Source: Bacteroides sp. (lineage in GTDB: Bacteria; Bacteroidota; Bacteroidia; Bacteroidales; Bacteroidaceae). From it: a stretch of DNA of 64,000 nt. The DNA lies in assembly GCA_015060765.1 (NCBI GenBank), contig SUXW01000004.1:124001-188000 (forward strand), given 5' to 3'. The position numbers and the translations under genes were made by a program. Positions 1 to 64,000 of this stretch are shown here, one piece after another. Numbering within the stretch: position 1 is the first letter of the stretch; every line of letters starts with the position of its first letter. Below the pieces are notes generated by a model that was given only the letters and a program-made list of their open reading frames with translations, had not been told where the DNA came from and made no database searches.

Positions 1-423
1 AATGGTTACGACTCCCACCGTCAGTATTCCTCTTTCCTTGGCCAATCCAGCAATAACAGGAGCAGCTCCAGTACCCGTACCTCCTCCCATACCACAAGCG
101 ATGAACACCATTTCCGTATCGTCCTCAAATAGGGAGCTGATACTATCCAGACTTGCTTCGGCAGCCTCCTTCCCTTTTTCAGGTTTACCACCTACTCCGA
201 GTCCGTCACTACCCAACTGAATCTTCATGGGGATTTTTGCTTCGGCCAGCGCTTGGCTATCCGTATTACAAATGGCAAAGCGTACATTATGCACCCCTTC
301 CTTACACATATTTATAACCGCATTGCTACCGCCACCACCTACACCAATTACTTTAATGATATTCTTGGTCTTATCCTTATTTGCTTCTGCAAAAGCGAAA
401 GGTATTATTTCGTTTGTTTCCAT
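1..423 (-). CDS. ftsZ: FtsZ cell-division GTPase, N-terminal 141 residues (runs off the window)
   Basis: The reverse strand encodes the start of a tubulin-like GTPase that polymerises into the cytokinetic Z-ring. Visible are the N-terminal IKVIGVGGGGSNAV loop, the NTDSQAL strand and the tubulin signature GMGGGTGTGAAP. The ATG at 423 precedes METNEIIPFAF. The part between IQLG and GKPEKG is a few residues shorter than the usual LTEGLGAG-type T3 loop. Bacteroidales ftsZ normally follows ftsQ and ftsA, but here the upstream gene is an ADP-ribosylglycohydrolase fusion, 38 bp away, and ftsZ has its own putative promoter. It may therefore be a second or relocated copy. That it is an FtsZ family member is certain; whether it is the housekeeping copy is not. 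Confidence 0.93.
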   Translation of the reverse strand, partial: METNEIIPFAFAEANKDKTKNIIKVIGVGGGGSNAVINMCKEGVHNVRFAICNTDSQALAEAKIPMKIQLGSDGLGVGGKPEKGKEAAEASLDSISSLFEDDTEMVFIACGMGGGTGTGAAPVIAGLAKERGILTVGVVTI

Positions 424-433
424 GATTTTTTAA

Positions 434-453
434 TTTGCCGATAAAGTTAGTAA
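434..453. repeat. 20-bp direct repeat, copy 1 (ftsZ promoter)
   Basis: This 20-mer matches 1751-1770 at 18 of 20 positions in the same orientation. The two copies flank the DUF1810-ARH gene, and each contains a -7-like box just upstream of a start codon. Confidence 0.8.
442..449 (-). promoter_or_regulatory. Putative ftsZ promoter -7 box
   Basis: On the reverse strand this reads TAACTTTA, one base off the Bacteroides TAnnTTTG box, 19 bp before the ftsZ ATG. No clear -33 element was found. Confidence 0.45.
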
Positions 454-461
454 TAATTTGA

Positions 462-1739
462 TTATCCATTACTTTTCTCCACAAACTTCTGATAAAACTT
501 CTGCATTACCACTATAAACTCATTTGGCAATCGTTTCAGCACTTCCTTTCTGATATGCTCCGATACACCACCATAATAAGCTTCTGCGATTCCACCTGTA
601 ATGGCTCCCATAGTATCAGCATCACCGCCTAATGAAACAGCCAGGCGAATGGCACTTTCAAAGTCTGTACTCTCCAAGAAAGCTATGATAGATTCTGGAA
701 CAGAGCCTTGACAAGTTACATCAAAGTCATAAGTTGGTCGTATCTCATCACAAGTCCTACTAAGATTATAGCCAAATCTTTTTTCTATATAATCCTTGAT
801 TTCTTGCTTGCTTTTACCTGTGCGAGCCATAAAGATACAGGCTGATGTAGCTTGTGCCCCTTTGATTCCCTCTGGATGATTGTGTGTAATTTCTGCACTT
901 TGCTTGGCTGCTTCCAATGTTTCTTCCAATGTATCGAAAGCCCAACCAACAGGACTAACACGCATAGCTGAACCATTCCCAAAACTATTGTACGGCTTTG
1001 GTTCATCTTCTCTTAACCAACTTCTGAACATACCTCCATAACCTGCATGTGGATATCGGTTTCCATAATCCTGCATAACCCCTAACAGACTATCACCTGT
1101 CAATAACCAATCAGCATTGGCTACAGTCATTACCGTATCATCGGTAAATTTTGAAGATAGCGTAAACAAATAGAAGTCCGTATTTTTAGTTGTATGCCAT
1201 TCGTAAACAGAGCCAATTATGTCACCTGCTATAGCACCGCATAAAAACTTTACATTCAACTTACCAAGAATAGTCAAAGTCTTTTCATCTGCCAATCCAC
1301 TATAATAACGTTCCAAGACTTTACGGAATAAATCATCATTTGACACTTCATTAAACAAGGTCATGCAAGAACGGACTTTCATAGCATCCAAATATCCGAA
1401 CACATCTTGTGCGTTCTTTCCTACAGAATCTAAGAAGACAGAAGTAATCTCCCGTAATCTTGCACCAAGAACAGGATGTTTCAAATAGGCTCTTGCTTCT
1501 TCCAAATCATCTATTCCATAATAATATGAGTTACCACTCATCCCCAATCCCTTCAATTGTGGGAAGATATACCATATCCAATGTGATAACTTCTTTCCAC
1601 TTTTCACTTCTTCCAATGCTCTTTCGTACATTCGTTCCTGTGCATCGACAAACCTTTCCAAAGAATGATCTTTTCGTTCATGGGATTGCATCATTTTTGA
1701 ATTATTTTTTCTATAGAGTTTCTTTATCCACTTTATCAT
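462..1739 (-). CDS. DUF1810 - ADP-ribosylglycohydrolase (ARH/DraG) fusion
   Basis: A 425-residue two-domain protein. Residues about 25-165 match DUF1810 (HSLERFVDAQ, WIWYIFPQLKGLG, VRSCMTLF), a domain whose function I do not know. Residues about 168-415 are an ADP-ribosylglycohydrolase, which removes ADP-ribose from modified proteins or other targets. Both metal-binding motifs are intact: FTDDTVMT near the domain start and LGGDADTMGAITGG near the end, so it should be active. The start at 1739 gives 425 residues; Met16/17 (MMQSH) is an alternative. It lies 16 bp after a membrane-protein gene and 38 bp before ftsZ on the same strand. ARH proteins of the Tri1 type reverse ADP-ribosylation of FtsZ by toxins, so the neighbourhood is suggestive. 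Confidence 0.88.
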   Translation of the reverse strand: MIKWIKKLYRKNNSKMMQSHERKDHSLERFVDAQERMYERALEEVKSGKKLSHWIWYIFPQLKGLGMSGNSYYYGIDDLEEARAYLKHPVLGARLREITSVFLDSVGKNAQDVFGYLDAMKVRSCMTLFNEVSNDDLFRKVLERYYSGLADEKTLTILGKLNVKFLCGAIAGDIIGSVYEWHTTKNTDFYLFTLSSKFTDDTVMTVANADWLLTGDSLLGVMQDYGNRYPHAGYGGMFRSWLREDEPKPYNSFGNGSAMRVSPVGWAFDTLEETLEAAKQSAEITHNHPEGIKGAQATSACIFMARTGKSKQEIKDYIEKRFGYNLSRTCDEIRPTYDFDVTCQGSVPESIIAFLESTDFESAIRLAVSLGGDADTMGAITGGIAEAYYGGVSEHIRKEVLKRLPNEFIVVMQKFYQKFVEKSNG

Positions 1740-1750
1740 AGCATTCCGAT

Positions 1751-1770
1751 TTTGCCTATAAAGTTAGTGA
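1751..1770. repeat. 20-bp direct repeat, copy 2 (upstream of DUF1810-ARH)
   Basis: This is the partner of 434-453 (18 of 20 identical, same orientation). It overlaps the last codons of the upstream membrane-protein gene. Confidence 0.8.
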
Positions 1771-2220
1771 TTCTTTCTTATTTTTATTTATATTCTTGCT
1801 TATTAATGAATCTTTTGTATTCTTCCATACAGCAAAAGAAAATGATAAAAATACGATAAATCCACCATACATATATAAACTATCAATATATTTAAGTTGA
1901 TGATACCAATAATCAGTTAAGATTTCATTGCCATATTCAACAGCTATATGATAGCATAAAAGCATTACATACCATATACCTAATAAAAAGAAAACAATCA
2001 ATTTTATTCTTTCAGACAATATTATTGAAAACCTTTTGAATACTAATTCATATAAGATGTATGATATGTTGATACATAAAGCCGTTACACAAACCACGCT
2101 AATTACTACTTCCTTTTTACAAAAAGTAAAATCTGTAAGACACGCTAATATGATTAATATAATCCATGGCATGCACAATAGACCAAGCCATTTCAAACAT
2201 ATATGTAACAATCTTTTCAT
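1756..2220 (-). CDS. Small multi-pass membrane protein, unknown function
   Basis: A 154-residue protein with about four hydrophobic segments (near residues 8-27, 38-58, 70-92 and 115-132) and a Lys/Asn-rich cytoplasmic tail. I do not recognise the family. Its ATG abuts the stop codon of the Cys-rich protein upstream with no spacer, so it is translationally coupled to the radical SAM operon. It could be an exporter, an immunity-like membrane protein or an anchor for that operon. These roles are inferred from context only. Confidence 0.7.
   Translation of the reverse strand: MKRLLHICLKWLGLLCMPWIILIILACLTDFTFCKKEVVISVVCVTALCINISYILYELVFKRFSIILSERIKLIVFFLLGIWYVMLLCYHIAVEYGNEILTDYWYHQLKYIDSLYMYGGFIVFLSFSFAVWKNTKDSLISKNINKNKKESLTL
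1759..1766 (-). promoter_or_regulatory. Putative internal promoter -7 box for DUF1810-ARH
   Basis: Reverse strand TAACTTTA, 19 bp before the start at 1739, inside the 20-bp repeat shared with the ftsZ upstream region. Confidence 0.4.
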
Positions 2221-2481
2221 CTATTTACAAATTTCAAAAATATCTTCAACAAATACCTTTTCCCCTTTCTCTATTTTCTGATTGATCGCTTCCTCTAATC
2301 TCTGTAGTTCATTCTCACACATCGGACATGTACCTGTAATACAATCATCTGCAAATGAACAGACTTTGTTATCCACATTCAAGCCATTTAGCTCCGCAAT
2401 CTTTATTCTAATTTGCTGGAGCGTTTTACACTTTATAGTTCCGTAATTCATAACATCAACTTTTAAAGATAACATAATCAT
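2221..2481 (-). CDS. Small Cys-motif protein coupled to the radical SAM gene
   Basis: An 86-residue soluble protein; a start at Met11 (MNYGTIKC) would give 76 residues. It contains Cys41-x4-Cys46-x4-Cys51-Pro-x-Cys54, which looks like an Fe-S or zinc site, followed by a charged helix (ELQRLEEAINQKIEKGEK) and a Cys next to the C-terminus. I do not recognise a named family. The start overlaps the radical SAM stop (ATGA) and the stop abuts the next start, so it is one unit with both neighbours. It could be a partner, a substrate or an electron donor for the radical SAM enzyme. Confidence 0.75.
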   Translation of the reverse strand: MIMLSLKVDVMNYGTIKCKTLQQIRIKIAELNGLNVDNKVCSFADDCITGTCPMCENELQRLEEAINQKIEKGEKVFVEDIFEICK

Positions 2482-3338
2482 TCCATAGCACCGAGTAATA
2501 CGTCTTCTAATTTAGAGAATCTACGAGAAAGAATTTCATAAGTGAATCGTTCAATATTTACTACCCCTAATTCCTTTAATAATTTAATATTTTCATCTAC
2601 ATGAACTTCCGTATTATATCCAACTATATAAGGTGCTCTTATCAACATCTGCTCAGCTTTCCCTTGGTTAAGTAAGTATTCTAAATTCCTTTTCATTAAT
2701 GAGTTATTGTTACCCGTATATCGTTTATAGCGTTTATTATCCATATCCTTTATATCGATTATCCAATAATCAATTATAGGTAAGAGTTTCTTAATATGAC
2801 TTTGTTTGACGCACAAAGATGTTTCAATTGTCAATTTCCATTTAGGATTACATACTTTCTTGAATTTTACGATGAGGTCGCTATACAGTCCAGGTTCTCC
2901 ACCACCAAATGTTATTCCTCCTCCAGTAGCTAAGAAATAAAGATTGTCTATCCTGACTTCTTCATATAATTCTTGTGGATTTAATTTCATTGTTATATGA
3001 TTCATGTCCCACGTCTGGGGATTGATGCAATATTTACATTTAAGCGAGCATTTATGGAAAACCACCAATGTAGTCACACCTTTGCCGTCTGTAGATAGTC
3101 GATGCCTGTCAATGGCATAAATAGGTGCCAATCCTTTTAACTTATCATACCAAGTATATGTACTTTTGTTTATACGTTCAATGTAATCTTTATTAATTAT
3201 TCCCTTTAGAGGCATTAATGCTTGTCCTTTAATATGTTTATCTTGAAAGTCATTTTCTATACTCTTCTGCTGAGGTTGTACTATATTCTTCTCTAAGTTT
3301 TCTACAAACAATTGTTTTTCTATATCTTCACTATTCAT
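2478..3338 (-). CDS. PflA-like radical SAM enzyme
   Basis: About 286 residues from the ATG at 3338; a TTG at 3359 could add 7 residues. The [4Fe-4S]-binding CxxxCxxC motif (CSLKCKYC, near residues 97-104) and the following NPQTWD and GGGITFGGGEP stretches resemble pyruvate formate-lyase activating enzymes, which cleave S-adenosylmethionine to make a 5'-deoxyadenosyl radical. There is an N-terminal extension of about 90 residues before the barrel. No glycyl-radical enzyme is next to it. Instead it lies between a 38-codon reading frame and a Cys-rich small protein, which suggests peptide or small-protein modification. The substrate is unknown. Confidence 0.88.
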   Translation of the reverse strand: MNSEDIEKQLFVENLEKNIVQPQQKSIENDFQDKHIKGQALMPLKGIINKDYIERINKSTYTWYDKLKGLAPIYAIDRHRLSTDGKGVTTLVVFHKCSLKCKYCINPQTWDMNHITMKLNPQELYEEVRIDNLYFLATGGGITFGGGEPGLYSDLIVKFKKVCNPKWKLTIETSLCVKQSHIKKLLPIIDYWIIDIKDMDNKRYKRYTGNNNSLMKRNLEYLLNQGKAEQMLIRAPYIVGYNTEVHVDENIKLLKELGVVNIERFTYEILSRRFSKLEDVLLGAME

Positions 3339-3351
3339 TTTACTCAAAGAA

Positions 3352-3468
3352 TTAAACAATCAGCTTATCACATTTTCTATGCTCATCGAGAAATAAATCC
3401 GTTTCATATCCCCAAGAACCATCTTTACCCCAATCCAATAGACTCCAATCAAAAGATTCATCATTCAT
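3352..3468 (-). CDS. Candidate 38-residue peptide, possible radical SAM substrate
   Basis: A short frame with ATG at 3468-3466 and stop at 3354-3352. It is acidic and rich in Trp and Gly (Trp8, Trp13, Trp19; core WSLLDWGKDGSWGYETD) with one Cys33. It begins about 25 bp after a perfect -7 box and ends 13 bp before the ATG of the radical SAM gene, so it is the first gene of that operon. Its size, position and aromatic/Gly core fit a ribosomal peptide precursor. It could instead be a leader or a decayed gene end. Confidence 0.5.
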   Translation of the reverse strand: MNDESFDWSLLDWGKDGSWGYETDLFLDEHRKCDKLIV

Positions 3469-3492
3469 ATATCCTTATTCTTTATTCTTTCA

Positions 3493-3500
3493 CAAAGATA
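3493..3500 (-). promoter_or_regulatory. Promoter -7 box of the peptide/radical SAM operon
   Basis: Reverse strand TATCTTTG, an exact TAnnTTTG match, 24 bp upstream of the 38-codon frame. Confidence 0.65.
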
Positions 3501-3551
3501 CTTGCATTCAATATAGAAAGACTGTTTTTAAACTACGAATGTTTGATGTAA

Positions 3552-5588
3552 TCAAAATGGTAATTTATTTTTCTCATCTTTCTCCTTTTCCATTTTTCTT
3601 ATTATTTGAATATCTGCATCATATTCCTCATACATCTTTAGTTTTTTGTAAATCTCGGAACGTATACGATAACATTCTGCTTCTGGTTTTTCATCCAATT
3701 CAAAATATCGGTTGGCACATTTCAAGGCCAAGCCATATTCTTTTAAGAAGAACAACGCTTCCGCCTTATTGATAACAGCTACCATCCATAACCATTCATT
3801 ATGTTCTATCAATATGTCATTATCTGCAATCGCTTCCTTGTATCTACCGACATGAGTATAAAGAATAGCCCTGTCATGATATGCTCTATAATATTTAGGA
3901 TATTGATTTAAGAAATCTGTATATTCTTCTATCAATTTACCTTTAGGATAAAGTCTCTCATAAAAATGCCTATGCAAAGAATGATAAAGCTCCCCTTGTC
4001 TATCCAAATCATTTTCAATCATTTCCTTTTTTTCTTTGGGATCCAATATAGGGATATCTTGAATTTCTTTTGGATACACAACCAGATCTCTTATCAAAGT
4101 TATTCGTTTCAACAGGTTTGTATATGTAATACCATTGTTTATGCATTTTTCTCTCTTCAAACAGAGATAATAATTCTGTGCTATGAAATCATCCACTACT
4201 TTCAAGAACGCTTCTTTAATTCGCGAACATTTTTCATTGATGGCATTATCCGTTGCATCAACTAACCTCCGAATGGAATGTTGTTGCTTTTCCAAATCTT
4301 CCCGATTGGACAATACCTTATAGATAGCCAACAATTCATCATAATAAGCCGATAACATCTTGAATGCAACACCTTCCGGATGGCGAAGATAAAAGATGTA
4401 CAGTGTTTTTTGTAAAGGAGTCATTTTCACTTCCTTACCATAATCACTTAACATGATTTTATAGTCGGCCGTTATCTCGATCTTACTTAATGATGGGTTC
4501 AGTTTTACATTACGCAATTCATTAATCGTTTCATCGCCCAATGTGTGCAATAACAACTCAAAGTAACCACCCTCTTTCAGTTGTTCTATTTCTTTCTTAA
4601 CATTTTCTGCTATGTCTTTCATATCTTCGGGAAATGTATAATCAGCATAATTTTCACAAGGTTCTCCATGTTCTTCATAAAAATCCCAACCCGACAAACG
4701 TCGTTTGGCTGGTACAGAGAAACATGCGCCAATTGGTCTATTTCTACTATCCACTATCATGTCACAATAGTTACGGCAGAACTCCTCTATTGTATCATCG
4801 GTTACCCCCTGCATGGAGAAATGGGTAAATCGAGTTTGAAGTAACTCCGTTTTGTACATATGGTCATCATACAGGTAACAAGCAAAATGAAAAATACCGC
4901 TATCTATTTCTTCCTTGTCTATATGCAGAGCCTTACAAAGCAGATGAGTATATTCAACCGTATTGATTCTATCCAAGAAACACTTTACCTGCACTTCCTT
5001 TTCTTTGGGGATGTTTGCCAAATAAATACTGCTACTATCCGGTTTCCAATTGGGAAGATAGATAAAACGGAATCCATATTCACTGAATACCTTGTTTATC
5101 TTATCCAAATTCCTTTCTACACATTGGCTTACTGATTCATTGGGTATGTTTTCCAAATATAGATAGGTATCACGGTCAAAATGAAAAGGAGCCTTACCTT
5201 CATAATGAAATCCTTTGATACGACTATCACGCCATATTTCTATCTTGCTCCGATAATCCTTCTTTTTATTCTTTTTAATATGTCGTTCAACTTTTATATA
5301 TTTCCCAACCCAATTCCCAATTATCTTCCCAATCTCTATGAATCCACACAAGATAGGACTAAAAATGATTAGTGCTATTAAAAAAGGATAAACAATGAAG
5401 ATAATCAATAATGTCAGAAATATTTTGCCAAAAATATTATCAGACTCTTCTTCTACAATCATTTGATAAGGTTCTGAGAAAATATCAGGCAAATCATCTA
5501 CACATCTATACCTGAAATCTTTGAAGCACAAAGCTATCAGCCAACTGACTACGATTATTCCTATTATGATAAGTAGTGTGGTATTCAT
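3552..5588 (-). CDS. Large membrane-anchored protein with C-terminal TPR-like repeats
   Basis: 678 residues. There is an N-terminal transmembrane helix (residues about 4-22) and a second hydrophobic stretch near residues 53-75, then a long soluble part. The last 130 or so residues look like TPR helices (YYRAYHDRAILYTHVGRYKEA, then KAEALFFLKEYGLALKCANR). The middle has no motif I recognise. It is the last gene of a three-gene run with two secreted proteins upstream (8 bp after the repeat protein), so a shared envelope function is plausible. No catalytic site was found. Confidence 0.75.
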   Translation of the reverse strand: MNTTLLIIIGIIVVSWLIALCFKDFRYRCVDDLPDIFSEPYQMIVEEESDNIFGKIFLTLLIIFIVYPFLIALIIFSPILCGFIEIGKIIGNWVGKYIKVERHIKKNKKKDYRSKIEIWRDSRIKGFHYEGKAPFHFDRDTYLYLENIPNESVSQCVERNLDKINKVFSEYGFRFIYLPNWKPDSSSIYLANIPKEKEVQVKCFLDRINTVEYTHLLCKALHIDKEEIDSGIFHFACYLYDDHMYKTELLQTRFTHFSMQGVTDDTIEEFCRNYCDMIVDSRNRPIGACFSVPAKRRLSGWDFYEEHGEPCENYADYTFPEDMKDIAENVKKEIEQLKEGGYFELLLHTLGDETINELRNVKLNPSLSKIEITADYKIMLSDYGKEVKMTPLQKTLYIFYLRHPEGVAFKMLSAYYDELLAIYKVLSNREDLEKQQHSIRRLVDATDNAINEKCSRIKEAFLKVVDDFIAQNYYLCLKREKCINNGITYTNLLKRITLIRDLVVYPKEIQDIPILDPKEKKEMIENDLDRQGELYHSLHRHFYERLYPKGKLIEEYTDFLNQYPKYYRAYHDRAILYTHVGRYKEAIADNDILIEHNEWLWMVAVINKAEALFFLKEYGLALKCANRYFELDEKPEAECYRIRSEIYKKLKMYEEYDADIQIIRKMEKEKDEKNKLPF

Positions 5589-5596
5589 ATCGTTAT

Positions 5597-6058
5597 TTAT
5601 AATTCATGAAATTCCCAACGATTGTAAAAGCTATTCCATTTGTAATAACCTACATGATTTCCATCAGCATCATAAATGTCATAGCGTTCATAAAAGCTGT
5701 TCCATTTCTTGGTATATTTCATATTCCCATTTTCATCATACCTTTCCGTCCGGTTGTAGAAGTTATTTTTCTTCTCATATCCTCGGCTGTTCCCATTTCC
5801 GTCATTGATGTCTTTCCGATTATAGAAATTATTCTGCTTTTCTGTTTTAAGCAAGTTACCGTTAGCATCATAATATTCCAATCTATCATAGAAATTATTA
5901 TACTTCGCATAACCTACCATTCTACCTCTACTATCGAAAAATTCTGTACGATCATAAAAACTATTGTATTTCTGCGTCAGTTGTTGAGCATCTACTTGAA
6001 GACAAGTCACAATCAACAAGCCCAAACATACTATAAATTTGTAACACTTCATAGTCAT
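5597..6058 (-). CDS. Secreted protein made of 22-residue tandem repeats
   Basis: 153 residues with a signal peptide (about residues 1-25, cleavage near VDAQ). The rest is five full and one half copy of a 22-residue unit with consensus N[SN]FYxRxExYDxxGNxxGYxK; each copy starts with NSFY or NNFY and the period is exact. Such YD/GN repeats suggest a repetitive beta-structure at the cell surface or in the periplasm. Met3 at 6052 is an alternative start. It sits between another secreted protein (12 bp upstream) and a membrane/TPR protein (8 bp downstream). Confidence 0.82.
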   Translation of the reverse strand: MTMKCYKFIVCLGLLIVTCLQVDAQQLTQKYNSFYDRTEFFDSRGRMVGYAKYNNFYDRLEYYDANGNLLKTEKQNNFYNRKDINDGNGNSRGYEKKNNFYNRTERYDENGNMKYTKKWNSFYERYDIYDADGNHVGYYKWNSFYNRWEFHEL

Positions 6059-6070
6059 CCCTCCATTATT

Positions 6071-6601
6071 TTAATAATCCAATGAAAATTCACTTAATGA
6101 ATACTTTAGTTTGTATCCCTCAAAGGTTCCGTAGAAATCCATAAAGCAACAAACCTGTTTACTCTCCGCTTGCCATTGAAAGCCAAACCGACTATATTGA
6201 CTGGTGTCATTTCGTAGCCCATGCGTCGGTTCTCCATATTGAGAAACCAACCCCGCTTTTATTGTTTCCAATTCATCGGCATTAAAAATAGTTGGATTCT
6301 CTTCCGTCGCTTTTACCATTCTTATGGCTTCTACTGTATGCACTTTCCCGTTCTTTACCGCAACTCTTACATAATCCATTTTAATATTAAAAACACTGCA
6401 ATAATAGGAATTTGTCGTTGTGTATAGGGTAAATCCATTGACTGTCCTTTCATACGTCAGTTTATCAATTATCGAACTAATTGGCATTCCAATACTAATT
6501 CCCTTAAATGATGGATTTGTTTCCAACTTCCAAACACTCTGAGCACATACTGTTAATATGCCCACTTGCATAAAAAGCAACATAAAAATCTTTCTTAGCA
6601 T
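6071..6601 (-). CDS. Secreted protein of unknown function
   Basis: 176 residues with an N-terminal signal peptide ending near CAQ (residue 20). The mature part contains GISIGMPISSIIDKL and a later SQYGEPTHGL segment, a pattern common in small periplasmic Bacteroidales proteins, but I do not recognise a named family. It is the first gene of a three-gene minus-strand operon (with 5597-6058 and 3552-5588), preceded by a perfect -7 box. Confidence 0.75.
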   Translation of the reverse strand: MLRKIFMLLFMQVGILTVCAQSVWKLETNPSFKGISIGMPISSIIDKLTYERTVNGFTLYTTTNSYYCSVFNIKMDYVRVAVKNGKVHTVEAIRMVKATEENPTIFNADELETIKAGLVSQYGEPTHGLRNDTSQYSRFGFQWQAESKQVCCFMDFYGTFEGYKLKYSLSEFSLDY

Positions 6602-6630
6602 AATCTTAATTCATTTAGTTATTATACCAA

Positions 6631-6638
6631 CAAAGATA
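6631..6638 (-). promoter_or_regulatory. Promoter -7 box of the secreted-protein operon
   Basis: Reverse strand TATCTTTG, 30 bp upstream of the start at 6601. A 17-bp palindrome (6665-6681) lies about 26 bp further upstream. Confidence 0.6.
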
Positions 6639-6662
6639 TTTATATTGCTTACATGGTTTCAG

Positions 6663-6679
6663 TTTTTGCAAGGCTTGCA
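6663..6679. repeat. 17-bp direct repeat / palindrome, copy A
   Basis: TTTTTGCAAGGCTTGCA, identical to 12908-12924. In this copy TTGCAAG-G-CTTGCAA (6666-6680) is a perfect inverted repeat around a central G, extended by one further pair to 6665-6681. It lies upstream of one operon and downstream of the helicase module. Confidence 0.8.
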
Positions 6680-6861
6680 AACGCTATAACAGAAATATGA
6701 AATGAATAATTAAATGATGATATAGTTTCAGCGTTATCATATATATTACATCTACTCCATGAAATATGAAGCAGATACCATTCATGAGGTTAATTCACAT
6801 TTCTCCTAAAATTATTCTTTATATGGTTTATTTTACATTTTTCACAATGTACATATTAATA

Positions 6862-7278
6862 TTACATAAGTTTGATACCGTTTGCAAAAATTAAACAAAT
6901 AGAACTTATAAATATAATTAATAGTAAAATGGTTACAATAAAATTATAATTGAGTATATTCCTTATATTAGTTAAAGAATAGCTAAATTCATCTGAAGCA
7001 ATTGCTAATTTTTCTGATGCTGTTTTAACAGATTCAATAGCTTTTTTACTTTCTATTTCAAATGTATTTATTCTTTGATTATAATCTTTTCCGATTAAAT
7101 CAATTATGATTTGGATTTTTGTAGTGACATTGTTTAAACTATTGACAAATTCGGTAGTACTATTGCTGAGAGCCTCATGAGATGTAACAATCTTTTCTAC
7201 TTGTCTACGTGCGGATTCAATATTATTTAGACTATCTTCTAATTCTTTGAGAGAATTATTAATTTTTTCATCAATCAT
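6862..7278 (-). CDS. Coiled-coil protein with C-terminal membrane anchor
   Basis: 138 residues. Residues 1-110 are highly helical with heptad character (LKELEDSLNNIESARRQVEK and later AIESVKTASEKLAIA). One transmembrane helix sits near residues 112-133 with only a few residues after it, so it is tail-anchored. Its ATG overlaps the helicase stop by 4 bp (ATGA), so the two are co-translated. It may anchor or sense at the membrane for the helicase module. I do not recognise the family. Confidence 0.75.
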   Translation of the reverse strand: MIDEKINNSLKELEDSLNNIESARRQVEKIVTSHEALSNSTTEFVNSLNNVTTKIQIIIDLIGKDYNQRINTFEIESKKAIESVKTASEKLAIASDEFSYSLTNIRNILNYNFIVTILLLIIFISSICLIFANGIKLM

Positions 7279-10200
7279 AATGCTACATATTTTTGGTTAA
7301 TTCTATTGACTTTTTCTATATGTTCCTCTAATTGAATGGCAAGTTGCATCTTTTCTATATAATACATATCTTCTATAGGTATAGCTTTATGTTGGACTAA
7401 CAAATCTGTATATTCATTGAGAAGTCCAAGTTTATCTTGGGACGCATACAATCTCATTACAGCTTTGTAGTCATCGTATAATTCTTGCTCAAGCATCTCA
7501 TTTTCTTGCTGGTCAAGAAATAAGATACAGAATATATTCAAGAGGTTCAATACCGGGTTCATTTCTGCGATAGCACGTCTAATCAAACGCACAGCACCTT
7601 GCAAGTGTTTGATATTGTCTTTTTGAGAATCATTGTTGACAATATCTGGATCAACCACTCTCATGTACTTCTTCACCAGACCAAAGTCAGATATTTCACT
7701 CTCATTATGAATATCATAGTTGGTATCATCCTTCAGAGAGAAAGGAACCTCTTGACTAACACTTGAATCGTAGGTAACGAACCCTTCTCTTGCATATTTC
7801 GAGTTGAAATAGTAATAGATGAAATCTTTCAGGTCCTCATTTGTCTCCTTCCAATCTTTACCAGAGTTGATAGCCATATTGCAGAACTGCTCCATATCCA
7901 ATATACCTCTGGCCCTCTTGTCAGCAATGCTCCTATATATAAAAGATGTAAGGTGTTTTAGACAAGCCATAATCACTCCGTCATTATCAGCCATCTGCTT
8001 AACTTCATCAATCATAATGTCTACTCTATCCTCTGAGTAGTACTTCCGATAATAAAGACGGAGGTAATCATAATAGTGCGACTCATTTTGACATATAGTA
8101 GTTATACGGAATGTCTTTTTAGCATAGTCTTCTGTGAAATCATCTATCAGTCCAATGATACACATCCTGTAGATGGCCTTTTGAATGGCATCTTTATATT
8201 CTGCAGATCCATAATCTCGGATATAGCTGAATCCCCGTTCGTTCTTAGCGTTCTTAGCATTCCATGTGCTGAACAAGGGCATTTGCCTTTCTTTCAGATA
8301 AGTATTATACTCATCAAGCACATGTTCATTCTCTTCGTATGAAATATAATATGTCAGGGTTGTACCTATAGGATATCTTTTGATATATTGCAGAATACCC
8401 TTACTATTTCCATATTTCAGAGAGTCAACACCTACAATCTCCTCATTGCTGATTCGCACATGTAATCCATTCATGAGCAGTTCAATGACATACAGTTCAA
8501 ACTCCTCACCAAGGAAATTACTATCGTAGAAGAATTTATTGTTTGTGTAATCTGCAGAGAAATGGCTCCATTGGCGAGTTCTAGCATTAATAACGGGGAA
8601 AGTCTTAGAGGAATACATGATTGTTGCCAAAGCCATTTTCTTGTCACGCCCAGCACGTCCAGCCTCCTGAACAAACGACTCCAAGGATCCAGGATAGTTC
8701 AAATGTACGGTTATACGCACATTAGACTTGTCGATACCCATTCCAAAAGCTTTTGTGGCCACCATCAGACTGGTATCTCCTGCAAGGAACTCATCCTGAC
8801 AGGACGTATCATCACCTCCCTTATATGTCGATATTCGGTTGATGTTGTGCTCTCTTAATGTATTAGCTACAGTGGGGACACTAAGTCTTACATCAGGCTT
8901 TCCTTCTTTGTTTGCACGAATGCAAAATACAATACCAGCTACATCCGTATGCCTTTCAGTATACCAATCCTCTTCTACGTCTGTATAGAGATCCGTTGAG
9001 TTAATTTCGGCAATTTTACTCTCATCGGATATATTTTCCCTTTCTAGGAACCGTTTCTTAATCTCGTCAATATTACCTTCATTCTGTATTTCCTGAATTT
9101 TCTCTGTGGCATCATTGATGGCATTGAGAACCATGTCTTCCTTTAGTTCATCAACCATTCTAGCCTTTGCTACAGCAGACGCATCTACGGGATATACATA
9201 GTACTGTAACTCCAGTCGATTTGTATTCTCATACCTGACAATTGCGTCATCTTCTAATGAATAAGTGTTACTGCCAGACAATTCGCGTTCCACATCTGCG
9301 AGCACGTCAAACGAAGCCGTTGCCGTCAGTCCAAACAGGGAAATATGGTTGTCTGCACTTTCTACTTCTTTAGGAAGCACATAGTTGTACAGGTTTCTTC
9401 CTAGATGTAGATAGGCCAATCTGAAGTCATGTCCCCACTCAGAAACACAGTGTACCTCATCGATTACACCATAGGCAAAGAATATATCCGATTCTCGCAT
9501 AGATCGCAGAACCTCTCTGAACCTGTGTATGCTCAGCCGTTCTGGCGATAAGAACATGATTTGTATTTGAGCTCCTGTAAGTGCATCCTCCCTTCGTTCT
9601 CTTTCTTCTCGGTTTTTGGTTATATCACTATTGATGTACGAAATACAGTCCACACCCGTTTTGAGCAAACCATCATACTGGTCTTTCATCAGGCCTCTCA
9701 ATGGATCGACAACCAAGGTTACTCCAGGCTGTAGCATGGCAGCCAACTGATAGGTAAGAGATTTACCTCCACCTGTTGGCAAAAGTCCAATGACACTCTT
9801 CAGTTGCAAAGCACGGCTAAGGATAGGAAGTTGGCCTGGTCTGAAGTCTTCTTTTCTGAATATAAGCTTAAGAAAATATCTCAGATGCTCACAAACCTCT
9901 TCGATATTGTGATAATTGCCCTGCGTGTCCCTCTCAACAAGAGGCTTATATTTAATTCTTTCAGTTGTATAGAGAAACCTCTCTGCATAGACAGTCTTTG
10001 ATGACCGAACAATGAAGTAGCAGTCGTTGTTAGCCTTATATTTCGAGAACACAACCTCTTCTGGATTACAAATCTGGTCTATAGAGACATCAATGATAGC
10101 ATCATAAGTAATCTCAGTCCTTGCCTCCTTTTTGCTATGAACGTTGATGGCGGGCAGAGTCATTCCACTGTAATCCTGTGTCATAGCAACGATATGATGA

Positions 10201-11777
10201 TATAACTCAGCAAAATCATCAAGAGCAAGTTTTGCCACCGATGTGTCATCTTCAATGATAAGAATCTCCCAAGAATCCTTCTTCAAATCCAAACGCTCTG
10301 ATATAATCGCCTCTACGAAGGTCTTTTGAATACGTGCTACTGCGTTAAGACTCTTCGCCTTATTCTTAGGACTGACGGCATACAGCACCTTCTGGCTTGC
10401 TATTGTTGGACAGCCTCGTGAAATAAGGTTGCTGACAAGGGCAAAAACAGGACAGAGATTTTTGTGAGCCGTCATATCAAACGGAGCTAGAACTTCAAAT
10501 GCGCTTTGTAATAATGACCCTTGTAGGTCAGTGTCTGAATATGAAGCAAATAACTGGATTGGGGCAAAGTAACTGTACTTGTGGAGAATGTCCCTATTGT
10601 GTGTCAGACTATATGTAAAGCTCTTTATCAGGCAACCATAAGCCTTTCCGTTAGGATGACGACCAAAGTTCACATCCCGGAACTCAGTAAATATGCGAAG
10701 ACCTTCTTTCCTAAAATAGTAACTGAAAGTGTTGATTCGGCTTTCATTAAGATTTGCAGGACCTATACAGAGGGCTATATGCTGAGATCCAGAAGATGTA
10801 ATCATCTTTGAAACACCTTTGAGACTGACCGCTTCAATATCAAGGATATTCGAGAATATATGTATGGCACATGGTTCATGAACATCAATTTTCGTGATAG
10901 AATTGCTATTGTCGCCATAATCTGAAGGAAGATAATAGGGAACGTCAGCAATCTCAATATTTTGTCCCCCTAATGCTTGTTTGACATGTAATACAGCTCG
11001 TTGTCTTGCAACATTAGATGGTTCTTCTAAAGTGACTTTTTTCAGTTTTGGCAACCAACCAAACTGCCGTAGTTTTTCAATGATGGCAACAGTACCTATT
11101 CCCTGACCACATCCCCAATCATAAATCTCCACGCCATTGCTCAGGTTTTTATATGGAAATTCATTCTCATCTAAGGCACGCATTAGCTTGTGATGATGCA
11201 TTTGTCCATAAGCAGCCATGTATGCGCAGCACTGTTCTTCTGTTTCAAGGATAGCCGTACCATGGTTTAAACCTGGATATTCCCAAGGACAATTGGAATA
11301 TTGTGAAGGAATATTATCTCTTGCAATTTTTATAATGTTATCTACTGTAAGATATTCTATTTGCCTTATATCTGTTTCGTATTTTGATAAAATATCCCCT
11401 TTTTCGTTAATCAAGGTTTCTTTACTGCCTACTTGAACTTTACATGTCCCATTTTCCCATTTTACAATATGCGAATATTCTTCAGGTCGCCAACAAGCTC
11501 CTTTCCATGTATGTATCTCCCCTACAAAATCAAATTGTGGTTGTATGACAATCGAAAAGAGTGAATCAACAAATCCCCATTTTCCATTAATCTTAACTGG
11601 ACATAAACCATCATTAAAATCCCAATGGAATTCAATACCTAACGGTGTACCTTCCCTTGATTCACCTATTTCCTCATACTTTAATGGTAAATCAATTATT
11701 TCTTCCTGAGTACCATCAAAATATTTAATGTACCAAGTGGCTTCATTCGTATTAATAAAGCTTGCTACTTTTTTCAT
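7275..11777 (-). CDS. WG-repeat / methyltransferase-like / RecQ-type helicase fusion
   Basis: A 1,500-residue protein. Residues about 45-130 hold a WG repeat (KINGKWGFVDS). Residues about 215-390 contain a Rossmann methyltransferase motif I (YDWGCGQGIGT near 219) followed by LEEPS. About 400-640 is an unrecognised linker domain. From about 640 it is a superfamily-2 RecQ-like helicase: FRPGQ, Walker A LLPTGGGKS near 665, DEVH near 773, the RecQ signature SEWGHDFR, AFGMGIDK near 1010 and QEAGRAGRD near 1037. A 400-residue C-terminal part is unassigned. The ATG at 11777 overlaps the upstream stop by one base (TGATG). It probably unwinds DNA and may bind or methylate nucleic acid. The domain order matches no defence system I know by name. 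Confidence 0.88.
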   Translation of the reverse strand: MKKVASFINTNEATWYIKYFDGTQEEIIDLPLKYEEIGESREGTPLGIEFHWDFNDGLCPVKINGKWGFVDSLFSIVIQPQFDFVGEIHTWKGACWRPEEYSHIVKWENGTCKVQVGSKETLINEKGDILSKYETDIRQIEYLTVDNIIKIARDNIPSQYSNCPWEYPGLNHGTAILETEEQCCAYMAAYGQMHHHKLMRALDENEFPYKNLSNGVEIYDWGCGQGIGTVAIIEKLRQFGWLPKLKKVTLEEPSNVARQRAVLHVKQALGGQNIEIADVPYYLPSDYGDNSNSITKIDVHEPCAIHIFSNILDIEAVSLKGVSKMITSSGSQHIALCIGPANLNESRINTFSYYFRKEGLRIFTEFRDVNFGRHPNGKAYGCLIKSFTYSLTHNRDILHKYSYFAPIQLFASYSDTDLQGSLLQSAFEVLAPFDMTAHKNLCPVFALVSNLISRGCPTIASQKVLYAVSPKNKAKSLNAVARIQKTFVEAIISERLDLKKDSWEILIIEDDTSVAKLALDDFAELYHHIVAMTQDYSGMTLPAINVHSKKEARTEITYDAIIDVSIDQICNPEEVVFSKYKANNDCYFIVRSSKTVYAERFLYTTERIKYKPLVERDTQGNYHNIEEVCEHLRYFLKLIFRKEDFRPGQLPILSRALQLKSVIGLLPTGGGKSLTYQLAAMLQPGVTLVVDPLRGLMKDQYDGLLKTGVDCISYINSDITKNREERERREDALTGAQIQIMFLSPERLSIHRFREVLRSMRESDIFFAYGVIDEVHCVSEWGHDFRLAYLHLGRNLYNYVLPKEVESADNHISLFGLTATASFDVLADVERELSGSNTYSLEDDAIVRYENTNRLELQYYVYPVDASAVAKARMVDELKEDMVLNAINDATEKIQEIQNEGNIDEIKKRFLERENISDESKIAEINSTDLYTDVEEDWYTERHTDVAGIVFCIRANKEGKPDVRLSVPTVANTLREHNINRISTYKGGDDTSCQDEFLAGDTSLMVATKAFGMGIDKSNVRITVHLNYPGSLESFVQEAGRAGRDKKMALATIMYSSKTFPVINARTRQWSHFSADYTNNKFFYDSNFLGEEFELYVIELLMNGLHVRISNEEIVGVDSLKYGNSKGILQYIKRYPIGTTLTYYISYEENEHVLDEYNTYLKERQMPLFSTWNAKNAKNERGFSYIRDYGSAEYKDAIQKAIYRMCIIGLIDDFTEDYAKKTFRITTICQNESHYYDYLRLYYRKYYSEDRVDIMIDEVKQMADNDGVIMACLKHLTSFIYRSIADKRARGILDMEQFCNMAINSGKDWKETNEDLKDFIYYYFNSKYAREGFVTYDSSVSQEVPFSLKDDTNYDIHNESEISDFGLVKKYMRVVDPDIVNNDSQKDNIKHLQGAVRLIRRAIAEMNPVLNLLNIFCILFLDQQENEMLEQELYDDYKAVMRLYASQDKLGLLNEYTDLLVQHKAIPIEDMYYIEKMQLAIQLEEHIEKVNRINQKYVAL

Positions 11778-12844
11778 CACTTACCAGTAATCGTTTCAGA
11801 TTCTTTATTTGTCAAATGGTGTTTCCAATTCCTCACAGCAATTTCCTTGCTTGAATTGGCATAGCAATATTCACACAAATGAGGGCAAGTATTATATTCA
11901 CCGATATCCTTGCTTACTATACATCCACAAAATTGTCGTTGTCCTTTATCCAAATTATCACCATGGGTGGCATAAGTATTATTAGGAAGAATAATAGCAT
12001 CTTTAGGTATTGTTTCAGTTCTTCCAAATAAATCAGATGATGGCAATGGGAATATCTTAACTTTTAAAAAGTCCATTAATACCTTGTCTTCATATGCAAA
12101 TCTTATAATGAGTTTGTCGTCCACACAATGATTATGTTCTATATTAAATTGCTGTAAGTCTACCTTCTCCCCACAAGTCGCAAGTGTGTAGTTCCATTTC
12201 TTGTTGAGAATAGCCAACCTTTTTGAAAATTCCAACATTTTTTGCTCTGTCCAATCATGATATGGAATATTACTCTTTTCAAGATTTGCTTTTACCTTTC
12301 GATATGTAATAATATCAGCAAAACTAAATACAAGTTTCTCTGTATAGCCAATCAATTGGTCTCCAATATTTTCTATTTTTACGAGTAGTTTATCTATATC
12401 AATATCATCTGTCAATACCAAAGGATCAAAGCGCCAAATGACATGTCCCTTCCCTAATTTATCAACAAGTTTTTTGAATGTATCTATTCGTTGTGTAATT
12501 GATGGAACTCCTTGCTCAAGTTTTTCTTTTTCATAATCATTGAGAGTATATTGAATATAACATCCAATATTCTTTTCCTTCAAATAATCAAGATGATTGA
12601 GTAATGGCTGAGGATTCTTCGACCAAAATACGATAAATCGAGTATTTTTATAGGAAACATAAGACTTTACACCATTAAATGGATTTGTCCATGCGGAATA
12701 ACCTATTTTTAATCGATGAAAGAACCAATCCGTATAGAAAGCTGGTATATCCGTACTACGACTTGCAGATATAATTTCAGGAGTTTGTGCCAATACTTTT
12801 CTCCCATCTTCAATAGTTATTTCAGTTTTCTTCCAATTTGCCAT
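11777..12844 (-). CDS. DUF1848 radical-SAM-like protein
   Basis: 355 residues from the ATG at 12844 (MANWKKTEI). A longer frame to 12916 would add a low-complexity Phe-rich leader and is rejected. It has the DUF1848 hallmarks: IISASRSTDIPAF near the N-terminus, then YSAWTNPFN and FWSKNP, with a C-terminal CxxxCxxC (CPHLCEYC) that probably binds an Fe-S cluster. DUF1848 resembles spore photoproduct lyase-like radical SAM enzymes, but its reaction is not established as far as I know. It is the first gene of the three-gene operon with the helicase fusion and the tail-anchored coiled-coil protein. Confidence 0.88.
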   Translation of the reverse strand: MANWKKTEITIEDGRKVLAQTPEIISASRSTDIPAFYTDWFFHRLKIGYSAWTNPFNGVKSYVSYKNTRFIVFWSKNPQPLLNHLDYLKEKNIGCYIQYTLNDYEKEKLEQGVPSITQRIDTFKKLVDKLGKGHVIWRFDPLVLTDDIDIDKLLVKIENIGDQLIGYTEKLVFSFADIITYRKVKANLEKSNIPYHDWTEQKMLEFSKRLAILNKKWNYTLATCGEKVDLQQFNIEHNHCVDDKLIIRFAYEDKVLMDFLKVKIFPLPSSDLFGRTETIPKDAIILPNNTYATHGDNLDKGQRQFCGCIVSKDIGEYNTCPHLCEYCYANSSKEIAVRNWKHHLTNKESETITGK

Positions 12845-12862
12845 ATCAATTCTTTTAAAAAA

Positions 12863-12870
12863 CAAAATTA
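12863..12870 (-). promoter_or_regulatory. Promoter -7 box of the DUF1848/helicase operon
   Basis: Reverse strand TAATTTTG, an exact TAnnTTTG match, 19 bp before the ATG at 12844. Its position supports that start over the longer frame. Confidence 0.6.
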
Positions 12871-12907
12871 GAAAGTAAAAGTAAAAAAAGAAAGAAAATA
12901 TTACGAA

Positions 12908-12924
12908 TTTTTGCAAGGCTTGCA
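12908..12924. repeat. 17-bp direct repeat, copy B
   Basis: Identical to 6663-6679. It lies in the divergent promoter region between the DUF1848 operon and the small plus-strand gene. The last palindrome base is changed (G for A), so the inverted repeat here is one pair shorter. Confidence 0.8.
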
Positions 12925-12958
12925 GAACATATATTCATTTAATGCGTTATAGATTAGT

Positions 12959-13303
12959 ATGAAGCTATTAAATTTAAATAATATGAATAGAAATTATCCA
13001 ATTGACATTGAAAGTATGGTTAAGTTATTGTTACAACGTAATGGAGCATTTCGTCCGTATTTAGATATGTTGTCAAGGGTGAAAACGTTGTCAACGGCTG
13101 ACCAAATATGTAGTTGTAGAGCTTATTATGAAAACTTGATACATATGGTAGCATGTCATATGTTTCCGAAACTTTCAAATGAAGAGTGTAATCGGGTGGT
13201 TCATTATTCCCGTCATCAAATTGAAGAATGTGATAGGGCTTTAAGGAGATTGAGTCAAGATGCTTTGCGTGATGAATTGATAAAAGCAGCTATGAAAAGG
13301 TGA
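12959..13303 (+). CDS. Small hypothetical protein
   Basis: 114 residues, mostly helical and basic at the C-terminus, with an alternative start at Met9. A CSC motif and other cysteines are present but no domain is recognised. It is the only plus-strand gene in the first 14 kb and is transcribed away from the DUF1848 operon across the region holding repeat copy B. It has no clear TAnnTTTG box. It might be a regulator or an accessory protein of the divergent operon, but nothing in the sequence shows this. Confidence 0.55.
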   Translation: MKLLNLNNMNRNYPIDIESMVKLLLQRNGAFRPYLDMLSRVKTLSTADQICSCRAYYENLIHMVACHMFPKLSNEECNRVVHYSRHQIEECDRALRRLSQDALRDELIKAAMKR

Positions 13304-13454
13304 TGAATTGAGAATATAATTAAAATAGAAAAGCCCTTAAATGCCTTCTGATGTGATAAATATGAAACAAGCGGGCGATGTGTAGAGATGGATGAGTTAG
13401 TCAACATTTTATCGCAACTCTTCCAATATATTTTCCACAATGTAATAATAATAA

Positions 13455-14018
13455 TCAATAAAAGCTGGGTGCTATGAAATGGTGAGACCATGATTCTACA
13501 TAAATAACTTCTTCTTTTAAAGCATCGCGAAAATTTTCAAAACCTTCATAACTACAATCAGAATGAGCAGAGCTAATTGTATCATTGTTTAAAACAATGT
13601 CAAAATATTCATAGAATGTACAACTTTCATCATCCTTACCAGTCTTTTTGTTGATGACATCATTCTCGAAAATCAAATAAGATTGTACGACCTTGTCTGA
13701 TATTCCGAATCCTATCACCATAGCAGTACCCTTTTTCATTGTCCTCCATCCTTTTTCCATACGATATTCACATCTTAATGTTTCATTTGGACTTTCATGA
13801 AATATCTTATATGTTTCTTCAAAAGGGCCTAATTCACAATAATGTCTATAATTGATAATCTTAAGAGTATCGCCATTATTTAGTTCATCAAAAAATTGAC
13901 TTCCTTCAATGGTATGAACGTCATTATCTTTTGTAATGATAAGTTCTTCTGATATGTAACTCTTATTATTCTTACAAGCAATCAAGAACAATGGAAGAAG
14001 TAACAATAAACGTTTCAT
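13455..14018 (-). CDS. Lipoprotein of unknown function
   Basis: 187 residues from the ATG at 14018 (MKRLLLLLPLFLIACKNN), chosen because it begins a clean lipoprotein signal with lipobox LIAC (Cys at residue 16). A longer frame to 14102 lacks support. The mature part has several aromatic and Cys residues (YRHYCELG, CTFYEYFD) but matches no family I know. It is preceded by a -7 box at 14048-14055 and stands alone. Confidence 0.75.
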   Translation of the reverse strand: MKRLLLLLPLFLIACKNNKSYISEELIITKDNDVHTIEGSQFFDELNNGDTLKIINYRHYCELGPFEETYKIFHESPNETLRCEYRMEKGWRTMKKGTAMVIGFGISDKVVQSYLIFENDVINKKTGKDDESCTFYEYFDIVLNNDTISSAHSDCSYEGFENFRDALKEEVIYVESWSHHFIAPSFY

Positions 14019-14047
14019 AATAGGATGGTATAAATTATTGTTATTTA

Positions 14048-14055
14048 CAAACTTA
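14048..14055 (-). promoter_or_regulatory. Promoter -7 box of the lipoprotein gene
   Basis: Reverse strand TAAGTTTG, 30 bp before the ATG at 14018. Confidence 0.55.
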
Positions 14056-14153
14056 CGAAATAGTTTTAATATTTGAATAGTGTTTTGCAAATTTAACATC
14101 ATAATGAATAAACCCCAACCTATCCATATCTATTCTATAAAAAAACGGCCTCA

Positions 14154-14247
14154 AAAACCAAATCCGCGTCGCCGATTCTGTAATCAGCGACGCGGATCAA
14201 CGAATCGGCGACGGCGATTGCGCAATCAGCGACGCTGATTTGGTTTT
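14154..14247. repeat. 94-bp palindromic array: four 17-bp units every 21 bp
   Basis: Units at 14161-14177, 14182-14198, 14203-14219 and 14224-14240 each fit AATCnGCGwCGCnGATT, apart from a C ending unit 2 and CGG for CGC in unit 3. They are separated by exactly 4 bp, so the period is 21 bp. The fourth is a perfect palindrome around a central A. The whole is enclosed by the 11-bp inverted repeat AAAACCAAATC / GATTTGGTTTT. Units 1 and 2 also pair into a long hairpin (14162-14197). It is GC-rich in an AT-rich setting and lies between two divergent genes, so it is not a simple terminator for either. It could be a REP-type element or a multi-site protein-binding array. Confidence 0.85.
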
Positions 14248-14349
14248 AGTTCACTATTCTTACTACTTTAAAGGCTTTCGTTTACTGTTTTATACTTGCA
14301 CAACGGATATTTTCATTCGCAAGTCTATCGGGAGTATCAATGTTTTTAG

Positions 14350-14357
14350 TAACTTTG
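14350..14357 (+). promoter_or_regulatory. Promoter -7 box of the addA/addB operon
   Basis: TAACTTTG, an exact TAnnTTTG match, 27 bp before the ATG at 14385. Confidence 0.6.
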
Positions 14358-14384
14358 TAACAATTGACTGGAAGATTCAAACTT

Positions 14385-17300
14385 ATGACAAAAACATCCC
14401 AATTACTTGTATACAAAGCATCGGCCGGATCGGGTAAGACATTTACCCTGGCGGTGGAATATATGAAGATGCTGATCCGTAATCCAAAGGCGTATCGGAA
14501 TATCCTGGCGGTGACCTTTACCAACAAGGCAACCACCGAAATGAAAGAACGTATCTTGGGACAGCTATACGGCATCAGTACAAACGACAAGGACTCCAAA
14601 CCTTACTTGGATAAGCTGGTGGAAGAACTGGACATGGATGTGAATGAAATCAGACAAAGGGCGGAACATGCGCTTACCTTGATGATTCATGACTATAGCC
14701 GTTTCCGGGTAGAGACTATCGACTCGTTCTTCCAATCGGTCATGCGTAACTTGGCGCGTGAACTGGAATTGGGGGCCAACCTGAACATAGAACTGGATAA
14801 TGAGAATGCGTTGAGCGAGGCGGTGGATTCGATGTTGGAAAAAATCGACCGGCATTCGCCTGTGCTCTATTGGATACTCGATTACATTGAGGAACGGATT
14901 CAGAATGACAAGCAATGGAAGGTGACCAGCGAGATCAAATCTTTCGGCAAGGATATCTTCAAGGAAGAATACGTAGAAAAGGGGGAAGCGTTACGAAAGA
15001 CACTGGAGGACAAGGATTGCATCAAGAATTACCGGAAGATACTGAATGCTTTGGAAGAAGAGGCTCTAGAGCAGATGAAGGGTTTCGGGCAACAGTTCTT
15101 CGATACGTTGGATATGAACGGTCTTTCGCCCGACGACCTTGCCAACAAGCAAAGGGGAATTACCAGTTATTTCAACAAACTGATGAATGGTGCCCTGGAC
15201 AACAAGACTTTCAACGCTACGGCCGAAAAGCATCTGAATGATAAAGAGAATTGGGTAAAAGGAACTCATCCCCAACGGGAGGATATCCTCAATTTGGTGG
15301 AACGTGAATTGCTGCCCTTGTTGACGGAAGCGGAAAACTATCGGAAGAAAAACAATTACATCGTCAATTCATGCCGGCTTTCGCTTCAACATGTAAACAA
15401 TGTACGTCTGCTCACCAATATCAATGAGGAAGTACGGGAACTGAATCAGGAAAAGAATCGTTTCCTTTTGTCCGAGACCAATGCACTCCTGCATCAAATA
15501 GTTCGTGAGGGCGACCCTTCGTTTGTATTCGAAAAGATTGGTGCCAACATCCATCATGTGATGATTGATGAGTTCCAGGATACATCGAGGATGCAATGGG
15601 GAAATTTCAAGCTATTGCTATTGGAAGGGTTGGCACAAGGAGCCGACAGCTTGATAGTAGGCGACGTGAAACAATCCATCTATCGTTGGCGCAACGGTGA
15701 TTGGAGTATCTTGAACCAGTTGAATGACAAGATAGGACCGTTCAAGGTGGAAGAAAAGAACTTGAAGACCAACCGCCGAAGCGAAGCACGTATCGTCAAG
15801 TTCAACAACGATTTGTTTACCGCGGCCAGTCAATGGTTGAACGAAAAATATAAGGAAGAACAGCATCAGGATTGCGAGGAACTGTTGCAAGCCTACAAGG
15901 ATGTGGAACAGGATACTTGCAAAGACGACGAAAAAGGATACATCAAAGTGTCTTTCTTGGGAAAGAAGGAAGAGGTGAGCTATGAGGAAGACACCCTCCA
16001 ACAATTGGCTTCCGAAGTGGATAGTTTGCTACAGAAGGGAGTCAAATTGAACGATATGGCTATCTTGATTCGCAAGAACCGTATGATTCCCAAGATAGCC
16101 AGTTACTTTGAGAACCATACCTCCTACCGCATTGTATCCGATGAGGCTTTCCGCTTGGATGCTTCGTTGGCCATCTGCATGATGATGGATGCTTTGCGCT
16201 ATTTGAATACGCCCGACAACCGCATAGCCAAGGCGCAATTGGCGGCCGCCTATCAGAATGAAGTGCTGAAGAAGGATATCGATATGAATACCTTGTTGTT
16301 GCACGAGGTAGAAGCCTACTTGCCTACCGCCTTTATCGAACAGATGAATACGTTGCGCCTGATGCCGCTTCATGAATTGTTGGAGAAGTTGTTCAAACTC
16401 TTCCAATTGTCGCTCATCGAGGATCAGGATGCTTATCTGTTCTCTTTCTTCGACAAGGTGGACGAATACCTGAAGGAAAATTCATCGGAACTGACCGCCT
16501 TTATCCAACATTGGGAAGAGACTCTTTGTGCGAAGACTATCCCATCGGGTGAGATCGAAGGTATCCGCATCCTCTCCATACACAAATCGAAAGGGCTGGA
16601 ATATCCTACCGTACTCCTTCCCTATTGTGACTGGAAGATGGAGAACGAAATACAATTCCATGTGTGGTGCGCTCCCGCACAAGCACCTTTCAATGCACTC
16701 GATCTGGTACCGGTAAGTTACGGCGCAAGTATGAACGAATCGGTTTACCACACTGATTACTTGAATGAAAGGCTTCAGTTGTGGGTAGATAATCTGAATC
16801 TGCTTTACGTAGCCTTCACTCGTCCGAAAACCAATCTGATAGCATGGTGCAAGGGAGATAAATCGGATGGAACAGTATCCGAACTGATTCGAGCGTCCAT
16901 CACTCATACCTCATGTCAATCCCATGAAACAGAAACCGGAGACAGCTGGTATGAATGGGGTGATATCTGTCCATCGAAGCGTAAAGAGGAAAAGGAAATA
17001 ACCAATAAATTGTTGGTAAAACCGGAAGGAATCAACGTTTGCATGGAAAGTATGGAAACGCCCATTGAATTCAAGCAATCCAACCGTTCGGCGGAATTTA
17101 TCAATGGAGAGGTAGCAGAAAGCGAAAAGTACATCCAGCAAGGGGAACTGCTACATCATCTGTTTGCCTATATCCGTACATCCGAGGATATTCCTTCGGC
17201 ATTGAAAAGATTGCGTATGGAAGGTGTCATCACCTCCGATGAACAGGAGAAGGAAATACAGAAATTGGCAACCTGGGCATTGGGACATCCGCAAGCAAAG

Positions 17301-17564
17301 GATTGGTTCTCGGGCGATTGGGAATTATACAATGAATGTAGCATTATCTGCACGAAAAAAGGAGCTGTCATTACCCAACGTCCCGACCGTGTGATGATGA
17401 AGGATGGACAAGTAATCGTGGTGGACTTCAAGTTCGGTAAGAAAAGTGCGGCCTATAACGAGCAGGTACGCAATTACATGAGTCTGTTGGCCAGCATGGG
17501 GTATTCGAATATCCGAGGCTATTTATGGTATGTATTTAATAATGAATTGGAAGAAGTAAACTGA
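14385..17564 (+). CDS. addA: AddA/RecB-like UvrD helicase-nuclease
   Basis: 1,059 residues from the ATG at 14385; an upstream TTG at 14364 is less likely. It is a superfamily-1 helicase with Walker A ASAGSGKT (12-19), motif Ia LAVTFTNKATTEMK, DEFQDT (about 395), GDVKQSIYRWR, a late SIHKSKGLEYPTV and YVAFTR, and a C-terminal PD-(D/E)xK nuclease core (VVDFKFGK near 1013). It would process double-strand DNA ends for RecA-dependent repair with the AddB-like protein, which starts 3 bp downstream. The architecture fits AddA of Bacteroidetes; the symbol is by family and not certain. Confidence 0.88.
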   Translation: MTKTSQLLVYKASAGSGKTFTLAVEYMKMLIRNPKAYRNILAVTFTNKATTEMKERILGQLYGISTNDKDSKPYLDKLVEELDMDVNEIRQRAEHALTLMIHDYSRFRVETIDSFFQSVMRNLARELELGANLNIELDNENALSEAVDSMLEKIDRHSPVLYWILDYIEERIQNDKQWKVTSEIKSFGKDIFKEEYVEKGEALRKTLEDKDCIKNYRKILNALEEEALEQMKGFGQQFFDTLDMNGLSPDDLANKQRGITSYFNKLMNGALDNKTFNATAEKHLNDKENWVKGTHPQREDILNLVERELLPLLTEAENYRKKNNYIVNSCRLSLQHVNNVRLLTNINEEVRELNQEKNRFLLSETNALLHQIVREGDPSFVFEKIGANIHHVMIDEFQDTSRMQWGNFKLLLLEGLAQGADSLIVGDVKQSIYRWRNGDWSILNQLNDKIGPFKVEEKNLKTNRRSEARIVKFNNDLFTAASQWLNEKYKEEQHQDCEELLQAYKDVEQDTCKDDEKGYIKVSFLGKKEEVSYEEDTLQQLASEVDSLLQKGVKLNDMAILIRKNRMIPKIASYFENHTSYRIVSDEAFRLDASLAICMMMDALRYLNTPDNRIAKAQLAAAYQNEVLKKDIDMNTLLLHEVEAYLPTAFIEQMNTLRLMPLHELLEKLFKLFQLSLIEDQDAYLFSFFDKVDEYLKENSSELTAFIQHWEETLCAKTIPSGEIEGIRILSIHKSKGLEYPTVLLPYCDWKMENEIQFHVWCAPAQAPFNALDLVPVSYGASMNESVYHTDYLNERLQLWVDNLNLLYVAFTRPKTNLIAWCKGDKSDGTVSELIRASITHTSCQSHETETGDSWYEWGDICPSKRKEEKEITNKLLVKPEGINVCMESMETPIEFKQSNRSAEFINGEVAESEKYIQQGELLHHLFAYIRTSEDIPSALKRLRMEGVITSDEQEKEIQKLATWALGHPQAKDWFSGDWELYNECSIICTKKGAVITQRPDRVMMKDGQVIVVDFKFGKKSAAYNEQVRNYMSLLASMGYSNIRGYLWYVFNNELEEVN

Positions 17565-17567
17565 TAT

Positions 17568-20426
17568 ATGGAAACATTCTTGAAATTAGTGGCAACTGAT
17601 CTCTACGGACGTGTGAATGGGAACATGGCACGTACGGCCGTGGTATTTCCCAATAAACGGGCCAGTCTGTTCTTTAACGAATACTTGTACAAGGAAGCTG
17701 GAAAACCGATTTGGTCGCCCGCATATATTACCATTAGTGAGTTGTTCCGTAGTTTGTCCACCTGGGAAGTGGCCGACCCGGTGAAGTTGGTATGCGAATT
17801 GTATAAAGTCTATCGGGAAACGACAAAGAGCACTGAATCCTTGGACAATTTCTATTTCTGGGGAGAATTGCTTATCAATGACTTCGATGATGCCGATAAG
17901 AATCTGGCAAGGACAAGCGACCTCTTCAGCAATCTGAAGGAACTGAAGAATATCATGGATGATTTGTCGTATATGAATCCAGAGCAGGAAGCTGCTATCC
18001 AACAATTTTTTCAGAACTTCTCCATCGAAAGACGTACAGTGTTGAAAGAACGTTTTATTTCTCTTTGGGATGTGTTGGGCGAAATCTATACACAGTTCAA
18101 AGGGAATTTGAAACAACAAAACATAGCTTACGAGGGGATGCTCTATCGGGAAGTTATGGAAACGTTTCAAGTAGAGAATCTACCTTATGACACTTACGTT
18201 TTTGTTGGCTTCAATGTTCTGAACAAAGTGGAAAAGGAACTCTTCAAGCAATTGAAAGATGCAGGGAAAGCATTGTTCTACTGGGATTACGATGAGTTCT
18301 ATCTCTCGAAAGAACATCATGAAGCAGGGGTATTTATCAAACAGAACATAAAGGATTTTCCCTCTCCGCTCGATCCCTCCTGTTTCAATCACTTGAATAC
18401 ACCGAAGGAAATTCATTATATTTCTTCGCCAACAGAAAATGGGCAGGCTCGTTATCTTCCTCAATGGATTCGGAAGAACTTGACTGAACATGAAAAGGAA
18501 ACTGCTATCGTGCTATGCAATGAGTCGTTGTTGCAACCGGTACTTCATTCATTGCCCGAGGTAGTGAATCATGTGAATATCACCATGGGATTCCCACTAT
18601 CGCAAACACCGGTATATAGTTTTATCAATGTTTTGCTTAATTTGCAGATACAGGGATTCAATCCGGAAAACGGACGCTTCCTTTTTGAACAAGTTATTGC
18701 GGTATTGAAACATCCCTATACCCGTCAGCTCACTACCGAAGCCGAACAATTAGAAAAAAGTCTCACGAAGGATAACCGCTTCTATCCATTGCCCAGTGAA
18801 TTGAAAAAGGATGAATGGTTGGGGGCTCTGTTTACTCCGGTTAGCGGCAATAGGCAACTGACCGATTATCTGTTGCAGGCTTTGGAACAAGTGGCAATTA
18901 TCTATCGTAAAGATACAGAAAATAAAAAGGAAGAGACATTCAACCAACTCTATCGGGAATCGTTGTTCAAGGCTTATACTACCATCGGAAGATTTCGCAC
19001 TCTCCTTGAAGAAGGCGAACTGATACTTCAACCATCTACATACAGAAAATTGATAATCAGAGTTCTATCTTCGACTAATATTCCTTTCCATGGAGAACCG
19101 GCCATCGGTCTGCAAGTGATGGGAGTACTCGAGACACGTAACCTTGACTTCCGACATTTGGTATTGCTTTCTACCAATGAGGGACAACTTCCGAAGAATG
19201 GAGGTGACTCTTCGTTTATCCCTTATAATCTACGGAAAGCTTTCGGGATGACCACCATCGAACATAAGATTGCGGTCTATGCGTACTATTTCTATCGTCT
19301 GTTGCAACGGGCAGAGAAAGTGACGTTGATGTACAATAATTCATCCGACGGTCTGAACCGAGGGGAATGGAGTCGGTTCATGCTTCAATTCCTGATTGAA
19401 TGGGATTACCCCATCATCCAACAGACTCTTCAAGCCAAACAATCGCCACAAAGCCGTACTGCCTTGACCATTCCCAAAACGGAGGAAGTAATGCGCAAGA
19501 TGATGCGTCGTTTCAGTATGGAATGCAATCGGGATGCCCTACTCTCTCCTTCTGCCTTGAATTGCTATCTGGATTGTACGCTCCGTTTTTATTTCAGATA
19601 TGTAGCGCATCTGAAGGCTCCTGAAGAAGTAAGTGCGGACATTGATTCGGCCACCTTCGGAAGTATCTTCCATCAGGCTGCCGAAAACATTTATAAAGAC
19701 TTGACGACCCATGGGAAAGTAATCAATAAAGAAGCTGTAGAATCGTTGTTAAAGAATCCAGTCAAGTTGGAGGCTTATGTGGACAATGCTTTCAAGGAAT
19801 TGTTTTTCCATATACCGGATGAAGAAAAACCGGAGTATAATGGTACGCAACTTATCAATTCGGCGGTTATTGTACGATATTTGAAACAATTGCTCAAGCA
19901 CGATTCTGCATACGCACCTTTCACATTCGAAGAATCGGAAATGGAAGTATACGAAGAAGTAACCGTTCATTCACCTGTAGGGGACTTTACTACCCGTATC
20001 GGTGGCTTTATTGACCGGATGGATAGTAAGGATGGTGTTTTACGCATTGTAGATTACAAGACGGGAGGAAGTCTTGATGCTCCTAATAACTTGGATTCAT
20101 TGTTCGTCCCTGACAAAAAGCGGTCGGGCTATATTTTCCAGACTTTCTTGTATGCATGTATCATGAGTAAGATAGCTCCTCAAAAGATAGCTCCTGCTCT
20201 GCTTTACATTCATCGGGCTGCTTCGGATGATTATTCGCCCATTATCAAGATAAAGGAGGATAAAGCAGTAGAAGAAGTGACCGACTTCAGCATTTATGAA
20301 GCCAGGTTCAGAGAAAAGCTACAGGAACTTCTGGATGAAATTTTCCATCCCGACATTCCATTTACCCAAACGGAGATAGAAGAGAAATGTACCTATTGCG
20401 ATTTTAAGGCAATGTGCAAAAAATAA
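17568..20426 (+). CDS. addB: AddB-like PD-(D/E)xK nuclease with Fe-S cysteines
   Basis: 952 residues. The N-terminal half is a degenerate helicase-like region (VVFPNKRASLFFNEYL at the start, with no clear Walker A). The C-terminal half carries a RecB-family nuclease (IVDYKTGG near 827-834). Cysteines in NCYLDC (about 666-671) and in CTYCDFKAMC (941-950) are placed as in the AddB iron-sulphur nuclease fold. It is the partner of the helicase-nuclease encoded directly upstream and acts in DNA-end resection. A pair of hairpins follows the stop codon. Confidence 0.85.
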   Translation: METFLKLVATDLYGRVNGNMARTAVVFPNKRASLFFNEYLYKEAGKPIWSPAYITISELFRSLSTWEVADPVKLVCELYKVYRETTKSTESLDNFYFWGELLINDFDDADKNLARTSDLFSNLKELKNIMDDLSYMNPEQEAAIQQFFQNFSIERRTVLKERFISLWDVLGEIYTQFKGNLKQQNIAYEGMLYREVMETFQVENLPYDTYVFVGFNVLNKVEKELFKQLKDAGKALFYWDYDEFYLSKEHHEAGVFIKQNIKDFPSPLDPSCFNHLNTPKEIHYISSPTENGQARYLPQWIRKNLTEHEKETAIVLCNESLLQPVLHSLPEVVNHVNITMGFPLSQTPVYSFINVLLNLQIQGFNPENGRFLFEQVIAVLKHPYTRQLTTEAEQLEKSLTKDNRFYPLPSELKKDEWLGALFTPVSGNRQLTDYLLQALEQVAIIYRKDTENKKEETFNQLYRESLFKAYTTIGRFRTLLEEGELILQPSTYRKLIIRVLSSTNIPFHGEPAIGLQVMGVLETRNLDFRHLVLLSTNEGQLPKNGGDSSFIPYNLRKAFGMTTIEHKIAVYAYYFYRLLQRAEKVTLMYNNSSDGLNRGEWSRFMLQFLIEWDYPIIQQTLQAKQSPQSRTALTIPKTEEVMRKMMRRFSMECNRDALLSPSALNCYLDCTLRFYFRYVAHLKAPEEVSADIDSATFGSIFHQAAENIYKDLTTHGKVINKEAVESLLKNPVKLEAYVDNAFKELFFHIPDEEKPEYNGTQLINSAVIVRYLKQLLKHDSAYAPFTFEESEMEVYEEVTVHSPVGDFTTRIGGFIDRMDSKDGVLRIVDYKTGGSLDAPNNLDSLFVPDKKRSGYIFQTFLYACIMSKIAPQKIAPALLYIHRAASDDYSPIIKIKEDKAVEEVTDFSIYEARFREKLQELLDEIFHPDIPFTQTEIEEKCTYCDFKAMCKK

Positions 20427-20533
20427 TTCATATTGGGATGAACAAAAGAAAAACCTGCCGTGTTATATGGTAGTGTTTTTCATGTAGTAGATTAAGATCA
20501 TTCCAGTATGAGCTTGTGAAAGTGCAATACGGA

Positions 20534-20555
20534 AAGGGCAATGGAGATTGCCCTT
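20534..20555 (+). terminator. Hairpin after addB
   Basis: AAGGGCAA (20534-20541) pairs with TTGCCCTT (20548-20555) over a 6-nt loop, followed by an A-rich rather than T-rich tract, so it is weak as a plus-strand terminator. Confidence 0.45.
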
Positions 20556-20563
20556 AAAAGAAT

Positions 20564-20593
20564 AAGAGGTTGCTTACTCAAAAGCAACCTCTT
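20564..20593. terminator. Bidirectional terminator between addB and the TSCPD gene
   Basis: A 12-bp perfect stem (AAGAGGTTGCTT, 20564-20575, with 20582-20593) and 6-nt loop in a convergent junction. It lies just past the stop of the minus-strand gene. Confidence 0.7.
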
Positions 20594-20596
20594 GTC

Positions 20597-20842
20597 TTAT
20601 TTCTGCATTTCTCTTAATGCTTTGCAAAGTTGGTCGGGACAAGAAGTGGATCGGTATCCACATCGGATGCCTTCCAGTTTGTTAATGACATCCTCAACCT
20701 TCATTCCTTTTACCAATCGGCTGATGCCTTGAAGGTTTCCATTGCATCCACCCCAAAAAAACACTTCCTTGATGATGCCCTCTTCTACCTCCAGCTCTAT
20801 ATGAGAACTGCATGTACCCTGTGTCTTGTAAGTCAGCTTCAT
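20597..20842 (-). CDS. TSCPD-domain protein (TIGR03905 type)
   Basis: 81 residues with the eponymous STSCPDQL motif (from about residue 65) and FFWGGCNGNLQGISRL, matching the small stand-alone TSCPD family. The domain also occurs at the end of vitamin-B12-dependent ribonucleotide reductases, but the role of the stand-alone form is unknown. It is 3 bp downstream of yebC and is the last gene of a pheT-yebC run. Confidence 0.88.
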   Translation of the reverse strand: MKLTYKTQGTCSSHIELEVEEGIIKEVFFWGGCNGNLQGISRLVKGMKVEDVINKLEGIRCGYRSTSCPDQLCKALREMQK

Positions 20843-20845
20843 AAA

Positions 20846-21577
20846 TTATTCTTCAGCTGGCTTCATGTTTGTATAGACAGTCTGTACGTCGTCAAACTCT
20901 TCCAAACGTTCTACCATCTTATCGATAGTCTCACGTTGTTCAGGAGTAACATCCTTAGTATCGTTAGGAATATAAGTAAAATCACCACCTACTTCTTCGA
21001 AACCAGCTTCTTCCAAGTATTTTTGAATGGCAGCATAACTCTTCGGGTCACCATAGATTGTAATAGTACCTTCTTCTGGATCTTCATCAAATTCATCTTC
21101 TACGTTGAAATCAATCAATTCCAGAATCAGTTCGTCCATATCAACATCGTCTTTCTTCTTGAATGTGAATACACACTTGTGGTCGAACAAAAATGCCAAC
21201 GAACCGGTAGTACCAAGATTACCACCAAACTTATTGAATACCGAACGGACATCAGCAACAGTACGAGTAGTATTATCTGTCAATGTATCAACAAAAACGG
21301 CAATACCGTGAGGACCATATCCTTCATAAGTCATACCTTTGTAATCACTTTGGTCTTTACCAAGTGCATTCTTAATGGCACGTTCAATGTTGTCCTTCGG
21401 CATGTTTTCACGCTTACAAGTAGCAATCACACCACGAAGTGTAGAGTTGGTATCCGGATCCGGACCGCCTGCCTTTACGGCAATAGCAATTTGTTTACCC
21501 AGACGAGTAAATGTCTTGGCCATGTGGCCCCATCTTTTCAGCTTAGCAGCTTTTCTATATTCAAACGCTCTTCCCAT
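20846..21577 (-). CDS. yebC: YebC/PmpR family protein
   Basis: 243 residues, full length for the family. It begins MGRAFEYRKAAK and continues KRWGHMAKTFTRLGKQI, then ENMPKDNIERAIKNA and YEGYGPHGIAVFV, all typical of YebC/TACO1. Family members are linked to transcription regulation and, more recently, to relief of ribosome stalling. It lies 29 bp after pheT. Confidence 0.95.
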   Translation of the reverse strand: MGRAFEYRKAAKLKRWGHMAKTFTRLGKQIAIAVKAGGPDPDTNSTLRGVIATCKRENMPKDNIERAIKNALGKDQSDYKGMTYEGYGPHGIAVFVDTLTDNTTRTVADVRSVFNKFGGNLGTTGSLAFLFDHKCVFTFKKKDDVDMDELILELIDFNVEDEFDEDPEEGTITIYGDPKSYAAIQKYLEEAGFEEVGGDFTYIPNDTKDVTPEQRETIDKMVERLEEFDDVQTVYTNMKPAEE

Positions 21578-21606
21578 GGGAATAATATTTTAATTTGTTA
21601 TACTTA

Positions 21607-24069
21607 TTATCTTAATTTGGCATCCAACTTGTTCTGCAAATTGGTAATCAATTTCTGCATAATCTTGTCAATCTGCTTGTCGTTCAGCGTAGCATTTTCG
21701 TCTTGAAGGGTAAAGCTAACCGCATAACTCTTCTTACCTGCTTCAAGGTTCTTTCCTTCGTAAACATCGAACAAAACCACTTCCTTCAATAGTTTCTTTT
21801 CGGTTTCGTAGGCAATCTTTTCGATTTCGGCAAACTGTACCTTCTTGTCGAGCAAGAGAGCCAAGTCACGCTTCACAGCCGGGAACTTGGTGAGTTCCTT
21901 GAAGTTCACCTTCGAAGTCTTGATAGCCTTCATCAATTCATTCCAATTGATTTCTGCGTAATAGATTTCGTTGTCGATGTCGAACTTCTTCTGGATTTTT
22001 TTGCTTACAATACCAAATGTTGCAAGTAACTTACCACCACGAGTATGAACGGTGATAGCTGTTGCGTATACATCGTTGGTCAGATTACCGAACACTACGG
22101 TTCCGTAATTCAAACCCAAACGAGCGAAGATATTAAGGACGTATGCCTTGAGTTCGTATACACTAGATGCTTCATCGGCATGTGCCCATGAATTACTTAC
22201 GCGCTTACCGGTTACCCACAAAGCCAAGTGATATTCTTCTTTGTATGGTGATAATGCCTTTTCTGCATTACGCTTTTCTTCGTTGAAGAAGTAAGTATTA
22301 CCGAATTCAAAGAACTTCAAATCGGCATTCTTGCGGTTGGCATTGTGCTGGATACTTTCCAAACCACCGAACAGAAGTGTCTGGCGCATTACATTCAGAT
22401 CGTTACTCAACGGATTCATCAAGTGTACGAGGTTAGCCGGAGCAAATGTTTCCAAACCTTCGTAATAACCGGCCGCGGTCAACGAGTTGTTCAGGATTTC
22501 ATTGAAACCGCAACCTACCAATTGTTCGGAGATGATGTTCTGCAACTTGTGTGAATTGTCCACTTCGCCCTTGGTTGTCAAGCTCGATTTCAAGGTAGTA
22601 GGAATTTCCACATTGTTGTATCCGTAAATACGAAGGATATCTTCCACCACGTCACAATCACGTTGCACATCCACACGATATGCGGGTACTTGCAAAGAGA
22701 GGCCTTCTGCAGTTTCGTTTACAATCTTCATTTCGAGGCTGGTCACAATACTCTTCACGGTTTCTGCAGGAATTTCCTTACCAATCAAAGTATTTACTTT
22801 GTTGTATGTCAATTCTACTTCGAAGTCTGCTATCGGGTTAGGATAATTGTCCTTCACTTCAGATGCAATGGTTCCACCGGCCAATTCTTTAATCAAGAGA
22901 GCTGCTTCCTTCAAAGCATAAAGTGTACCGTTCGGGTCGATACCACGTTCGAAGCGGAACGATGAGTCGGTGCTCAAACCATGACGACGGGCAGTCTTAC
23001 GTACCCATGTAGGATTGAAATAAGCCGATTCAATGAACACATCTGTAGTCTTTTCTGTAGTTCCCGAATCTAACCCACCGAATACACCTGCAATACACAT
23101 CGGCTCTTCGGCATTGCAAATCATCAAGTCTTTATCGGAAAGTTTACGTTCCACTTCATCGAGGGTAACAAACTTGGTACCTTCGGCACAAGTTTTTACT
23201 ACAATCTTGCCACCCTTGATTTGATTGGCATCGAAGCAGTGTAACGGTTGTCCGTATGCATGAAGGATGTAGTTGGTAATGTCCACAATGTTATTGATAG
23301 GACGAAGACCAATTAAACGTAATTTATTCTGCAACCATTCGGGACTTTCTTTAACGGTAACTCCTTTAATAGCTACACCGGCATAACGTGGACAAGCTTC
23401 GTTATTTTCAACTACTACATCGATATTCAATTCATTATTTTCTACTTGAAAGGCATCAACCGACGGGCGCTTCAATTCAGCATGATAACCATTCTGAATC
23501 AAGTAAGCATACAAGTCGCGTGCTACACCGTAGTGTGAACAAGCATCAGCACGATTAGGAGTAATGTCCACTTCGAGCACATATTCGCTCTTGATGTTAT
23601 AGTAATCCTTGGCAGGAGTACCCGGCACAGCATCAGCAGGCAATACGATGATGCCCTCGTGACTGGTGCCTATACCTATTTCGTCTTCGGCACAAATCAT
23701 ACCGTTCGATTCAATGCCACGAAGTTTCGATTTCTTGATGGTAAAGCAATCGTCGCCATCATACAACTTGGTTCCCAAGGTTGCTACCACCACCTTTTGT
23801 CCAGCTGCTACATTGGCAGCACCACATACAATCTGTACAGGTTCACCTTCTCCCAAGTTTACGGTAGTAACGTGCATATGGTCAGAGTTGGGATGCGGTT
23901 CGCAAGTCAGCACTTCGCCGATGACAATACCTTCCAACCCACCTTTAATGGTTTGGACTTCTTCTACGCCCCCTGTTTCCAATCCGATGGAAGTCAATGC
24001 AGCAGCTACTTCTTCCGGAGTCAAATTGAAGTTGACGTATTCTTTCAGCCAATTATAAGAGATATTCAT
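21607..24069 (-). CDS. pheT: Phenylalanyl-tRNA synthetase beta subunit
   Basis: 820 residues, the usual length. It has an N-terminal EMAP-II-like tRNA-binding domain (residues about 40-150), B3/B4 editing domain (about 210-370), B5 domain, a catalytic-like core, and a C-terminal FDX-ACB anticodon-binding domain (KFPAVKRDLALLLD, near 730). It forms the (alpha-beta)2 enzyme with PheS, which charges tRNA-Phe; pheS is not in the window. Confidence 0.97.
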   Translation of the reverse strand: MNISYNWLKEYVNFNLTPEEVAAALTSIGLETGGVEEVQTIKGGLEGIVIGEVLTCEPHPNSDHMHVTTVNLGEGEPVQIVCGAANVAAGQKVVVATLGTKLYDGDDCFTIKKSKLRGIESNGMICAEDEIGIGTSHEGIIVLPADAVPGTPAKDYYNIKSEYVLEVDITPNRADACSHYGVARDLYAYLIQNGYHAELKRPSVDAFQVENNELNIDVVVENNEACPRYAGVAIKGVTVKESPEWLQNKLRLIGLRPINNIVDITNYILHAYGQPLHCFDANQIKGGKIVVKTCAEGTKFVTLDEVERKLSDKDLMICNAEEPMCIAGVFGGLDSGTTEKTTDVFIESAYFNPTWVRKTARRHGLSTDSSFRFERGIDPNGTLYALKEAALLIKELAGGTIASEVKDNYPNPIADFEVELTYNKVNTLIGKEIPAETVKSIVTSLEMKIVNETAEGLSLQVPAYRVDVQRDCDVVEDILRIYGYNNVEIPTTLKSSLTTKGEVDNSHKLQNIISEQLVGCGFNEILNNSLTAAGYYEGLETFAPANLVHLMNPLSNDLNVMRQTLLFGGLESIQHNANRKNADLKFFEFGNTYFFNEEKRNAEKALSPYKEEYHLALWVTGKRVSNSWAHADEASSVYELKAYVLNIFARLGLNYGTVVFGNLTNDVYATAITVHTRGGKLLATFGIVSKKIQKKFDIDNEIYYAEINWNELMKAIKTSKVNFKELTKFPAVKRDLALLLDKKVQFAEIEKIAYETEKKLLKEVVLFDVYEGKNLEAGKKSYAVSFTLQDENATLNDKQIDKIMQKLITNLQNKLDAKLR

Positions 24070-24104
24070 ATATGATATATTTTATGTATTTCTATAAAGA
24101 CTTG

Positions 24105-24112
24105 CAAATTTA
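24105..24112 (-). promoter_or_regulatory. Promoter -7 box of pheT
   Basis: Reverse strand TAAATTTG, 36 bp upstream of the pheT ATG. Confidence 0.6.
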
Positions 24113-24184
24113 ATGCTTTTTTTTCATCCATGCAGTATAATTGAGCGTAAATATAAAAACAAATGCAATGTATATAAACAATAA

Positions 24185-24215
24185 AAACAGACCTAATTTA
24201 TCTTTAAGTCTGTTT
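24185..24215 (-). terminator. Probable dnaB terminator
   Basis: AAACAGAC (24185-24192) pairs with GTCTGTTT (24208-24215) over a 15-nt loop. On the reverse strand it lies about 60 bp after the dnaB stop and is followed by a T-rich run. Confidence 0.55.
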
Positions 24216-24273
24216 CAATGAATATTGCAGAAAATATATTATACTTTCAGCTTGACCAACTAAATTTTATTAT

Positions 24274-25827
24274 TTAGAATGGTAAAGGACCATTGGGAAG
24301 TCCTTCAAATGGATTAGCCTCTTGTGGAGGATATGCAGGTGGAGGTGGAATACTGGAGGAATCATTATTAATCCGAGACTTGAAAGTGCCAGGTTCTTCA
24401 CCTGGTGCTGGAACAATCATATCATCATCCGGATTTTGGAAACGAGCAAATTCGCCACGGAAACGAAGAAGTACGTCTCCCACAGCACCGTTACGATGTT
24501 TTGCTATTATTATTTCGGCCATTCCCCGAAGATCTCGATTTGATTCGTCTTTATATATTTTATAATATTCCGGACGGTGGATGAAACATACCATATCGGC
24601 ATCTTGCTCAATGGCACCCGATTCACGTAAATCACTAAGTTGAGGACGCTTACCATCAATACCTTCACGACTTTCGACTCCACGATTCAACTGACTCAAA
24701 GCGATGATGGGGATATTCAGTTCTTTGGCCAATCCCTTCAATGAACGGGAAATAGTACTAACCTCTTCCTGACGACTTCCGAATGACATTCCAGATGCAT
24801 TCATCAACTGCAAATAGTCTATGATAATAATTTTCACACCATGTTCACGTACCAAACGACGAGCTTTGGTTCTTAATTCAAATACGGAAAGAGAAGGTGT
24901 ATCATCGACATATAAAGGCGCATCATACAATTCCTTTATTTTATAATCGAGTTGACCCCATTCATAAGGTGCCAACTGTCCACTTTTGATTTTTTCACCT
25001 GGAATTTCGCATACATTGACGATGAGACGATTTACCAATTGCACATTACTCATTTCCAGTGAAAAGAGAGCTACAGGAATCTTGGCTGTTACTGCCATAT
25101 TCTTAGCCATAGAAAGAACAAAAGCTGTTTTACCCATTGCAGGACGGGCAGCAATAATTACCAAATCGGAATTCTGCCAACCGGATGTCATCTTGTCAAG
25201 TGCATAAAATCCACTTTCGAGCCCACTCAAACCATCCGTACGAGCTGCAGCTTTCTGCAACATTTCATAAGCTTCCTGAATGACCGGATTAATTTGAGTA
25301 TAATCCTTCTTCATGTTCTTCTGTGAAATCTCAAAAAGTTTTCCTTCAGCTTGTTGCATCAATTCATCAACATCTTGTGTCTCATCGAAAGCCATTGTTT
25401 GAATGTTACTGGTAAAAGTAATCAATTCACGAGCCAAAAACTTTTGGGCTATGATACGGGCATGGTATTCTATATGGGCAGAAGATGCTACTTTCCCACT
25501 CAATTGAGTAATGTAAAAAGGACCTCCCACTTCTTCCAAATCACCGGTAGAACGTAATTGTTCAGCAACGGTAAGAATATCTATGGGTTGTTGGCGCATT
25601 GCCAAAGTAGTGATAGCCTTATACAACAATTGATGTCTTCGCTCATAAAAGGATTCGGGACGAAGTATTTCACTTATAATTGAATAAGCATCTTTTTCAA
25701 TCATCAACGCTCCCAAGACCGCTTCTTCAATCTCAGGTGCTTGCGGTTGCAGATGTCCATATTCATCTACAGGTTTCGCTTTACTGACCGTTCTTACAGA
25801 ACGTGTATTTCTTCTTTGTTCAGCCAT
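24274..25827 (-). CDS. dnaB: Replicative DNA helicase DnaB
   Basis: 517 residues. It has an N-terminal DnaB domain beginning PQAPEIEEAVLGALMIEKDA, and a RecA-like ATPase with Walker A AARPAMGKTAF (near 230), Walker B IIIIDYLQLM, then SRSLKGLAKELNIPIIALSQLNRGVE and an arginine finger region (AKHRNGAVGDV). The C-terminus is Pro-rich. It is the hexameric helicase at the replication fork. It stands alone, divergent from ispE. Confidence 0.97.
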   Translation of the reverse strand: MAEQRRNTRSVRTVSKAKPVDEYGHLQPQAPEIEEAVLGALMIEKDAYSIISEILRPESFYERRHQLLYKAITTLAMRQQPIDILTVAEQLRSTGDLEEVGGPFYITQLSGKVASSAHIEYHARIIAQKFLARELITFTSNIQTMAFDETQDVDELMQQAEGKLFEISQKNMKKDYTQINPVIQEAYEMLQKAAARTDGLSGLESGFYALDKMTSGWQNSDLVIIAARPAMGKTAFVLSMAKNMAVTAKIPVALFSLEMSNVQLVNRLIVNVCEIPGEKIKSGQLAPYEWGQLDYKIKELYDAPLYVDDTPSLSVFELRTKARRLVREHGVKIIIIDYLQLMNASGMSFGSRQEEVSTISRSLKGLAKELNIPIIALSQLNRGVESREGIDGKRPQLSDLRESGAIEQDADMVCFIHRPEYYKIYKDESNRDLRGMAEIIIAKHRNGAVGDVLLRFRGEFARFQNPDDDMIVPAPGEEPGTFKSRINNDSSSIPPPPAYPPQEANPFEGLPNGPLPF

Positions 25828-25846
25828 TTTATACTTTTAAAGAATG

Positions 25847-25854
25847 CAAATATA
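25847..25854 (-). promoter_or_regulatory. Promoter -7 box of dnaB
   Basis: Reverse strand TATATTTG, 19 bp before the dnaB ATG. It is divergent from the ispE box 22 bp away. Confidence 0.6.
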
Positions 25855-25876
25855 GAACTTTCCAAAATAAATTCTT

Positions 25877-25884
25877 TATATTTG
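25877..25884 (+). promoter_or_regulatory. Promoter -7 box of ispE
   Basis: TATATTTG, 44 bp before the ispE ATG. Confidence 0.55.
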
Positions 25885-25928
25885 AGCGTTATTTTATTGA
25901 CAAATAATTAACTTATTTCATTAACAAT

Positions 25929-26753
25929 ATGATTACATATCCAAACGCTAAAATCAATTTAGGACTGAATATTACAGAAAAACGTCCTGATGGGTATCAC
26001 AATTTGGAAACGGTCTTCTATCCTATTCCACTTCAAGATGCATTAGAAGTCAAACCGTTAGATGGAGAAAACGAATATCTCTTGAAAATAGCCGGTACAC
26101 AAATAACCGGTGAGCCAGAAGATAATCTTGTCATCAAAGCATATCGTTTACTTAAACAAGACTATCCTCATTTACCTTCTATTGACATTCACATGTTCAA
26201 GCATATACCTACCGGAGCCGGATTGGGAGGAGGGTCTTCGGATGCAGCCTTTATGCTTAAATTATTGAACGAAAAATTCAGTTTACATATAAGTGTTTCC
26301 CAATTAGAGGAATATGCAGCGCGATTAGGTGCAGATTGTGCTTTCTTTATTCAGAACAAACCCGTCTTTGCTTCAGGTATCGGCAATATCTTTGAACCGA
26401 TAGAATTGTCATTAAAGGGATATTATTTAGTTTTGGTTAAACCGGACATATTTGTTTCAACCAAAGAAGCATACGCATTGGTAAAACCTCAAAAGCCACA
26501 ACTATCATTAAAAGATATTATTCATAAACCAATAGAAGAATGGAAAAACACAATGGTAAATGATTTTGAGAAAAGTGTGTTTCATAAATTCCCGGAAATA
26601 GCCGCCATCAAAGATAAGCTATACGATATGGAGGCTATATATGCTTCAATGAGTGGATCTGGTGCATCTGTATTTGGACTTTTTAAAGAACAAGTTAAAT
26701 ATGTAGATGAGGTGTTCTATGGATGTTTCTGCAGACAAAGAATATTAGAATAA
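25929..26753 (+). CDS. ispE: 4-diphosphocytidyl-2-C-methyl-D-erythritol kinase
   Basis: 274 residues, typical length. A GHMP kinase fold with NAKINLGL at the start, the ATP loop [15 protein letters not shown] (about 96-110) and a C-terminal [12 protein letters not shown] motif. It phosphorylates the CDP-methylerythritol intermediate of the MEP isoprenoid pathway. A hairpin follows the stop. Confidence 0.96.
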
Positions 26754-26756
26754 AAA

Positions 26757-26788
26757 AGTTATCCCCCTACTCACGTAGAAGGATAACT
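26757..26788. terminator. Hairpin after ispE
   Basis: AGTTATCC (26757-26764) pairs with GGATAACT (26781-26788), with an inner CTAC/GTAG pairing. It immediately follows ispE; no long T tract follows. Confidence 0.5.
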
Positions 26789-26960
26789 ACAACACAAACA
26801 CAAAATAAAACACGACAAAACTACTATGCGAAATCTGTCTGTACAACGATTTGTACAACTTACCTTTTCCACATATTCACATACACACAAAAGGTTGCAG
26901 ATCTCTGCACTAATTTAACGCCTTTCAGCGTTAATTGTTCAATATATCTTGAATATTCAG

Positions 26961-27995
26961 TTACTGAATACCTTCTTCTCTTAATTTTTGTTGCCAAGCC
27001 CAAGCTGAACGTAACGTATCTTCTATCGTTGATTCTGCTTTCCAACCTAATACATTATTTGCACGATCAGGATTGGCCCAAACTTGTTCTATATCACCAG
27101 CACGTCTTCCTACTATCTTATAATTCAACTTTACACCAGTAGCATTTTCAAAAGCATGAATCAGTTCTAAAACTGAAAGCCCCTTACCCGTACCAATATT
27201 AAACACTTCTACCGGCTCTACCTGCTTTTGTTGCATAATGCGATCCATTGCTATTACATGAGCTTTAGCCAAATCTACAACATTAATATAATCGCGAATA
27301 CAAGATCCGTCCGGCGTATTATAATCATCTCCAAACACACTCAATTGCTCACGAATACCAATAGCAGTTTGAGTAAGGAATGGTATCAAATTCTGTGGAA
27401 CTCCATTAGGTAATTCTCCCAATAATGCAGAGGGATGAGCACCTATCGGATTGAAATATCGAAGTAAAACAGAACGAATCGGAGCGCCAGACTTTACGTA
27501 ATCACGAATAATCTCTTCATTAATCTGTTTGGTATTCCCATATGGTGATTCTGCGACTTTAGTAGGTGCAGATTCCGTTACAGGAAGTATATCTGGTTGT
27601 CCATATACCGTACATGAAGATGAAAATATAATACCTTCTACTCCATGCTTTGGCATTAATTCCAACAAATTAATAAGCGAAACTAAATTATTACGATAAT
27701 AAAGCAAAGGCTTTTGAACAGATTCACCCACAGCTTTACTTGCTGCAAAGTGAATAATTCCTTTTATTCCTTTATGTTTAGTAAACAATTGATTCAATCC
27801 TTCATAATCTAAACAATCCAATTGCTCAAATATAGGACGAATACCAGAAACCTTTTCTATATTATCAACCACATCAGCACGTGAATTAGATAAGTTATCT
27901 ACAATCACGACTTCGTAACCACTATTCTGTAGTTCAACCACTGTGTGTGATCCAATATATCCGGTTCCTCCTGTTACTAAAATTTTATTCTTCAT
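26961..27995 (-). CDS. galE: UDP-glucose 4-epimerase
   Basis: 344 residues. An extended short-chain dehydrogenase with the NAD loop VTGGTGYIGSHT at the N-terminus, catalytic SSSCTVYG and YGNTK (Tyr-x3-Lys), and the ADRANNVLGW-like end. It interconverts UDP-glucose and UDP-galactose for sugar use and surface glycans. It stands alone with its own promoter. Confidence 0.96.
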   Translation of the reverse strand: MKNKILVTGGTGYIGSHTVVELQNSGYEVVIVDNLSNSRADVVDNIEKVSGIRPIFEQLDCLDYEGLNQLFTKHKGIKGIIHFAASKAVGESVQKPLLYYRNNLVSLINLLELMPKHGVEGIIFSSSCTVYGQPDILPVTESAPTKVAESPYGNTKQINEEIIRDYVKSGAPIRSVLLRYFNPIGAHPSALLGELPNGVPQNLIPFLTQTAIGIREQLSVFGDDYNTPDGSCIRDYINVVDLAKAHVIAMDRIMQQKQVEPVEVFNIGTGKGLSVLELIHAFENATGVKLNYKIVGRRAGDIEQVWANPDRANNVLGWKAESTIEDTLRSAWAWQQKLREEGIQ

Positions 27996-28032
27996 TTTGT
28001 TGAACTTCTATTGTCGTTCCTTAATTTCGTTG

Positions 28033-28040
28033 CAAAAATA
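28033..28040 (-). promoter_or_regulatory. Promoter -7 box of galE
   Basis: Reverse strand TATTTTTG, 38 bp before galE. It lies downstream of the rnf terminator, so galE is an independent unit. Confidence 0.6.
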
Positions 28041-28090
28041 AGTATAATAATTGAATTATATAGTCTTTTTGGCAAATAATTTTAATAAAA

Positions 28091-28118
28091 AAAGTCTGAT
28101 ACTTGAACATCAGACTTT
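28091..28118 (-). terminator. Terminator of the rnf operon
   Basis: A 10-bp perfect stem AAAGTCTGAT / ATCAGACTTT with an 8-nt loop and T-rich flank on the reverse strand, 22 bp after rnfA. Confidence 0.8.
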
Positions 28119-28140
28119 TATAAATATCAATTTGCACTAT

Positions 28141-28740
28141 TTATATGCCAAATAATTGCGCCAATCCTTTGTCAACCCCGGAAAATCCCATGAATGCCAT
28201 AGCCAACAAACCAGCTGTCACCAAAGCAATAGCCATACCATCCATTCCCTTTGGAATGTTTACCAAGCTCAATTGTTCGCGGATACCTGCAAACAAAATC
28301 ATCGCCAAAGCAAAACCAATAGCTGTAGCGAAAGCATAAATGACACCAGTCAGTAAATCAAAATCATTCTGGATAACCAAAATAGCAACACCAAGAATAC
28401 AACAGTTAGTAGTAATCAAAGGAAGGAACACACCAAGTGCTTGATAAAGAGCCGGCGACACCTTCTTCAATACGATTTCTACCATCTGTACCAATGCTGC
28501 AATAACAAGGATAAAAGCGATGGTTTGCAAATATTGCAAGCCAAACGGATTGAGTACATAGTGCTGAATCAAGTAAGTTACAATAGTAGCAATAACTAAC
28601 ACGAAAGCAACGGCAGCACCCATACCCGTAGCAGTTTCAACTTTCTTGGATACGCCAAGGAACGGACAGATACCCAAGAACTGTGACAACACGACGTTGT
28701 TCACAAAGATAGCGGTAATAAATATCAATATATATTCCAT
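28141..28740 (-). CDS. rnfA: Rnf complex subunit A
   Basis: 199 residues with six transmembrane helices, starting MEYILIFITAIFVNNVVLSQFLGICPFLG, cut short here as the family hallmark of RnfA/NqrE. It is an integral subunit of the ion-translocating ferredoxin:NAD oxidoreductase in the inner membrane. Last gene of rseC-rnfBCDGEA, followed by the operon terminator. Confidence 0.95.
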   Translation of the reverse strand: MEYILIFITAIFVNNVVLSQFLGICPFLGVSKKVETATGMGAAVAFVLVIATIVTYLIQHYVLNPFGLQYLQTIAFILVIAALVQMVEIVLKKVSPALYQALGVFLPLITTNCCILGVAILVIQNDFDLLTGVIYAFATAIGFALAMILFAGIREQLSLVNIPKGMDGMAIALVTAGLLAMAFMGFSGVDKGLAQLFGI

Positions 28741-28759
28741 ATTCTTTCTGTTTTACGGG

Positions 28760-29344
28760 TTATGCTTTTCTTAACTTATTCACAATAGCTATTAGATAAC
28801 CTAATGCTATAAAAGCACCAGGCGCAAGAACAAATACCAACATACCATATTCTTCAGGCATAATAGCTACATCAAACAATTTACCTGTTCCCAAAAATTC
28901 GCGTACACCTCCAAGAACAGTCAAGGCAATGGTAAAACCAAGACCCATACCCAAACCGTCTAACATAGAAGCTACCGGACCATTTTTGGCTGCAAATGCT
29001 TCAGCACGTCCCAAAATCAAACAGTTCACAACAATCAATGGAATGAACAATCCCAATGTAGCATACAAATCGGGGACAAATGCCTGCATCACCATCTGTA
29101 AAATAGTTACCAATGAAGCTATAACTACAATGAATGACGGAATACGAACCATATCTGGTACTATATTCTTGATACAAGAAATCACAATATTGGAGCAAAT
29201 CAATACAGCCATGGTAGCAAGTCCCATACCCATACCGTTAATGGCTGATGATGTAGTACCCAACGTAGGACACATACCCAAAAGGAGTACAAACGTAGGA
29301 TTTTCCTTAATAATCCCGTTCATCAAAATCTTAAAGTTATTCAT
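28760..29344 (-). CDS. rnfE: Rnf complex subunit E
   Basis: 194 residues, six transmembrane helices, with NPTFVLLLGMCPTLG near the N-terminus as in RnfE/NqrD. It pairs with RnfA in the membrane core of the complex. It lies 19 bp before rnfA. Confidence 0.95.
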   Translation of the reverse strand: MNNFKILMNGIIKENPTFVLLLGMCPTLGTTSSAINGMGMGLATMAVLICSNIVISCIKNIVPDMVRIPSFIVVIASLVTILQMVMQAFVPDLYATLGLFIPLIVVNCLILGRAEAFAAKNGPVASMLDGLGMGLGFTIALTVLGGVREFLGTGKLFDVAIMPEEYGMLVFVLAPGAFIALGYLIAIVNKLRKA

Positions 29345-29365
29345 AATTCTGTTCTCCTTTCTTTA

Positions 29366-30055
29366 TTATTCATGATGATGACCACATTGGCCTGTACAAA
29401 CTTTTGTCGAATCGTTTTCGCACATTTTCACTTCTTCAGCAGGTTCAGCAGACACTTGTTGAGTAGCACCACTGGTAGAATCAACATTTTGTCCACTATA
29501 AGCAGCATATGCATTGTTTACAGCTTTCAAAAATGCACGAGTGGTTATGGTAGAAGCCGTAATAGCATCCACATCACCCCCATCCTTGTTTACAATCAAT
29601 GCAGCCTTACCAGGATTTTTACCGGTAATATCACCCTTTTGGTCTTTCTTGAACCAGTCAGCTGCCTTTGAGCCCAAACCAGGAGTTTCCGCATGGCTCA
29701 ACAAAGAGTAATCAATAATATTACCTTCCTTGTCGAAACCAACCAAAACATTCAAAGCACCACCAAAGCCATTGGCTGATGATTCAACTGCTGCACCTAT
29801 AAACTCACCACCTTTGGTAGCTTTATATATTTTATAGGTAGTACCCTCTAACTCAATCGTTTCAGGTGTTTCAGCCGGATTATTGTCAAATCCAGGTACA
29901 ACTAAAGCTATAGCATCACTCAAAGCCTTAGCATTAGCTTCAGCGATAGGACCTTTGGTCAGTTCATTCACATAACCCAATAAGGCTCCGGCTATAACTG
30001 TTACGCCTGTAAGTACAAGCGCCATATTCTTCAAAGATGATTCTAACTTTTTCAT
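29366..30055 (-). CDS. rnfG: Rnf complex subunit G with a Cys/His-rich tail
   Basis: 229 residues. One N-terminal transmembrane helix (about 10-28) and a periplasmic FMN-binding domain with the flavin attachment motif in DAITASTITTRAF (near residues 175-187). The FMN is normally bound covalently to a Thr. Unusually, after a Ser/Ala/Glu-rich linker the protein ends with VCTGQCGHHHE, a compact Cys/His cluster that could bind metal. The start overlaps the rnfD stop by 4 bp. Confidence 0.93.
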   Translation of the reverse strand: MKKLESSLKNMALVLTGVTVIAGALLGYVNELTKGPIAEANAKALSDAIALVVPGFDNNPAETPETIELEGTTYKIYKATKGGEFIGAAVESSANGFGGALNVLVGFDKEGNIIDYSLLSHAETPGLGSKAADWFKKDQKGDITGKNPGKAALIVNKDGGDVDAITASTITTRAFLKAVNNAYAAYSGQNVDSTSGATQQVSAEPAEEVKMCENDSTKVCTGQCGHHHE

Positions 30056-31038
30056 TTCTTCACCTCCCCGAATCTTTTAGGTTTGCAATAAGTATTAATC
30101 AACGGAGTAAATGCATTCATGATGAAAATAGCGAACGACATACCTTCTGGATAAGCACCAAAGTTACGTATAACTACTGTCAAGAAACCGATAGATACAC
30201 CATATATAATCATACCCTTGTGAGTCATTGGCGATGTTACATAATCTGTTGCCATAAAGATAGCGCCAAGCATTAAGCCACCAGTGAACAAATGTGCCAA
30301 AGGCGAAGCGTATACTTCAGGATTAGCTAAATGTAAAAGACCTGCAAATATCAATACGGTAGCAATAATGGACACTGGAATATGCCAGGATATTATTTTC
30401 TTCCACAACATATATACCAAACCAAGCAACAAAGCTAAAGCACTGACTTCACCAATACATCCAGGATTGTTACCCAAGAACAAGGACAATGTATCCGGCA
30501 ACTGGCTCAACGCTTCTGTATCTCCATTTACAGCCATCTTCATCAGTGCTAACGGAGTAGCTCCTGTTTCAGCGTCAGTATAGCTTGCCCATTGTTGTAC
30601 AACTGGCCAAGAGGTCATTTGTACAGGAAAGGAAATTAACAAGAAAATACGACCAACCAATGCTGGATTAAATGGATTACAACCTAAACCACCAAATGTC
30701 ATTTTACCAACACCGATAGCAACCAAAGCACCGATAATAATAATCCAAAGAGGTAAGTTAGAAGGCAAGTTAAATGCCAGTAACAAACCAGTCAAAGCAG
30801 CCGAACCATCACAAATGGTACAAACTTCTCTCTTCAATATGAACTTAGTAATGGCCCATTCGAAGAACACACAGGCAGCAACCGATGTTAAGGTTACTAC
30901 AACAGCTCCCAAACCGAACATATAGAACGATACCAGCAATGCAGGTAATAAGGCAATAATTACACCATACATGTTCTTTTGTATGGAATCACCACTATGT
31001 ACGTGGGGCGATAAAGATACAATCAATTTATTTGCCAT
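30052..31038 (-). CDS. rnfD: Rnf complex subunit D
   Basis: 328 residues, multi-pass membrane protein of the NqrB/RnfD family, with LIVSLSPHVHSGDS at the N-terminus and TDYVTSPMTHKG (about 265-277) at the covalent FMN region. It sits 6 bp after rnfC and overlaps rnfG. Confidence 0.95.
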   Translation of the reverse strand: MANKLIVSLSPHVHSGDSIQKNMYGVIIALLPALLVSFYMFGLGAVVVTLTSVAACVFFEWAITKFILKREVCTICDGSAALTGLLLAFNLPSNLPLWIIIIGALVAIGVGKMTFGGLGCNPFNPALVGRIFLLISFPVQMTSWPVVQQWASYTDAETGATPLALMKMAVNGDTEALSQLPDTLSLFLGNNPGCIGEVSALALLLGLVYMLWKKIISWHIPVSIIATVLIFAGLLHLANPEVYASPLAHLFTGGLMLGAIFMATDYVTSPMTHKGMIIYGVSIGFLTVVIRNFGAYPEGMSFAIFIMNAFTPLINTYCKPKRFGEVKK

Positions 31039-31044
31039 TGTTTT

Positions 31045-32382
31045 TTACTTTTTAGCATTACGTGCTCGGATGATACCTCCTACTGTACCCTTACCCAAAC
31101 GGATATAGTCTAGCAAATAGCGGTGTGACGGACAAGTAAACTGACACGATCCACATTCGATACACGACATTACATCTTCTTTTTCTACTCTCTCCCAATC
31201 ATTCTTAGCCGATAATGTGGCTAATAAGAATGGTTCCAATCCCATTGGACAAACGCTAACGCATTTTGCACAGCGGATACAAGGATTTTCAGTGGCACGG
31301 GCTGCTTCCTTATCATTCATCAAAAGAACCCCCGAGCTACCTTTACAGATAGGCACTTCGATGTTAAGCAATGCCTTACCCATCATCGGGCCACCACCAA
31401 TCACCTTACCTGTATCCTCAGGCAAACCACCAGCTGCTTCAATAAGCTGACTCATTGGAGTACCCATACGAGTAAGGAAATTAGATGGATTCTTCACCGA
31501 CTTACCTGTTACAGTTACAATGCGTTCAAACAACGGTTTGTTCTTCTGTACCGCTTCATAAACAGCATAAGCTGTACCTACATTTTGTACCACTGCACCT
31601 ACATTGATAGGAATAGCCGGAGGAGCAGGTACCTGACGACGGATTACCGCATCAATCAATTGCTTTTCACCACCTTGTGGGTATTGTACTTTAAGTGGAA
31701 CAATTTCGATATTCGGATATTGAACTGCCTTTTCGGTCATCAACTTGATGGCATCGGGTTTGTTGTTTTCAATACCAATGTAACCCTTTGTAACGTTAAC
31801 AGCCTTCATCAGAATGCTAACACCCACCAAAATTTCGTCAGCCTTTTCAAGCATCAACTGATGGTCGGCAGTAAGGTAAGGTTCACATTCAACGGCATTG
31901 ATAATAACACACTCTGCCTTACATCCAGGAGGAGGTGACAATTTCACGTGAGTGGGGAAACATGCACCACCCATACCTACTACACCTGCATCCTTGATTT
32001 TAGCAACAATTTCTTCAGGTTTAAGGTTACATTCCTTAACCAATGTTGTACTACGGTCAATTGATTCTTCCCATTCATCGCCTTCTACATCAATAAAAAT
32101 AGCAGGTTTACGATAACCGCTTGCATCCACAATGGCATCTACCTTATTTACTTTTCCTGATACGGAAGAGAAAATGGCTGCAGAAACAAAGCCTCCAGCT
32201 TCAGCTATCTTAGTACCAACCTTAACCACATCGCCTTTTTTAACTATAGCTGTGGCAGGAGCTCCAATATGCTGAGACAAAGGAAAAACTGCTTGCTTGG
32301 GAAGTGCAAGAGTTTCAATGGCTTTACCTGCTGACAATTTATTTTCTGCTGGATGTACTCCACCAATTCTAAATGTCTTCAC
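31045..32382 (-). CDS. rnfC: Rnf complex subunit C
   Basis: 445 residues. NADH/FMN-binding region with GMGGACFPTHVK (about 136-147), an SLBB-type soluble domain, and two [4Fe-4S] motifs near the C-terminus (CIRCAKCVSVCP and CIECGSCQFTCP). It is the peripheral NAD-side subunit of the complex. Confidence 0.96.
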   Translation of the reverse strand: MKTFRIGGVHPAENKLSAGKAIETLALPKQAVFPLSQHIGAPATAIVKKGDVVKVGTKIAEAGGFVSAAIFSSVSGKVNKVDAIVDASGYRKPAIFIDVEGDEWEESIDRSTTLVKECNLKPEEIVAKIKDAGVVGMGGACFPTHVKLSPPPGCKAECVIINAVECEPYLTADHQLMLEKADEILVGVSILMKAVNVTKGYIGIENNKPDAIKLMTEKAVQYPNIEIVPLKVQYPQGGEKQLIDAVIRRQVPAPPAIPINVGAVVQNVGTAYAVYEAVQKNKPLFERIVTVTGKSVKNPSNFLTRMGTPMSQLIEAAGGLPEDTGKVIGGGPMMGKALLNIEVPICKGSSGVLLMNDKEAARATENPCIRCAKCVSVCPMGLEPFLLATLSAKNDWERVEKEDVMSCIECGSCQFTCPSHRYLLDYIRLGKGTVGGIIRARNAKK

Positions 32383-32416
32383 TGTTATATCTTTTTTATT
32401 TTTACTTACTAATTAA

Positions 32417-33295
32417 TTATGCATCAGCCTTAGGCGCTTCAACAGTTGTAGCTTCTACCTTTGGCTTACGTGGAGGAAAATTTACTGCGTGGATTGCTCC
32501 TTTAGGACATTCCGGTTCACACTTACGGCAAGATTTACACTTGGTTGGATCGATATATGCCAAATTGTTTTCCAAAGTAATAGCTTCGAAAGGACAAACT
32601 TTTACACATTTACCACAACCGATACAACTTACTTTACATGCCTTATTTGCTACCGCACCTTTGTCTTTATTCACGCACATAACGACCATCCGACGATTGT
32701 TTTTCCCTTTAGGACGAATTTCAATGATGTTACGCGGACAAGACTTTGCACATGCGCCACACGCTGTACATTTTTCCTCATCTACTTCGGGAAGGCCTGT
32801 TTCTGGATTCATGTGAATGGCATCAAACCGACAAGCGGTAACGCAATCGCCACAACCCAAGCAACCAAAAGTACAAGCGGTTTCACCACCACTTGTTACA
32901 TGCGCTATGGCGCAAGACAATGCTCCATCGTATTTAGCAATACGAGGACGGTTTTCACAACTACCGTTACACCTTACTACTGCAATTTTAGGTTCTGCTG
33001 CAACGGCTTCCATTCCTAAAATGGCGGCAATCTTTTCCATACAGGCAGCACCGCCTCCTGGACATAATAATCCTTCCAATGAACCGGCATCAGCAGCTTT
33101 TACACAAGCACCAGCAAAACCGGCACATCCAGGATAACCACATCCACCGCAATTCGCTTGAGGAAGCACTTCTGAAACCTGAGCGATTCGCGGATCTTCG
33201 TAAACAGCGAACTTCTTCGAAGCAACATACAAAATAACAGCTGCTATTAAGCCTATTGCTCCTAATGAAATTACTGCAATTAGAATTAAATTCAT
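32417..33295 (-). CDS. rnfB: Rnf complex subunit B
   Basis: 292 residues. An N-terminal membrane helix, the four-Cys motif NCGGCGYPGCAGF (about 49-61), then several ferredoxin-type CxxCxxCxxxC(P) motifs, giving a chain of [4Fe-4S] clusters that takes electrons from ferredoxin. The C-terminal tail is Lys/Ala/Glu-rich. It is 7 bp after rseC. Confidence 0.96.
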   Translation of the reverse strand: MNLILIAVISLGAIGLIAAVILYVASKKFAVYEDPRIAQVSEVLPQANCGGCGYPGCAGFAGACVKAADAGSLEGLLCPGGGAACMEKIAAILGMEAVAAEPKIAVVRCNGSCENRPRIAKYDGALSCAIAHVTSGGETACTFGCLGCGDCVTACRFDAIHMNPETGLPEVDEEKCTACGACAKSCPRNIIEIRPKGKNNRRMVVMCVNKDKGAVANKACKVSCIGCGKCVKVCPFEAITLENNLAYIDPTKCKSCRKCEPECPKGAIHAVNFPPRKPKVEATTVEAPKADA

Positions 33296-33302
33296 AAAGC
33301 TT

Positions 33303-33731
33303 TTAGTTATTAATTATTATAGGTTTTACAGTAAACGAGAATTTTTTGCTCAATTTATTTCTAAAAAGAAATATGGTTAAATAATAAGGCAACAATGATA
33401 ATATGGCTACAATAGCAGAAATAAATTCATTACCAGTCAATTTAATAGTTGTAAAAAGTACGACAAATAAAACAATAAAAGGTACGCCAAAAGCTAAAAT
33501 TACTGCTTGCATACCCATTGATGTTGTCCCATAAATCATTACATCTTGACCAATTTTATATGCCGAAGCTTGCATATCATATACATCTATTATCTTTTCT
33601 TTACTTTCTGATGCATTACAGTGTCCTTTAATACTGCAAGAAGAGCAAGCAGAAGTTTGAACAATCCGTACTTTCATGTACGAACCGTTAATGCTTTCTA
33701 TAGTACCTTGATGTTTAATAATATCAGACAT
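33303..33731 (-). CDS. rseC: RseC/MucC-like protein
   Basis: 142 residues from the ATG at 33731 (MSDIIKHQGTIES); a longer frame adds a hydrophobic leader upstream of the promoter region and is rejected. It has the CSSCSIKGHCNA cysteine motif and two transmembrane helices (about 75-118). The family sits with Rnf-type complexes and is linked to reduction of redox regulators. First gene of the rnf operon. Confidence 0.9.
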   Translation of the reverse strand: MSDIIKHQGTIESINGSYMKVRIVQTSACSSCSIKGHCNASESKEKIIDVYDMQASAYKIGQDVMIYGTTSMGMQAVILAFGVPFIVLFVVLFTTIKLTGNEFISAIVAILSLLPYYLTIFLFRNKLSKKFSFTVKPIIINN

Positions 33732-33761
33732 TTTTGCAAACTCCACATTACAAAATATGTG

Positions 33762-33769
33762 CAAAAATA
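33762..33769 (-). promoter_or_regulatory. Promoter -7 box of the rseC-rnf operon
   Basis: Reverse strand TATTTTTG, 31 bp before the rseC ATG. It lies inside the rejected longer frame, which supports the shorter start. Confidence 0.6.
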
Positions 33770-33878
33770 ATATAATAATCGGATAACATAAAGTTTTAAT
33801 CAAAAAATTATCTATAAAAATAAGCTTGCAAAGTATTCAACAAACGATCTGAGCAAACATTCTATAGGGACATTTTTG

Positions 33879-33913
33879 ATATCTTAAAACAAAACGATAT
33901 TGTTTTAAGAATA
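33879..33913. promoter_or_regulatory. Inverted repeat in the rseC/histidine-kinase divergent region
   Basis: CTTAAAACAA (33883-33892) and TTGTTTTAAG (33900-33909) are perfect 10-bp arms around 7 bp, with AT-rich outer pairing. It lies about 110 bp upstream of the rnf box and 80 bp upstream of the kinase box, so it could be an operator for either. Confidence 0.5.
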
Positions 33914-33990
33914 TCACTCACTTTATGACAACAAAACGTCTTATTAATAAAAATAATGGAGAAAATGCATTGTAACCCGAAACTCTTTCT

Positions 33991-33998
33991 TATATTTG
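33991..33998 (+). promoter_or_regulatory. Promoter -7 box of the histidine-kinase gene
   Basis: TATATTTG, 29 bp before the ATG at 34028. Confidence 0.55.
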
Positions 33999-34027
33999 CT
34001 GAATAATCTATATTTTACGTAAAAGAT

Positions 34028-36274
34028 ATGAAATTAATCAAATTATTATTGATAGTAATCCTTTCAATATGTTGTAGCCAACATACCAAGGCTAAAGAAG
34101 ATAAAGTATATAATATTGCTGTCATCCATTCTTATCAAGAAGGATATTCCACTGACACAAAGACGCAACAACTATTTATAAAAGAATTAAAAAAGAATCA
34201 ATTGAATTGTAGTATTCGGCATTATTACCTTAATTGCGAACTATATGATGACATTGAAGAAGAAAGACGCATTTCATTGATGATTGATGATATAATAAGT
34301 TGGAAAAGTGATTTGATTGCTGTCCTTGATGACCAAGCAACTTATTCATTAATGGCATGCAAAAACAACAAAATTAAAGAAATACCAGTAGTATTCAGTG
34401 GTGTCAATTATCCTAATATTAAATTTTTAAGTCAATATCCTAATATTACAGGATTTATCGATAAACCAGACTATTTAGCCACATGTAAGATGATTGAAAA
34501 TATTATGGGTAAAGTCCGTATTCATATTTTAGGAGGAGATACATTTATAGACCGTACTACATGGAAAGATATGCAAGCTCAACTTAAAGGAGAGAATATT
34601 AAGATAGAACTTTGGAATGATATGATGGATTTAAATATGCCCGACAGCACACATGCATATAATCCCGTCATCGATTATATGCATGTAGATACAACTTGTG
34701 TCATTCGTATCAATGCCGATTCCATATCTACAAAAGGATTATTATGGATGGCCAATGAATCCTTCCATTATTCTCTATTTTTATTTACCAAACGTGATTT
34801 TACGACTTTGCGTATATCGAATTTATTTAATAATCCTGGATTTGAAGCAATCAACGAGGGATTTGGTGTAAACGACTATATGTTAGGTGGTTATTTTGTT
34901 ACTTTGGAAACACAAATCTCCGATATGGTTAGGGGTATAAAAGAAAGACTCCAAGGTAATATGCCCAAAGAACAGTATGCACAAAGCACAAAAGAATATG
35001 TTATTAATTGGAAGGCATTACAAAAGTATAATATTCCAACAAGTAAAATACCTGATTATTACAAAATCATGTATATGCCGTTCTTTGTAAAATACCATAC
35101 TCTTATCGTTATTTTCTCAAGTATTATCTTACTATTTATTATTACTACTATTGCATACTTGTTTTATATCTATAAAAAAGAAAAAAGGCGGAAGAAAGAA
35201 GCTCTAATAAATCTTAAATATGAACACGAAAATATGACTCTTGCCATTGAAGGTGGGAAAGGATACACTTGGAAATTTGATGGTAAATATTTCTATTTCG
35301 ATCATGCTTTTTGTGAATTGACAAACCGAGCTCATGAAGAATTCGGCACAAAAGACATGTTGAAATTCTGTCATCCTGAAATGCGGGAGATTTTGAAGAC
35401 TAACATTCTCTCTATATTTAAGAAAGAAGATCGTAGAGGAGAGTATTTATTGAATCTGACAGGCAATTATGAATGGTGGGAATTTAAGTACAATATCATC
35501 GTTCATGAAAAACAACAAATTGTAACAGGTATATTACAAAATATACAAGAAGTAAAAAATAAGGAGGAGGAATTGATTCAAGCACGCAGATTAGCTGAAA
35601 AAGCAGAAATGAAGCAATCATTTTTAACAAACATGAGCCACGAAATCAGAACTCCGTTGAATGCTATTGCTGGATTTTCAAATGTACTTGTCTCAGAAAA
35701 GGACTTATCAGAAGAAGAAAAACTGGAATTTGCGCAAATCATTGATTCAAACACGTCCCAACTCATTAAATTAGTCGGAGATATACTGGAATTATCCAGC
35801 ATGGAATCAGGCAATACATTTTTTAATATGGAAAAACAAAGTGTTCACGAGCTGATGAATTCTATATATACTTCTTATAATGGACATATCAATGATAATG
35901 TAAAATTCATTAAAGATTTCCCTCAAGACGATGCTTATGTAATAATTGACAAAATCAGAATGACTCAAGTACTCAACAATTTCTTAAGTAATGCCATTAA
36001 ATTCACTGAAAAAGGGTACGTCAAGATGGGATATCAAATTGATCGAATCCATAAAAAGGTATTTATGTATGTTGAAGATACTGGTAAAGGAATAGAAAAA
36101 GATGAACAAAAAATGATATTTGCCAGATTCTATAAACATGATGAATTTGCCCAAGGTGTCGGATTAGGCTTATCACTTTGCCAATTGTTTGTAGAGAAGA
36201 TGAATGGCGATATTGAATTGGTTAGTGAAATAAATAAGGGCAGTCGATTTACTGTCGTACTGCCCTTGAAATAA
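34028..36274 (+). CDS. Sensor histidine kinase with ABC-binding-protein-like sensor
   Basis: 748 residues. A signal peptide (about 1-22) is followed by a periplasmic domain starting YNIAVIHSYQEGYSTD that resembles ABC-transporter substrate-binding proteins. A transmembrane helix lies near 357-381, then a PAS-like region (about 395-500), the HisKA H-box MSHEIRTPLNAIAGF (His near 537), N-box NNFLSNAIKF (about 650), DTGKGI and GVGLGLSL. No receiver domain and no regulator gene adjoin it, so its partner is elsewhere. The ligand is unknown. The stop lies 7 bp from the convergent lepA stop. Confidence 0.92.
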   Translation: MKLIKLLLIVILSICCSQHTKAKEDKVYNIAVIHSYQEGYSTDTKTQQLFIKELKKNQLNCSIRHYYLNCELYDDIEEERRISLMIDDIISWKSDLIAVLDDQATYSLMACKNNKIKEIPVVFSGVNYPNIKFLSQYPNITGFIDKPDYLATCKMIENIMGKVRIHILGGDTFIDRTTWKDMQAQLKGENIKIELWNDMMDLNMPDSTHAYNPVIDYMHVDTTCVIRINADSISTKGLLWMANESFHYSLFLFTKRDFTTLRISNLFNNPGFEAINEGFGVNDYMLGGYFVTLETQISDMVRGIKERLQGNMPKEQYAQSTKEYVINWKALQKYNIPTSKIPDYYKIMYMPFFVKYHTLIVIFSSIILLFIITTIAYLFYIYKKEKRRKKEALINLKYEHENMTLAIEGGKGYTWKFDGKYFYFDHAFCELTNRAHEEFGTKDMLKFCHPEMREILKTNILSIFKKEDRRGEYLLNLTGNYEWWEFKYNIIVHEKQQIVTGILQNIQEVKNKEEELIQARRLAEKAEMKQSFLTNMSHEIRTPLNAIAGFSNVLVSEKDLSEEEKLEFAQIIDSNTSQLIKLVGDILELSSMESGNTFFNMEKQSVHELMNSIYTSYNGHINDNVKFIKDFPQDDAYVIIDKIRMTQVLNNFLSNAIKFTEKGYVKMGYQIDRIHKKVFMYVEDTGKGIEKDEQKMIFARFYKHDEFAQGVGLGLSLCQLFVEKMNGDIELVSEINKGSRFTVVLPLK

Positions 36275-36281
36275 AGAGGGA

Positions 36282-38063
36282 TTAATCTAATTTTAGAACT
36301 GCAAGGAACGCTTTTTGAGGCACTTCAACATTACCGATTTGTTTCATGCGTTTCTTGCCTTTCTTTTGCTTTTCAAGCAACTTCCGTTTTCGGGATACAT
36401 CACCACCATAACATTTGGCTGTTACATCCTTTCGTACTTGTTTGATGGTTTCACGTGCAATAATCTTTGCACCTATTGCTGCTTGGATCGCAATATCAAA
36501 TTGTTGCCGAGGTATCAATTCCTTTAATTTTTCACACATACGACGCCCGAATGTCTCTGCATTATCAACATGTGTCAAAGTAGAAAGAGCATCAACAGGT
36601 TCACCATTCAATAAAATATCCAATTTTATTAATTTAGATGGACGGAATCCGTTCATATGATAATCGAATGAGGCATATCCTTTAGATATACTTTTCAATT
36701 TATCATAAAAGTCAATCACAATCTCCCCTAAAGGTATATCATAAAATATTTCAACCCTATTGCCTGATATATATTCTTGTTTAATCAACTCACCTCTCTT
36801 TCCTAAACATAAAGTCATAATAGGACCGATATAATTAGTTGTTGTTATGACTGATGCTCGGATATACGGCTCTTCAATATGATCAATGGCTGTAATTTCA
36901 GGCATTCCTGAAGGATTATGAACTTCTTTTGCCTCTCCATGTTTGTCGTATACCATGTACGATACATTGGGAACTGTAGTAATAACATTCATATCAAATT
37001 CACGATCCAAACGTTCTTGTACAATTTCCATATGCAAAAGGCCTAAAAAGCCACAACGGAATCCAAATCCTAACGCAACAGATGATTCAGGTGTAAATGT
37101 TAGAGAAGCGTCATTCAATTGTAGTTTCTCCAAAGATGCACGAAGGTTCTCATAATCTTCAGCTTCAATTGGATATACACCGGCAAACACCATTGGTTTT
37201 ACCTCTTCAAAACCTGCGATGGCTTTTTCACAAGGTTGGGCTATATGTGTAATGGTATCACCGACCTTTACTTCTTTAGATGTTTTTATACCTGAAATAA
37301 TATATCCTACATCACCTGTTCTCAATTCATTACGAGGAATCATATCCATTTTCAGAACTCCAATTTCATCTGCATCGTATTCTTTACCAGTATTATAGAA
37401 TTTTACTTTATCACCTTTTCGGATAATACCATTTTCAATTTTAAAATAGGCTATAATACCACGAAAAGAATTGAAAACTGAATCAAAAATTAAAGCTTGT
37501 AATGGAGCATTTTCATCACCTTTTGGATGGGGCACACGTTCAACAACAGCATTCAATATCTCTTCGACTCCTAAACCTGTTTTCCCTGAAGCACGAATAA
37601 TTTCTTCTCTCTTACATCCAAGTAATTCTACAATTTCATCTTCTACCTCTTCAGGCATGGCACTATCCATATCACATTTATTCAAGACTGGAATAATTTC
37701 CAAATCATGTTCTAATGCCATATATAAATTTGATATAGTCTGTGCTTGTACTCCTTGTGATGCATCTACTACTAACAATGCACCTTCGCATGCAGCGATA
37801 GAACGTGATACTTCATATGAAAAGTCAACGTGTCCTGGAGTATCTATCAAGTTCAATACATATTTTTCACCTTGGTATATGTATTCCATTTGGATGGCAT
37901 GACTCTTGATGGTTATACCCCTCTCCTTTTCCAAGTCCATGTCATCCAACATTTGACCTTCAGTAACTTTGATGGTTTGAGTAAATTCCAACAAACGATC
38001 GGCCAAGGTTGATTTACCGTGGTCAATATGTGCGATGATGCAAAAATTACGGATATGTTTCAT
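36282..38063 (-). CDS. lepA: Elongation factor 4 (LepA)
   Basis: 593 residues from the ATG at 38063 ([19 protein letters not shown]); a longer frame crosses the promoter and is rejected. It has the GTPase loop [23 protein letters not shown], and the LepA-specific C-terminus rich in Lys ([16 protein letters not shown]). It is a ribosome-associated GTPase thought to act in translation fidelity and assembly. Confidence 0.97.
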
Positions 38064-38083
38064 TTTATTTATCAATTTAAGCG

Positions 38084-38091
38084 CAAATATA
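38084..38091 (-). promoter_or_regulatory. Promoter -7 box of lepA
   Basis: Reverse strand TATATTTG, 20 bp before the lepA ATG. Confidence 0.6.
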
Positions 38092-38094
38092 CAA

Positions 38095-38139
38095 AAAAAT
38101 GCGTTGGAAAACAGATTAACGAAGTTCCAACGCATTTTT
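38095..38139 (-). terminator. Terminator of the winged-helix gene
   Basis: AAAAATGCGTTGGAA (38095-38109) pairs with TTCCAACGCATTTTT (38125-38139), a 15-bp stem with T tracts on both strands, 21 bp after the stop at 38161. Confidence 0.85.
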
Positions 38140-38160
38140 TATTACGTTTCAATAAATTGC

Positions 38161-38364
38161 TTAAGCCAATTTAACGAAGATTTCACCTTCAATTTCAGAA
38201 ACAATCACTTTGTCTTCTCTCAACAACCAACCCAAACCAAGGAAGAAATCCTTATCAGCTTTCATTTTTGCAACTTTCTTGATTTGTTTCTGAGTTAAAC
38301 CTTCTGTTTCATTCAATGCTACCCAGATTTGTCCGGCCAATACGCCTGCTTTTTCCTTTAACAT
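38161..38364 (-). CDS. Small winged-helix protein (DUF2582 type)
   Basis: 67 residues: KEKAGVLAGQIWVALNE, then GLTQKQIKKVAKM and FFLGLGWLLREDKV, matching the short winged helix-turn-helix DUF2582 family found across Bacteroidetes. It has a helix-turn-helix-like core, but DNA binding has not been shown to my knowledge. It stands alone with its own promoter and strong terminator. Confidence 0.88.
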   Translation of the reverse strand: MLKEKAGVLAGQIWVALNETEGLTQKQIKKVAKMKADKDFFLGLGWLLREDKVIVSEIEGEIFVKLA

Positions 38365-38432
38365 CTTAAAATTTGATTTTAGTTAAAAATAATGTTATTC
38401 GATTAGCGAATCTCAATTGTTTTTATCGAGTG

Positions 38433-38440
38433 CAAAGATA
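38433..38440 (-). promoter_or_regulatory. Promoter -7 box of the winged-helix gene
   Basis: Reverse strand TATCTTTG, 68 bp before the ATG, giving a fairly long leader. Confidence 0.6.
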
Positions 38441-38500
38441 ACACTTTTATGTTATTAAACATATTATCAAGCTCGTAAAGATTATTTTTTTATCTTTTTT

Positions 38501-38965
38501 TTAATTTTTTATCCTATTTTTCATATAATCAGACCAAATTTTAGCTGCTTCTTCGACCATTTTGGCACATGGACGTTTAGAATAATATTGGGAAGTTCGA
38601 GCTTCAGGAGTTGAAACAATCGGTACATTTGAGGATAATCCTAATAAATCCGCACACTTCAATGCACCATTTCGTTTGATAAATTCTTTTGCCAATTGTT
38701 GCACAAGTGCATAATTAGCGGCTTTCCCTTCTCTATCATCTCCTTTTACGGCACCAGTCTCAAAGCCAGCAAGCATAAATAGACCACATGCCGCGCCACA
38801 TGTTTCTCTCATTCTACCAATACCTCCTCCAAATGATGCCGACATTTTTAAAGCTTGTTCTTCAGTAAATCCATATTGATCAGCAAATGCAGCTACTACC
38901 GATTGTGAACAATTATATCCTTCCTTAAATAAAGATACAGCTCTTTCTATTCGTTCTTTATCCAT
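38501..38965 (-). CDS. C_GCAxxG_C_C family protein
   Basis: 154 residues with the defining cysteine pattern: GYNCSQSVVAAF, then ETCGAACGLFMLAG, and further Cys in LKCADLLG and RPCAKMVEEAA. The family is a probable redox or metal protein of unknown role. It lies 5 bp after the dehydrogenase gene, at the end of a minus-strand run from 43809. Confidence 0.92.
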   Translation of the reverse strand: MDKERIERAVSLFKEGYNCSQSVVAAFADQYGFTEEQALKMSASFGGGIGRMRETCGAACGLFMLAGFETGAVKGDDREGKAANYALVQQLAKEFIKRNGALKCADLLGLSSNVPIVSTPEARTSQYYSKRPCAKMVEEAAKIWSDYMKNRIKN

Positions 38966-38970
38966 GATTT

Positions 38971-39927
38971 TTACTTTGCAACATTATTAATAATTTTTCC
39001 TGCTATAAAACTTTTCAGATTATCAACCGCAATATTCATCAATCGGCAACGTGCTTCCTTGGTTGCCCATGCGATATGGGGAGTGATATAACAATTCTTT
39101 GCTGTTAATAATGGATTATCATCTGTTGGAGGTTCCAAGGATAACACATCCAATCCTGCTGCTAAAATAACACCTTTATTTAAAGCATCAGCCAAATCTT
39201 TTTCATTAATCAATGCACCACGTCCCGTATTAATTAATATTGCCGTAGATTTCATCATTTTCAAACGGGATTCACAAACCAATTCTTTCGTATCAGTTGT
39301 TAGCGGACAATGTAAACTCACCACATCACATTGACTGAATATCTCATCCATAGTCATCCGCTGAATACCTTGAGGAAGTAAGAACTGCGGCTTGGAACTG
39401 TACACACAAACTTGCATTCCCATTGCAATAGCAATAGCAGCAGTAGCTTGTCCTGTATTACCATAACCGATCAATCCTATTTTTTTTCCATATAATTCTA
39501 TTAAAGGAGCATCCCAATAACAAAAATCTGAATTTTTCGACCATCTTCCATTTCGATTTTCTCTAGCATAATATCCCACTTGTTGAGTGATGTTCAATAA
39601 ATGAGCAAAAACCATTTGAGCAACAGAACGAGTACTATAAGCAGGAATATTGGTTACAACAATTCCCTTCGCTTTTGCCGCTTTAATATCAACAACATTA
39701 TAACCTGTAGCCAATACACCAATATATTTCAATGTAGTTAATGCTTCCATGTGTTGGGCTGTTATTACGGTCTTGTTAGTAATCAAAACATCCGCATTTG
39801 CACCACGTTCTAAGACCATTTCAATTGGAGTACGATCATATACTGTAAAATCACCCAATTGTTCCATGTCGGTCCATGATAAATCACCTGGATTCAAGCC
39901 ATAACCATCAAGTACTACTATTTTCAT
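38971..39927 (-). CDS. D-2-hydroxyacid dehydrogenase
   Basis: 318 residues. NAD-binding loop GYGNTGQATA (about 152), the signature LINTGRGALINEKDLADAL, the catalytic Arg/Glu region and PHIAWATKEAR with the catalytic His. Closest by feel to glycerate dehydrogenase-type enzymes, but the substrate cannot be read from the sequence. Same operon as rarA (15 bp downstream of it). Confidence 0.93.
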   Translation of the reverse strand: MKIVVLDGYGLNPGDLSWTDMEQLGDFTVYDRTPIEMVLERGANADVLITNKTVITAQHMEALTTLKYIGVLATGYNVVDIKAAKAKGIVVTNIPAYSTRSVAQMVFAHLLNITQQVGYYARENRNGRWSKNSDFCYWDAPLIELYGKKIGLIGYGNTGQATAAIAIAMGMQVCVYSSKPQFLLPQGIQRMTMDEIFSQCDVVSLHCPLTTDTKELVCESRLKMMKSTAILINTGRGALINEKDLADALNKGVILAAGLDVLSLEPPTDDNPLLTAKNCYITPHIAWATKEARCRLMNIAVDNLKSFIAGKIINNVAK

Positions 39928-39942
39928 AATTATTAAACAATT

Positions 39943-41217
39943 CTATTTTTTGAAACGTTCACCCCATAGTTCAATCATCCTATCTTTGATTTTTATTTCT
40001 TGAGCATTGTTTTGAGGATACCAAATTCGATTATTCTTCAATTCATCGGGTAAAAACTGTTGCTCTATAAAATGATTCTCATATGAATGGGCATATTTAT
40101 AATCTTTACCATATCCTAATTGTTTCATAAGTTTGGTAGGAGCATTTCGTAAATGCAAAGGAACCGGTAAATTACCAGTTTGTCCAACTAATTCCAAAGC
40201 ATTGTTTATGCCTTCATATGCAGAATTACTTTTGGGACTAGTTGCCAAATAAACAGTTGCTTCGGCTAATGGTATCCTACCTTCAGGCCATCCAATTTTC
40301 ATGACAGCATCAAATGCGGCATTTGCTAATAATAAAGCATTAGGATTAGCCAGCCCAATATCCTCCGAAGCTGATATTACAAGTCTTCTGGCTATAAAAG
40401 CAGGATCTTCACCTCCTTCAACCATTCGTGCTAACCAATATAAAGCCCCATCCGGATCACTTCCACGAATTGATTTGATAAAAGCAGAAATAATATCGTA
40501 ATGCAGTTCGCCATCCTTATCGTATGCCAAAGGATTTTGTTGCAAACGTTCAACCACCTTTTCATCTGTAATAATTATATCCGAATCACTATCCGCTTCT
40601 ACAACCAATTCCAGAATATTCAACAATTTACGGGCATCTCCTCCAGAGTAGCGTAACATAGCATCCGTTTCCTTCAATTCGATTTTTTTATCCTTCAAAT
40701 ATATATCATTAGAAACAGCATTATGAAGAAGTTCCAACAAATCTTCTTTTTCTAATGATTTCAACACATATAGCTGACATCGTGACAACAAGGGACGAAT
40801 CACTTCGAAAGAGGGATTTTCGGTTGTTGCACCAATCAAAGTTACAACTCCCTTTTCAACAGCACCCAATAAAGAATCTTGTTGAGACTTACTGAATCGA
40901 TGGATTTCATCAATAAACAGGATTGGACTAATCTGATTGAAAAAACGATTATTTCGAGCTTTTTCAATCACATCACGTACATCCTTCACACCGCTTGTTA
41001 CTGCACTTAAAGTGTAAAAAGGAGTATCTAATTTATGAGCAATGATTTGAGCCAATGTTGTTTTACCAACCCCAGGAGGTCCCCATAATATAAAAGAAGA
41101 AATACGTCCCGCATCAATCATTTTACGGAGGATAGCTCCTTCACCCACTAAATGTTTCTGACCAATATAATCATCCAGTTTTTGAGGCCTCATGCGTTCA
41201 GCCAAAGGTTGTGCCAT
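39943..41217 (-). CDS. rarA: Replication-associated recombination protein A
   Basis: 424 residues. AAA+ ATPase with GPPGVGKTTLAQ (about 45-56), FIDEIHRFSKSQQD Walker B, sensor 1 GATTENPSFEV and a C-terminal MgsA/WHIP-like tetramerisation domain (GSDPDGALYWLARM). It acts at stalled replication forks. It lies 12 bp after the DUF5686 gene. Confidence 0.96.
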   Translation of the reverse strand: MAQPLAERMRPQKLDDYIGQKHLVGEGAILRKMIDAGRISSFILWGPPGVGKTTLAQIIAHKLDTPFYTLSAVTSGVKDVRDVIEKARNNRFFNQISPILFIDEIHRFSKSQQDSLLGAVEKGVVTLIGATTENPSFEVIRPLLSRCQLYVLKSLEKEDLLELLHNAVSNDIYLKDKKIELKETDAMLRYSGGDARKLLNILELVVEADSDSDIIITDEKVVERLQQNPLAYDKDGELHYDIISAFIKSIRGSDPDGALYWLARMVEGGEDPAFIARRLVISASEDIGLANPNALLLANAAFDAVMKIGWPEGRIPLAEATVYLATSPKSNSAYEGINNALELVGQTGNLPVPLHLRNAPTKLMKQLGYGKDYKYAHSYENHFIEQQFLPDELKNNRIWYPQNNAQEIKIKDRMIELWGERFKK

Positions 41218-41229
41218 AATTTATATTAT

Positions 41230-43809
41230 TTAAAATGTCATCATAACCATGAAACGGATACCCCATTTGTTTACATCTGGGTGATATTTATAATTTATAC
41301 GACGTACATAGTCTATATGTAAGATTTTAAAAATATTGTGAACTCCGACAAACCATTCCATATATGGCTTATTTTTATCCATCACAAAACTAGTATAATG
41401 TCCGTCGCGCATAGGGAATACAAACAAATCGCCATCATTTGGATGTAAGAATGGATTATTTTTATCTGTTAATTGTCCATACAACATCTTAAAGCCAATA
41501 GCTTCACGCCATTTCAACTTTTTCAACAATGGAATACGATTGAAAATTTTACCATTCATATCCCATGAAATATCCAATGACGCATATCGGTCATTTAGGA
41601 ATTCCATATTGTTTATCAAATTGAATGTTTCACGTTGAAGGATATATGATAAATTGGCTGCTGGCATAATCAACAAAGGAAATGGAACTTTATTCCATTG
41701 AGCCCCACCTTTAACATGAAGGTCGATTTTTCCCCACGAGGAGAACCAGAATCGTTTATAAATACCCAATTCCGTTAAATTATAATTGTAATCTCCACCT
41801 AAAACTCCCTTAAATCCTGATGTATGCGACAAAGTAAATACGGGCGCATCGAAAGATACAGGTATACGTCGTTGTTTGGTATTGATAAATGTTTCTCCTG
41901 GTGCATAACGAAAGGTTAATGATGCTTCCGATGTAGTAATATCAGGAACAATGGTCTTAGCATCATCATTGCGCATATATACAAGTTTACCAGTAGGTTC
42001 ATCATTGGTATTTTTCAACTGAATAGTTGTCTTAAGACCATATTCTGTTTCCAGTTCATATTTTAAAGATATATTACGTACATACATCATTTGATCTACT
42101 GTGGTAGTCTTAAAGGAAGTAAATACATTATCTTTATCAGTTTTCAGGAACTTATCTGTAGGAGCCATTACATCATATAAGAAAGTACCTGTAATCGAGT
42201 TCTTAGGGAATTCACGAGGAAGATATTCTTTTTTGTTGAATGAATATTCCACTTCAGCCATACCTTTAGAACGATGGTCCTTAAATCCATATGCATAATA
42301 ACCTTTAAAAAACAAATGTGGATTAAGATTGGCAGTTGTCTGCGCACTGGCTCTCAATCGTAGTCCGTCAATATAATTACTTGAAATCATAGTATTGATT
42401 GGACCGATATCCACTTTACTCGGATGATCCTTGGTACCTGTTTCCACAAAATTTTCTATAAATGCCTTTAGTACAAAAATCACATATTTAAATCCTGGCA
42501 TTTGCTCCAATCGTTTTACCAACAAATCCATGGAACTTTCAGTTTCTGTTAGAGGTACCTGCCGATACTGATTCCAAAAATCTTCTCCCCTCATCATAGC
42601 ATCCGCTTCTTTAATCTCCTTTCCTTTCCGTTTGAATAATTGTTCAGGAAGTTCATCAAAAGCATAGTCACTATAGCGTGTTGTTCGTCTAATCTGAAAA
42701 CCTTGCATTACTTTCATAACTGTCAGTTCTACAATCATATCATCAGTTTTCAACACCCACTCGCCATTAGGTAATTCTTCGAATTCTTGGATGATGTCCA
42801 TGTTATCTACAAAATTCACACCACTTTTCTTAGGTAAATTCATGGTACACTTCTTTACCCGATAAGTAGAATCAGCCATAATATATAAATGACCCGTAAA
42901 TCCAAAATCTTGTGAGTTATTAGGAACAAACGTCAAATGAAAACATTTGTCACGCTCTACATAAGTCGTATCCATTATGTAATAACGATAAAACGAAATT
43001 GCATCACTTGAAGATATGGGACTAATAAATGGATATTGAAGTAAACGAATATCATTATCATATATATTTACATCTGTAAATATATCTTTCAATAAAGTAG
43101 ACAGCATATCACCTGTAGCGAACAATTCATTCACACCTGTTGAACTGATACCTTTTATAATGGTCTTCTCACTTTTAGGATTCTTTCTATAAATCTGTTG
43201 GGAAGCTGTTTCGTCTACCGAGATGGGTAAAATCAATTTCTTGGTTTCTTCACACAATTCAATCTGATCTTTAAGAAAAGGCATTTTCTTATACACTCCT
43301 TTTTCCAACATTTCAGGAGTAACTTCATTCAAAGACATTGTAATCTTTTGATAACGATCATATTGATAATAATCATTTTCTTCCAATCGTGTTTTCTTCT
43401 TAGCTGCAATCACTTTTTTCATCATTTCAACCGCAGGATTATTCTTTCTAGAATATCTTTCCCTTTTGGGTTTGACTACAACTTCTTGCAACATAATATC
43501 ATCTGGACGAAGTTTTACATTCAGCGTATTAGTTACACCTGGAACTACTTTTATCAATTTAGGCAAATATCCAACAGCCGAAAAAGTCAATTCAGTCAAT
43601 CCATTTCTCGAATCAACAGTAAACTTACCATCAAGATCTGTAATTGCACCTATTCCTGTACCTTTGTAATAAATAGAAATATAGGGTAATGGTTCATTGG
43701 TTATTGAATCGGTTACAACACCTCGAATCTGTTGAGAGTATGCTGAATTGCAACATCCCCCTAATAAGAGAATGAAAAAAAGAATTAATTGGTTATATTT
43801 TATCATCAT
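41230..43809 (-). CDS. DUF5686 protein with carboxypeptidase-like N-domain
   Basis: 859 residues from ATG 43809 (or 858 from 43806). A signal sequence, then a carboxypeptidase-regulatory-like beta domain (GVVTDSITNEPLPYISIYYKG, shown in part) as in TonB-linked Bacteroidetes proteins, and a long DUF5686 region ending in beta-strands with a terminal Phe, as expected for an outer-membrane beta-barrel. The function is unknown. The longer frame to 43869 is rejected because it reads through the promoter. Confidence 0.88.
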   Translation of the reverse strand: MMIKYNQLILFFILLLGGCCNSAYSQQIRGVVTDSITNEPLPYISIYYKGTGIGAITDLDGKFTVDSRNGLTELTFSAVGYLPKLIKVVPGVTNTLNVKLRPDDIMLQEVVVKPKRERYSRKNNPAVEMMKKVIAAKKKTRLEENDYYQYDRYQKITMSLNEVTPEMLEKGVYKKMPFLKDQIELCEETKKLILPISVDETASQQIYRKNPKSEKTIIKGISSTGVNELFATGDMLSTLLKDIFTDVNIYDNDIRLLQYPFISPISSSDAISFYRYYIMDTTYVERDKCFHLTFVPNNSQDFGFTGHLYIMADSTYRVKKCTMNLPKKSGVNFVDNMDIIQEFEELPNGEWVLKTDDMIVELTVMKVMQGFQIRRTTRYSDYAFDELPEQLFKRKGKEIKEADAMMRGEDFWNQYRQVPLTETESSMDLLVKRLEQMPGFKYVIFVLKAFIENFVETGTKDHPSKVDIGPINTMISSNYIDGLRLRASAQTTANLNPHLFFKGYYAYGFKDHRSKGMAEVEYSFNKKEYLPREFPKNSITGTFLYDVMAPTDKFLKTDKDNVFTSFKTTTVDQMMYVRNISLKYELETEYGLKTTIQLKNTNDEPTGKLVYMRNDDAKTIVPDITTSEASLTFRYAPGETFINTKQRRIPVSFDAPVFTLSHTSGFKGVLGGDYNYNLTELGIYKRFWFSSWGKIDLHVKGGAQWNKVPFPLLIMPAANLSYILQRETFNLINNMEFLNDRYASLDISWDMNGKIFNRIPLLKKLKWREAIGFKMLYGQLTDKNNPFLHPNDGDLFVFPMRDGHYTSFVMDKNKPYMEWFVGVHNIFKILHIDYVRRINYKYHPDVNKWGIRFMVMMTF

Positions 43810-43835
43810 CCTTATTTTACCTATAAAATCGATTG

Positions 43836-43843
43836 CAAAGTTA
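43836..43843 (-). promoter_or_regulatory. Promoter -7 box of the DUF5686-rarA operon
   Basis: Reverse strand TAACTTTG, 26 bp before the ATG at 43809. Confidence 0.6.
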
Positions 43844-43954
43844 ACAATTAACCTAAAATAAAGTTGCAAAATTTAGCTAATTATAAACAAATATGTCATT
43901 TGGAACAATTTTAAAGCTAAAATAAACAACAAAAATAGGATAGATTTGTTACAA

Positions 43955-43987
43955 AAAAAGGAATCTTTTCACAAAGACTCCTTTTTA
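43955..43987. terminator. Terminator-like hairpin inside a divergent region
   Basis: AAAAAGGAaTCTTT pairs with AAAGAcTCCTTTTT (one A-C mismatch, 4-nt loop) with T tracts on both strands. It terminates no annotated gene, so it may end a small unannotated transcript. Confidence 0.6.
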
Positions 43988-44274
43988 GTTTTCAATAGGT
44001 ATTAGTTTTTTTAAGGTAAAAAGATTGTTTTCAGGATAACGTTGCAAAGATGCAGGCTTTTTTTAATGTGACCAAATAAAAAAATATGTCATACAACATG
44101 TTTTTTGATAATTCTATCATTTTGTAGCTTTTTAGTGCGAATAACTCATGCATCTTCCCAATTCCATTGACAAAGTTACACAATATTTTGACATATACGA
44201 TATTTACTTCGTAAAAATTACACTTTTTGTTTGATTCATGGTCAAATAATAATGCATATAATAAAAAGAATATG

Positions 44275-44282
44275 TAATTTTG
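44275..44282 (+). promoter_or_regulatory. Promoter -7 box of glnS
   Basis: TAATTTTG, 27 bp before the glnS ATG. Confidence 0.6.
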
Positions 44283-44309
44283 TAGCATTATTGAATAAAT
44301 AGATCATAT

Positions 44310-46049
44310 ATGACAAATTTGAATACTACAGAAACAACAGAAAAAAAGAGCCTGAATTTCATAGAGCAAGCTGTTGAAAACGATTTGAAAGAAGGTAAAA
44401 ATGGGAATAGAATTCAAACCCGTTTTCCACCAGAACCGAATGGTTATTTACATATAGGCCATGCAAAAGCCATTTGTCTAGATTTTGGTATTGCAGCCCG
44501 ATATGGAGGTGTATGCAACTTGCGTTTTGACGATACCAATCCCACCAAAGAAGATATGGAATATGTCGAAGCCATCAAGGAAGACATCCAATGGCTAGGA
44601 TTCCAGTGGGGTAACGAATATTATGCATCCGATTATTTCCAAGAATTATGGGATTTTGCCATCCGTCTTATAAAAGAAGGAAAAGCATATATTGATGAAC
44701 AATCTTCTGATGATATTGCAGCCCAGAAAGGTACTCCTACCCAACCAGGTATTGAAAGTCCATACAGAAACCGTCCTATAGAAGAGAGCCTTGCTCTTTT
44801 CCAACAGATGAACACTGGTGAAATTGAAGAGGGGAAAATGGTTCTGCGTGCCAAGATTGACATGACCAGCCCTAACATGCATTTCCGCGATCCTATCATA
44901 TATCGTGTTGTCAAACATCCTCATCACAGAACAGGCGATACATGGAAAGCTTATCCTATGTATGACTTTGCTCATGGACAAAGTGACTATTTCGAAGGAG
45001 TTACCCATTCATTATGTACGTTAGAATTTGTTCCTCATCGTCCTCTATACGATTTATTTGTTGATTGGGTAAAAGATGGAAAAGATTTGGATGATAACCG
45101 TCCACACCAATATGAGTTCAACAAATTGAATTTGAACTATACATTAATGAGTAAAAGAAATCTGTTGATATTGGTTAAAGAAAAATTAGTGAATGGATGG
45201 GATGACCCCCGTATGCCAACTCTTTGTGGTTTCCGTCGTAGAGGATATTCACCCGAATCAATCCGAAATTTTGTAGATAAAATCGGTTATACAACATACG
45301 ATGCATTAAATGACTTTGCCTTGTTGGAAAGTGCAGTCCGTGAAGATTTGAATGCAAGGTCTACTCGTGTATCAGCAGTCATCAATCCTGTCAAGCTCAT
45401 TATTACCAACTATCCAGAAGGGCAAGTGGAACAAATGGAAGCTATCAATAATCCTGAGGATCCTAATGCAGGTACTCACATGATAGAATTCAGTCGTGAA
45501 CTGTGGATGGAACGTGAAGACTTTATGGAAGATGCACCTAAGAAATATTTCCGTATGACTCCAGGACAAGAAGTTCGTCTAAAAAATGCATATATAGTAA
45601 AATGTACCGGATGCAAAAAAGATGAAAATGGAAACATTACAGAAGTATATGCAGAATACGATCCCGATACCAAGACCGGTATGCCAGGTAGCAGTCGTAA
45701 AGTAAAAGGTACTTTGCATTGGGTTAGTTGCAATCATTGCTTAAAGGCAGAAGTCCGTTTATACGATCGGTTATGGAAAGTTGAAAACCCACGTGATGAA
45801 ATGGCAACAATTCGTGAAACCAAGAATTGTGATGCATTGGAAGCAATGAAAGAAATGATCAATCCTGATTCATTGAAAATATTAAATGAATGTTATGTTG
45901 AAAAATATCTTGCAGACGCCAAACCTCTGGATTATTTGCAATTCCAACGAATCGGATATTTCAACGTTGACAAAGATTCCACACGTGAACATTTGATTTT
46001 CAATCGCACCGTATCATTAAAAGATACATGGAGCAAAATCAATAAGTAA
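44310..46049 (+). CDS. glnS: Glutaminyl-tRNA synthetase
   Basis: 579 residues. Class I synthetase with PPEPNGYLHIGHAKAI (HIGH motif, about 41-56), the KMSKS-equivalent LMSKRNL (about 280), and a C-terminal beta-barrel anticodon domain. GlnS-type C-terminal features (PGQEVRLKNAYIVKC) separate it from GltX. It charges tRNA-Gln directly. Confidence 0.96.
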   Translation: MTNLNTTETTEKKSLNFIEQAVENDLKEGKNGNRIQTRFPPEPNGYLHIGHAKAICLDFGIAARYGGVCNLRFDDTNPTKEDMEYVEAIKEDIQWLGFQWGNEYYASDYFQELWDFAIRLIKEGKAYIDEQSSDDIAAQKGTPTQPGIESPYRNRPIEESLALFQQMNTGEIEEGKMVLRAKIDMTSPNMHFRDPIIYRVVKHPHHRTGDTWKAYPMYDFAHGQSDYFEGVTHSLCTLEFVPHRPLYDLFVDWVKDGKDLDDNRPHQYEFNKLNLNYTLMSKRNLLILVKEKLVNGWDDPRMPTLCGFRRRGYSPESIRNFVDKIGYTTYDALNDFALLESAVREDLNARSTRVSAVINPVKLIITNYPEGQVEQMEAINNPEDPNAGTHMIEFSRELWMEREDFMEDAPKKYFRMTPGQEVRLKNAYIVKCTGCKKDENGNITEVYAEYDPDTKTGMPGSSRKVKGTLHWVSCNHCLKAEVRLYDRLWKVENPRDEMATIRETKNCDALEAMKEMINPDSLKILNECYVEKYLADAKPLDYLQFQRIGYFNVDKDSTREHLIFNRTVSLKDTWSKINK

Positions 46050-46062
46050 ATCTGCAACAATA

Positions 46063-47511
46063 ATGAACCGAGAATTATCTTCTTATTTTGAAGAGCCGGA
46101 ATTCAAGGAAATTTTGAATAAGTATAAGGGTATGGTTGAAAGCCATACCCCTACTTATTTTGAAGCCGATGAATTGGCTGATTTAGCGGACTATTTCATC
46201 CATATCGGTGATGAAGAAGAATCAGACAAAGTTATTGATTACTCCCTAAAACTTCATCCCAACAACATAGATGCTCTAATATTCAAGATACGTTCACTAT
46301 GCTATAAAAAAGAGAAAGAAAAGGCCTATCAGTTGTTGGACCTTATTGATGATTCAACAGACAGAGAAGTTATGTTTTTAAAGGCAGAATTACTCATAGA
46401 CGAAGGACGTTTGAAAGATGCCGATCAAATTTATCAGACTTTAGCTGAAAATGAAGATGAATCTTTGGATGTTTTATGCGACATTGCTGCATGTTATATG
46501 GATACCAACAACAAGCAATATGCCTTAAAATGGTTATTATACCTAAAAGACAAAGGATATAAATGGGAAGATAATCAAAAATACAGAGATCTTTTGTGCG
46601 ATTTTCACATTACATTGGGTAATCCGCATGATGCAGAAGAAATTTTTAAATTTACATTGGATAAACATCCTTACTCCATCAAGCATTGGAACGGATTGAC
46701 AAGATGTTATTTACTACAAAATGATACTCTACACGCACACGAGGCGGTTGATTTTTCGTTAGCTATAGACGAACATGATCAGGAAGCGATTGAGCTCAAA
46801 GTTTATTGTTATACGAAGGAAGAAAATTACTCCATGGCAATAGACATGTTGAAAAAGCTACTTCCTGTTGAAGACATTAATAGAGAACGTATTTATGCAC
46901 TGTTAGCGCAATGTCATACCCTATCCAACAACAATGAAGAAGCTTTAAAATACTATAAGTTGTGGCTACTTAATGGGAAATTGACCGATTATGAAAAAGC
47001 AGAATTGTATGCATTGATTGCCATGTGCTATTGCAATATGGATAAACCTCAAGAAGGTATGCCATACATTGACATGACATTAGACATAGATTCACTTAAT
47101 TACGGAGCCATTATCCAAAAGGCTACCATACATATGCAAATGGAAGAAAATGATATTGCAGAACAACTTATACAAAGAGCACAGAGCATCTGTCCTGATG
47201 ATGAAAAAGAGGAATTGTTATTAGCCATTGCTAACAGTCATTTTTTCTTGAAAAGATATCAGGATGTAATAAAATGGTGCAAAATAGCGATGGAAGAATA
47301 TCCAAGCTGCAAGGGAAAAGCCTCGGTACTAATAGGATATAGCTATCATGAAATGAGCAATGAAATCATGGCACTGGCTTATATTCTTGAAGCGCTGAAT
47401 CAATATAAAGATCAAATAGAACAAGATCCAAAGACTAAAGAAATGCTCGACGCCCTAATTTTGGATATGAAAGAAAAGAACAAGAATTTTAATTTAGAAG
47501 ATTATTTATAG
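46063..47511 (+). CDS. Tetratricopeptide-repeat protein
   Basis: 482 residues, no signal peptide, acidic. It is almost entirely TPR-like helix pairs (for example LADYFIHIGDEEESDKVIDY and YALIAMCYCNMDKPQEGMPY). It lies 13 bp after glnS and 4 bp before the DedA gene, so it is cotranscribed. Probably a cytoplasmic scaffold; the partner is unknown. Confidence 0.88.
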   Translation: MNRELSSYFEEPEFKEILNKYKGMVESHTPTYFEADELADLADYFIHIGDEEESDKVIDYSLKLHPNNIDALIFKIRSLCYKKEKEKAYQLLDLIDDSTDREVMFLKAELLIDEGRLKDADQIYQTLAENEDESLDVLCDIAACYMDTNNKQYALKWLLYLKDKGYKWEDNQKYRDLLCDFHITLGNPHDAEEIFKFTLDKHPYSIKHWNGLTRCYLLQNDTLHAHEAVDFSLAIDEHDQEAIELKVYCYTKEENYSMAIDMLKKLLPVEDINRERIYALLAQCHTLSNNNEEALKYYKLWLLNGKLTDYEKAELYALIAMCYCNMDKPQEGMPYIDMTLDIDSLNYGAIIQKATIHMQMEENDIAEQLIQRAQSICPDDEKEELLLAIANSHFFLKRYQDVIKWCKIAMEEYPSCKGKASVLIGYSYHEMSNEIMALAYILEALNQYKDQIEQDPKTKEMLDALILDMKEKNKNFNLEDYL

Positions 47512-47515
47512 TATT

Positions 47516-48142
47516 ATGGAATCTGTAGCTTTTATACAATGGTGTCTTGAACACCTGAATTATTGGACCATTACTTTATTGATGGCCATCGAAAGTTCAT
47601 TCATTCCCTTCCCTTCAGAAGTGGTTGTACCTCCTGCAGCATACAAAGCAGCTGGTGGTAATAGTGATTTGAATGTATTTTTAGTCGTATTGTTTGCTAC
47701 GATTGGAGCCAACATTGGTGCTATTATCAACTATTACTTGGCCTATTTTGTCGGTCGCCCCATTGTATACAAATTCGCCAATAGCCGTTTCGGTCACATG
47801 TGTCTCATAAATGAAGAAAAAGTCAAGCATGCAGAAGAATATTTTGAAAAGCATGGTGCTCTTTCAACTTTTGTGGGACGTCTCATTCCTGCAGTCAGAC
47901 AATTGATATCCATTCCTGCCGGTCTGGCAAAAATGAAATTATCAACTTTCCTCCTTTACACTACTCTGGGTGCTGGTATATGGAATATAGTATTAGCTGC
48001 TATCGGATATTATTTGCAATCCGTTGTACCCGAAGAACAATTAATGGAAACCGTAACACAATATAGCCATGAATTAGGCTATATTTTCATCGGTTTGGGA
48101 ATCCTTATCGTCGGATACTTAATTTACAAAGGGAGAAAATAA
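47516..48142 (+). CDS. DedA-family membrane protein
   Basis: 208 residues, about five hydrophobic segments. The SNARE-associated/DedA domain is seen in ESSFIPFPSEVVVPPA near residue 24 and in FVGRLIPAVRQLISIPAG (about 120-137), including the conserved Arg and Pro residues. DedA proteins are lipid-transport (flippase-like) membrane proteins. The stop is 3 bp from the convergent guanylyltransferase stop with no terminator between. Confidence 0.93.
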   Translation: MESVAFIQWCLEHLNYWTITLLMAIESSFIPFPSEVVVPPAAYKAAGGNSDLNVFLVVLFATIGANIGAIINYYLAYFVGRPIVYKFANSRFGHMCLINEEKVKHAEEYFEKHGALSTFVGRLIPAVRQLISIPAGLAKMKLSTFLLYTTLGAGIWNIVLAAIGYYLQSVVPEEQLMETVTQYSHELGYIFIGLGILIVGYLIYKGRK

Positions 48143-48145
48143 CAA

Positions 48146-49210
48146 TCACTCTGCCGAAAATTCTTTGATGCGCTGCTCTTCTGTCAACCGACAGATAAGT
48201 AGCGTATCATCTTTTTCTGCAATAATGTATCCATCCAATCCTTGAATCACCACTTTCTTTTCCTGCGTAGTATGAACCACACAATTTCTGGATTCATACA
48301 TCTTGATATTTTTACCTATCAATGCATTACCATGAGGATCTTTGGAAGAATTGGCTAACAACGAGCCCCAAGTACCCAAATCACTCCATCCAAAATCGGC
48401 AGGGAAAACAAATATTTCATCCGCTTTTTCCATGATAGCATAGTCGATCGAAATATTTTCACATGTAGGAAATTCCTGATTGATAAGTTCCTGTTCCTTT
48501 TCTGAAAAATAGTAAGGCAACAGGCGTTCAAATACCTTTGAAATAGACGGTTGATATACCCTTAATGCATTGACTATGGTATTGACATTCCAAACAAAGA
48601 TACCCGAATTCCAATAAAATGAGCTCTTTTTCACATAGCGCTCTGCTGTAGCCAAATCAGGCTTTTCCTTGAAAGAGTCCACTCTATATATCTCTTTGTT
48701 GTTGGTCGACGGATAACTCAAATCCGCTTCAATATAACCATATCCCGTTTCAGGTCGAGTCGGTTTCATGCCCAAAGTCAAAATTGCATCCGAAGAATTG
48801 GTGAATTGCATAGCCGACCGTATCACTCGTTGGAACTCTTTGACATCCATAACGATATGGTCGCTTGGAGTCACTACCATATTAGCTTTGGGATTGATCG
48901 ATTTGATTTTCCAGCTTACATATGCAATACATGGGGCTGTATTTCTACGGCATGGTTCACGAAGAATATGATCATCTGCCACTTCCGGCAATTGCCTCTT
49001 AACTTCTTCCGCATACTTTTCTGAAGTGACAACCCATACATTTTCTGCAGGACAAATACCTTTAAAGCGATCAAAAGTCAATTGGATTAAAGTTCTTCCA
49101 CATCCCAACACATCAATAAACTGTTTGGGATAATCGGGCGTGCTCATAGGCCAGAAACGACTGCCTACACCACCAGCCATAATGACAAGATGATTATATT
49201 TTACATTCAT
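48146..49210 (-). CDS. Mannose-1-phosphate guanylyltransferase
   Basis: 354 residues, single-domain. Nucleotidyltransferase motif MAGGVGSRFWPMST (about 11-24), then QFIDVLGCGRTLIQLT, TPSDHIV and FKEKPD. It makes GDP-mannose from mannose-1-phosphate and GTP. It lacks the phosphomannose isomerase domain of bifunctional forms. It could supply GDP-sugars for the exopolysaccharide operon to the right. Confidence 0.94.
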   Translation of the reverse strand: MNVKYNHLVIMAGGVGSRFWPMSTPDYPKQFIDVLGCGRTLIQLTFDRFKGICPAENVWVVTSEKYAEEVKRQLPEVADDHILREPCRRNTAPCIAYVSWKIKSINPKANMVVTPSDHIVMDVKEFQRVIRSAMQFTNSSDAILTLGMKPTRPETGYGYIEADLSYPSTNNKEIYRVDSFKEKPDLATAERYVKKSSFYWNSGIFVWNVNTIVNALRVYQPSISKVFERLLPYYFSEKEQELINQEFPTCENISIDYAIMEKADEIFVFPADFGWSDLGTWGSLLANSSKDPHGNALIGKNIKMYESRNCVVHTTQEKKVVIQGLDGYIIAEKDDTLLICRLTEEQRIKEFSAE

Positions 49211-49235
49211 ATAGGTTCAATATTGAATAATGGAA

Positions 49236-49243
49236 CAAAGATA
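49236..49243 (-). promoter_or_regulatory. Promoter -7 box of the guanylyltransferase gene
   Basis: Reverse strand TATCTTTG, 25 bp before the ATG at 49210. Confidence 0.55.
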
Positions 49244-49287
49244 TGGAATATTTTTTATTATTTCATTTTATTTTGATTAATATACAT

Positions 49288-49295
49288 TATATTTG
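49288..49295 (+). promoter_or_regulatory. Promoter -7 box of rfbA
   Basis: TATATTTG, 39 bp before the rfbA ATG; divergent from the guanylyltransferase box. Confidence 0.55.
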
Positions 49296-49334
49296 CATAT
49301 AGTTAATATGAAATTCATTTAAAAGCGTCAAAAT

Positions 49335-50222
49335 ATGAAAGGTATTGTATTAGCTGGAGGTTCTGGGACTCGTTTGTATCCTATAACTAAAGGTGTGTCC
49401 AAACAATTATTGCCGGTTTTCGACAAACCGATGATTTATTATCCCATATCTGTCCTAATGCTTGCAGGTATACGGGATATTCTCATCATTTCCACCCCGC
49501 ACGATCTACCGGGTTTCCAACGTCTGTTGGGTGACGGAAGTGATTATGGAGTTCATTTTGAATACGCAGAACAACCTTCACCCGATGGGTTGGCACAAGC
49601 TTTCATCATCGGAGAGAAATTTATTGGTAACGACTCTGCATGTCTGGTTTTAGGAGACAACATTTTCCACGGGAATGGTTTCACTTCCCTATTGAAAGAA
49701 GCGGTCCGTGCTGCGGAAGAAGATAATAAAGCCACTGTATTTGGTTATTGGGTGAGTGATCCGGAACGTTATGGTGTAGCTGAATTCGACAAAGAAGGCA
49801 ACTGCCTCTCCATTGAAGAAAAGCCTGCCCAACCGAAATCCAATTATGCTGTTGTCGGATTGTATTTCTATCCCAATAAAGTAGTGGAAGTAGCCAAAAA
49901 CATCAAGCCGTCTGCACGCGGAGAACTGGAAATCACAACGGTCAACCAACATTTCTTGAATGACAAGGAACTGAAAGTACAAACATTGGGAAGAGGTTTT
50001 GCCTGGTTGGATACCGGAACACACGATTCATTGGCCGAAGCAAGTACCTACATAGAAGTTATAGAAAAAAGACAAGGTTTGAAAGTAGCCTGTCTGGAAG
50101 GTATTGCCTTACGCAAAGGATGGATTACAGCCGATAAGATGAGGGAATTAGCCCAACCGATGTTAAAGAACCAATACGGCCAGTACCTATTGAAAGTAAT
50201 CAAAGAATTGGGATTGGAATAA
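49335..50222 (+). CDS. rfbA: Glucose-1-phosphate thymidylyltransferase
   Basis: 295 residues. [20 protein letters not shown] at the start, with [12 protein letters not shown] and [12 protein letters not shown]. It makes dTDP-glucose, the first step of dTDP-rhamnose synthesis. Its stop codon overlaps the rfbC start by one base. rfbB and rfbD do not follow. Confidence 0.97.
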
Positions 50223-50791
50223 TGGAAGTTATCAAAACTGAATTAGAGGGGGTAGTCATCATTGAGCCCCGTATATTCAAAGATGCCAGAGGTTATTTCT
50301 TTGAAAGTTTTTCTGCTAGGGAATTCAATGAAAAAGTATGCAATACTACCTTTGTACAAGATAACGAAAGTTATTCCAGTTATGGTGTGCTCCGAGGTCT
50401 GCATTTTCAAAAGCCTCCCTTCACACAAAGCAAATTGGTTCGCGTTATCAAAGGTGCAGTATTAGACGTTGCTGTCGACATCCGCAAAGGTTCCCCCACT
50501 TATGGAAAGCATGTAGCCGTTGAACTGACAGAGGACAATCATCGTCAATTGTTTATACCCAGAGGGTTTGCTCACGGGTTTGCCGTACTCAGTGATGAAG
50601 TCTTGTTTCAATATAAATGTGATAACTTTTATGCCCCTCAAGCAGATGGCGGCATTGCATGGAACGATCCCGATTTGAATATCGATTGGCTCATTCCTGC
50701 CGATAAAGTTATCCTTTCAGAAAAAGACACCAAGCATCCTCGTCTGAAAGATTACGACTCGGATTTCGACATCCAAATACCATTATACTAA
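50222..50791 (+). CDS. rfbC: dTDP-4-dehydrorhamnose 3,5-epimerase
   Basis: 189 residues, cupin fold. RGYFFESFSAREFN, GVLRGLHFQKPP with the catalytic His, and FIPRGFAHGFAVLSD are the family motifs. It is the third enzyme of dTDP-rhamnose synthesis. Two back-to-back terminators follow. Confidence 0.97.
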   Translation: MEVIKTELEGVVIIEPRIFKDARGYFFESFSAREFNEKVCNTTFVQDNESYSSYGVLRGLHFQKPPFTQSKLVRVIKGAVLDVAVDIRKGSPTYGKHVAVELTEDNHRQLFIPRGFAHGFAVLSDEVLFQYKCDNFYAPQADGGIAWNDPDLNIDWLIPADKVILSEKDTKHPRLKDYDSDFDIQIPLY

Positions 50792-50794
50792 TTA

Positions 50795-50836
50795 AAAACG
50801 TTCCTAATCGTTTAGTAAAACAATTAGGAACGTTTT
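50795..50836 (+). terminator. Terminator of rfbA-rfbC
   Basis: AAAACGTTCCTAAT (50795-50808) pairs perfectly with 50823-50836 over a 14-nt loop. Confidence 0.8.
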
Positions 50837-50840
50837 ATTA

Positions 50841-50876
50841 AAACATACGTATCATTTAAAAAAGATACGTATGTTT
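50841..50876 (-). terminator. Terminator of the xylose operon
   Basis: AAACATACGTATC (50841-50853) pairs with 50864-50876 over a 10-nt loop, 14 bp beyond the xylA stop. It has T/A tracts on both sides and so probably works in both directions. Confidence 0.8.
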
Positions 50877-50889
50877 TTTTTAATGCTTA

Positions 50890-52203
50890 TTAGCAATACA
50901 TATTCAAGATTGCTTCGTACAATTCTTGCTTACCGCTTACTTGCTTAGGTTCGCCAACTTCCTTACCGTATGCATAAACATCTTCCAAAGTCAACTTGCC
51001 TTCTTCAAATTCCTTACCCTTACCTGCATCGAATGAAGCGTAACGGTCTGCCAACATCTTCTTGTATGGAGATTCTTCAAGCAACTTAGCTGCAGATTCC
51101 AAAGCACGAGCCATAGCATCCATACCAGCAATGTGAGCGATAAAGATATCTTCCAAATCAGTTGAGTTACGACGAGTCTTCGCATCGAAGTTAGTACCGC
51201 CATTACCCAAACCACCACCACGGATAATCTGCATCATAGCCTGAGTCAATTCGTAGTTGTCAATTGGGAATTGGTCAGTATCCCAACCATTCTGGTAGTC
51301 ACCACGGTTAGCATCGATAGAACCAAGCATGTCATTGTCAACAGCTACAGCCAATTCGTGTTCGAATGTATGACCAGCCAATGTAGCGTGGTTAACTTCG
51401 ATATTCACCTTGAAGTCCTTTTCCAAACCGTGAGCCTTCAAGAAACCGATTACAGTTTCTGTATCAACATCATATTGATGCTTGGATGGTTCCATTGGCT
51501 TCGGTTCAATCAAGAATGTACCAGTGAAGCCTTTTGCACGAGCATAGTCACGAGCCAAAGTCAACATCTGTGCCAAGTGTTCCTTTTCACGCTTCTGATC
51601 AGTGTTCAAAAGGCTCATATAACCTTCACGACCACCCCAGAATACATAGTTAGTACCACCCAATTCAATGGTAGCATCGATAGCGTTCTTGATTTGAACA
51701 GCTGCACGAGCAACTACATCGAATTCAGGATTTGTAGCAGCACCATTCATGTAACGTGCGTTACCGAATACGTTAGCTGTACCCCATAACAACTTGATAC
51801 CAGTTTCAGCTTGCTTTTGCTTCAAGTAAGCAACCACTTCCTTCAAGTTTGCTTCGTATTCTTCTACTGTAGCAGCTTCTTCACACAAGTCAGTATCATG
51901 GAAGCAGTAATATTCAATACCCATCTTCTGCATGAATTCAAAACCAGCGTCTACTTTATCTTTTGCAGCCTGTACTTTGTCAGGGTTACCATTCCATGGG
52001 AACTTCTTGGTACCACCACCAAATTGGTCACCACCTTCAGCACACAAAGTATGCCACCATGCCATAGCAAACTTCAACCATTCTGCCATAGTCTTACCCA
52101 TCACAACCTTATTGGCATCATAATAACGGAATGCCATTGGGTTACGGCTTTCTACACCTTCAAACTTGATTTTTTCAATTCCAGGGAAAAATTCTTTTGC
52201 CAT
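50890..52203 (-). CDS. xylA: Xylose isomerase
   Basis: 437 residues, class II length. FHDTDLC (active-site His/Asp), [20 protein letters not shown] and [15 protein letters not shown] (metal ligands) are all present. It converts D-xylose to D-xylulose. It lies 67 bp after xylB. Confidence 0.98.
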
Positions 52204-52270
52204 AATTTTTTTATTTATAATTGATTAATTGGTTAGTAATTCGTTATTTAGATTATTATTACCCTCGCTA

Positions 52271-53758
52271 TTACATTTTTTCAAGCAATTCTTTCCAACG
52301 ATAATAAGCTTCCGAATATTCATCCAGATGTGCTGTATCCGGTTCAATGACAGCCAATTTATCTAATGTAGCGAATGCTTCATTGTTATCCTTATAAATA
52401 CCAGCACCCATACCGGCACCTTTCGCTGCACCTACAGAACCATCAGTGTCATACAATTCGATGGTAGCACCAGTCACGCCAGCCAATGTATCACGGAATA
52501 TCGGGCTCAAGAACATATTGGCATGACCAGCATGGATTTTTTGTACAGGAATACCCATTTGTTCCATAATGTCGATACCATATTTGAAAGAGAATACAAT
52601 ACCTTCTTGTGCGGCACGAATAATATGCTGTTTGCTATGAATATTAAAATTCAAGCCATTGATAGAACAACCAATCTCACGGTTTTCCAGCATACGTTCT
52701 GCGCCATTACCATAAGGCAAGATACTGATACCGTTACTACCGATAGAAACTCTGGAAGCCAATTCGTTCATTTCTCCATAGGAAATACCTTCAGGAGCCA
52801 CAGTACGTTTTACCCATGAGTTCAAGATACCTGTACCATTGATACAGAGCAAAACACCCAAACGAGTCTGATCGATACTATGATTAACGTGTGCAAAAGT
52901 GTTGACACGAGATTTAGGATCATAATTCACTGCACCGTTCACCCCATATACTACACCCGATGTACCAGCAGTAGATGCAATTTCACCCGGATTGAATACA
53001 TTCAACGACAATGCATTATTGGGTTGGTCACCGGCACGATAGCAAATCGGAGTACCTTCCTTCAATCCCAAATCCTTAGCAGCCCAAGAATTTACTCGTC
53101 CTTGTTCAGAGAATGTAGGTTTGATTTCAGGAATCAATGAACTGTCAAATCCATAATAATCCATCAGGAATCCTGCCACTTCATTCTTTTGGAAATCCCA
53201 GAACATACCTTCCGACAATCCCGAAACAGTAGTACAGATAGTACCACTCAATTTCATGGCGATATAATCTCCCGGAAGCATTATCTTGTCAATCTTTTCA
53301 TAAATTTCCGGTTCATTTTCCTTTACCCAAGCCAATTTGGATGCAGTAAAGTTACCAGGAGAATTCAACAAATGAGACAGACACAGATCTTCTCCTAACG
53401 TATCAAATGCTTTTTGTCCATAAGGTACAGCACGTGAGTCACACCAGATGATAGCCGGTCTCAACACATTTTGGTCCTTATCCACACAAACCAATCCATG
53501 CATTTGATAAGAAATACCAATAGCTGATACATCTTCGGCATTAACACCACTCTGCACCATTACATATTTGGTTGCCAATTTCAAATTGTCCCACCAATTC
53601 TGCGGGTCCTGTTCTGCCCAACCTGGCTGAACAGCCGTAATCAAGGCTTCGGTCTTTGGATAGAAAGCGGAAGATACACACTTGCCTGTTTCTGCATCGA
53701 CCAGACTGGCCTTAACAGACGAACTGCCGATATCATATCCCAATAAATACTTACTCAT
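52271..53758 (-). CDS. xylB: Xylulokinase
   Basis: 495 residues of the FGGY kinase family. LLGYDIGSSSVKASLVD at the start, QMHGLVCVD, WCDSRA, and GGSVGAAKGAG-like C-terminal (DGSVGAAKGAGMGAG). It phosphorylates xylulose to xylulose-5-phosphate. It lies 25 bp after the NUDIX regulator. Confidence 0.97.
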   Translation of the reverse strand: MSKYLLGYDIGSSSVKASLVDAETGKCVSSAFYPKTEALITAVQPGWAEQDPQNWWDNLKLATKYVMVQSGVNAEDVSAIGISYQMHGLVCVDKDQNVLRPAIIWCDSRAVPYGQKAFDTLGEDLCLSHLLNSPGNFTASKLAWVKENEPEIYEKIDKIMLPGDYIAMKLSGTICTTVSGLSEGMFWDFQKNEVAGFLMDYYGFDSSLIPEIKPTFSEQGRVNSWAAKDLGLKEGTPICYRAGDQPNNALSLNVFNPGEIASTAGTSGVVYGVNGAVNYDPKSRVNTFAHVNHSIDQTRLGVLLCINGTGILNSWVKRTVAPEGISYGEMNELASRVSIGSNGISILPYGNGAERMLENREIGCSINGLNFNIHSKQHIIRAAQEGIVFSFKYGIDIMEQMGIPVQKIHAGHANMFLSPIFRDTLAGVTGATIELYDTDGSVGAAKGAGMGAGIYKDNNEAFATLDKLAVIEPDTAHLDEYSEAYYRWKELLEKM

Positions 53759-53783
53759 TTTAATTATTAATATTAATGATTAA

Positions 53784-54518
53784 TTAATTCCTATATACTT
53801 TATTATAAATAGTACGGTCGAATTTATAATATCGTGCAGCTCTATGCGACACCCCAACTTCCTTTTCATCCAGAGGTACGACATAACTCATTTGCACAAT
53901 CTTTTTATGAAAATTCCTCACATCAAACACCTTATTATATATAAGCTGATACAAAGTGCGCAATTGTGATTCTGTAAACTTTTTAGGCAACAAATCAAAC
54001 AACACAGCCGGAGTATTTTCCACATAATGCTTGATGTACGCCAACGCATCCTGCATAATCTGATAGTGGTCAAATGCCAAATTCTTCACTTCATCCACCG
54101 GCATCCATTGTGCATCGTATTTGGTAGAAAGTTTTTCGAACGACTTGTCTATTTTCACTAATGCCAAATAAGCGATAGTAACAATCCGGTCTATTTTCTT
54201 TTCATCCAATCGATGGAACCTCTCCAGCCACAACACGTCTTTCGGATTTCTTGTACGGTTCTTTGAACCATAGGCCTTGAATTGTCTCATCTTCACGTTC
54301 TTCAAACCTGTCAATTCGCTCAATACCCTTTTGGCCGCATCATCCAAATCTTCGTCATCATAAATCAGACTTCCCGGCAACTTCATATCATTCATGGCAG
54401 AATCGAAAACCTTTCCGTATTGCTTTACCAACAGCACACGGAAACTGTCACCATCAAAACCTATCAACACACAGTCGACCGACACATGAAGATTGATATT
54501 CTGCTCCAGTTGATACAT
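53784..54518 (-). CDS. NUDIX-family (NrtR-like) regulator of xylose genes
   Basis: 244 residues from the ATG at 54518; a longer frame to 54572 crosses the promoter box and is rejected. The N-terminal NUDIX-like domain (FRVLLVKQYGKVF, then KLPGSLIYDDEDLDDAAKRVLSELTG) lacks a full catalytic Nudix box: the REUxEE-type glutamates are replaced. The C-terminal winged helix (FTESQLRTLYQLIYN and NFHKKIVQM) is like AraR/XylR regulators in Bacteroides. Being first in the xylB-xylA operon, it probably senses a pentose or derivative and controls it. Confidence 0.88.
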   Translation of the reverse strand: MYQLEQNINLHVSVDCVLIGFDGDSFRVLLVKQYGKVFDSAMNDMKLPGSLIYDDEDLDDAAKRVLSELTGLKNVKMRQFKAYGSKNRTRNPKDVLWLERFHRLDEKKIDRIVTIAYLALVKIDKSFEKLSTKYDAQWMPVDEVKNLAFDHYQIMQDALAYIKHYVENTPAVLFDLLPKKFTESQLRTLYQLIYNKVFDVRNFHKKIVQMSYVVPLDEKEVGVSHRAARYYKFDRTIYNKVYRN

Positions 54519-54519
54519 A

Positions 54520-54534
54520 TTGTATATTTTACAA
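54520..54534. promoter_or_regulatory. Candidate operator for the NUDIX regulator
   Basis: TTGTA-TATTT-TACAA, a perfect 5-bp-arm inverted repeat between the -7 box and the regulator ATG, placed to block its own transcription. Confidence 0.4.
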
Positions 54535-54542
54535 TTACCATG

Positions 54543-54550
54543 CAAAGGTA
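54543..54550 (-). promoter_or_regulatory. Promoter -7 box of the xylose operon
   Basis: Reverse strand TACCTTTG, 24 bp before the regulator ATG. Confidence 0.6.
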
Positions 54551-54769
54551 AATAGTTTTTCTTACATATCACTAACTAATCTTTATTTTTATTCATGTTA
54601 TACAACATCATTTTTGAAATAACCTGTAACATATAGCAATCAGTAAACCGGTAGGCGTTTCATTCATACAGGATGGTGAATTGTTCATTATTATCATTTT
54701 TATCATCAATTATAACATTTTACACCCCAAAATATGCCCTACAATGTGTTATATAAGGAAAAAATTAGC

Positions 54770-54777
54770 TAATTTTG
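54770..54777 (+). promoter_or_regulatory. Promoter -7 box of the exopolysaccharide operon
   Basis: TAATTTTG, 29 bp before the response-regulator ATG. Confidence 0.55.
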
Positions 54778-54806
54778 CAACAATGAAAAACCACAATTGA
54801 AAAATT

Positions 54807-55172
54807 ATGAGAAAAAGAATCTTAGTTTTGGATGATAAGGAAACGATTGCCAAGGTACTTTCCATCTATCTGATGAGTGATTATGATTGTGTATGGTTAC
54901 CCAACGGAGTTCAAGGAATGAAGTGGCTTCAAGAAGGCAATATACCCGATCTCATTATATCCGATATACGTATGCCCGAAATGCGAGGTGATGATTTTCT
55001 GGAATGGGTAAAAGGAAATGAATTGTTCAAGCACATTCCTGTAATCATGTTAAGCAGTGAAGACAGTACCAGCGAACGTATCCGTTTGCTTGAAGTGGGA
55101 GCATCCGACTATATTGTCAAACCATTCAATCCAATGGAATTAAAAATTAGAGTCAAGAAAATTATAGATTAA
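54807..55172 (+). CDS. Stand-alone receiver-domain response regulator
   Basis: 121 residues, a single receiver domain with all key residues: acidic pair Asp9/Asp10, phospho-acceptor Asp53 in LIISDIRMP, Ser83/84 and Lys105 in VKPF. There is no output domain. It is first in the exopolysaccharide operon and is followed after 9 bp by an initiating transferase carrying a decayed receiver. It may act by protein contact on the synthesis machinery. The cognate kinase is not in the operon. Confidence 0.92.
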   Translation: MRKRILVLDDKETIAKVLSIYLMSDYDCVWLPNGVQGMKWLQEGNIPDLIISDIRMPEMRGDDFLEWVKGNELFKHIPVIMLSSEDSTSERIRLLEVGASDYIVKPFNPMELKIRVKKIID

Positions 55173-55181
55173 CAAAAAACA

Positions 55182-56351
55182 ATGATCACTCTTCTTTATA
55201 TAGGTAATAATAAAGAATACTTGTCCAAGTTCAGCCAGATAGAAGAAGTCCGGTTAATTCAGGCTATGGATTATCAGGAAGCCATCACTATCTATTCTTC
55301 CGAAGCAAAAGCGAACAACAGTTGCAACATTGTCATCTACGAACAAGGCAACTTGAACGAAGACATCACCAAGATTACCAAGTTCCGCAAGAAATTCTAC
55401 CAGGTATATTTCGTATTAATTACACATGGATTAACTAAAGAAGAGAGTGCCACCTACTTGCAATGTGGGATCAACGACACAATCAATCCCGACATTACAG
55501 CCAACGAATTACAAGAAAAGATTGAATTGATTAAAAAACGGCAGGAACTATTATACGCCAACGACCGCAACAAGAAAGAAGTGAAGCGGTTTATCCTTCC
55601 TACATGGAAGCGTATCTTTGATATCGTATTTTCATTAATAGCACTGATTTTATTTCTACCTATTTTTATATTAATTGCCATCGCCATTCGCATCGAAAGT
55701 AAGGGCCCCATCATTTACAAGTCCAAACGAGTGGGAAGCAATTACACCATTTTCGATTTTTTCAAATTCCGGTCCATGTATGTTGATTCGGACAAGCATC
55801 TCAATGAACTTGCATCCCAGAACCAATATCAGAACGATACGGAAGAGCCCATACAAGCCCAGCAATTTTCACAAGAAGAATTGGGAAATCTGATGATTGG
55901 AGACGATGGTGTCATGTTGATTTCGGATGACTTCATTATACCCGAAGAAGAATTTGCCAATGTACGCAATTCCGACAATACCAGCGTATTCGTCAAGATT
56001 GAACACGATCCACGTGTAACCAAAGTGGGACGTTTCTTGCGCAAGTTCAGTTTGGATGAACTTCCCCAATTGTTCAACATCCTTCGTGGAGACATGTCCG
56101 TGGTAGGTAACCGTCCCCTCCCCTTGTATGAAGCCGAATTGCTGACCAACGACGACAGCATCGACCGTTTCATGGCTCCTGCAGGCCTTACCGGTTTGTG
56201 GCAAGTGGAAAAGCGGGGCGATTCCGGCAAATTATCAGCCAAAGAGCGAAAAGAATTGGATATTAGATACGGAAAGGAATTCTCTTTCTGGTACGACATA
56301 AAAATCATATTAAGAACATTAACCGCCTTTGTCCAGAAAGGCGACTGCTAA
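55182..56351 (+). CDS. Pseudo-receiver / polyprenyl-phosphate sugar-1-phosphate transferase fusion
   Basis: 389 residues. Residues about 1-125 have the length and strand/helix pattern of a receiver but lack the acidic pair, the phospho-Asp (IVIYEQG instead) and the Lys. From about 137 it is a bacterial sugar transferase: KRIFDIVFSLIALILFLP, one membrane segment, GPIIYKSKRVG, FFKFRSMY, then DELPQLFNILRGDMSVVGNRP and GLTGLWQV. An insertion of about 70 acidic residues separates FRSMY from HDPRVTKVG. It starts glycan synthesis by loading a sugar phosphate onto the lipid carrier. Confidence 0.92.
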   Translation: MITLLYIGNNKEYLSKFSQIEEVRLIQAMDYQEAITIYSSEAKANNSCNIVIYEQGNLNEDITKITKFRKKFYQVYFVLITHGLTKEESATYLQCGINDTINPDITANELQEKIELIKKRQELLYANDRNKKEVKRFILPTWKRIFDIVFSLIALILFLPIFILIAIAIRIESKGPIIYKSKRVGSNYTIFDFFKFRSMYVDSDKHLNELASQNQYQNDTEEPIQAQQFSQEELGNLMIGDDGVMLISDDFIIPEEEFANVRNSDNTSVFVKIEHDPRVTKVGRFLRKFSLDELPQLFNILRGDMSVVGNRPLPLYEAELLTNDDSIDRFMAPAGLTGLWQVEKRGDSGKLSAKERKELDIRYGKEFSFWYDIKIILRTLTAFVQKGDC

Positions 56352-56367
56352 AAAAGAGAGAACAGCT

Positions 56368-57162
56368 ATGAAGAAATGGTACATAACTCTGTCGCTGTTG
56401 GTTGCTACTCTTACCATGAGTGCCCAACAAACAGAAGTACAGATGGTAGAGACCACCCCAGGTGATAGCGTGTCTATCAACCTCAATGTAGATTTTGCGA
56501 CTTTGCAATTGCCGCCGCTCAGTGTATTGTATGCCAATGCCACCAGCAACCCTACCGTCAAGATGATGGAAAAGGAAAGACAATTGCAAAAGAAACTGTT
56601 GGCCAAGGAAAAGAGAAGTTGGCTAAGTTTTTTTACAGCTCGCGCTGGGTATACCCATGGGGTAACCGACAATTATGGAACCATTACCGATGTCACCACT
56701 CCTATCTTTTACCAATACAGCGGTGTGGAACAGGACTATTGGAATGTAGGGGGTAATGTCAATATTCCTTTGGAAACTCTGTTCGATTTGGGTGGAAAAG
56801 TAAAACGTCAACGCATTATAGCCGAAAAGGCTGAATATGCCAAAGAACAGGCATACGATCAAGTAAAACAACAGATTGCTCATCTGTATGTTTCCATTAT
56901 ATCTAATATCGAAACCTTGAAACGTTCTGCAGAACATTTGGCCCTATACAAAGGTGCAACTGCTATGGCTGAACAGGATTATCGTAATCGTAGAGGGTCC
57001 ATTACCGAATTAGCGGAATTAAAAAGAAAAGAATTTGAAGCGAACAAAGGTTATGAAGAATTAAGAGCAGCCATCAACGAACAATTGTTGGTGCTGGAAA
57101 TCATTTCCCATACTCCTATCCTTACTACCATTAATGAAACTACCACTTTAGAAAACAAATAA
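56368..57162 (+). CDS. Short TolC-like outer-membrane export protein
   Basis: 264 residues from the ATG at 56368 (signal peptide ending MSAQQ); an earlier start at 56329 would precede the signal. It has one beta-hairpin-containing and coiled-coil repeat of the outer-membrane efflux type (WNVGGNVNIPLETLFDLGGKV, shown in part, then long helices). Classical TolC proteins are about 430 residues with two repeats, so this is roughly half. Operon context suggests polysaccharide export. Confidence 0.75.
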   Translation: MKKWYITLSLLVATLTMSAQQTEVQMVETTPGDSVSINLNVDFATLQLPPLSVLYANATSNPTVKMMEKERQLQKKLLAKEKRSWLSFFTARAGYTHGVTDNYGTITDVTTPIFYQYSGVEQDYWNVGGNVNIPLETLFDLGGKVKRQRIIAEKAEYAKEQAYDQVKQQIAHLYVSIISNIETLKRSAEHLALYKGATAMAEQDYRNRRGSITELAELKRKEFEANKGYEELRAAINEQLLVLEIISHTPILTTINETTTLENK

Positions 57163-57165
57163 ATT

Positions 57166-59310
57166 ATGGAATTATTCAGATACATTGTCCGTTTCTTTTA
57201 CCGTATTCGTTGGTGGATGATTCTACTTCCACTGATTGCTGCCATCATTGCCTGGTTCCTTACTCGGAACATGGACAAGTCCTACGATGTAAAGACTACC
57301 ATCTATACCGGTATCATCACGGGATATAATGTAGATGTCAGTGATTCACGTAATGCCCATGTACATTTAAGTAACTTGATGAATATCATCACTACCGAAC
57401 GTACGTTGAAGGCCGTATCCTTGCGTTTGCTGACCCGTTGCTTGATTTACGGTGATTTAGAAAAAAATACTTCCTATATCACTGCGGAACACTTCCAACA
57501 ATTGGATGCTATAGTCCCTCGTGAAGTAAAGGCGTTGATTGACAAACAGAACGAAGAAAAAACGTTGAATAACCTTATCGCTTACGAGCGTCCCAATGCC
57601 AGTAACTTTATTTATGGTTTGTTGAATTACGACCATCCTTATTTCAGCGTACCTATCCTATCTCAAAAGATTAAAGTAGTACAATTAGGGAACAGTGACT
57701 TGATTGAAATTGGTTATTCAGCCAATGATCCAGGTATTGCCTACAACACCTTGGAAATTTTGAATGAAGAATTTGTGAAGCAATATCGCGACCTCCGTTA
57801 CGGTGAGACCAATAACGTCATTGAATTCTTCCGTCAGGAATTGGCCCGTCTACATACCCAATTGACTGCAGCAGAAGACTCTTTGATTCAGTACAACATT
57901 GAACATCGAATCATCAACTACGGTGAACAGACCGAACAGTTGACCGTTATGGATGCCCAATATCAATTAATGGATAACGATTTGTTGGTAAATTCTTCTA
58001 CCAGTCGTGCCTTGATTGACTTCTATGAATACAAGTTAGGTGATTTGGCCAAAGCCATGCGTACCAACAACGAGTTCATGGATAATTTGAACAACATTTC
58101 CAAGTTGAATACGCAAATCTCCACTATGGAAATTACCCCTGATAAGGATAATTCTGATTTAAACCAAAAGAAAGAACAATTGGAACAAGCCGAAAAGAGC
58201 ATTTCCGAATTAGCTATGCAGTTGAGTGAAGAAGTTGCTTCCACCAACAATGTAAAATACGAAGATTTGGTAGATCAATGGTTGGAACAAGTGGTTATTC
58301 GTGAAAAGACTCAAGCTCAGATTCAGGCACGTGATATTATGCGTGAGAAATTGGATCGTGACTTCCTTTATTTCTCTCCGATTGGTGCAACCATCAGCCG
58401 TAAGGAACGTAACATTAATTTCGTGGAAGGTAACTACATGGAAATATTGGAAGCATTGAACGCTGCCATCCTTCGTCAGAAGAATTTGGAAATGACGGCT
58501 GCTACCTTGAAAGTGATGAATCCGCCGTTATTCCCGTTGACTTCCTCACCCACTGCCCGACGGATGATTATTTTGGCCGTCTTGTTAGGTACATTATTAT
58601 TGGTCATCGGTTACTTCCTCATTATCGAGTTGCTCGACCGCACCTTACGCGACAAGATGCGAACCGAACGTATCACCGATAGCAAGGTATTGGGAGCCTT
58701 CCCACGCGAAAGTAAGTTGCGCTACCGCCGTTACAACAAAGCTATCGACGAAATGGCTATCAAGCAGTTGAGTACTAATATTCTGCCCTACTTCGACGGT
58801 AAAGAACAACGCATCATCAACTTGTTGAGTACCGAAGATATGGATGGTAAATCCCACTTGGCCATGGCTTTGGAAGAATATTGGAACAGCATCGGTTTGA
58901 ATGTCCGTCGCATCACTCACGACGAAGACTTCTTGAGTGAAGACAGTCAATATGTACAAGCCAACAGTGTAATTGATATCTGTCCGGATTTGAGTGATGA
59001 TGAAATTGCCATTGTTGAATATCCCGTATTGAAAAACAATCCGTTGCCGCCTTCTTTGTTGAACGAAGCATCCTTGAACTTGATGGTGGCCAGAGCTAAC
59101 CGTACTTGGAAGGATACCGACCAATTGATGTATAAACGTTTGCTCGATGTCAAGGACGAAAAAGTACCTTTGTTATTCTGCTTGACACAAGCTGAACGTG
59201 ATACGGTACAAGACTTTACCGGTCAATTGCCTCCTTATACACCGTTCAAGAATTGGGAATACCGTATTTTCCAATTGGGATTGACGGCAACCGAACATAT
59301 CAAGCGATGA
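57166..59310 (+). CDS. Wzz-type chain-length protein with decayed BY-kinase domain
   Basis: 714 residues. First membrane helix about 16-33, a large periplasmic coiled-coil region, second membrane helix about 467-487, then a cytoplasmic P-loop-like domain. Its Walker A position reads STEDMDGKS (about 555-563), keeping GKS but losing the usual PGEG. The Walker B Asp is Glu in IAIVEYP. There is no C-terminal tyrosine cluster (it ends TATEHIKR). It probably sets polymer length and bridges to export, with doubtful kinase activity. It overlaps the next gene by 4 bp. Confidence 0.88.
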   Translation: MELFRYIVRFFYRIRWWMILLPLIAAIIAWFLTRNMDKSYDVKTTIYTGIITGYNVDVSDSRNAHVHLSNLMNIITTERTLKAVSLRLLTRCLIYGDLEKNTSYITAEHFQQLDAIVPREVKALIDKQNEEKTLNNLIAYERPNASNFIYGLLNYDHPYFSVPILSQKIKVVQLGNSDLIEIGYSANDPGIAYNTLEILNEEFVKQYRDLRYGETNNVIEFFRQELARLHTQLTAAEDSLIQYNIEHRIINYGEQTEQLTVMDAQYQLMDNDLLVNSSTSRALIDFYEYKLGDLAKAMRTNNEFMDNLNNISKLNTQISTMEITPDKDNSDLNQKKEQLEQAEKSISELAMQLSEEVASTNNVKYEDLVDQWLEQVVIREKTQAQIQARDIMREKLDRDFLYFSPIGATISRKERNINFVEGNYMEILEALNAAILRQKNLEMTAATLKVMNPPLFPLTSSPTARRMIILAVLLGTLLLVIGYFLIIELLDRTLRDKMRTERITDSKVLGAFPRESKLRYRRYNKAIDEMAIKQLSTNILPYFDGKEQRIINLLSTEDMDGKSHLAMALEEYWNSIGLNVRRITHDEDFLSEDSQYVQANSVIDICPDLSDDEIAIVEYPVLKNNPLPPSLLNEASLNLMVARANRTWKDTDQLMYKRLLDVKDEKVPLLFCLTQAERDTVQDFTGQLPPYTPFKNWEYRIFQLGLTATEHIKR

Positions 59311-60767
59311 ATCGAACATTCAGCATATTCAAAGAAAGAGGTATTACTATGGCTATCATGGTCATAGTAACTCTTTTATGTATATACGCCTCCCTTTATA
59401 TACAAACTGGTATAGGCTTAGCTATAGGTCTTGTTCCATTTATTCTGATATTTACATACATCTGTATACAGTATCAATATGTATCATTAATTTTATTGGC
59501 AACTGTCAATTATTTTATTATGGGATTAGGCAGATATGTAACTTTACCTATTCCTATTTCTGTTACTATCGATATAATATTCGGATTGATATTTTTCACC
59601 ACCATGTTGCGAAATTTGGAATTCAAGCACAATACCCGTAATGTGTTCAATCTTTATTTTGCATTCATGGTCATTTGGTTCCTTTACTGTTTTATCAATG
59701 TAGGGAATCATGCAACCGGTACCATTCATTTTGCTGCATGGTTAGGAAATATACGTGTTATTTCATTATATCCTATCTTATTATCTGTTGTGATAGCCAT
59801 TTCAGCCAAAAACTATAAATTCATTCATGCTTTCCTTATGCTATGGGGAATTTTGGCTTTATTAGCTGCAGCAAAGGCTTATTGCCAAAAGAATTATGGA
59901 TTTGATGCAGCAGAATGGGCTTGGGTATCAACCAGAGGTGCCAAAACTCACTTACTTTCAACCGGAACCCGATATTTCTCATTTTTTACAGATGCAGCCA
60001 ATTTTGGTTGTGGCATGGGTTTCACCATGGTCGTTTTTTCTTTAGCCTCCATCTATACATCACATAAAATTCAAAAAATATTTTATTTAGTTATAGCTGT
60101 GGCTACAGGATATGGCCTTTTGGTTTCCGGTACTCGTGCATCCTTGGCTGTTCCCATTGCAGGCTTTGCTTTATTTATTTTTATTTGTAAAAGTTGGAAA
60201 ATTAGTGTTGCTTCCTTATCTGCTTTGTTAGTTGGAATTTTTTTCCTTGCCTTTACTAACATAGGGAACGGCAATCGATTGATACGTCGTATGAGAAGTG
60301 CTTTCAATACGAATGATGCATCCTTGAATGTCCGTTTTGAAAACCAAAAAGCATTGAAAGCCTATATGTCTGAAATACCTTTTGGTATCGGTTTAGGAGT
60401 GGATGCAGAAGAAGTTTCCCCCCAAAATAAATTCTATTTTGTGGCAACGTGTCCTCCCGACTCCGAATTGGTATACATCTGGATTCATTTGGGACAGGTA
60501 GGTCTGATTGTTTATTTGGTTATACAAGTCATTATGTATATCTGTGCTTGTTGCATCTTGGTATTCCGAGTCAGGAACCCGGAAATACGAGGGCCGCTGA
60601 CCGCCATGCTATGCGGTACGGCGGGTATGTTGGTAGCCTCGTATGCCAATCAGATCTATTTCCAGTTCCCTAACGGACCGCTGATTTATACTTGCCTTAC
60701 CTTGGTGTTCTTGGCACCCTATTTTGATAAACAATATTCAGAAAAACATGGAATCCAACATACCTGA
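59307..60767 (+). CDS. O-antigen polymerase/ligase-like membrane protein
   Basis: 486 residues from the ATG at 59307, which overlaps the chain-length gene stop (ATGA). Eleven or so hydrophobic segments, with a large periplasmic loop before GIGLGVDAEEVSP and the GLLVSGTRASLAVPIAG segment typical of Wzy/WaaL proteins. It would polymerise or attach repeat units on the periplasmic face. Polymerase and ligase cannot be told apart by sequence alone. Confidence 0.88.
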   Translation: MNRTFSIFKERGITMAIMVIVTLLCIYASLYIQTGIGLAIGLVPFILIFTYICIQYQYVSLILLATVNYFIMGLGRYVTLPIPISVTIDIIFGLIFFTTMLRNLEFKHNTRNVFNLYFAFMVIWFLYCFINVGNHATGTIHFAAWLGNIRVISLYPILLSVVIAISAKNYKFIHAFLMLWGILALLAAAKAYCQKNYGFDAAEWAWVSTRGAKTHLLSTGTRYFSFFTDAANFGCGMGFTMVVFSLASIYTSHKIQKIFYLVIAVATGYGLLVSGTRASLAVPIAGFALFIFICKSWKISVASLSALLVGIFFLAFTNIGNGNRLIRRMRSAFNTNDASLNVRFENQKALKAYMSEIPFGIGLGVDAEEVSPQNKFYFVATCPPDSELVYIWIHLGQVGLIVYLVIQVIMYICACCILVFRVRNPEIRGPLTAMLCGTAGMLVASYANQIYFQFPNGPLIYTCLTLVFLAPYFDKQYSEKHGIQHT

Positions 60768-61653
60768 CATATCGGTTATCAGCATCAATTACAACGGATT
60801 GAAGGATACCTGCGAATTCCTTGATTCTTGGATCGAGCAGATTCATTCCGTCAGCTACGAATTGATTGTGGTGGACAATGCTTCGAAGAACGACGAAGCA
60901 GCTGTCATCGAGAAGCTATACCCACAAGTACAAGTTATCCGTAGCGAAAAGAACTTGGGTTATGCAGGAGCCAACAATTTGGGAATTGATGCAGCACAAG
61001 GAAAATATTTGTTTTTCCTGAATAACGATGTGTTGATGTTGGACGATCAGATTCCCGCTTTGATTGAGCGGTTGGAATCCGATAAGAAGATAGCCGGTGT
61101 TTCACCGTTGATTTTAGATTACGAAGAACCGCATGCCATCCAGTATGCCGGTTATACTCCCCTATCTACCATTACCATGCGTAATCGCGCCATTGGTGAA
61201 GGAGATACTAATAAGGCCGCCTATCCGGCCTGTGAGACTCCTTATCTGCATGGTGCTGCCATGCTGATCAAGCGGAGTGTCATCAACCAATTGGGCAAGA
61301 TGCCCGAAGAGTACTTCCTCTATTATGAAGAACTGGACTGGTGTACCTACATGACCCACGAGGGATATACCCTGTGGTACGACCCCGCCTGTGAAATCAT
61401 TCACAAGGGTAGTCAGTCGACCGGTGCCGACAGTCCTTTGAAAGCCTTTTACATGAGCCGTAACCGTTTGCTTTATGCTTATCGCAATAAGTTCGACTTT
61501 ACCTTCTACCTCACCCAATGGTACTTGTTGGGAGTGGTATTCCCGGTACAGGTATTGCGAGCCAAGTTTCACAAACAGAAAGACATCGCTCAGGCCCATG
61601 TAGACGGCGTGAAAGCATTTTTTGAACTGAAAAGAAAAATTGACAGGCCATGA
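60748..61653 (+). CDS. Family-2 glycosyltransferase
   Basis: 301 residues from the ATG at 60748, overlapping the previous gene by 20 bp. GT-A fold with ISVISINYNGLKDT, VVDNASKNDE, FFLNNDV (DxD-like) and YYEELDWC. It resembles rhamnosyltransferase-type GT2 enzymes, but the sugar is not certain. Its stop overlaps the next start by 4 bp. Confidence 0.92.
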   Translation: MESNIPDISVISINYNGLKDTCEFLDSWIEQIHSVSYELIVVDNASKNDEAAVIEKLYPQVQVIRSEKNLGYAGANNLGIDAAQGKYLFFLNNDVLMLDDQIPALIERLESDKKIAGVSPLILDYEEPHAIQYAGYTPLSTITMRNRAIGEGDTNKAAYPACETPYLHGAAMLIKRSVINQLGKMPEEYFLYYEELDWCTYMTHEGYTLWYDPACEIIHKGSQSTGADSPLKAFYMSRNRLLYAYRNKFDFTFYLTQWYLLGVVFPVQVLRAKFHKQKDIAQAHVDGVKAFFELKRKIDRP

Positions 61654-62795
61654 GTGCATTTGATTTGATAGAAACCATATTATTCGCATTAAGTGCGTTT
61701 ACTGTAGCCTACCATTTGTTCTACTCCATTCTTGGCGGTATGACCAAACGGTCGGACAAATATACCCAATCCCGTAAGAAACATCGTTTTGCCATCGTCA
61801 TTCCTTCCTACAAGGATGATGAATACATCTTGAAGGCAGTCCAGTCGTTCCTACAACAGGATTATCCGATCGACTGTTTCAACATCATTGTGGTTTCGGA
61901 ACAGATGCAGGCATCAACCAATGCCCGTCTTGCCGAGTTCCCCATCACTTTGATGCAAGCCAATTTCAAGGGGAAAGGTACCAAGATGAAATCGGTGAAA
62001 GCCGCCATCAAGCAATTGCCCGACGGATTGTATGACATGGTCTTGGTGATGAATGCCGACAATGTGGTCAATCCGGATTTCCTTGACCAGATGAACAACA
62101 CCTATGCCAGCGGATCCAATGCCATTCAGGCACACCGTATCCGCAAGGAACGAAGCAACAACACAAGTATGTTGAACGCTATTTTCGATGAAATCAACAA
62201 CTCCATTTATTGTTCAGGCCATGTCAACATCGGACTCTCCTCATCCTTGAACGGTTCGGGTATGGCATTCGACTTTGCCTGGATAAAGCGCATTGTCGAC
62301 CAATTGAACGACGAAGACGATGAAAAGGCCATCGAAGCTCTTTTGTTACGCGACCGCATGTATGTAGACTATATGGATCATGTACATGTATATGCCACCC
62401 GTAAGGAAGGCCGAAGAAAATTCTACAAGCAACGTGGCCATTGGATCAAATCCCATTACCACTCCTTGTTCAGCAATATCCTGCATCTGCCGGGTGCTAT
62501 CTTCAGCGGCAATTTCGATTATGCCGACCGTATCTTGAATTGGATGACCTTCCCTCGTACCATCCTGCTCTTTATCATAGGATTGATGGGAGTACTTTCC
62601 TCTTCCTATAACTGGTTGGACGGTTTGAAATGGTGGGCTTTGTTATTGATACTGCTCTTCTCCATGGCTTTAGCCACTCCCGACTATTTGGTCGACAAGC
62701 AATTCAACAAAGCCATCAAGGCCATTCCTGGAATGGGAATCGGCATGATTCTCAGTGCATTGGGCATTATTAAGAAAGAAAAGGCTGAAGCATGA
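61650..62795 (+). CDS. Membrane family-2 glycosyltransferase, first of a tandem pair
   Basis: 381 residues. N-terminal membrane helix, GT2 domain with FAIVIPSYKDDE, MNADNVV (DxD-like) and a QRGHW motif where the processive-synthase QxxRW is expected, then C-terminal membrane helices. It is a paralogue of the next gene, which it overlaps by 4 bp. It may add sugars at the inner face of the membrane. Confidence 0.9.
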   Translation: MSAFDLIETILFALSAFTVAYHLFYSILGGMTKRSDKYTQSRKKHRFAIVIPSYKDDEYILKAVQSFLQQDYPIDCFNIIVVSEQMQASTNARLAEFPITLMQANFKGKGTKMKSVKAAIKQLPDGLYDMVLVMNADNVVNPDFLDQMNNTYASGSNAIQAHRIRKERSNNTSMLNAIFDEINNSIYCSGHVNIGLSSSLNGSGMAFDFAWIKRIVDQLNDEDDEKAIEALLLRDRMYVDYMDHVHVYATRKEGRRKFYKQRGHWIKSHYHSLFSNILHLPGAIFSGNFDYADRILNWMTFPRTILLFIIGLMGVLSSSYNWLDGLKWWALLLILLFSMALATPDYLVDKQFNKAIKAIPGMGIGMILSALGIIKKEKAEA

Positions 62796-63955
62796 TTACG
62801 GTCATCCAGCTCATAGAAACCTTATTGTATGTCTACCTGTTCTTTAGTGTAGGCTATTTGGTTCTGTTTGCTGTAGCTTCTCTGTTTGCCGTTAAAAAAG
62901 ATCTTCTTGCTACCGACCGTTGCCATCGTTTCCTCGTCCTTATCCCCAGTTACAAAGAAGACAAGGTGATAGGCGATACAGTCCAAGCCGCCCTTTCCCA
63001 GCTGTATCCACAGGAATATTTTCGTGTCATGGTCATATCCGACCAGATGAACGAATCAACCAACGACCATCTTCGTTCTATGGGTGCCGAAGTTTTGGAA
63101 ATCCATTACGAAGAAAGTTCGAAAGCCCTTGCCCTGCAATCGGCCATCCGTTCCTGTCAGTCGGATGCTCCATCCGATTACGTTGTTATTTTGGATGCCG
63201 ACAATATCATTGCTTCCGACTATTTGGAGCAAGTCAACCGTTACACCCAACAGACGCAGTGCAAGGTACTTCAAACCCACCGTACAGCCAAGAACCTGAA
63301 TACCTCTACGGCCATTCTTGATGCCGCCATCGAAGAGATGAACAATTCCATCTTCCGTTTGGGACATGTACAATTGGGCTTTTCTTCCGCCCTCATCGGT
63401 TCGGGTATGGTAATGGACTATATCTGGTTTGCTGAAAATATTTTCCATACCCATTCAGCAGGCGAGGACAAAGAACTGGAAGAACTCCTGCTCCGTCAGC
63501 ACATCCACATCCATTATGCTGATTCCATCCGTGTATTGGACGAGAAAGTACAACAGAAAGAAGCCATGGGCAGGCAACGCAAGCGTTGGATAGCCACCCA
63601 ATTCTTTTTGGCCGGACTGATGTGGAAACGGGTACCTCAAGCCATTTTGAAAGGAAACGGAGATTATTTACTCAAAGCCTTTCAGAGTATCATCCCTCCC
63701 CGTAGTATCCTGATGGCATTACTTTTCATGTTGGCCATCCTTACAACCTTTATCCCCTTCCTTTCTTGTGAAAAGTGGTGGGTGCTGCTCATTGCCTTAT
63801 TGGCAGGTATGTACATTGCCATTCCTACCTCCATGCGCAACAAGCAATTGTATCAGGCTTTGAAAGAAGTACCCTATTTTGTCTGTTCCATGGTCGTGAA
63901 TCTGTTCCGCAGCAAAGGAGCTTCCAAGAAATTTATACATACTTCCCATGGCTAA
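62792..63955 (+). CDS. Membrane family-2 glycosyltransferase, second of a tandem pair
   Basis: 387 residues with the same layout as its upstream neighbour: N-terminal helix, FLVLIPSYKEDK, LDADNII, and a full QRKRW (QxxRW) motif, then two or more C-terminal membrane helices. It is probably active as a GT2 synthase-like enzyme in exopolysaccharide assembly. Confidence 0.91.
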   Translation: MITVIQLIETLLYVYLFFSVGYLVLFAVASLFAVKKDLLATDRCHRFLVLIPSYKEDKVIGDTVQAALSQLYPQEYFRVMVISDQMNESTNDHLRSMGAEVLEIHYEESSKALALQSAIRSCQSDAPSDYVVILDADNIIASDYLEQVNRYTQQTQCKVLQTHRTAKNLNTSTAILDAAIEEMNNSIFRLGHVQLGFSSALIGSGMVMDYIWFAENIFHTHSAGEDKELEELLLRQHIHIHYADSIRVLDEKVQQKEAMGRQRKRWIATQFFLAGLMWKRVPQAILKGNGDYLLKAFQSIIPPRSILMALLFMLAILTTFIPFLSCEKWWVLLIALLAGMYIAIPTSMRNKQLYQALKEVPYFVCSMVVNLFRSKGASKKFIHTSHG

Positions 63956-63958
63956 GAT

Positions 63959-64000
63959 ATGGGAATAAGAAAAATAGAAGCAAAGTCAAAGAAACAATCG
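63959..64000 (+). CDS. Start of a further gene, cut by the window end
   Basis: An ATG 3 bp after the previous stop opens 14 codons (MGIRKIEAKSKKQS) to the last base. The tight spacing suggests it continues the operon. Too short to identify. Confidence 0.5.
   Translation, partial: MGIRKIEAKSKKQS

Follow-up and report, generated by a model that had tools for sequence, protein, structure and literature searches.

A DUF1848 protein, a methyltransferase-RecQ fusion and a tail-anchored protein form a candidate mobile defence operon in Bacteroides

The operon and its flanks

The DNA analysed (the window) is a 64,000 nt stretch from a Bacteroides sp. contig. Three overlapping ORFs on the minus strand of this gut bacterium were confirmed as real (Table 1). 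The DUF1848 gene and the gene for the large fusion protein share 1 base if the latter starts at its ATG and 4 bases if it starts at the GTG, and the fusion gene and the coiled-coil gene overlap by 4 bases, so that with the ATG start the ORF coordinates agree with the overlaps of one and four bases given in the first-pass annotation. A TTG at 12916 is a possible alternative start for DUF1848, giving an ORF of 11777-12916. Just upstream of the DUF1848 ATG, TAATTTTG resembles the Bacteroides -7 element, whose consensus we take to be TAnnTTTG. Among relatives carrying the methyltransferase-like (MT) and RecQ domains, the downstream gene on the same strand is predicted, using our own hydropathy cut-offs, to encode a tail-anchored protein in 39 of the 41 that have one.

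Table 1. Features of the operon and its flanks (window positions)
Feature	Position (strand)	Details
17-bp direct repeat TGCAAGCCTTGCAAAAA, upstream copy	12908..12924 (-)	
TAATTTTG, possible Bacteroides-type -7 element	12863..12870 (-)	just upstream of DUF1848 ATG
DUF1848 gene	11777..12844 (-)	355 aa from ATG 12844; PF08902 E 3.3e-90
MT-RecQ fusion gene	7275..11780 (-)	1501 aa from GTG; 1500 from next ATG
N-terminal WG-repeat extension	11391..11780 (-)	aa 1-130; Pfam WG_beta_rep, best stretch 68-88
Class I SAM methyltransferase-like domain (MT)	10506..11393 (-)	aa 130-425; alignments A1, A2
Conserved block of unknown fold	9891..10343 (-)	aa 480-630
RecQ helicase core	8541..9890 (-)	aa 631-1080; motifs present; RecQ chain 4tmu_A E 1.3e-44
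Family-specific C-terminal region	7278..8540 (-)	aa 1081-1501; alignment A7, 13 rows
Tail-anchored coiled-coil protein	6862..7278 (-)	138 aa; single hydrophobic segment close to C-terminus
17-bp direct repeat TGCAAGCCTTGCAAAAA, downstream copy	6663..6679 (-)	

The 17-bp repeats bracket exactly the operon, and no further copy of their 16-base core exists in the assembly beyond these two positions (12908 and 6663). Both copies precede a start codon of the same orientation by 62-64 bp, so the pair could be a regulatory site in common just as well as the ends of a mobile element. The operons of relatives showed no comparable terminal repeat (the match at L110 is a different one of 26 bases). If one mismatch is tolerated, 8 of 61 congeners carry the repeat, with two exact copies in the source genome, one exact and one mismatched copy in another (G719) and one mismatched copy in each of six others.

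Domains of the fusion protein

The first-pass annotation described a fusion of a WG repeat, a methyltransferase-like motif and a RecQ helicase, and all three parts are present. However, BLAST matches to the WG region were found at only three of 83 loci (L056, L059 and L080), and it was rejected as a core part and is better seen as an incidental N-terminal addition.

The methyltransferase-like motif, YDWGCGQG at residues 220-227, proved to be strongly conserved, with D221, C224, G225 and Q226 in 75/75 rows of the MT alignment, G223 in 74 and E253 in 73; the stricter pattern D.GCGQG occurs in 68 of 106 MT ORFs, fragments included. Methyltransf_31 is matched by 30 of the 75 aligned relatives (best E 1.1e-4) and Methyltransf_25 by 23 (best 2.7e-5), while the MT region of the window on its own matched no Pfam family at E 0.5 and a search of the PDB found no believable relative. 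The glycine-rich motif I, the acidic post-I residue and the family match, obtained via relatives, place the domain among the class I SAM methyltransferases. There was no match to a DNA N6-adenine methylase family and an NPPY-like motif was found within the MT domain of none of the 106 ORFs.

What had been called an unknown domain of 240 residues does contain a conserved region, but this is better delimited as about 150 residues (480-630), with P543, D560 and R601 in 56/56 aligned family members and E510 in 55/56. Many relatives have, ahead of this block, a domain of some 250 residues that is nuclease-like and in which the D and E of the nuclease motif are found in 25 of 26 aligned relatives. 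This domain is lost in the class to which the window protein belongs.

A full RecQ-type helicase, as first annotated, was borne out. Pfam identifies DEAD (648-827) and Helicase_C (990-1046), and the motifs FRPGQ (646), LPTGGGKS (667-674), DEVHC (774-778), SEWGHDFR (780-787), GLTATA (817-822), MVATKAFGMGIDKSNVR (1006-1022) and QEAGRAGRD (1038-1046) were found; at the superfamily level of RecQ, helicase motifs 0, I, Ia, II, the aromatic-rich loop, III, V and VI are present. The core is approximately 90 residues longer than the 4tmu RecQ between matched blocks (795-970 versus 187-271 of the chain), and it falls below the cut-offs for RecQ orthologues (249.3 against 640.2 bits for TIGR01389 and 209.7 against 219.8 bits for TIGR00614). 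The region C-terminal to it has no Pfam match but includes the conserved blocks AIYRM, YFNSK and DN..HL.GA.

The DUF1848 protein

The DUF1848 protein has a C-terminal CxC-n-CxxxCxxC motif at residues 306-327 (nt 11864-11929) that is invariant across a 58-row alignment (A3), and the CxxxCxxC cluster was found in 92 of 93 called DUF1848 ORFs of at least 290 aa (it is absent from L062). It had been annotated as a probable Fe-S radical enzyme. The cysteine motif is indeed like that of radical SAM proteins but lies at the C-terminus, and no radical SAM family cut-off was reached by models in the normal domain order (13.8 against 430 and 11.7 against 360 bits); Pfam gave DUF1848 alone. Comparison with SplB/PA0069-like radical SAM proteins using hhalign produced two local matches, one at the cysteine motif and one at residues 103-162, which are collinear only once the DUF1848 C-terminus is moved to the front and never form one joined alignment. 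In these single-template, uncalibrated runs the first match had a probability of 83 % and the second match in each run one of 1.9 %. These matches are suggestive only of a radical-SAM-like protein that is perhaps circularly permuted. Neither the DUF1848 profile nor its rearranged version found a believable relative in the PDB.

DUF1848 also occurs outside the MT context, in 58 of the 374 genomes of the order that lack MT, where some copies adjoin a gene for a TonB receptor, a pyruvate oxidoreductase or a glycosyl hydrolase. In the phylum sample, 50 of 54 genomes with DUF1848 fall in one family (f136).

Linkage of MT with DUF1848 or AlkB

A gene for DUF1848 and/or an AlkB dioxygenase lies within 6 kb of 43 of 45 MT-RecQ genes versus 0 of 16 RecQ relatives lacking MT (Fisher p 7.5e-13, with loci taken as independent and near-identical ones, e.g. 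L066/L068, L105/L106, L125/L128 and L132/L133, counted separately). Same-contig duplicates (L045, L046, L099, L212 and L214) were removed before the tallies. When the count is extended to all classes, one or both partners accompany 76 of the 86 MT ORFs that have 3.5 kb or more of upstream sequence. Neither is nearby at 14 of 99 MT loci, nine of which have at least 3.5 kb upstream (L039, L081, L100, L121, L129, L130, L134, L208 and L220). Of 393 genomes in the order, 19 have MT, 74 have DUF1848 and 16 have both (p 3.6e-10, or 1.6e-9 without the source genome). Apart from the source genome, 18 genomes have MT, and in 13 of them the coordinates, by our reading, place it within 5 kb of DUF1848; at L210 the two are fused as a single ORF of 898 aa. 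A separate scan of genome contigs for MT used two short motif patterns and covered 80 of 84 confirmed stretches. DUF1848 and MT thus occur together far beyond close strains, in Bacteroidales, Marinilabiliales, Flavobacteriales, Chlorobiota and Bacillota, as the first-pass annotation had asked to see. They are also found with other helicases, namely SF1-TerB and SF1 plus an ADP-ribosyltransferase. By gene neighbourhood, what is conserved is MT together with DUF1848, AlkB or both, and the helicases are exchangeable.

AlkB directly precedes MT, without DUF1848, at five loci (L084, L085, L095, L098 and L223). It is ALKBH3-like (E 1.4e-41) and the motif HxD..H..RxxxxxR is present in 13/13. The seven AlkB-only loci include four from Flavobacteriales, one from Saprospirales and one from Pseudomonadota, and at one of them (L122) the MT ORF is a mere 187 aa. 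The 72 DUF1848-only loci include 55 from Bacteroidales, three from Bacillota and three from Bacteroidota without an order, and six loci have both. Among named hosts, AlkB-only loci therefore belong to aerobe-type groups and DUF1848-only loci to Bacteroidales and Bacillota, a split by oxygen that is confounded because it tracks taxonomy. On a DUF1848 tree the effector labels are more clustered than when shuffled (27 changes versus a shuffled mean of 42), and exchange is hence limited.

Distribution and mobility

The operon is patchily distributed: within the genus, 4 of 61 genomes have it, its own included, and MT was found in 3 of 296 genomes of the phylum. It looks to have been acquired horizontally, since the window RecQ shares 92 % identity with the RecQ of one metagenome-assembled genome whose AddA-like protein is only 26 % identical over 338-1065. 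A scan of IMG/VR with the whole fusion found nothing, and the MT alignment found three viral contigs. Using tblastn with the window MT region (E 1e-5), no plasmid was found in PLSDB and one phage record (MT836254.1) was identified.

Defence context and known systems

Four relatives (L084, L098, L123 and L124) lie within BREX operons, between pglX and pglZ, and these are the only mapped loci where BREX genes were recognised, by BLAST with few queries and with PADLOC on the genes of L123 and L124. HsdM adjoins a further locus (L032). At E 1e-30, 122 PADLOC models were matched by 129 flanking genes versus 19 by 128 control genes, a tally of overlapping models, not proteins, with 25 of the 122 flank models among the matches listed. 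At most two flanking genes of 150-2000 aa were taken per side (44 loci, 39 contributing), the controls were 132 of 171 genes from 20 regions chosen by position, and the longest genes (3/132 flanking and 4/132 control) were left out.

The combination of DUF1848, MT-RecQ and a tail-anchored coiled-coil protein is, as far as its sequence features go, one that matches no described system as a whole. No model in PADLOC-DB 2.0.0 covers it and none was seen among the open-access papers listed, in line with the earlier remark that it matches no named system. Several systems share a part of it. PADLOC DpdF and PsyrT models match the window RecQ core (best E 9.6e-74 and 4.4e-51, respectively), but for Dpd this is a helicase core match and the fusion reaches 122.8 of the 550 bits of the NCBIfam DpdF cut-off, and with respect to PsyrTA the window protein is much longer and includes MT, and there is no PsyrA among the three proteins scanned. 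The coiled-coil membrane protein weakly matches Zorya ZorA (2.1e-6), but this is a coiled coil match that scores 19.3 bits against the 250 required by NCBIfam ZorA, and none of the three window proteins is a ZorB. In BREX (PglX-PglZ-BrxL), MT/AlkB cassettes of relatives sit between pglX and pglZ, the one at L124 with DUF1848, but apart from helicase-core similarity PADLOC recognises no BREX core gene among the three operon proteins of the window. Membership in Zorya, Dpd, PsyrTA or BREX was rejected for the three proteins on cut-offs or absent partners. The PADLOC model RTasDUF1848 matches the window DUF1848 (E 8.6e-36), and the family is thus already listed by PADLOC beside the reverse transcriptases of DRT systems, but no reverse transcriptase domain was found in the eight window proteins scanned.

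Two further comparisons concern arrangement. Single-chain type I/ISP restriction-modification enzymes carry a methyltransferase, a helicase and a nuclease on one chain, as do the relatives with the nuclease-like domain, but here the helicase is of RecQ type, there is no N6-adenine methylase match, and DUF1848 or AlkB and a tail-anchored subunit are partners. ALKBH3 works with the ASCC3 helicase on single strands, also a pairing of an AlkB enzyme with a helicase, but here a methyltransferase is coupled in a mobile operon and the window has DUF1848 instead of AlkB.

Proposed mechanism and alternatives

The locus was first flagged as a candidate new defence or DNA-processing system, and a candidate it remains. 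The parts, their linkage, the mobility and the defence-gene context of relatives are read from the sequence. From these we infer the direction of the chemistry, the substrate, the role of the membrane and the anti-phage effect in the reading that we favour, with a probability of roughly 0.45, namely a mobile anti-phage or anti-plasmid system comprising a helicase-borne MT, a membrane-anchor protein and DUF1848 as a swappable remover or remodeller of the mark. The RecQ part would move on or unwind invading nucleic acid, supplying the substrate that the attached MT would modify; those relatives that have the extra domain could, in addition, cleave it with a PD-(D/E)XK-type nuclease. At the membrane, the site of DNA entry, the complex may be held by the tail-anchored coiled-coil protein. 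DUF1848, a separate enzyme tied to MT, would remove or remodel the methyl mark, a task that would fall to AlkB in hosts using oxygen, and would thereby protect the nucleic acid of the host or complete the mark.

It is also possible, though rather unlikely, that the operon is a variant of restriction-modification in which MT, with DUF1848 or AlkB performing a second step, hypermodifies host DNA, and RecQ, with the nuclease in relatives, attacks unmodified DNA. The single chain of the relatives resembles type I/ISP enzymes, BREX genes are neighbours at four loci and HsdM at L032, and a second enzyme could complete a modification. However, the MT domain has neither an N6-adenine methylase match nor an NPPY-like motif (0/106), the nuclease-like domain is lost in the window class, no specificity subunit was matched among eight proteins scanned, and if the methyl mark is protective, AlkB is hardly the partner one would expect. 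A second alternative is a DNA or RNA repair or housekeeping operon with no role against phage, where DUF1848 or AlkB would reverse alkylation damage and RecQ would open the substrate; RecQ helicases repair DNA, AlkB is ALKBH3-like, and the concentration of DUF1848 in f136 is what a housekeeping gene there would give. We consider this improbable, as the operon is patchy (4/61 in the genus, its own genome included, and MT in 3/296 in the phylum), apparently exchanged horizontally and found inside BREX operons in relatives, and it is a methyltransferase to which these enzymes are linked. The position of four loci between pglX and pglZ, and of L032 beside HsdM, could instead point to a module in which AlkB or DUF1848 strips protective methylation from phage DNA for a nearby BREX or restriction system, with MT regulatory or self-marking. 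This we find very doubtful: BREX genes were recognised at just four mapped loci with few BLAST queries, the partner in common is MT, and the module leaves the order of action unexplained.

A more specific proposal, which we regard as unlikely but worth stating, is that DUF1848 is an oxygen-independent radical-SAM demethylase (an 'anaerobic AlkB') in a writer/eraser defence with three effector types. The helicase-borne MT would mark foreign nucleic acid with a methyl group that is damaging, self would be cleared of this mark by DUF1848 (anaerobes) or by AlkB (aerobes), and one writer/eraser core would be plugged into the RecQ, SF1-TerB and SF1-ADP-ribosyltransferase effectors.

The linkage to MT, together with AlkB in its place in oxygen-using hosts, gives DUF1848 a testable role. 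If the more specific proposal is true, anaerobes would have their own radical-SAM route for reversing nucleic-acid methylation, and the writer/eraser pair would be an exchangeable defence cassette found in at least three helicase arrangements, including within BREX operons.

Organization of the operon and its methyltransferase domain

The first-pass annotation had described three closely packed genes, the central one including a full RecQ-type helicase, and both claims were borne out. On ORF reading, the DUF1848 gene overlaps the gene for the fusion of a methyltransferase-like domain (MT) to RecQ by 1 base (ATG start) or 4 bases (GTG start), and the fusion gene overlaps the gene for the 138-aa protein by 4 bases. 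The fusion contains the RecQ motifs, and the best hit to it in the PDB was a RecQ chain (E 1.3e-44). The 138-aa protein has a single hydrophobic segment, close to its C-terminus, and is predicted to form a long coiled coil, based on reading the sequence and on the coiled-coil kind of its weak family matches. A 153-aa protein with degenerate repeats (YNSFYDR.E.YD..G), for which no Pfam family was found by search, adjoins the operon. The host assembly (2.9 Mb, 42 contigs, completeness 84 %, contamination 4.3 %) is probably a metagenome-assembled genome.

Positions of the operon genes and adjoining features in the window
Feature	Position	Strand	Basis
153-aa repeat protein	5597-6058		
17-bp direct repeat, first copy	6663-6679		
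138-aa protein, predicted coiled coil and hydrophobic segment near C-terminus	6862-7278	minus	ORF reading
MT-RecQ fusion gene, 1501 aa	7275-11780	minus	ORF reading and helicase motifs
DUF1848 gene	11777-12844	minus	ORF reading and family match
17-bp direct repeat, second copy	12908-12924		
Gene between operon and AddA-like gene	13455-14102		
AddA-like protein	14364-17564		Sequence reading, not family search

The YDWGCGQG region of the window's protein alone gave no Pfam match. Its likeness to methyltransferases, as first proposed, was confirmed by 75 aligned relatives, of which, cut at E 0.5, 30 match Methyltransf_31 (best 1.1e-4) and 23 match Methyltransf_25 (best 2.7e-5); residues D221, C224, G225, Q226 and P254 are invariant in all 75 rows. 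Judged from sequence, the region is a class I methyltransferase forming its own family. Family and motif searches found neither an N6-adenine methylase match nor an NPPY-like motif.

Classes within the family

A search with the MT alignment (A1) found 80 loci among genome contigs and three among viral contigs, and 106 MT ORFs were mapped at 99 loci. The MT is fused to RecQ in 45 and to an SF1 helicase in 18 (one more is split), 11 have SF1 and ADP-ribosyltransferase genes, and 31 are others. Class I, that of the window, comprises DUF1848, MT-RecQ and a short tail-anchored protein; class II has the same parts, but with a nuclease-like domain separating MT from RecQ and in some cases with the dioxygenase AlkB; class III has DUF1848 and an MT-SF1 fusion, in many cases with TerB; class IV has DUF1848, a separate SF1 helicase, an ADP-ribosyltransferase/ADP-ribose glycohydrolase and MT; and class V has MT with LRR, Sel1 or other parts.

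The order search also turned up MT-less relatives with a REase-RecQ and a tail-anchored protein. The nuclease-like domain matches Pfam MTES_1575/DUF559 below the cut-off in these MT-less relatives, and the D and second E of its motif DF..E.P..E(I/V)DG are kept in 25 of 26 aligned sequences. Where a same-strand gene lies downstream of the RecQ gene, our own hydropathy and distance cut-offs class it as tail-anchored for 39 of the 41 relatives with MT and for 12 of the 16 without it; these 16 include a long helicase (L055_3) that is probably outside the family. MT-less loci L033-L038, L041, L043, L044 and L047-L051 carry the nuclease-like domain and RecQ, in most cases also the tail-anchored protein, and lack DUF1848 and AlkB; these relatives are possibly a simpler parent defence system. 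The class IV set of four genes, complete in L119 (L212 is on the same contig), L218 and L219 but with genes missing or truncated at a contig end among L213, L215, L217, L224, L101 and L103, looks like a separate defence system of its own.

In Prevotella multiformis (L113, 1112-10600) MT genes of the RecQ and SF1 classes lie close to each other. DUF1848 with MT-SF1 is found on two IMG/VR contigs classed as viral (L132, L133) and the MT in gut phage record MT836254.1, and phages or prophages may be carriers of either.

Linkage of the MT to DUF1848 or AlkB

Without the window's own, 45 MT-RecQ genes were counted: within 6 kb, 38 have DUF1848, eight have AlkB and 43 have at least one of them, the exceptions being L039 and L134. 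In 34 of the 38, DUF1848 is the adjacent called ORF, at most 16 bases away or overlapping. In contrast, neither enzyme was found in the fetched DNA of 16 MT-less RecQ loci (L033-L038, L040-L044, L047-L051; p 7.5e-13, not corrected for relatedness). Across all classes, DUF1848 or AlkB is present at 85 of 99 loci, and for 76 of the 86 MT ORFs with at least 3.5 kb upstream.

A sample of 393 genomes of the order, searched with a profile built from motif-scan hits, agrees with this linkage: MT was found in 19 (own included), DUF1848 in 74 and both in 16 (p 3.6e-10). In the 18 besides the window's, MT and DUF1848 are at most 5 kb apart in 13 by our reading of coordinates and on different contigs in two (G055, G263); three are without DUF1848, one of which (G017) has a DUF1848 piece cut by a contig end. 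Twenty DUF1848 loci were fetched from MT-less genomes and the ORF was called in 19. Three (L196, L202, L205) also have a distant SF1 helicase, and L196 and L202, whose neighbours were scanned more fully, have another methyltransferase-like gene with matches below the cut-off. Other DUF1848 loci without MT adjoin a TonB receptor, pyruvate oxidoreductase or glycosyl hydrolase gene.

In a phylum sample of 296 genomes, MT was found in three (own included) and DUF1848 in 54, two of them in the window's family and 52 labelled 'same phylum' (other classes), with zero matches in genomes labelled 'same class'. Fifty of the 52 belong to family f136 (genera g253 and g258), where DUF1848 may be housekeeping.

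DUF1848 and AlkB as putatively exchangeable parts

A CxC-n-CxxxCxxC motif lies close to the C-terminus in 92 of 93 DUF1848 ORFs examined. The CxxxCxxC of radical SAM enzymes is usually N-terminal. An hhalign comparison with SplB/PA0069-like proteins of the same order gave two matching blocks, one at the Cys motif and one at residues 103-162, whose order is swapped between the two families, a weak hint compatible with DUF1848 being a circularly permuted relative of radical SAM proteins.

In a quickly built tree of 85 DUF1848 proteins the effector class has to change 27 times, against a possible minimum of 4 and a mean of 42 in 200 shuffles, all of which needed more; its starred branches force at least nine changes for the RecQ label. 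Hence, DUF1848 genes have been exchanged among helicase types, but less often than under random association. The window and L055 (class I) share 96 % identity in RecQ, 65 % in DUF1848 and 44 % in the tail-anchored protein, and over 153 pairs DUF1848 identity was the least correlated with the rest (Spearman 0.29 for DUF1848-RecQ versus 0.82 for MT-tail-anchored protein).

AlkB enzymes require oxygen. Those of the relatives are close to human ALKBH3 (E 1.4e-41), with the metal and arginine residues present in 13 of 13. The seven AlkB-only loci are from Flavobacteriales (four), Saprospirales (one), Pseudomonadota (one; L122, with a 187-aa MT ORF) and a host without a name (one), and the 72 DUF1848-only loci from Bacteroidales (55), Bacillota (three), Bacteroidota without an order (three) and hosts without names (11). 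Six loci, including those of Aequorivita, Marinilabiliaceae and Chloroherpeton, have both enzymes and 14 have neither. From group and source we take the AlkB-only host groups to be aerobic and the DUF1848-only groups anaerobic, and this split, which is confounded with taxonomy, suggests that DUF1848 without oxygen and AlkB with oxygen do equivalent jobs.

Genomic context

At E 1e-30, 129 genes flanking 39 loci matched 122 PADLOC defence-system models versus 19 matched by 128 control genes, those 19 being GajA, MTase_II and mad3 models, with one gene for each of the three. An HsdM gene adjoins L032. The pglX-pglZ slot of BREX operons holds varied MT/AlkB cassettes: AlkB, MT-RecQ and a small protein in L084 and L098 (in L098 with two further genes intervening), and AlkB (with DUF1848 in L124), SF1, ADP-ribosyltransferase and MT in L123 and L124, then brxL, followed in L124 by a strong GajA match.

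At E 1e-60, four of the 61 genomes searched in the genus have the fusion, one of them the window's own, and the two best of the remaining copies are 66-67 % identical. The RecQ of L052 is 92 % identical to that of the window, whereas the best match of the AddA-like neighbour in the L052 MAG is 26 % identical over 338-1065, 38 % over 7-163 and 45 % over another short piece; besides movement of the operon, mis-binning of a contig would account for this difference. AddA was found in 11 other congeners, and in all seven for which upstream DNA was fetched the operon and other neighbours were not there, bar the gene between operon and AddA in one.

The direct repeat TGCAAGCCTTGCAAAAA exactly flanks the three-gene operon, and its 16-base core has two occurrences in the entire assembly. 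It could be a cassette end; since each copy lies 62-64 bp upstream of a same-strand start codon, a regulatory site is equally compatible.

A possible writer/eraser system

The first-pass annotation had named no system with this architecture, and no PADLOC model covers it as a whole, the matches being to helicase cores, the coiled coil and RTasDUF1848. No mention of DUF1848 or PF08902 was found in the open-access papers searched, and within that scope neither RecQ, BREX or ADP-ribosyltransferase combinations like this system nor an oxygen-independent AlkB counterpart were recognised.

Under a hypermodification scheme, DUF1848 or AlkB would be a second-step enzyme after the MT, and L210, where DUF1848 and MT form a single 898-aa ORF, is a counter-case to their usual separation. 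However, AlkB is a known eraser of methylation on nucleic acid and DUF1848/AlkB is usually a separate gene, and for these reasons we prefer the eraser reading. A helicase acting on foreign nucleic acid would carry the methyltransferase, an exchangeable enzyme encoded by its own gene, oxidative or radical (AlkB or DUF1848), would serve as eraser, or second-step enzyme, to the MT writer, and a membrane-anchored partner would complete the system; these parts fit a writer/eraser (or second-step) defence system.
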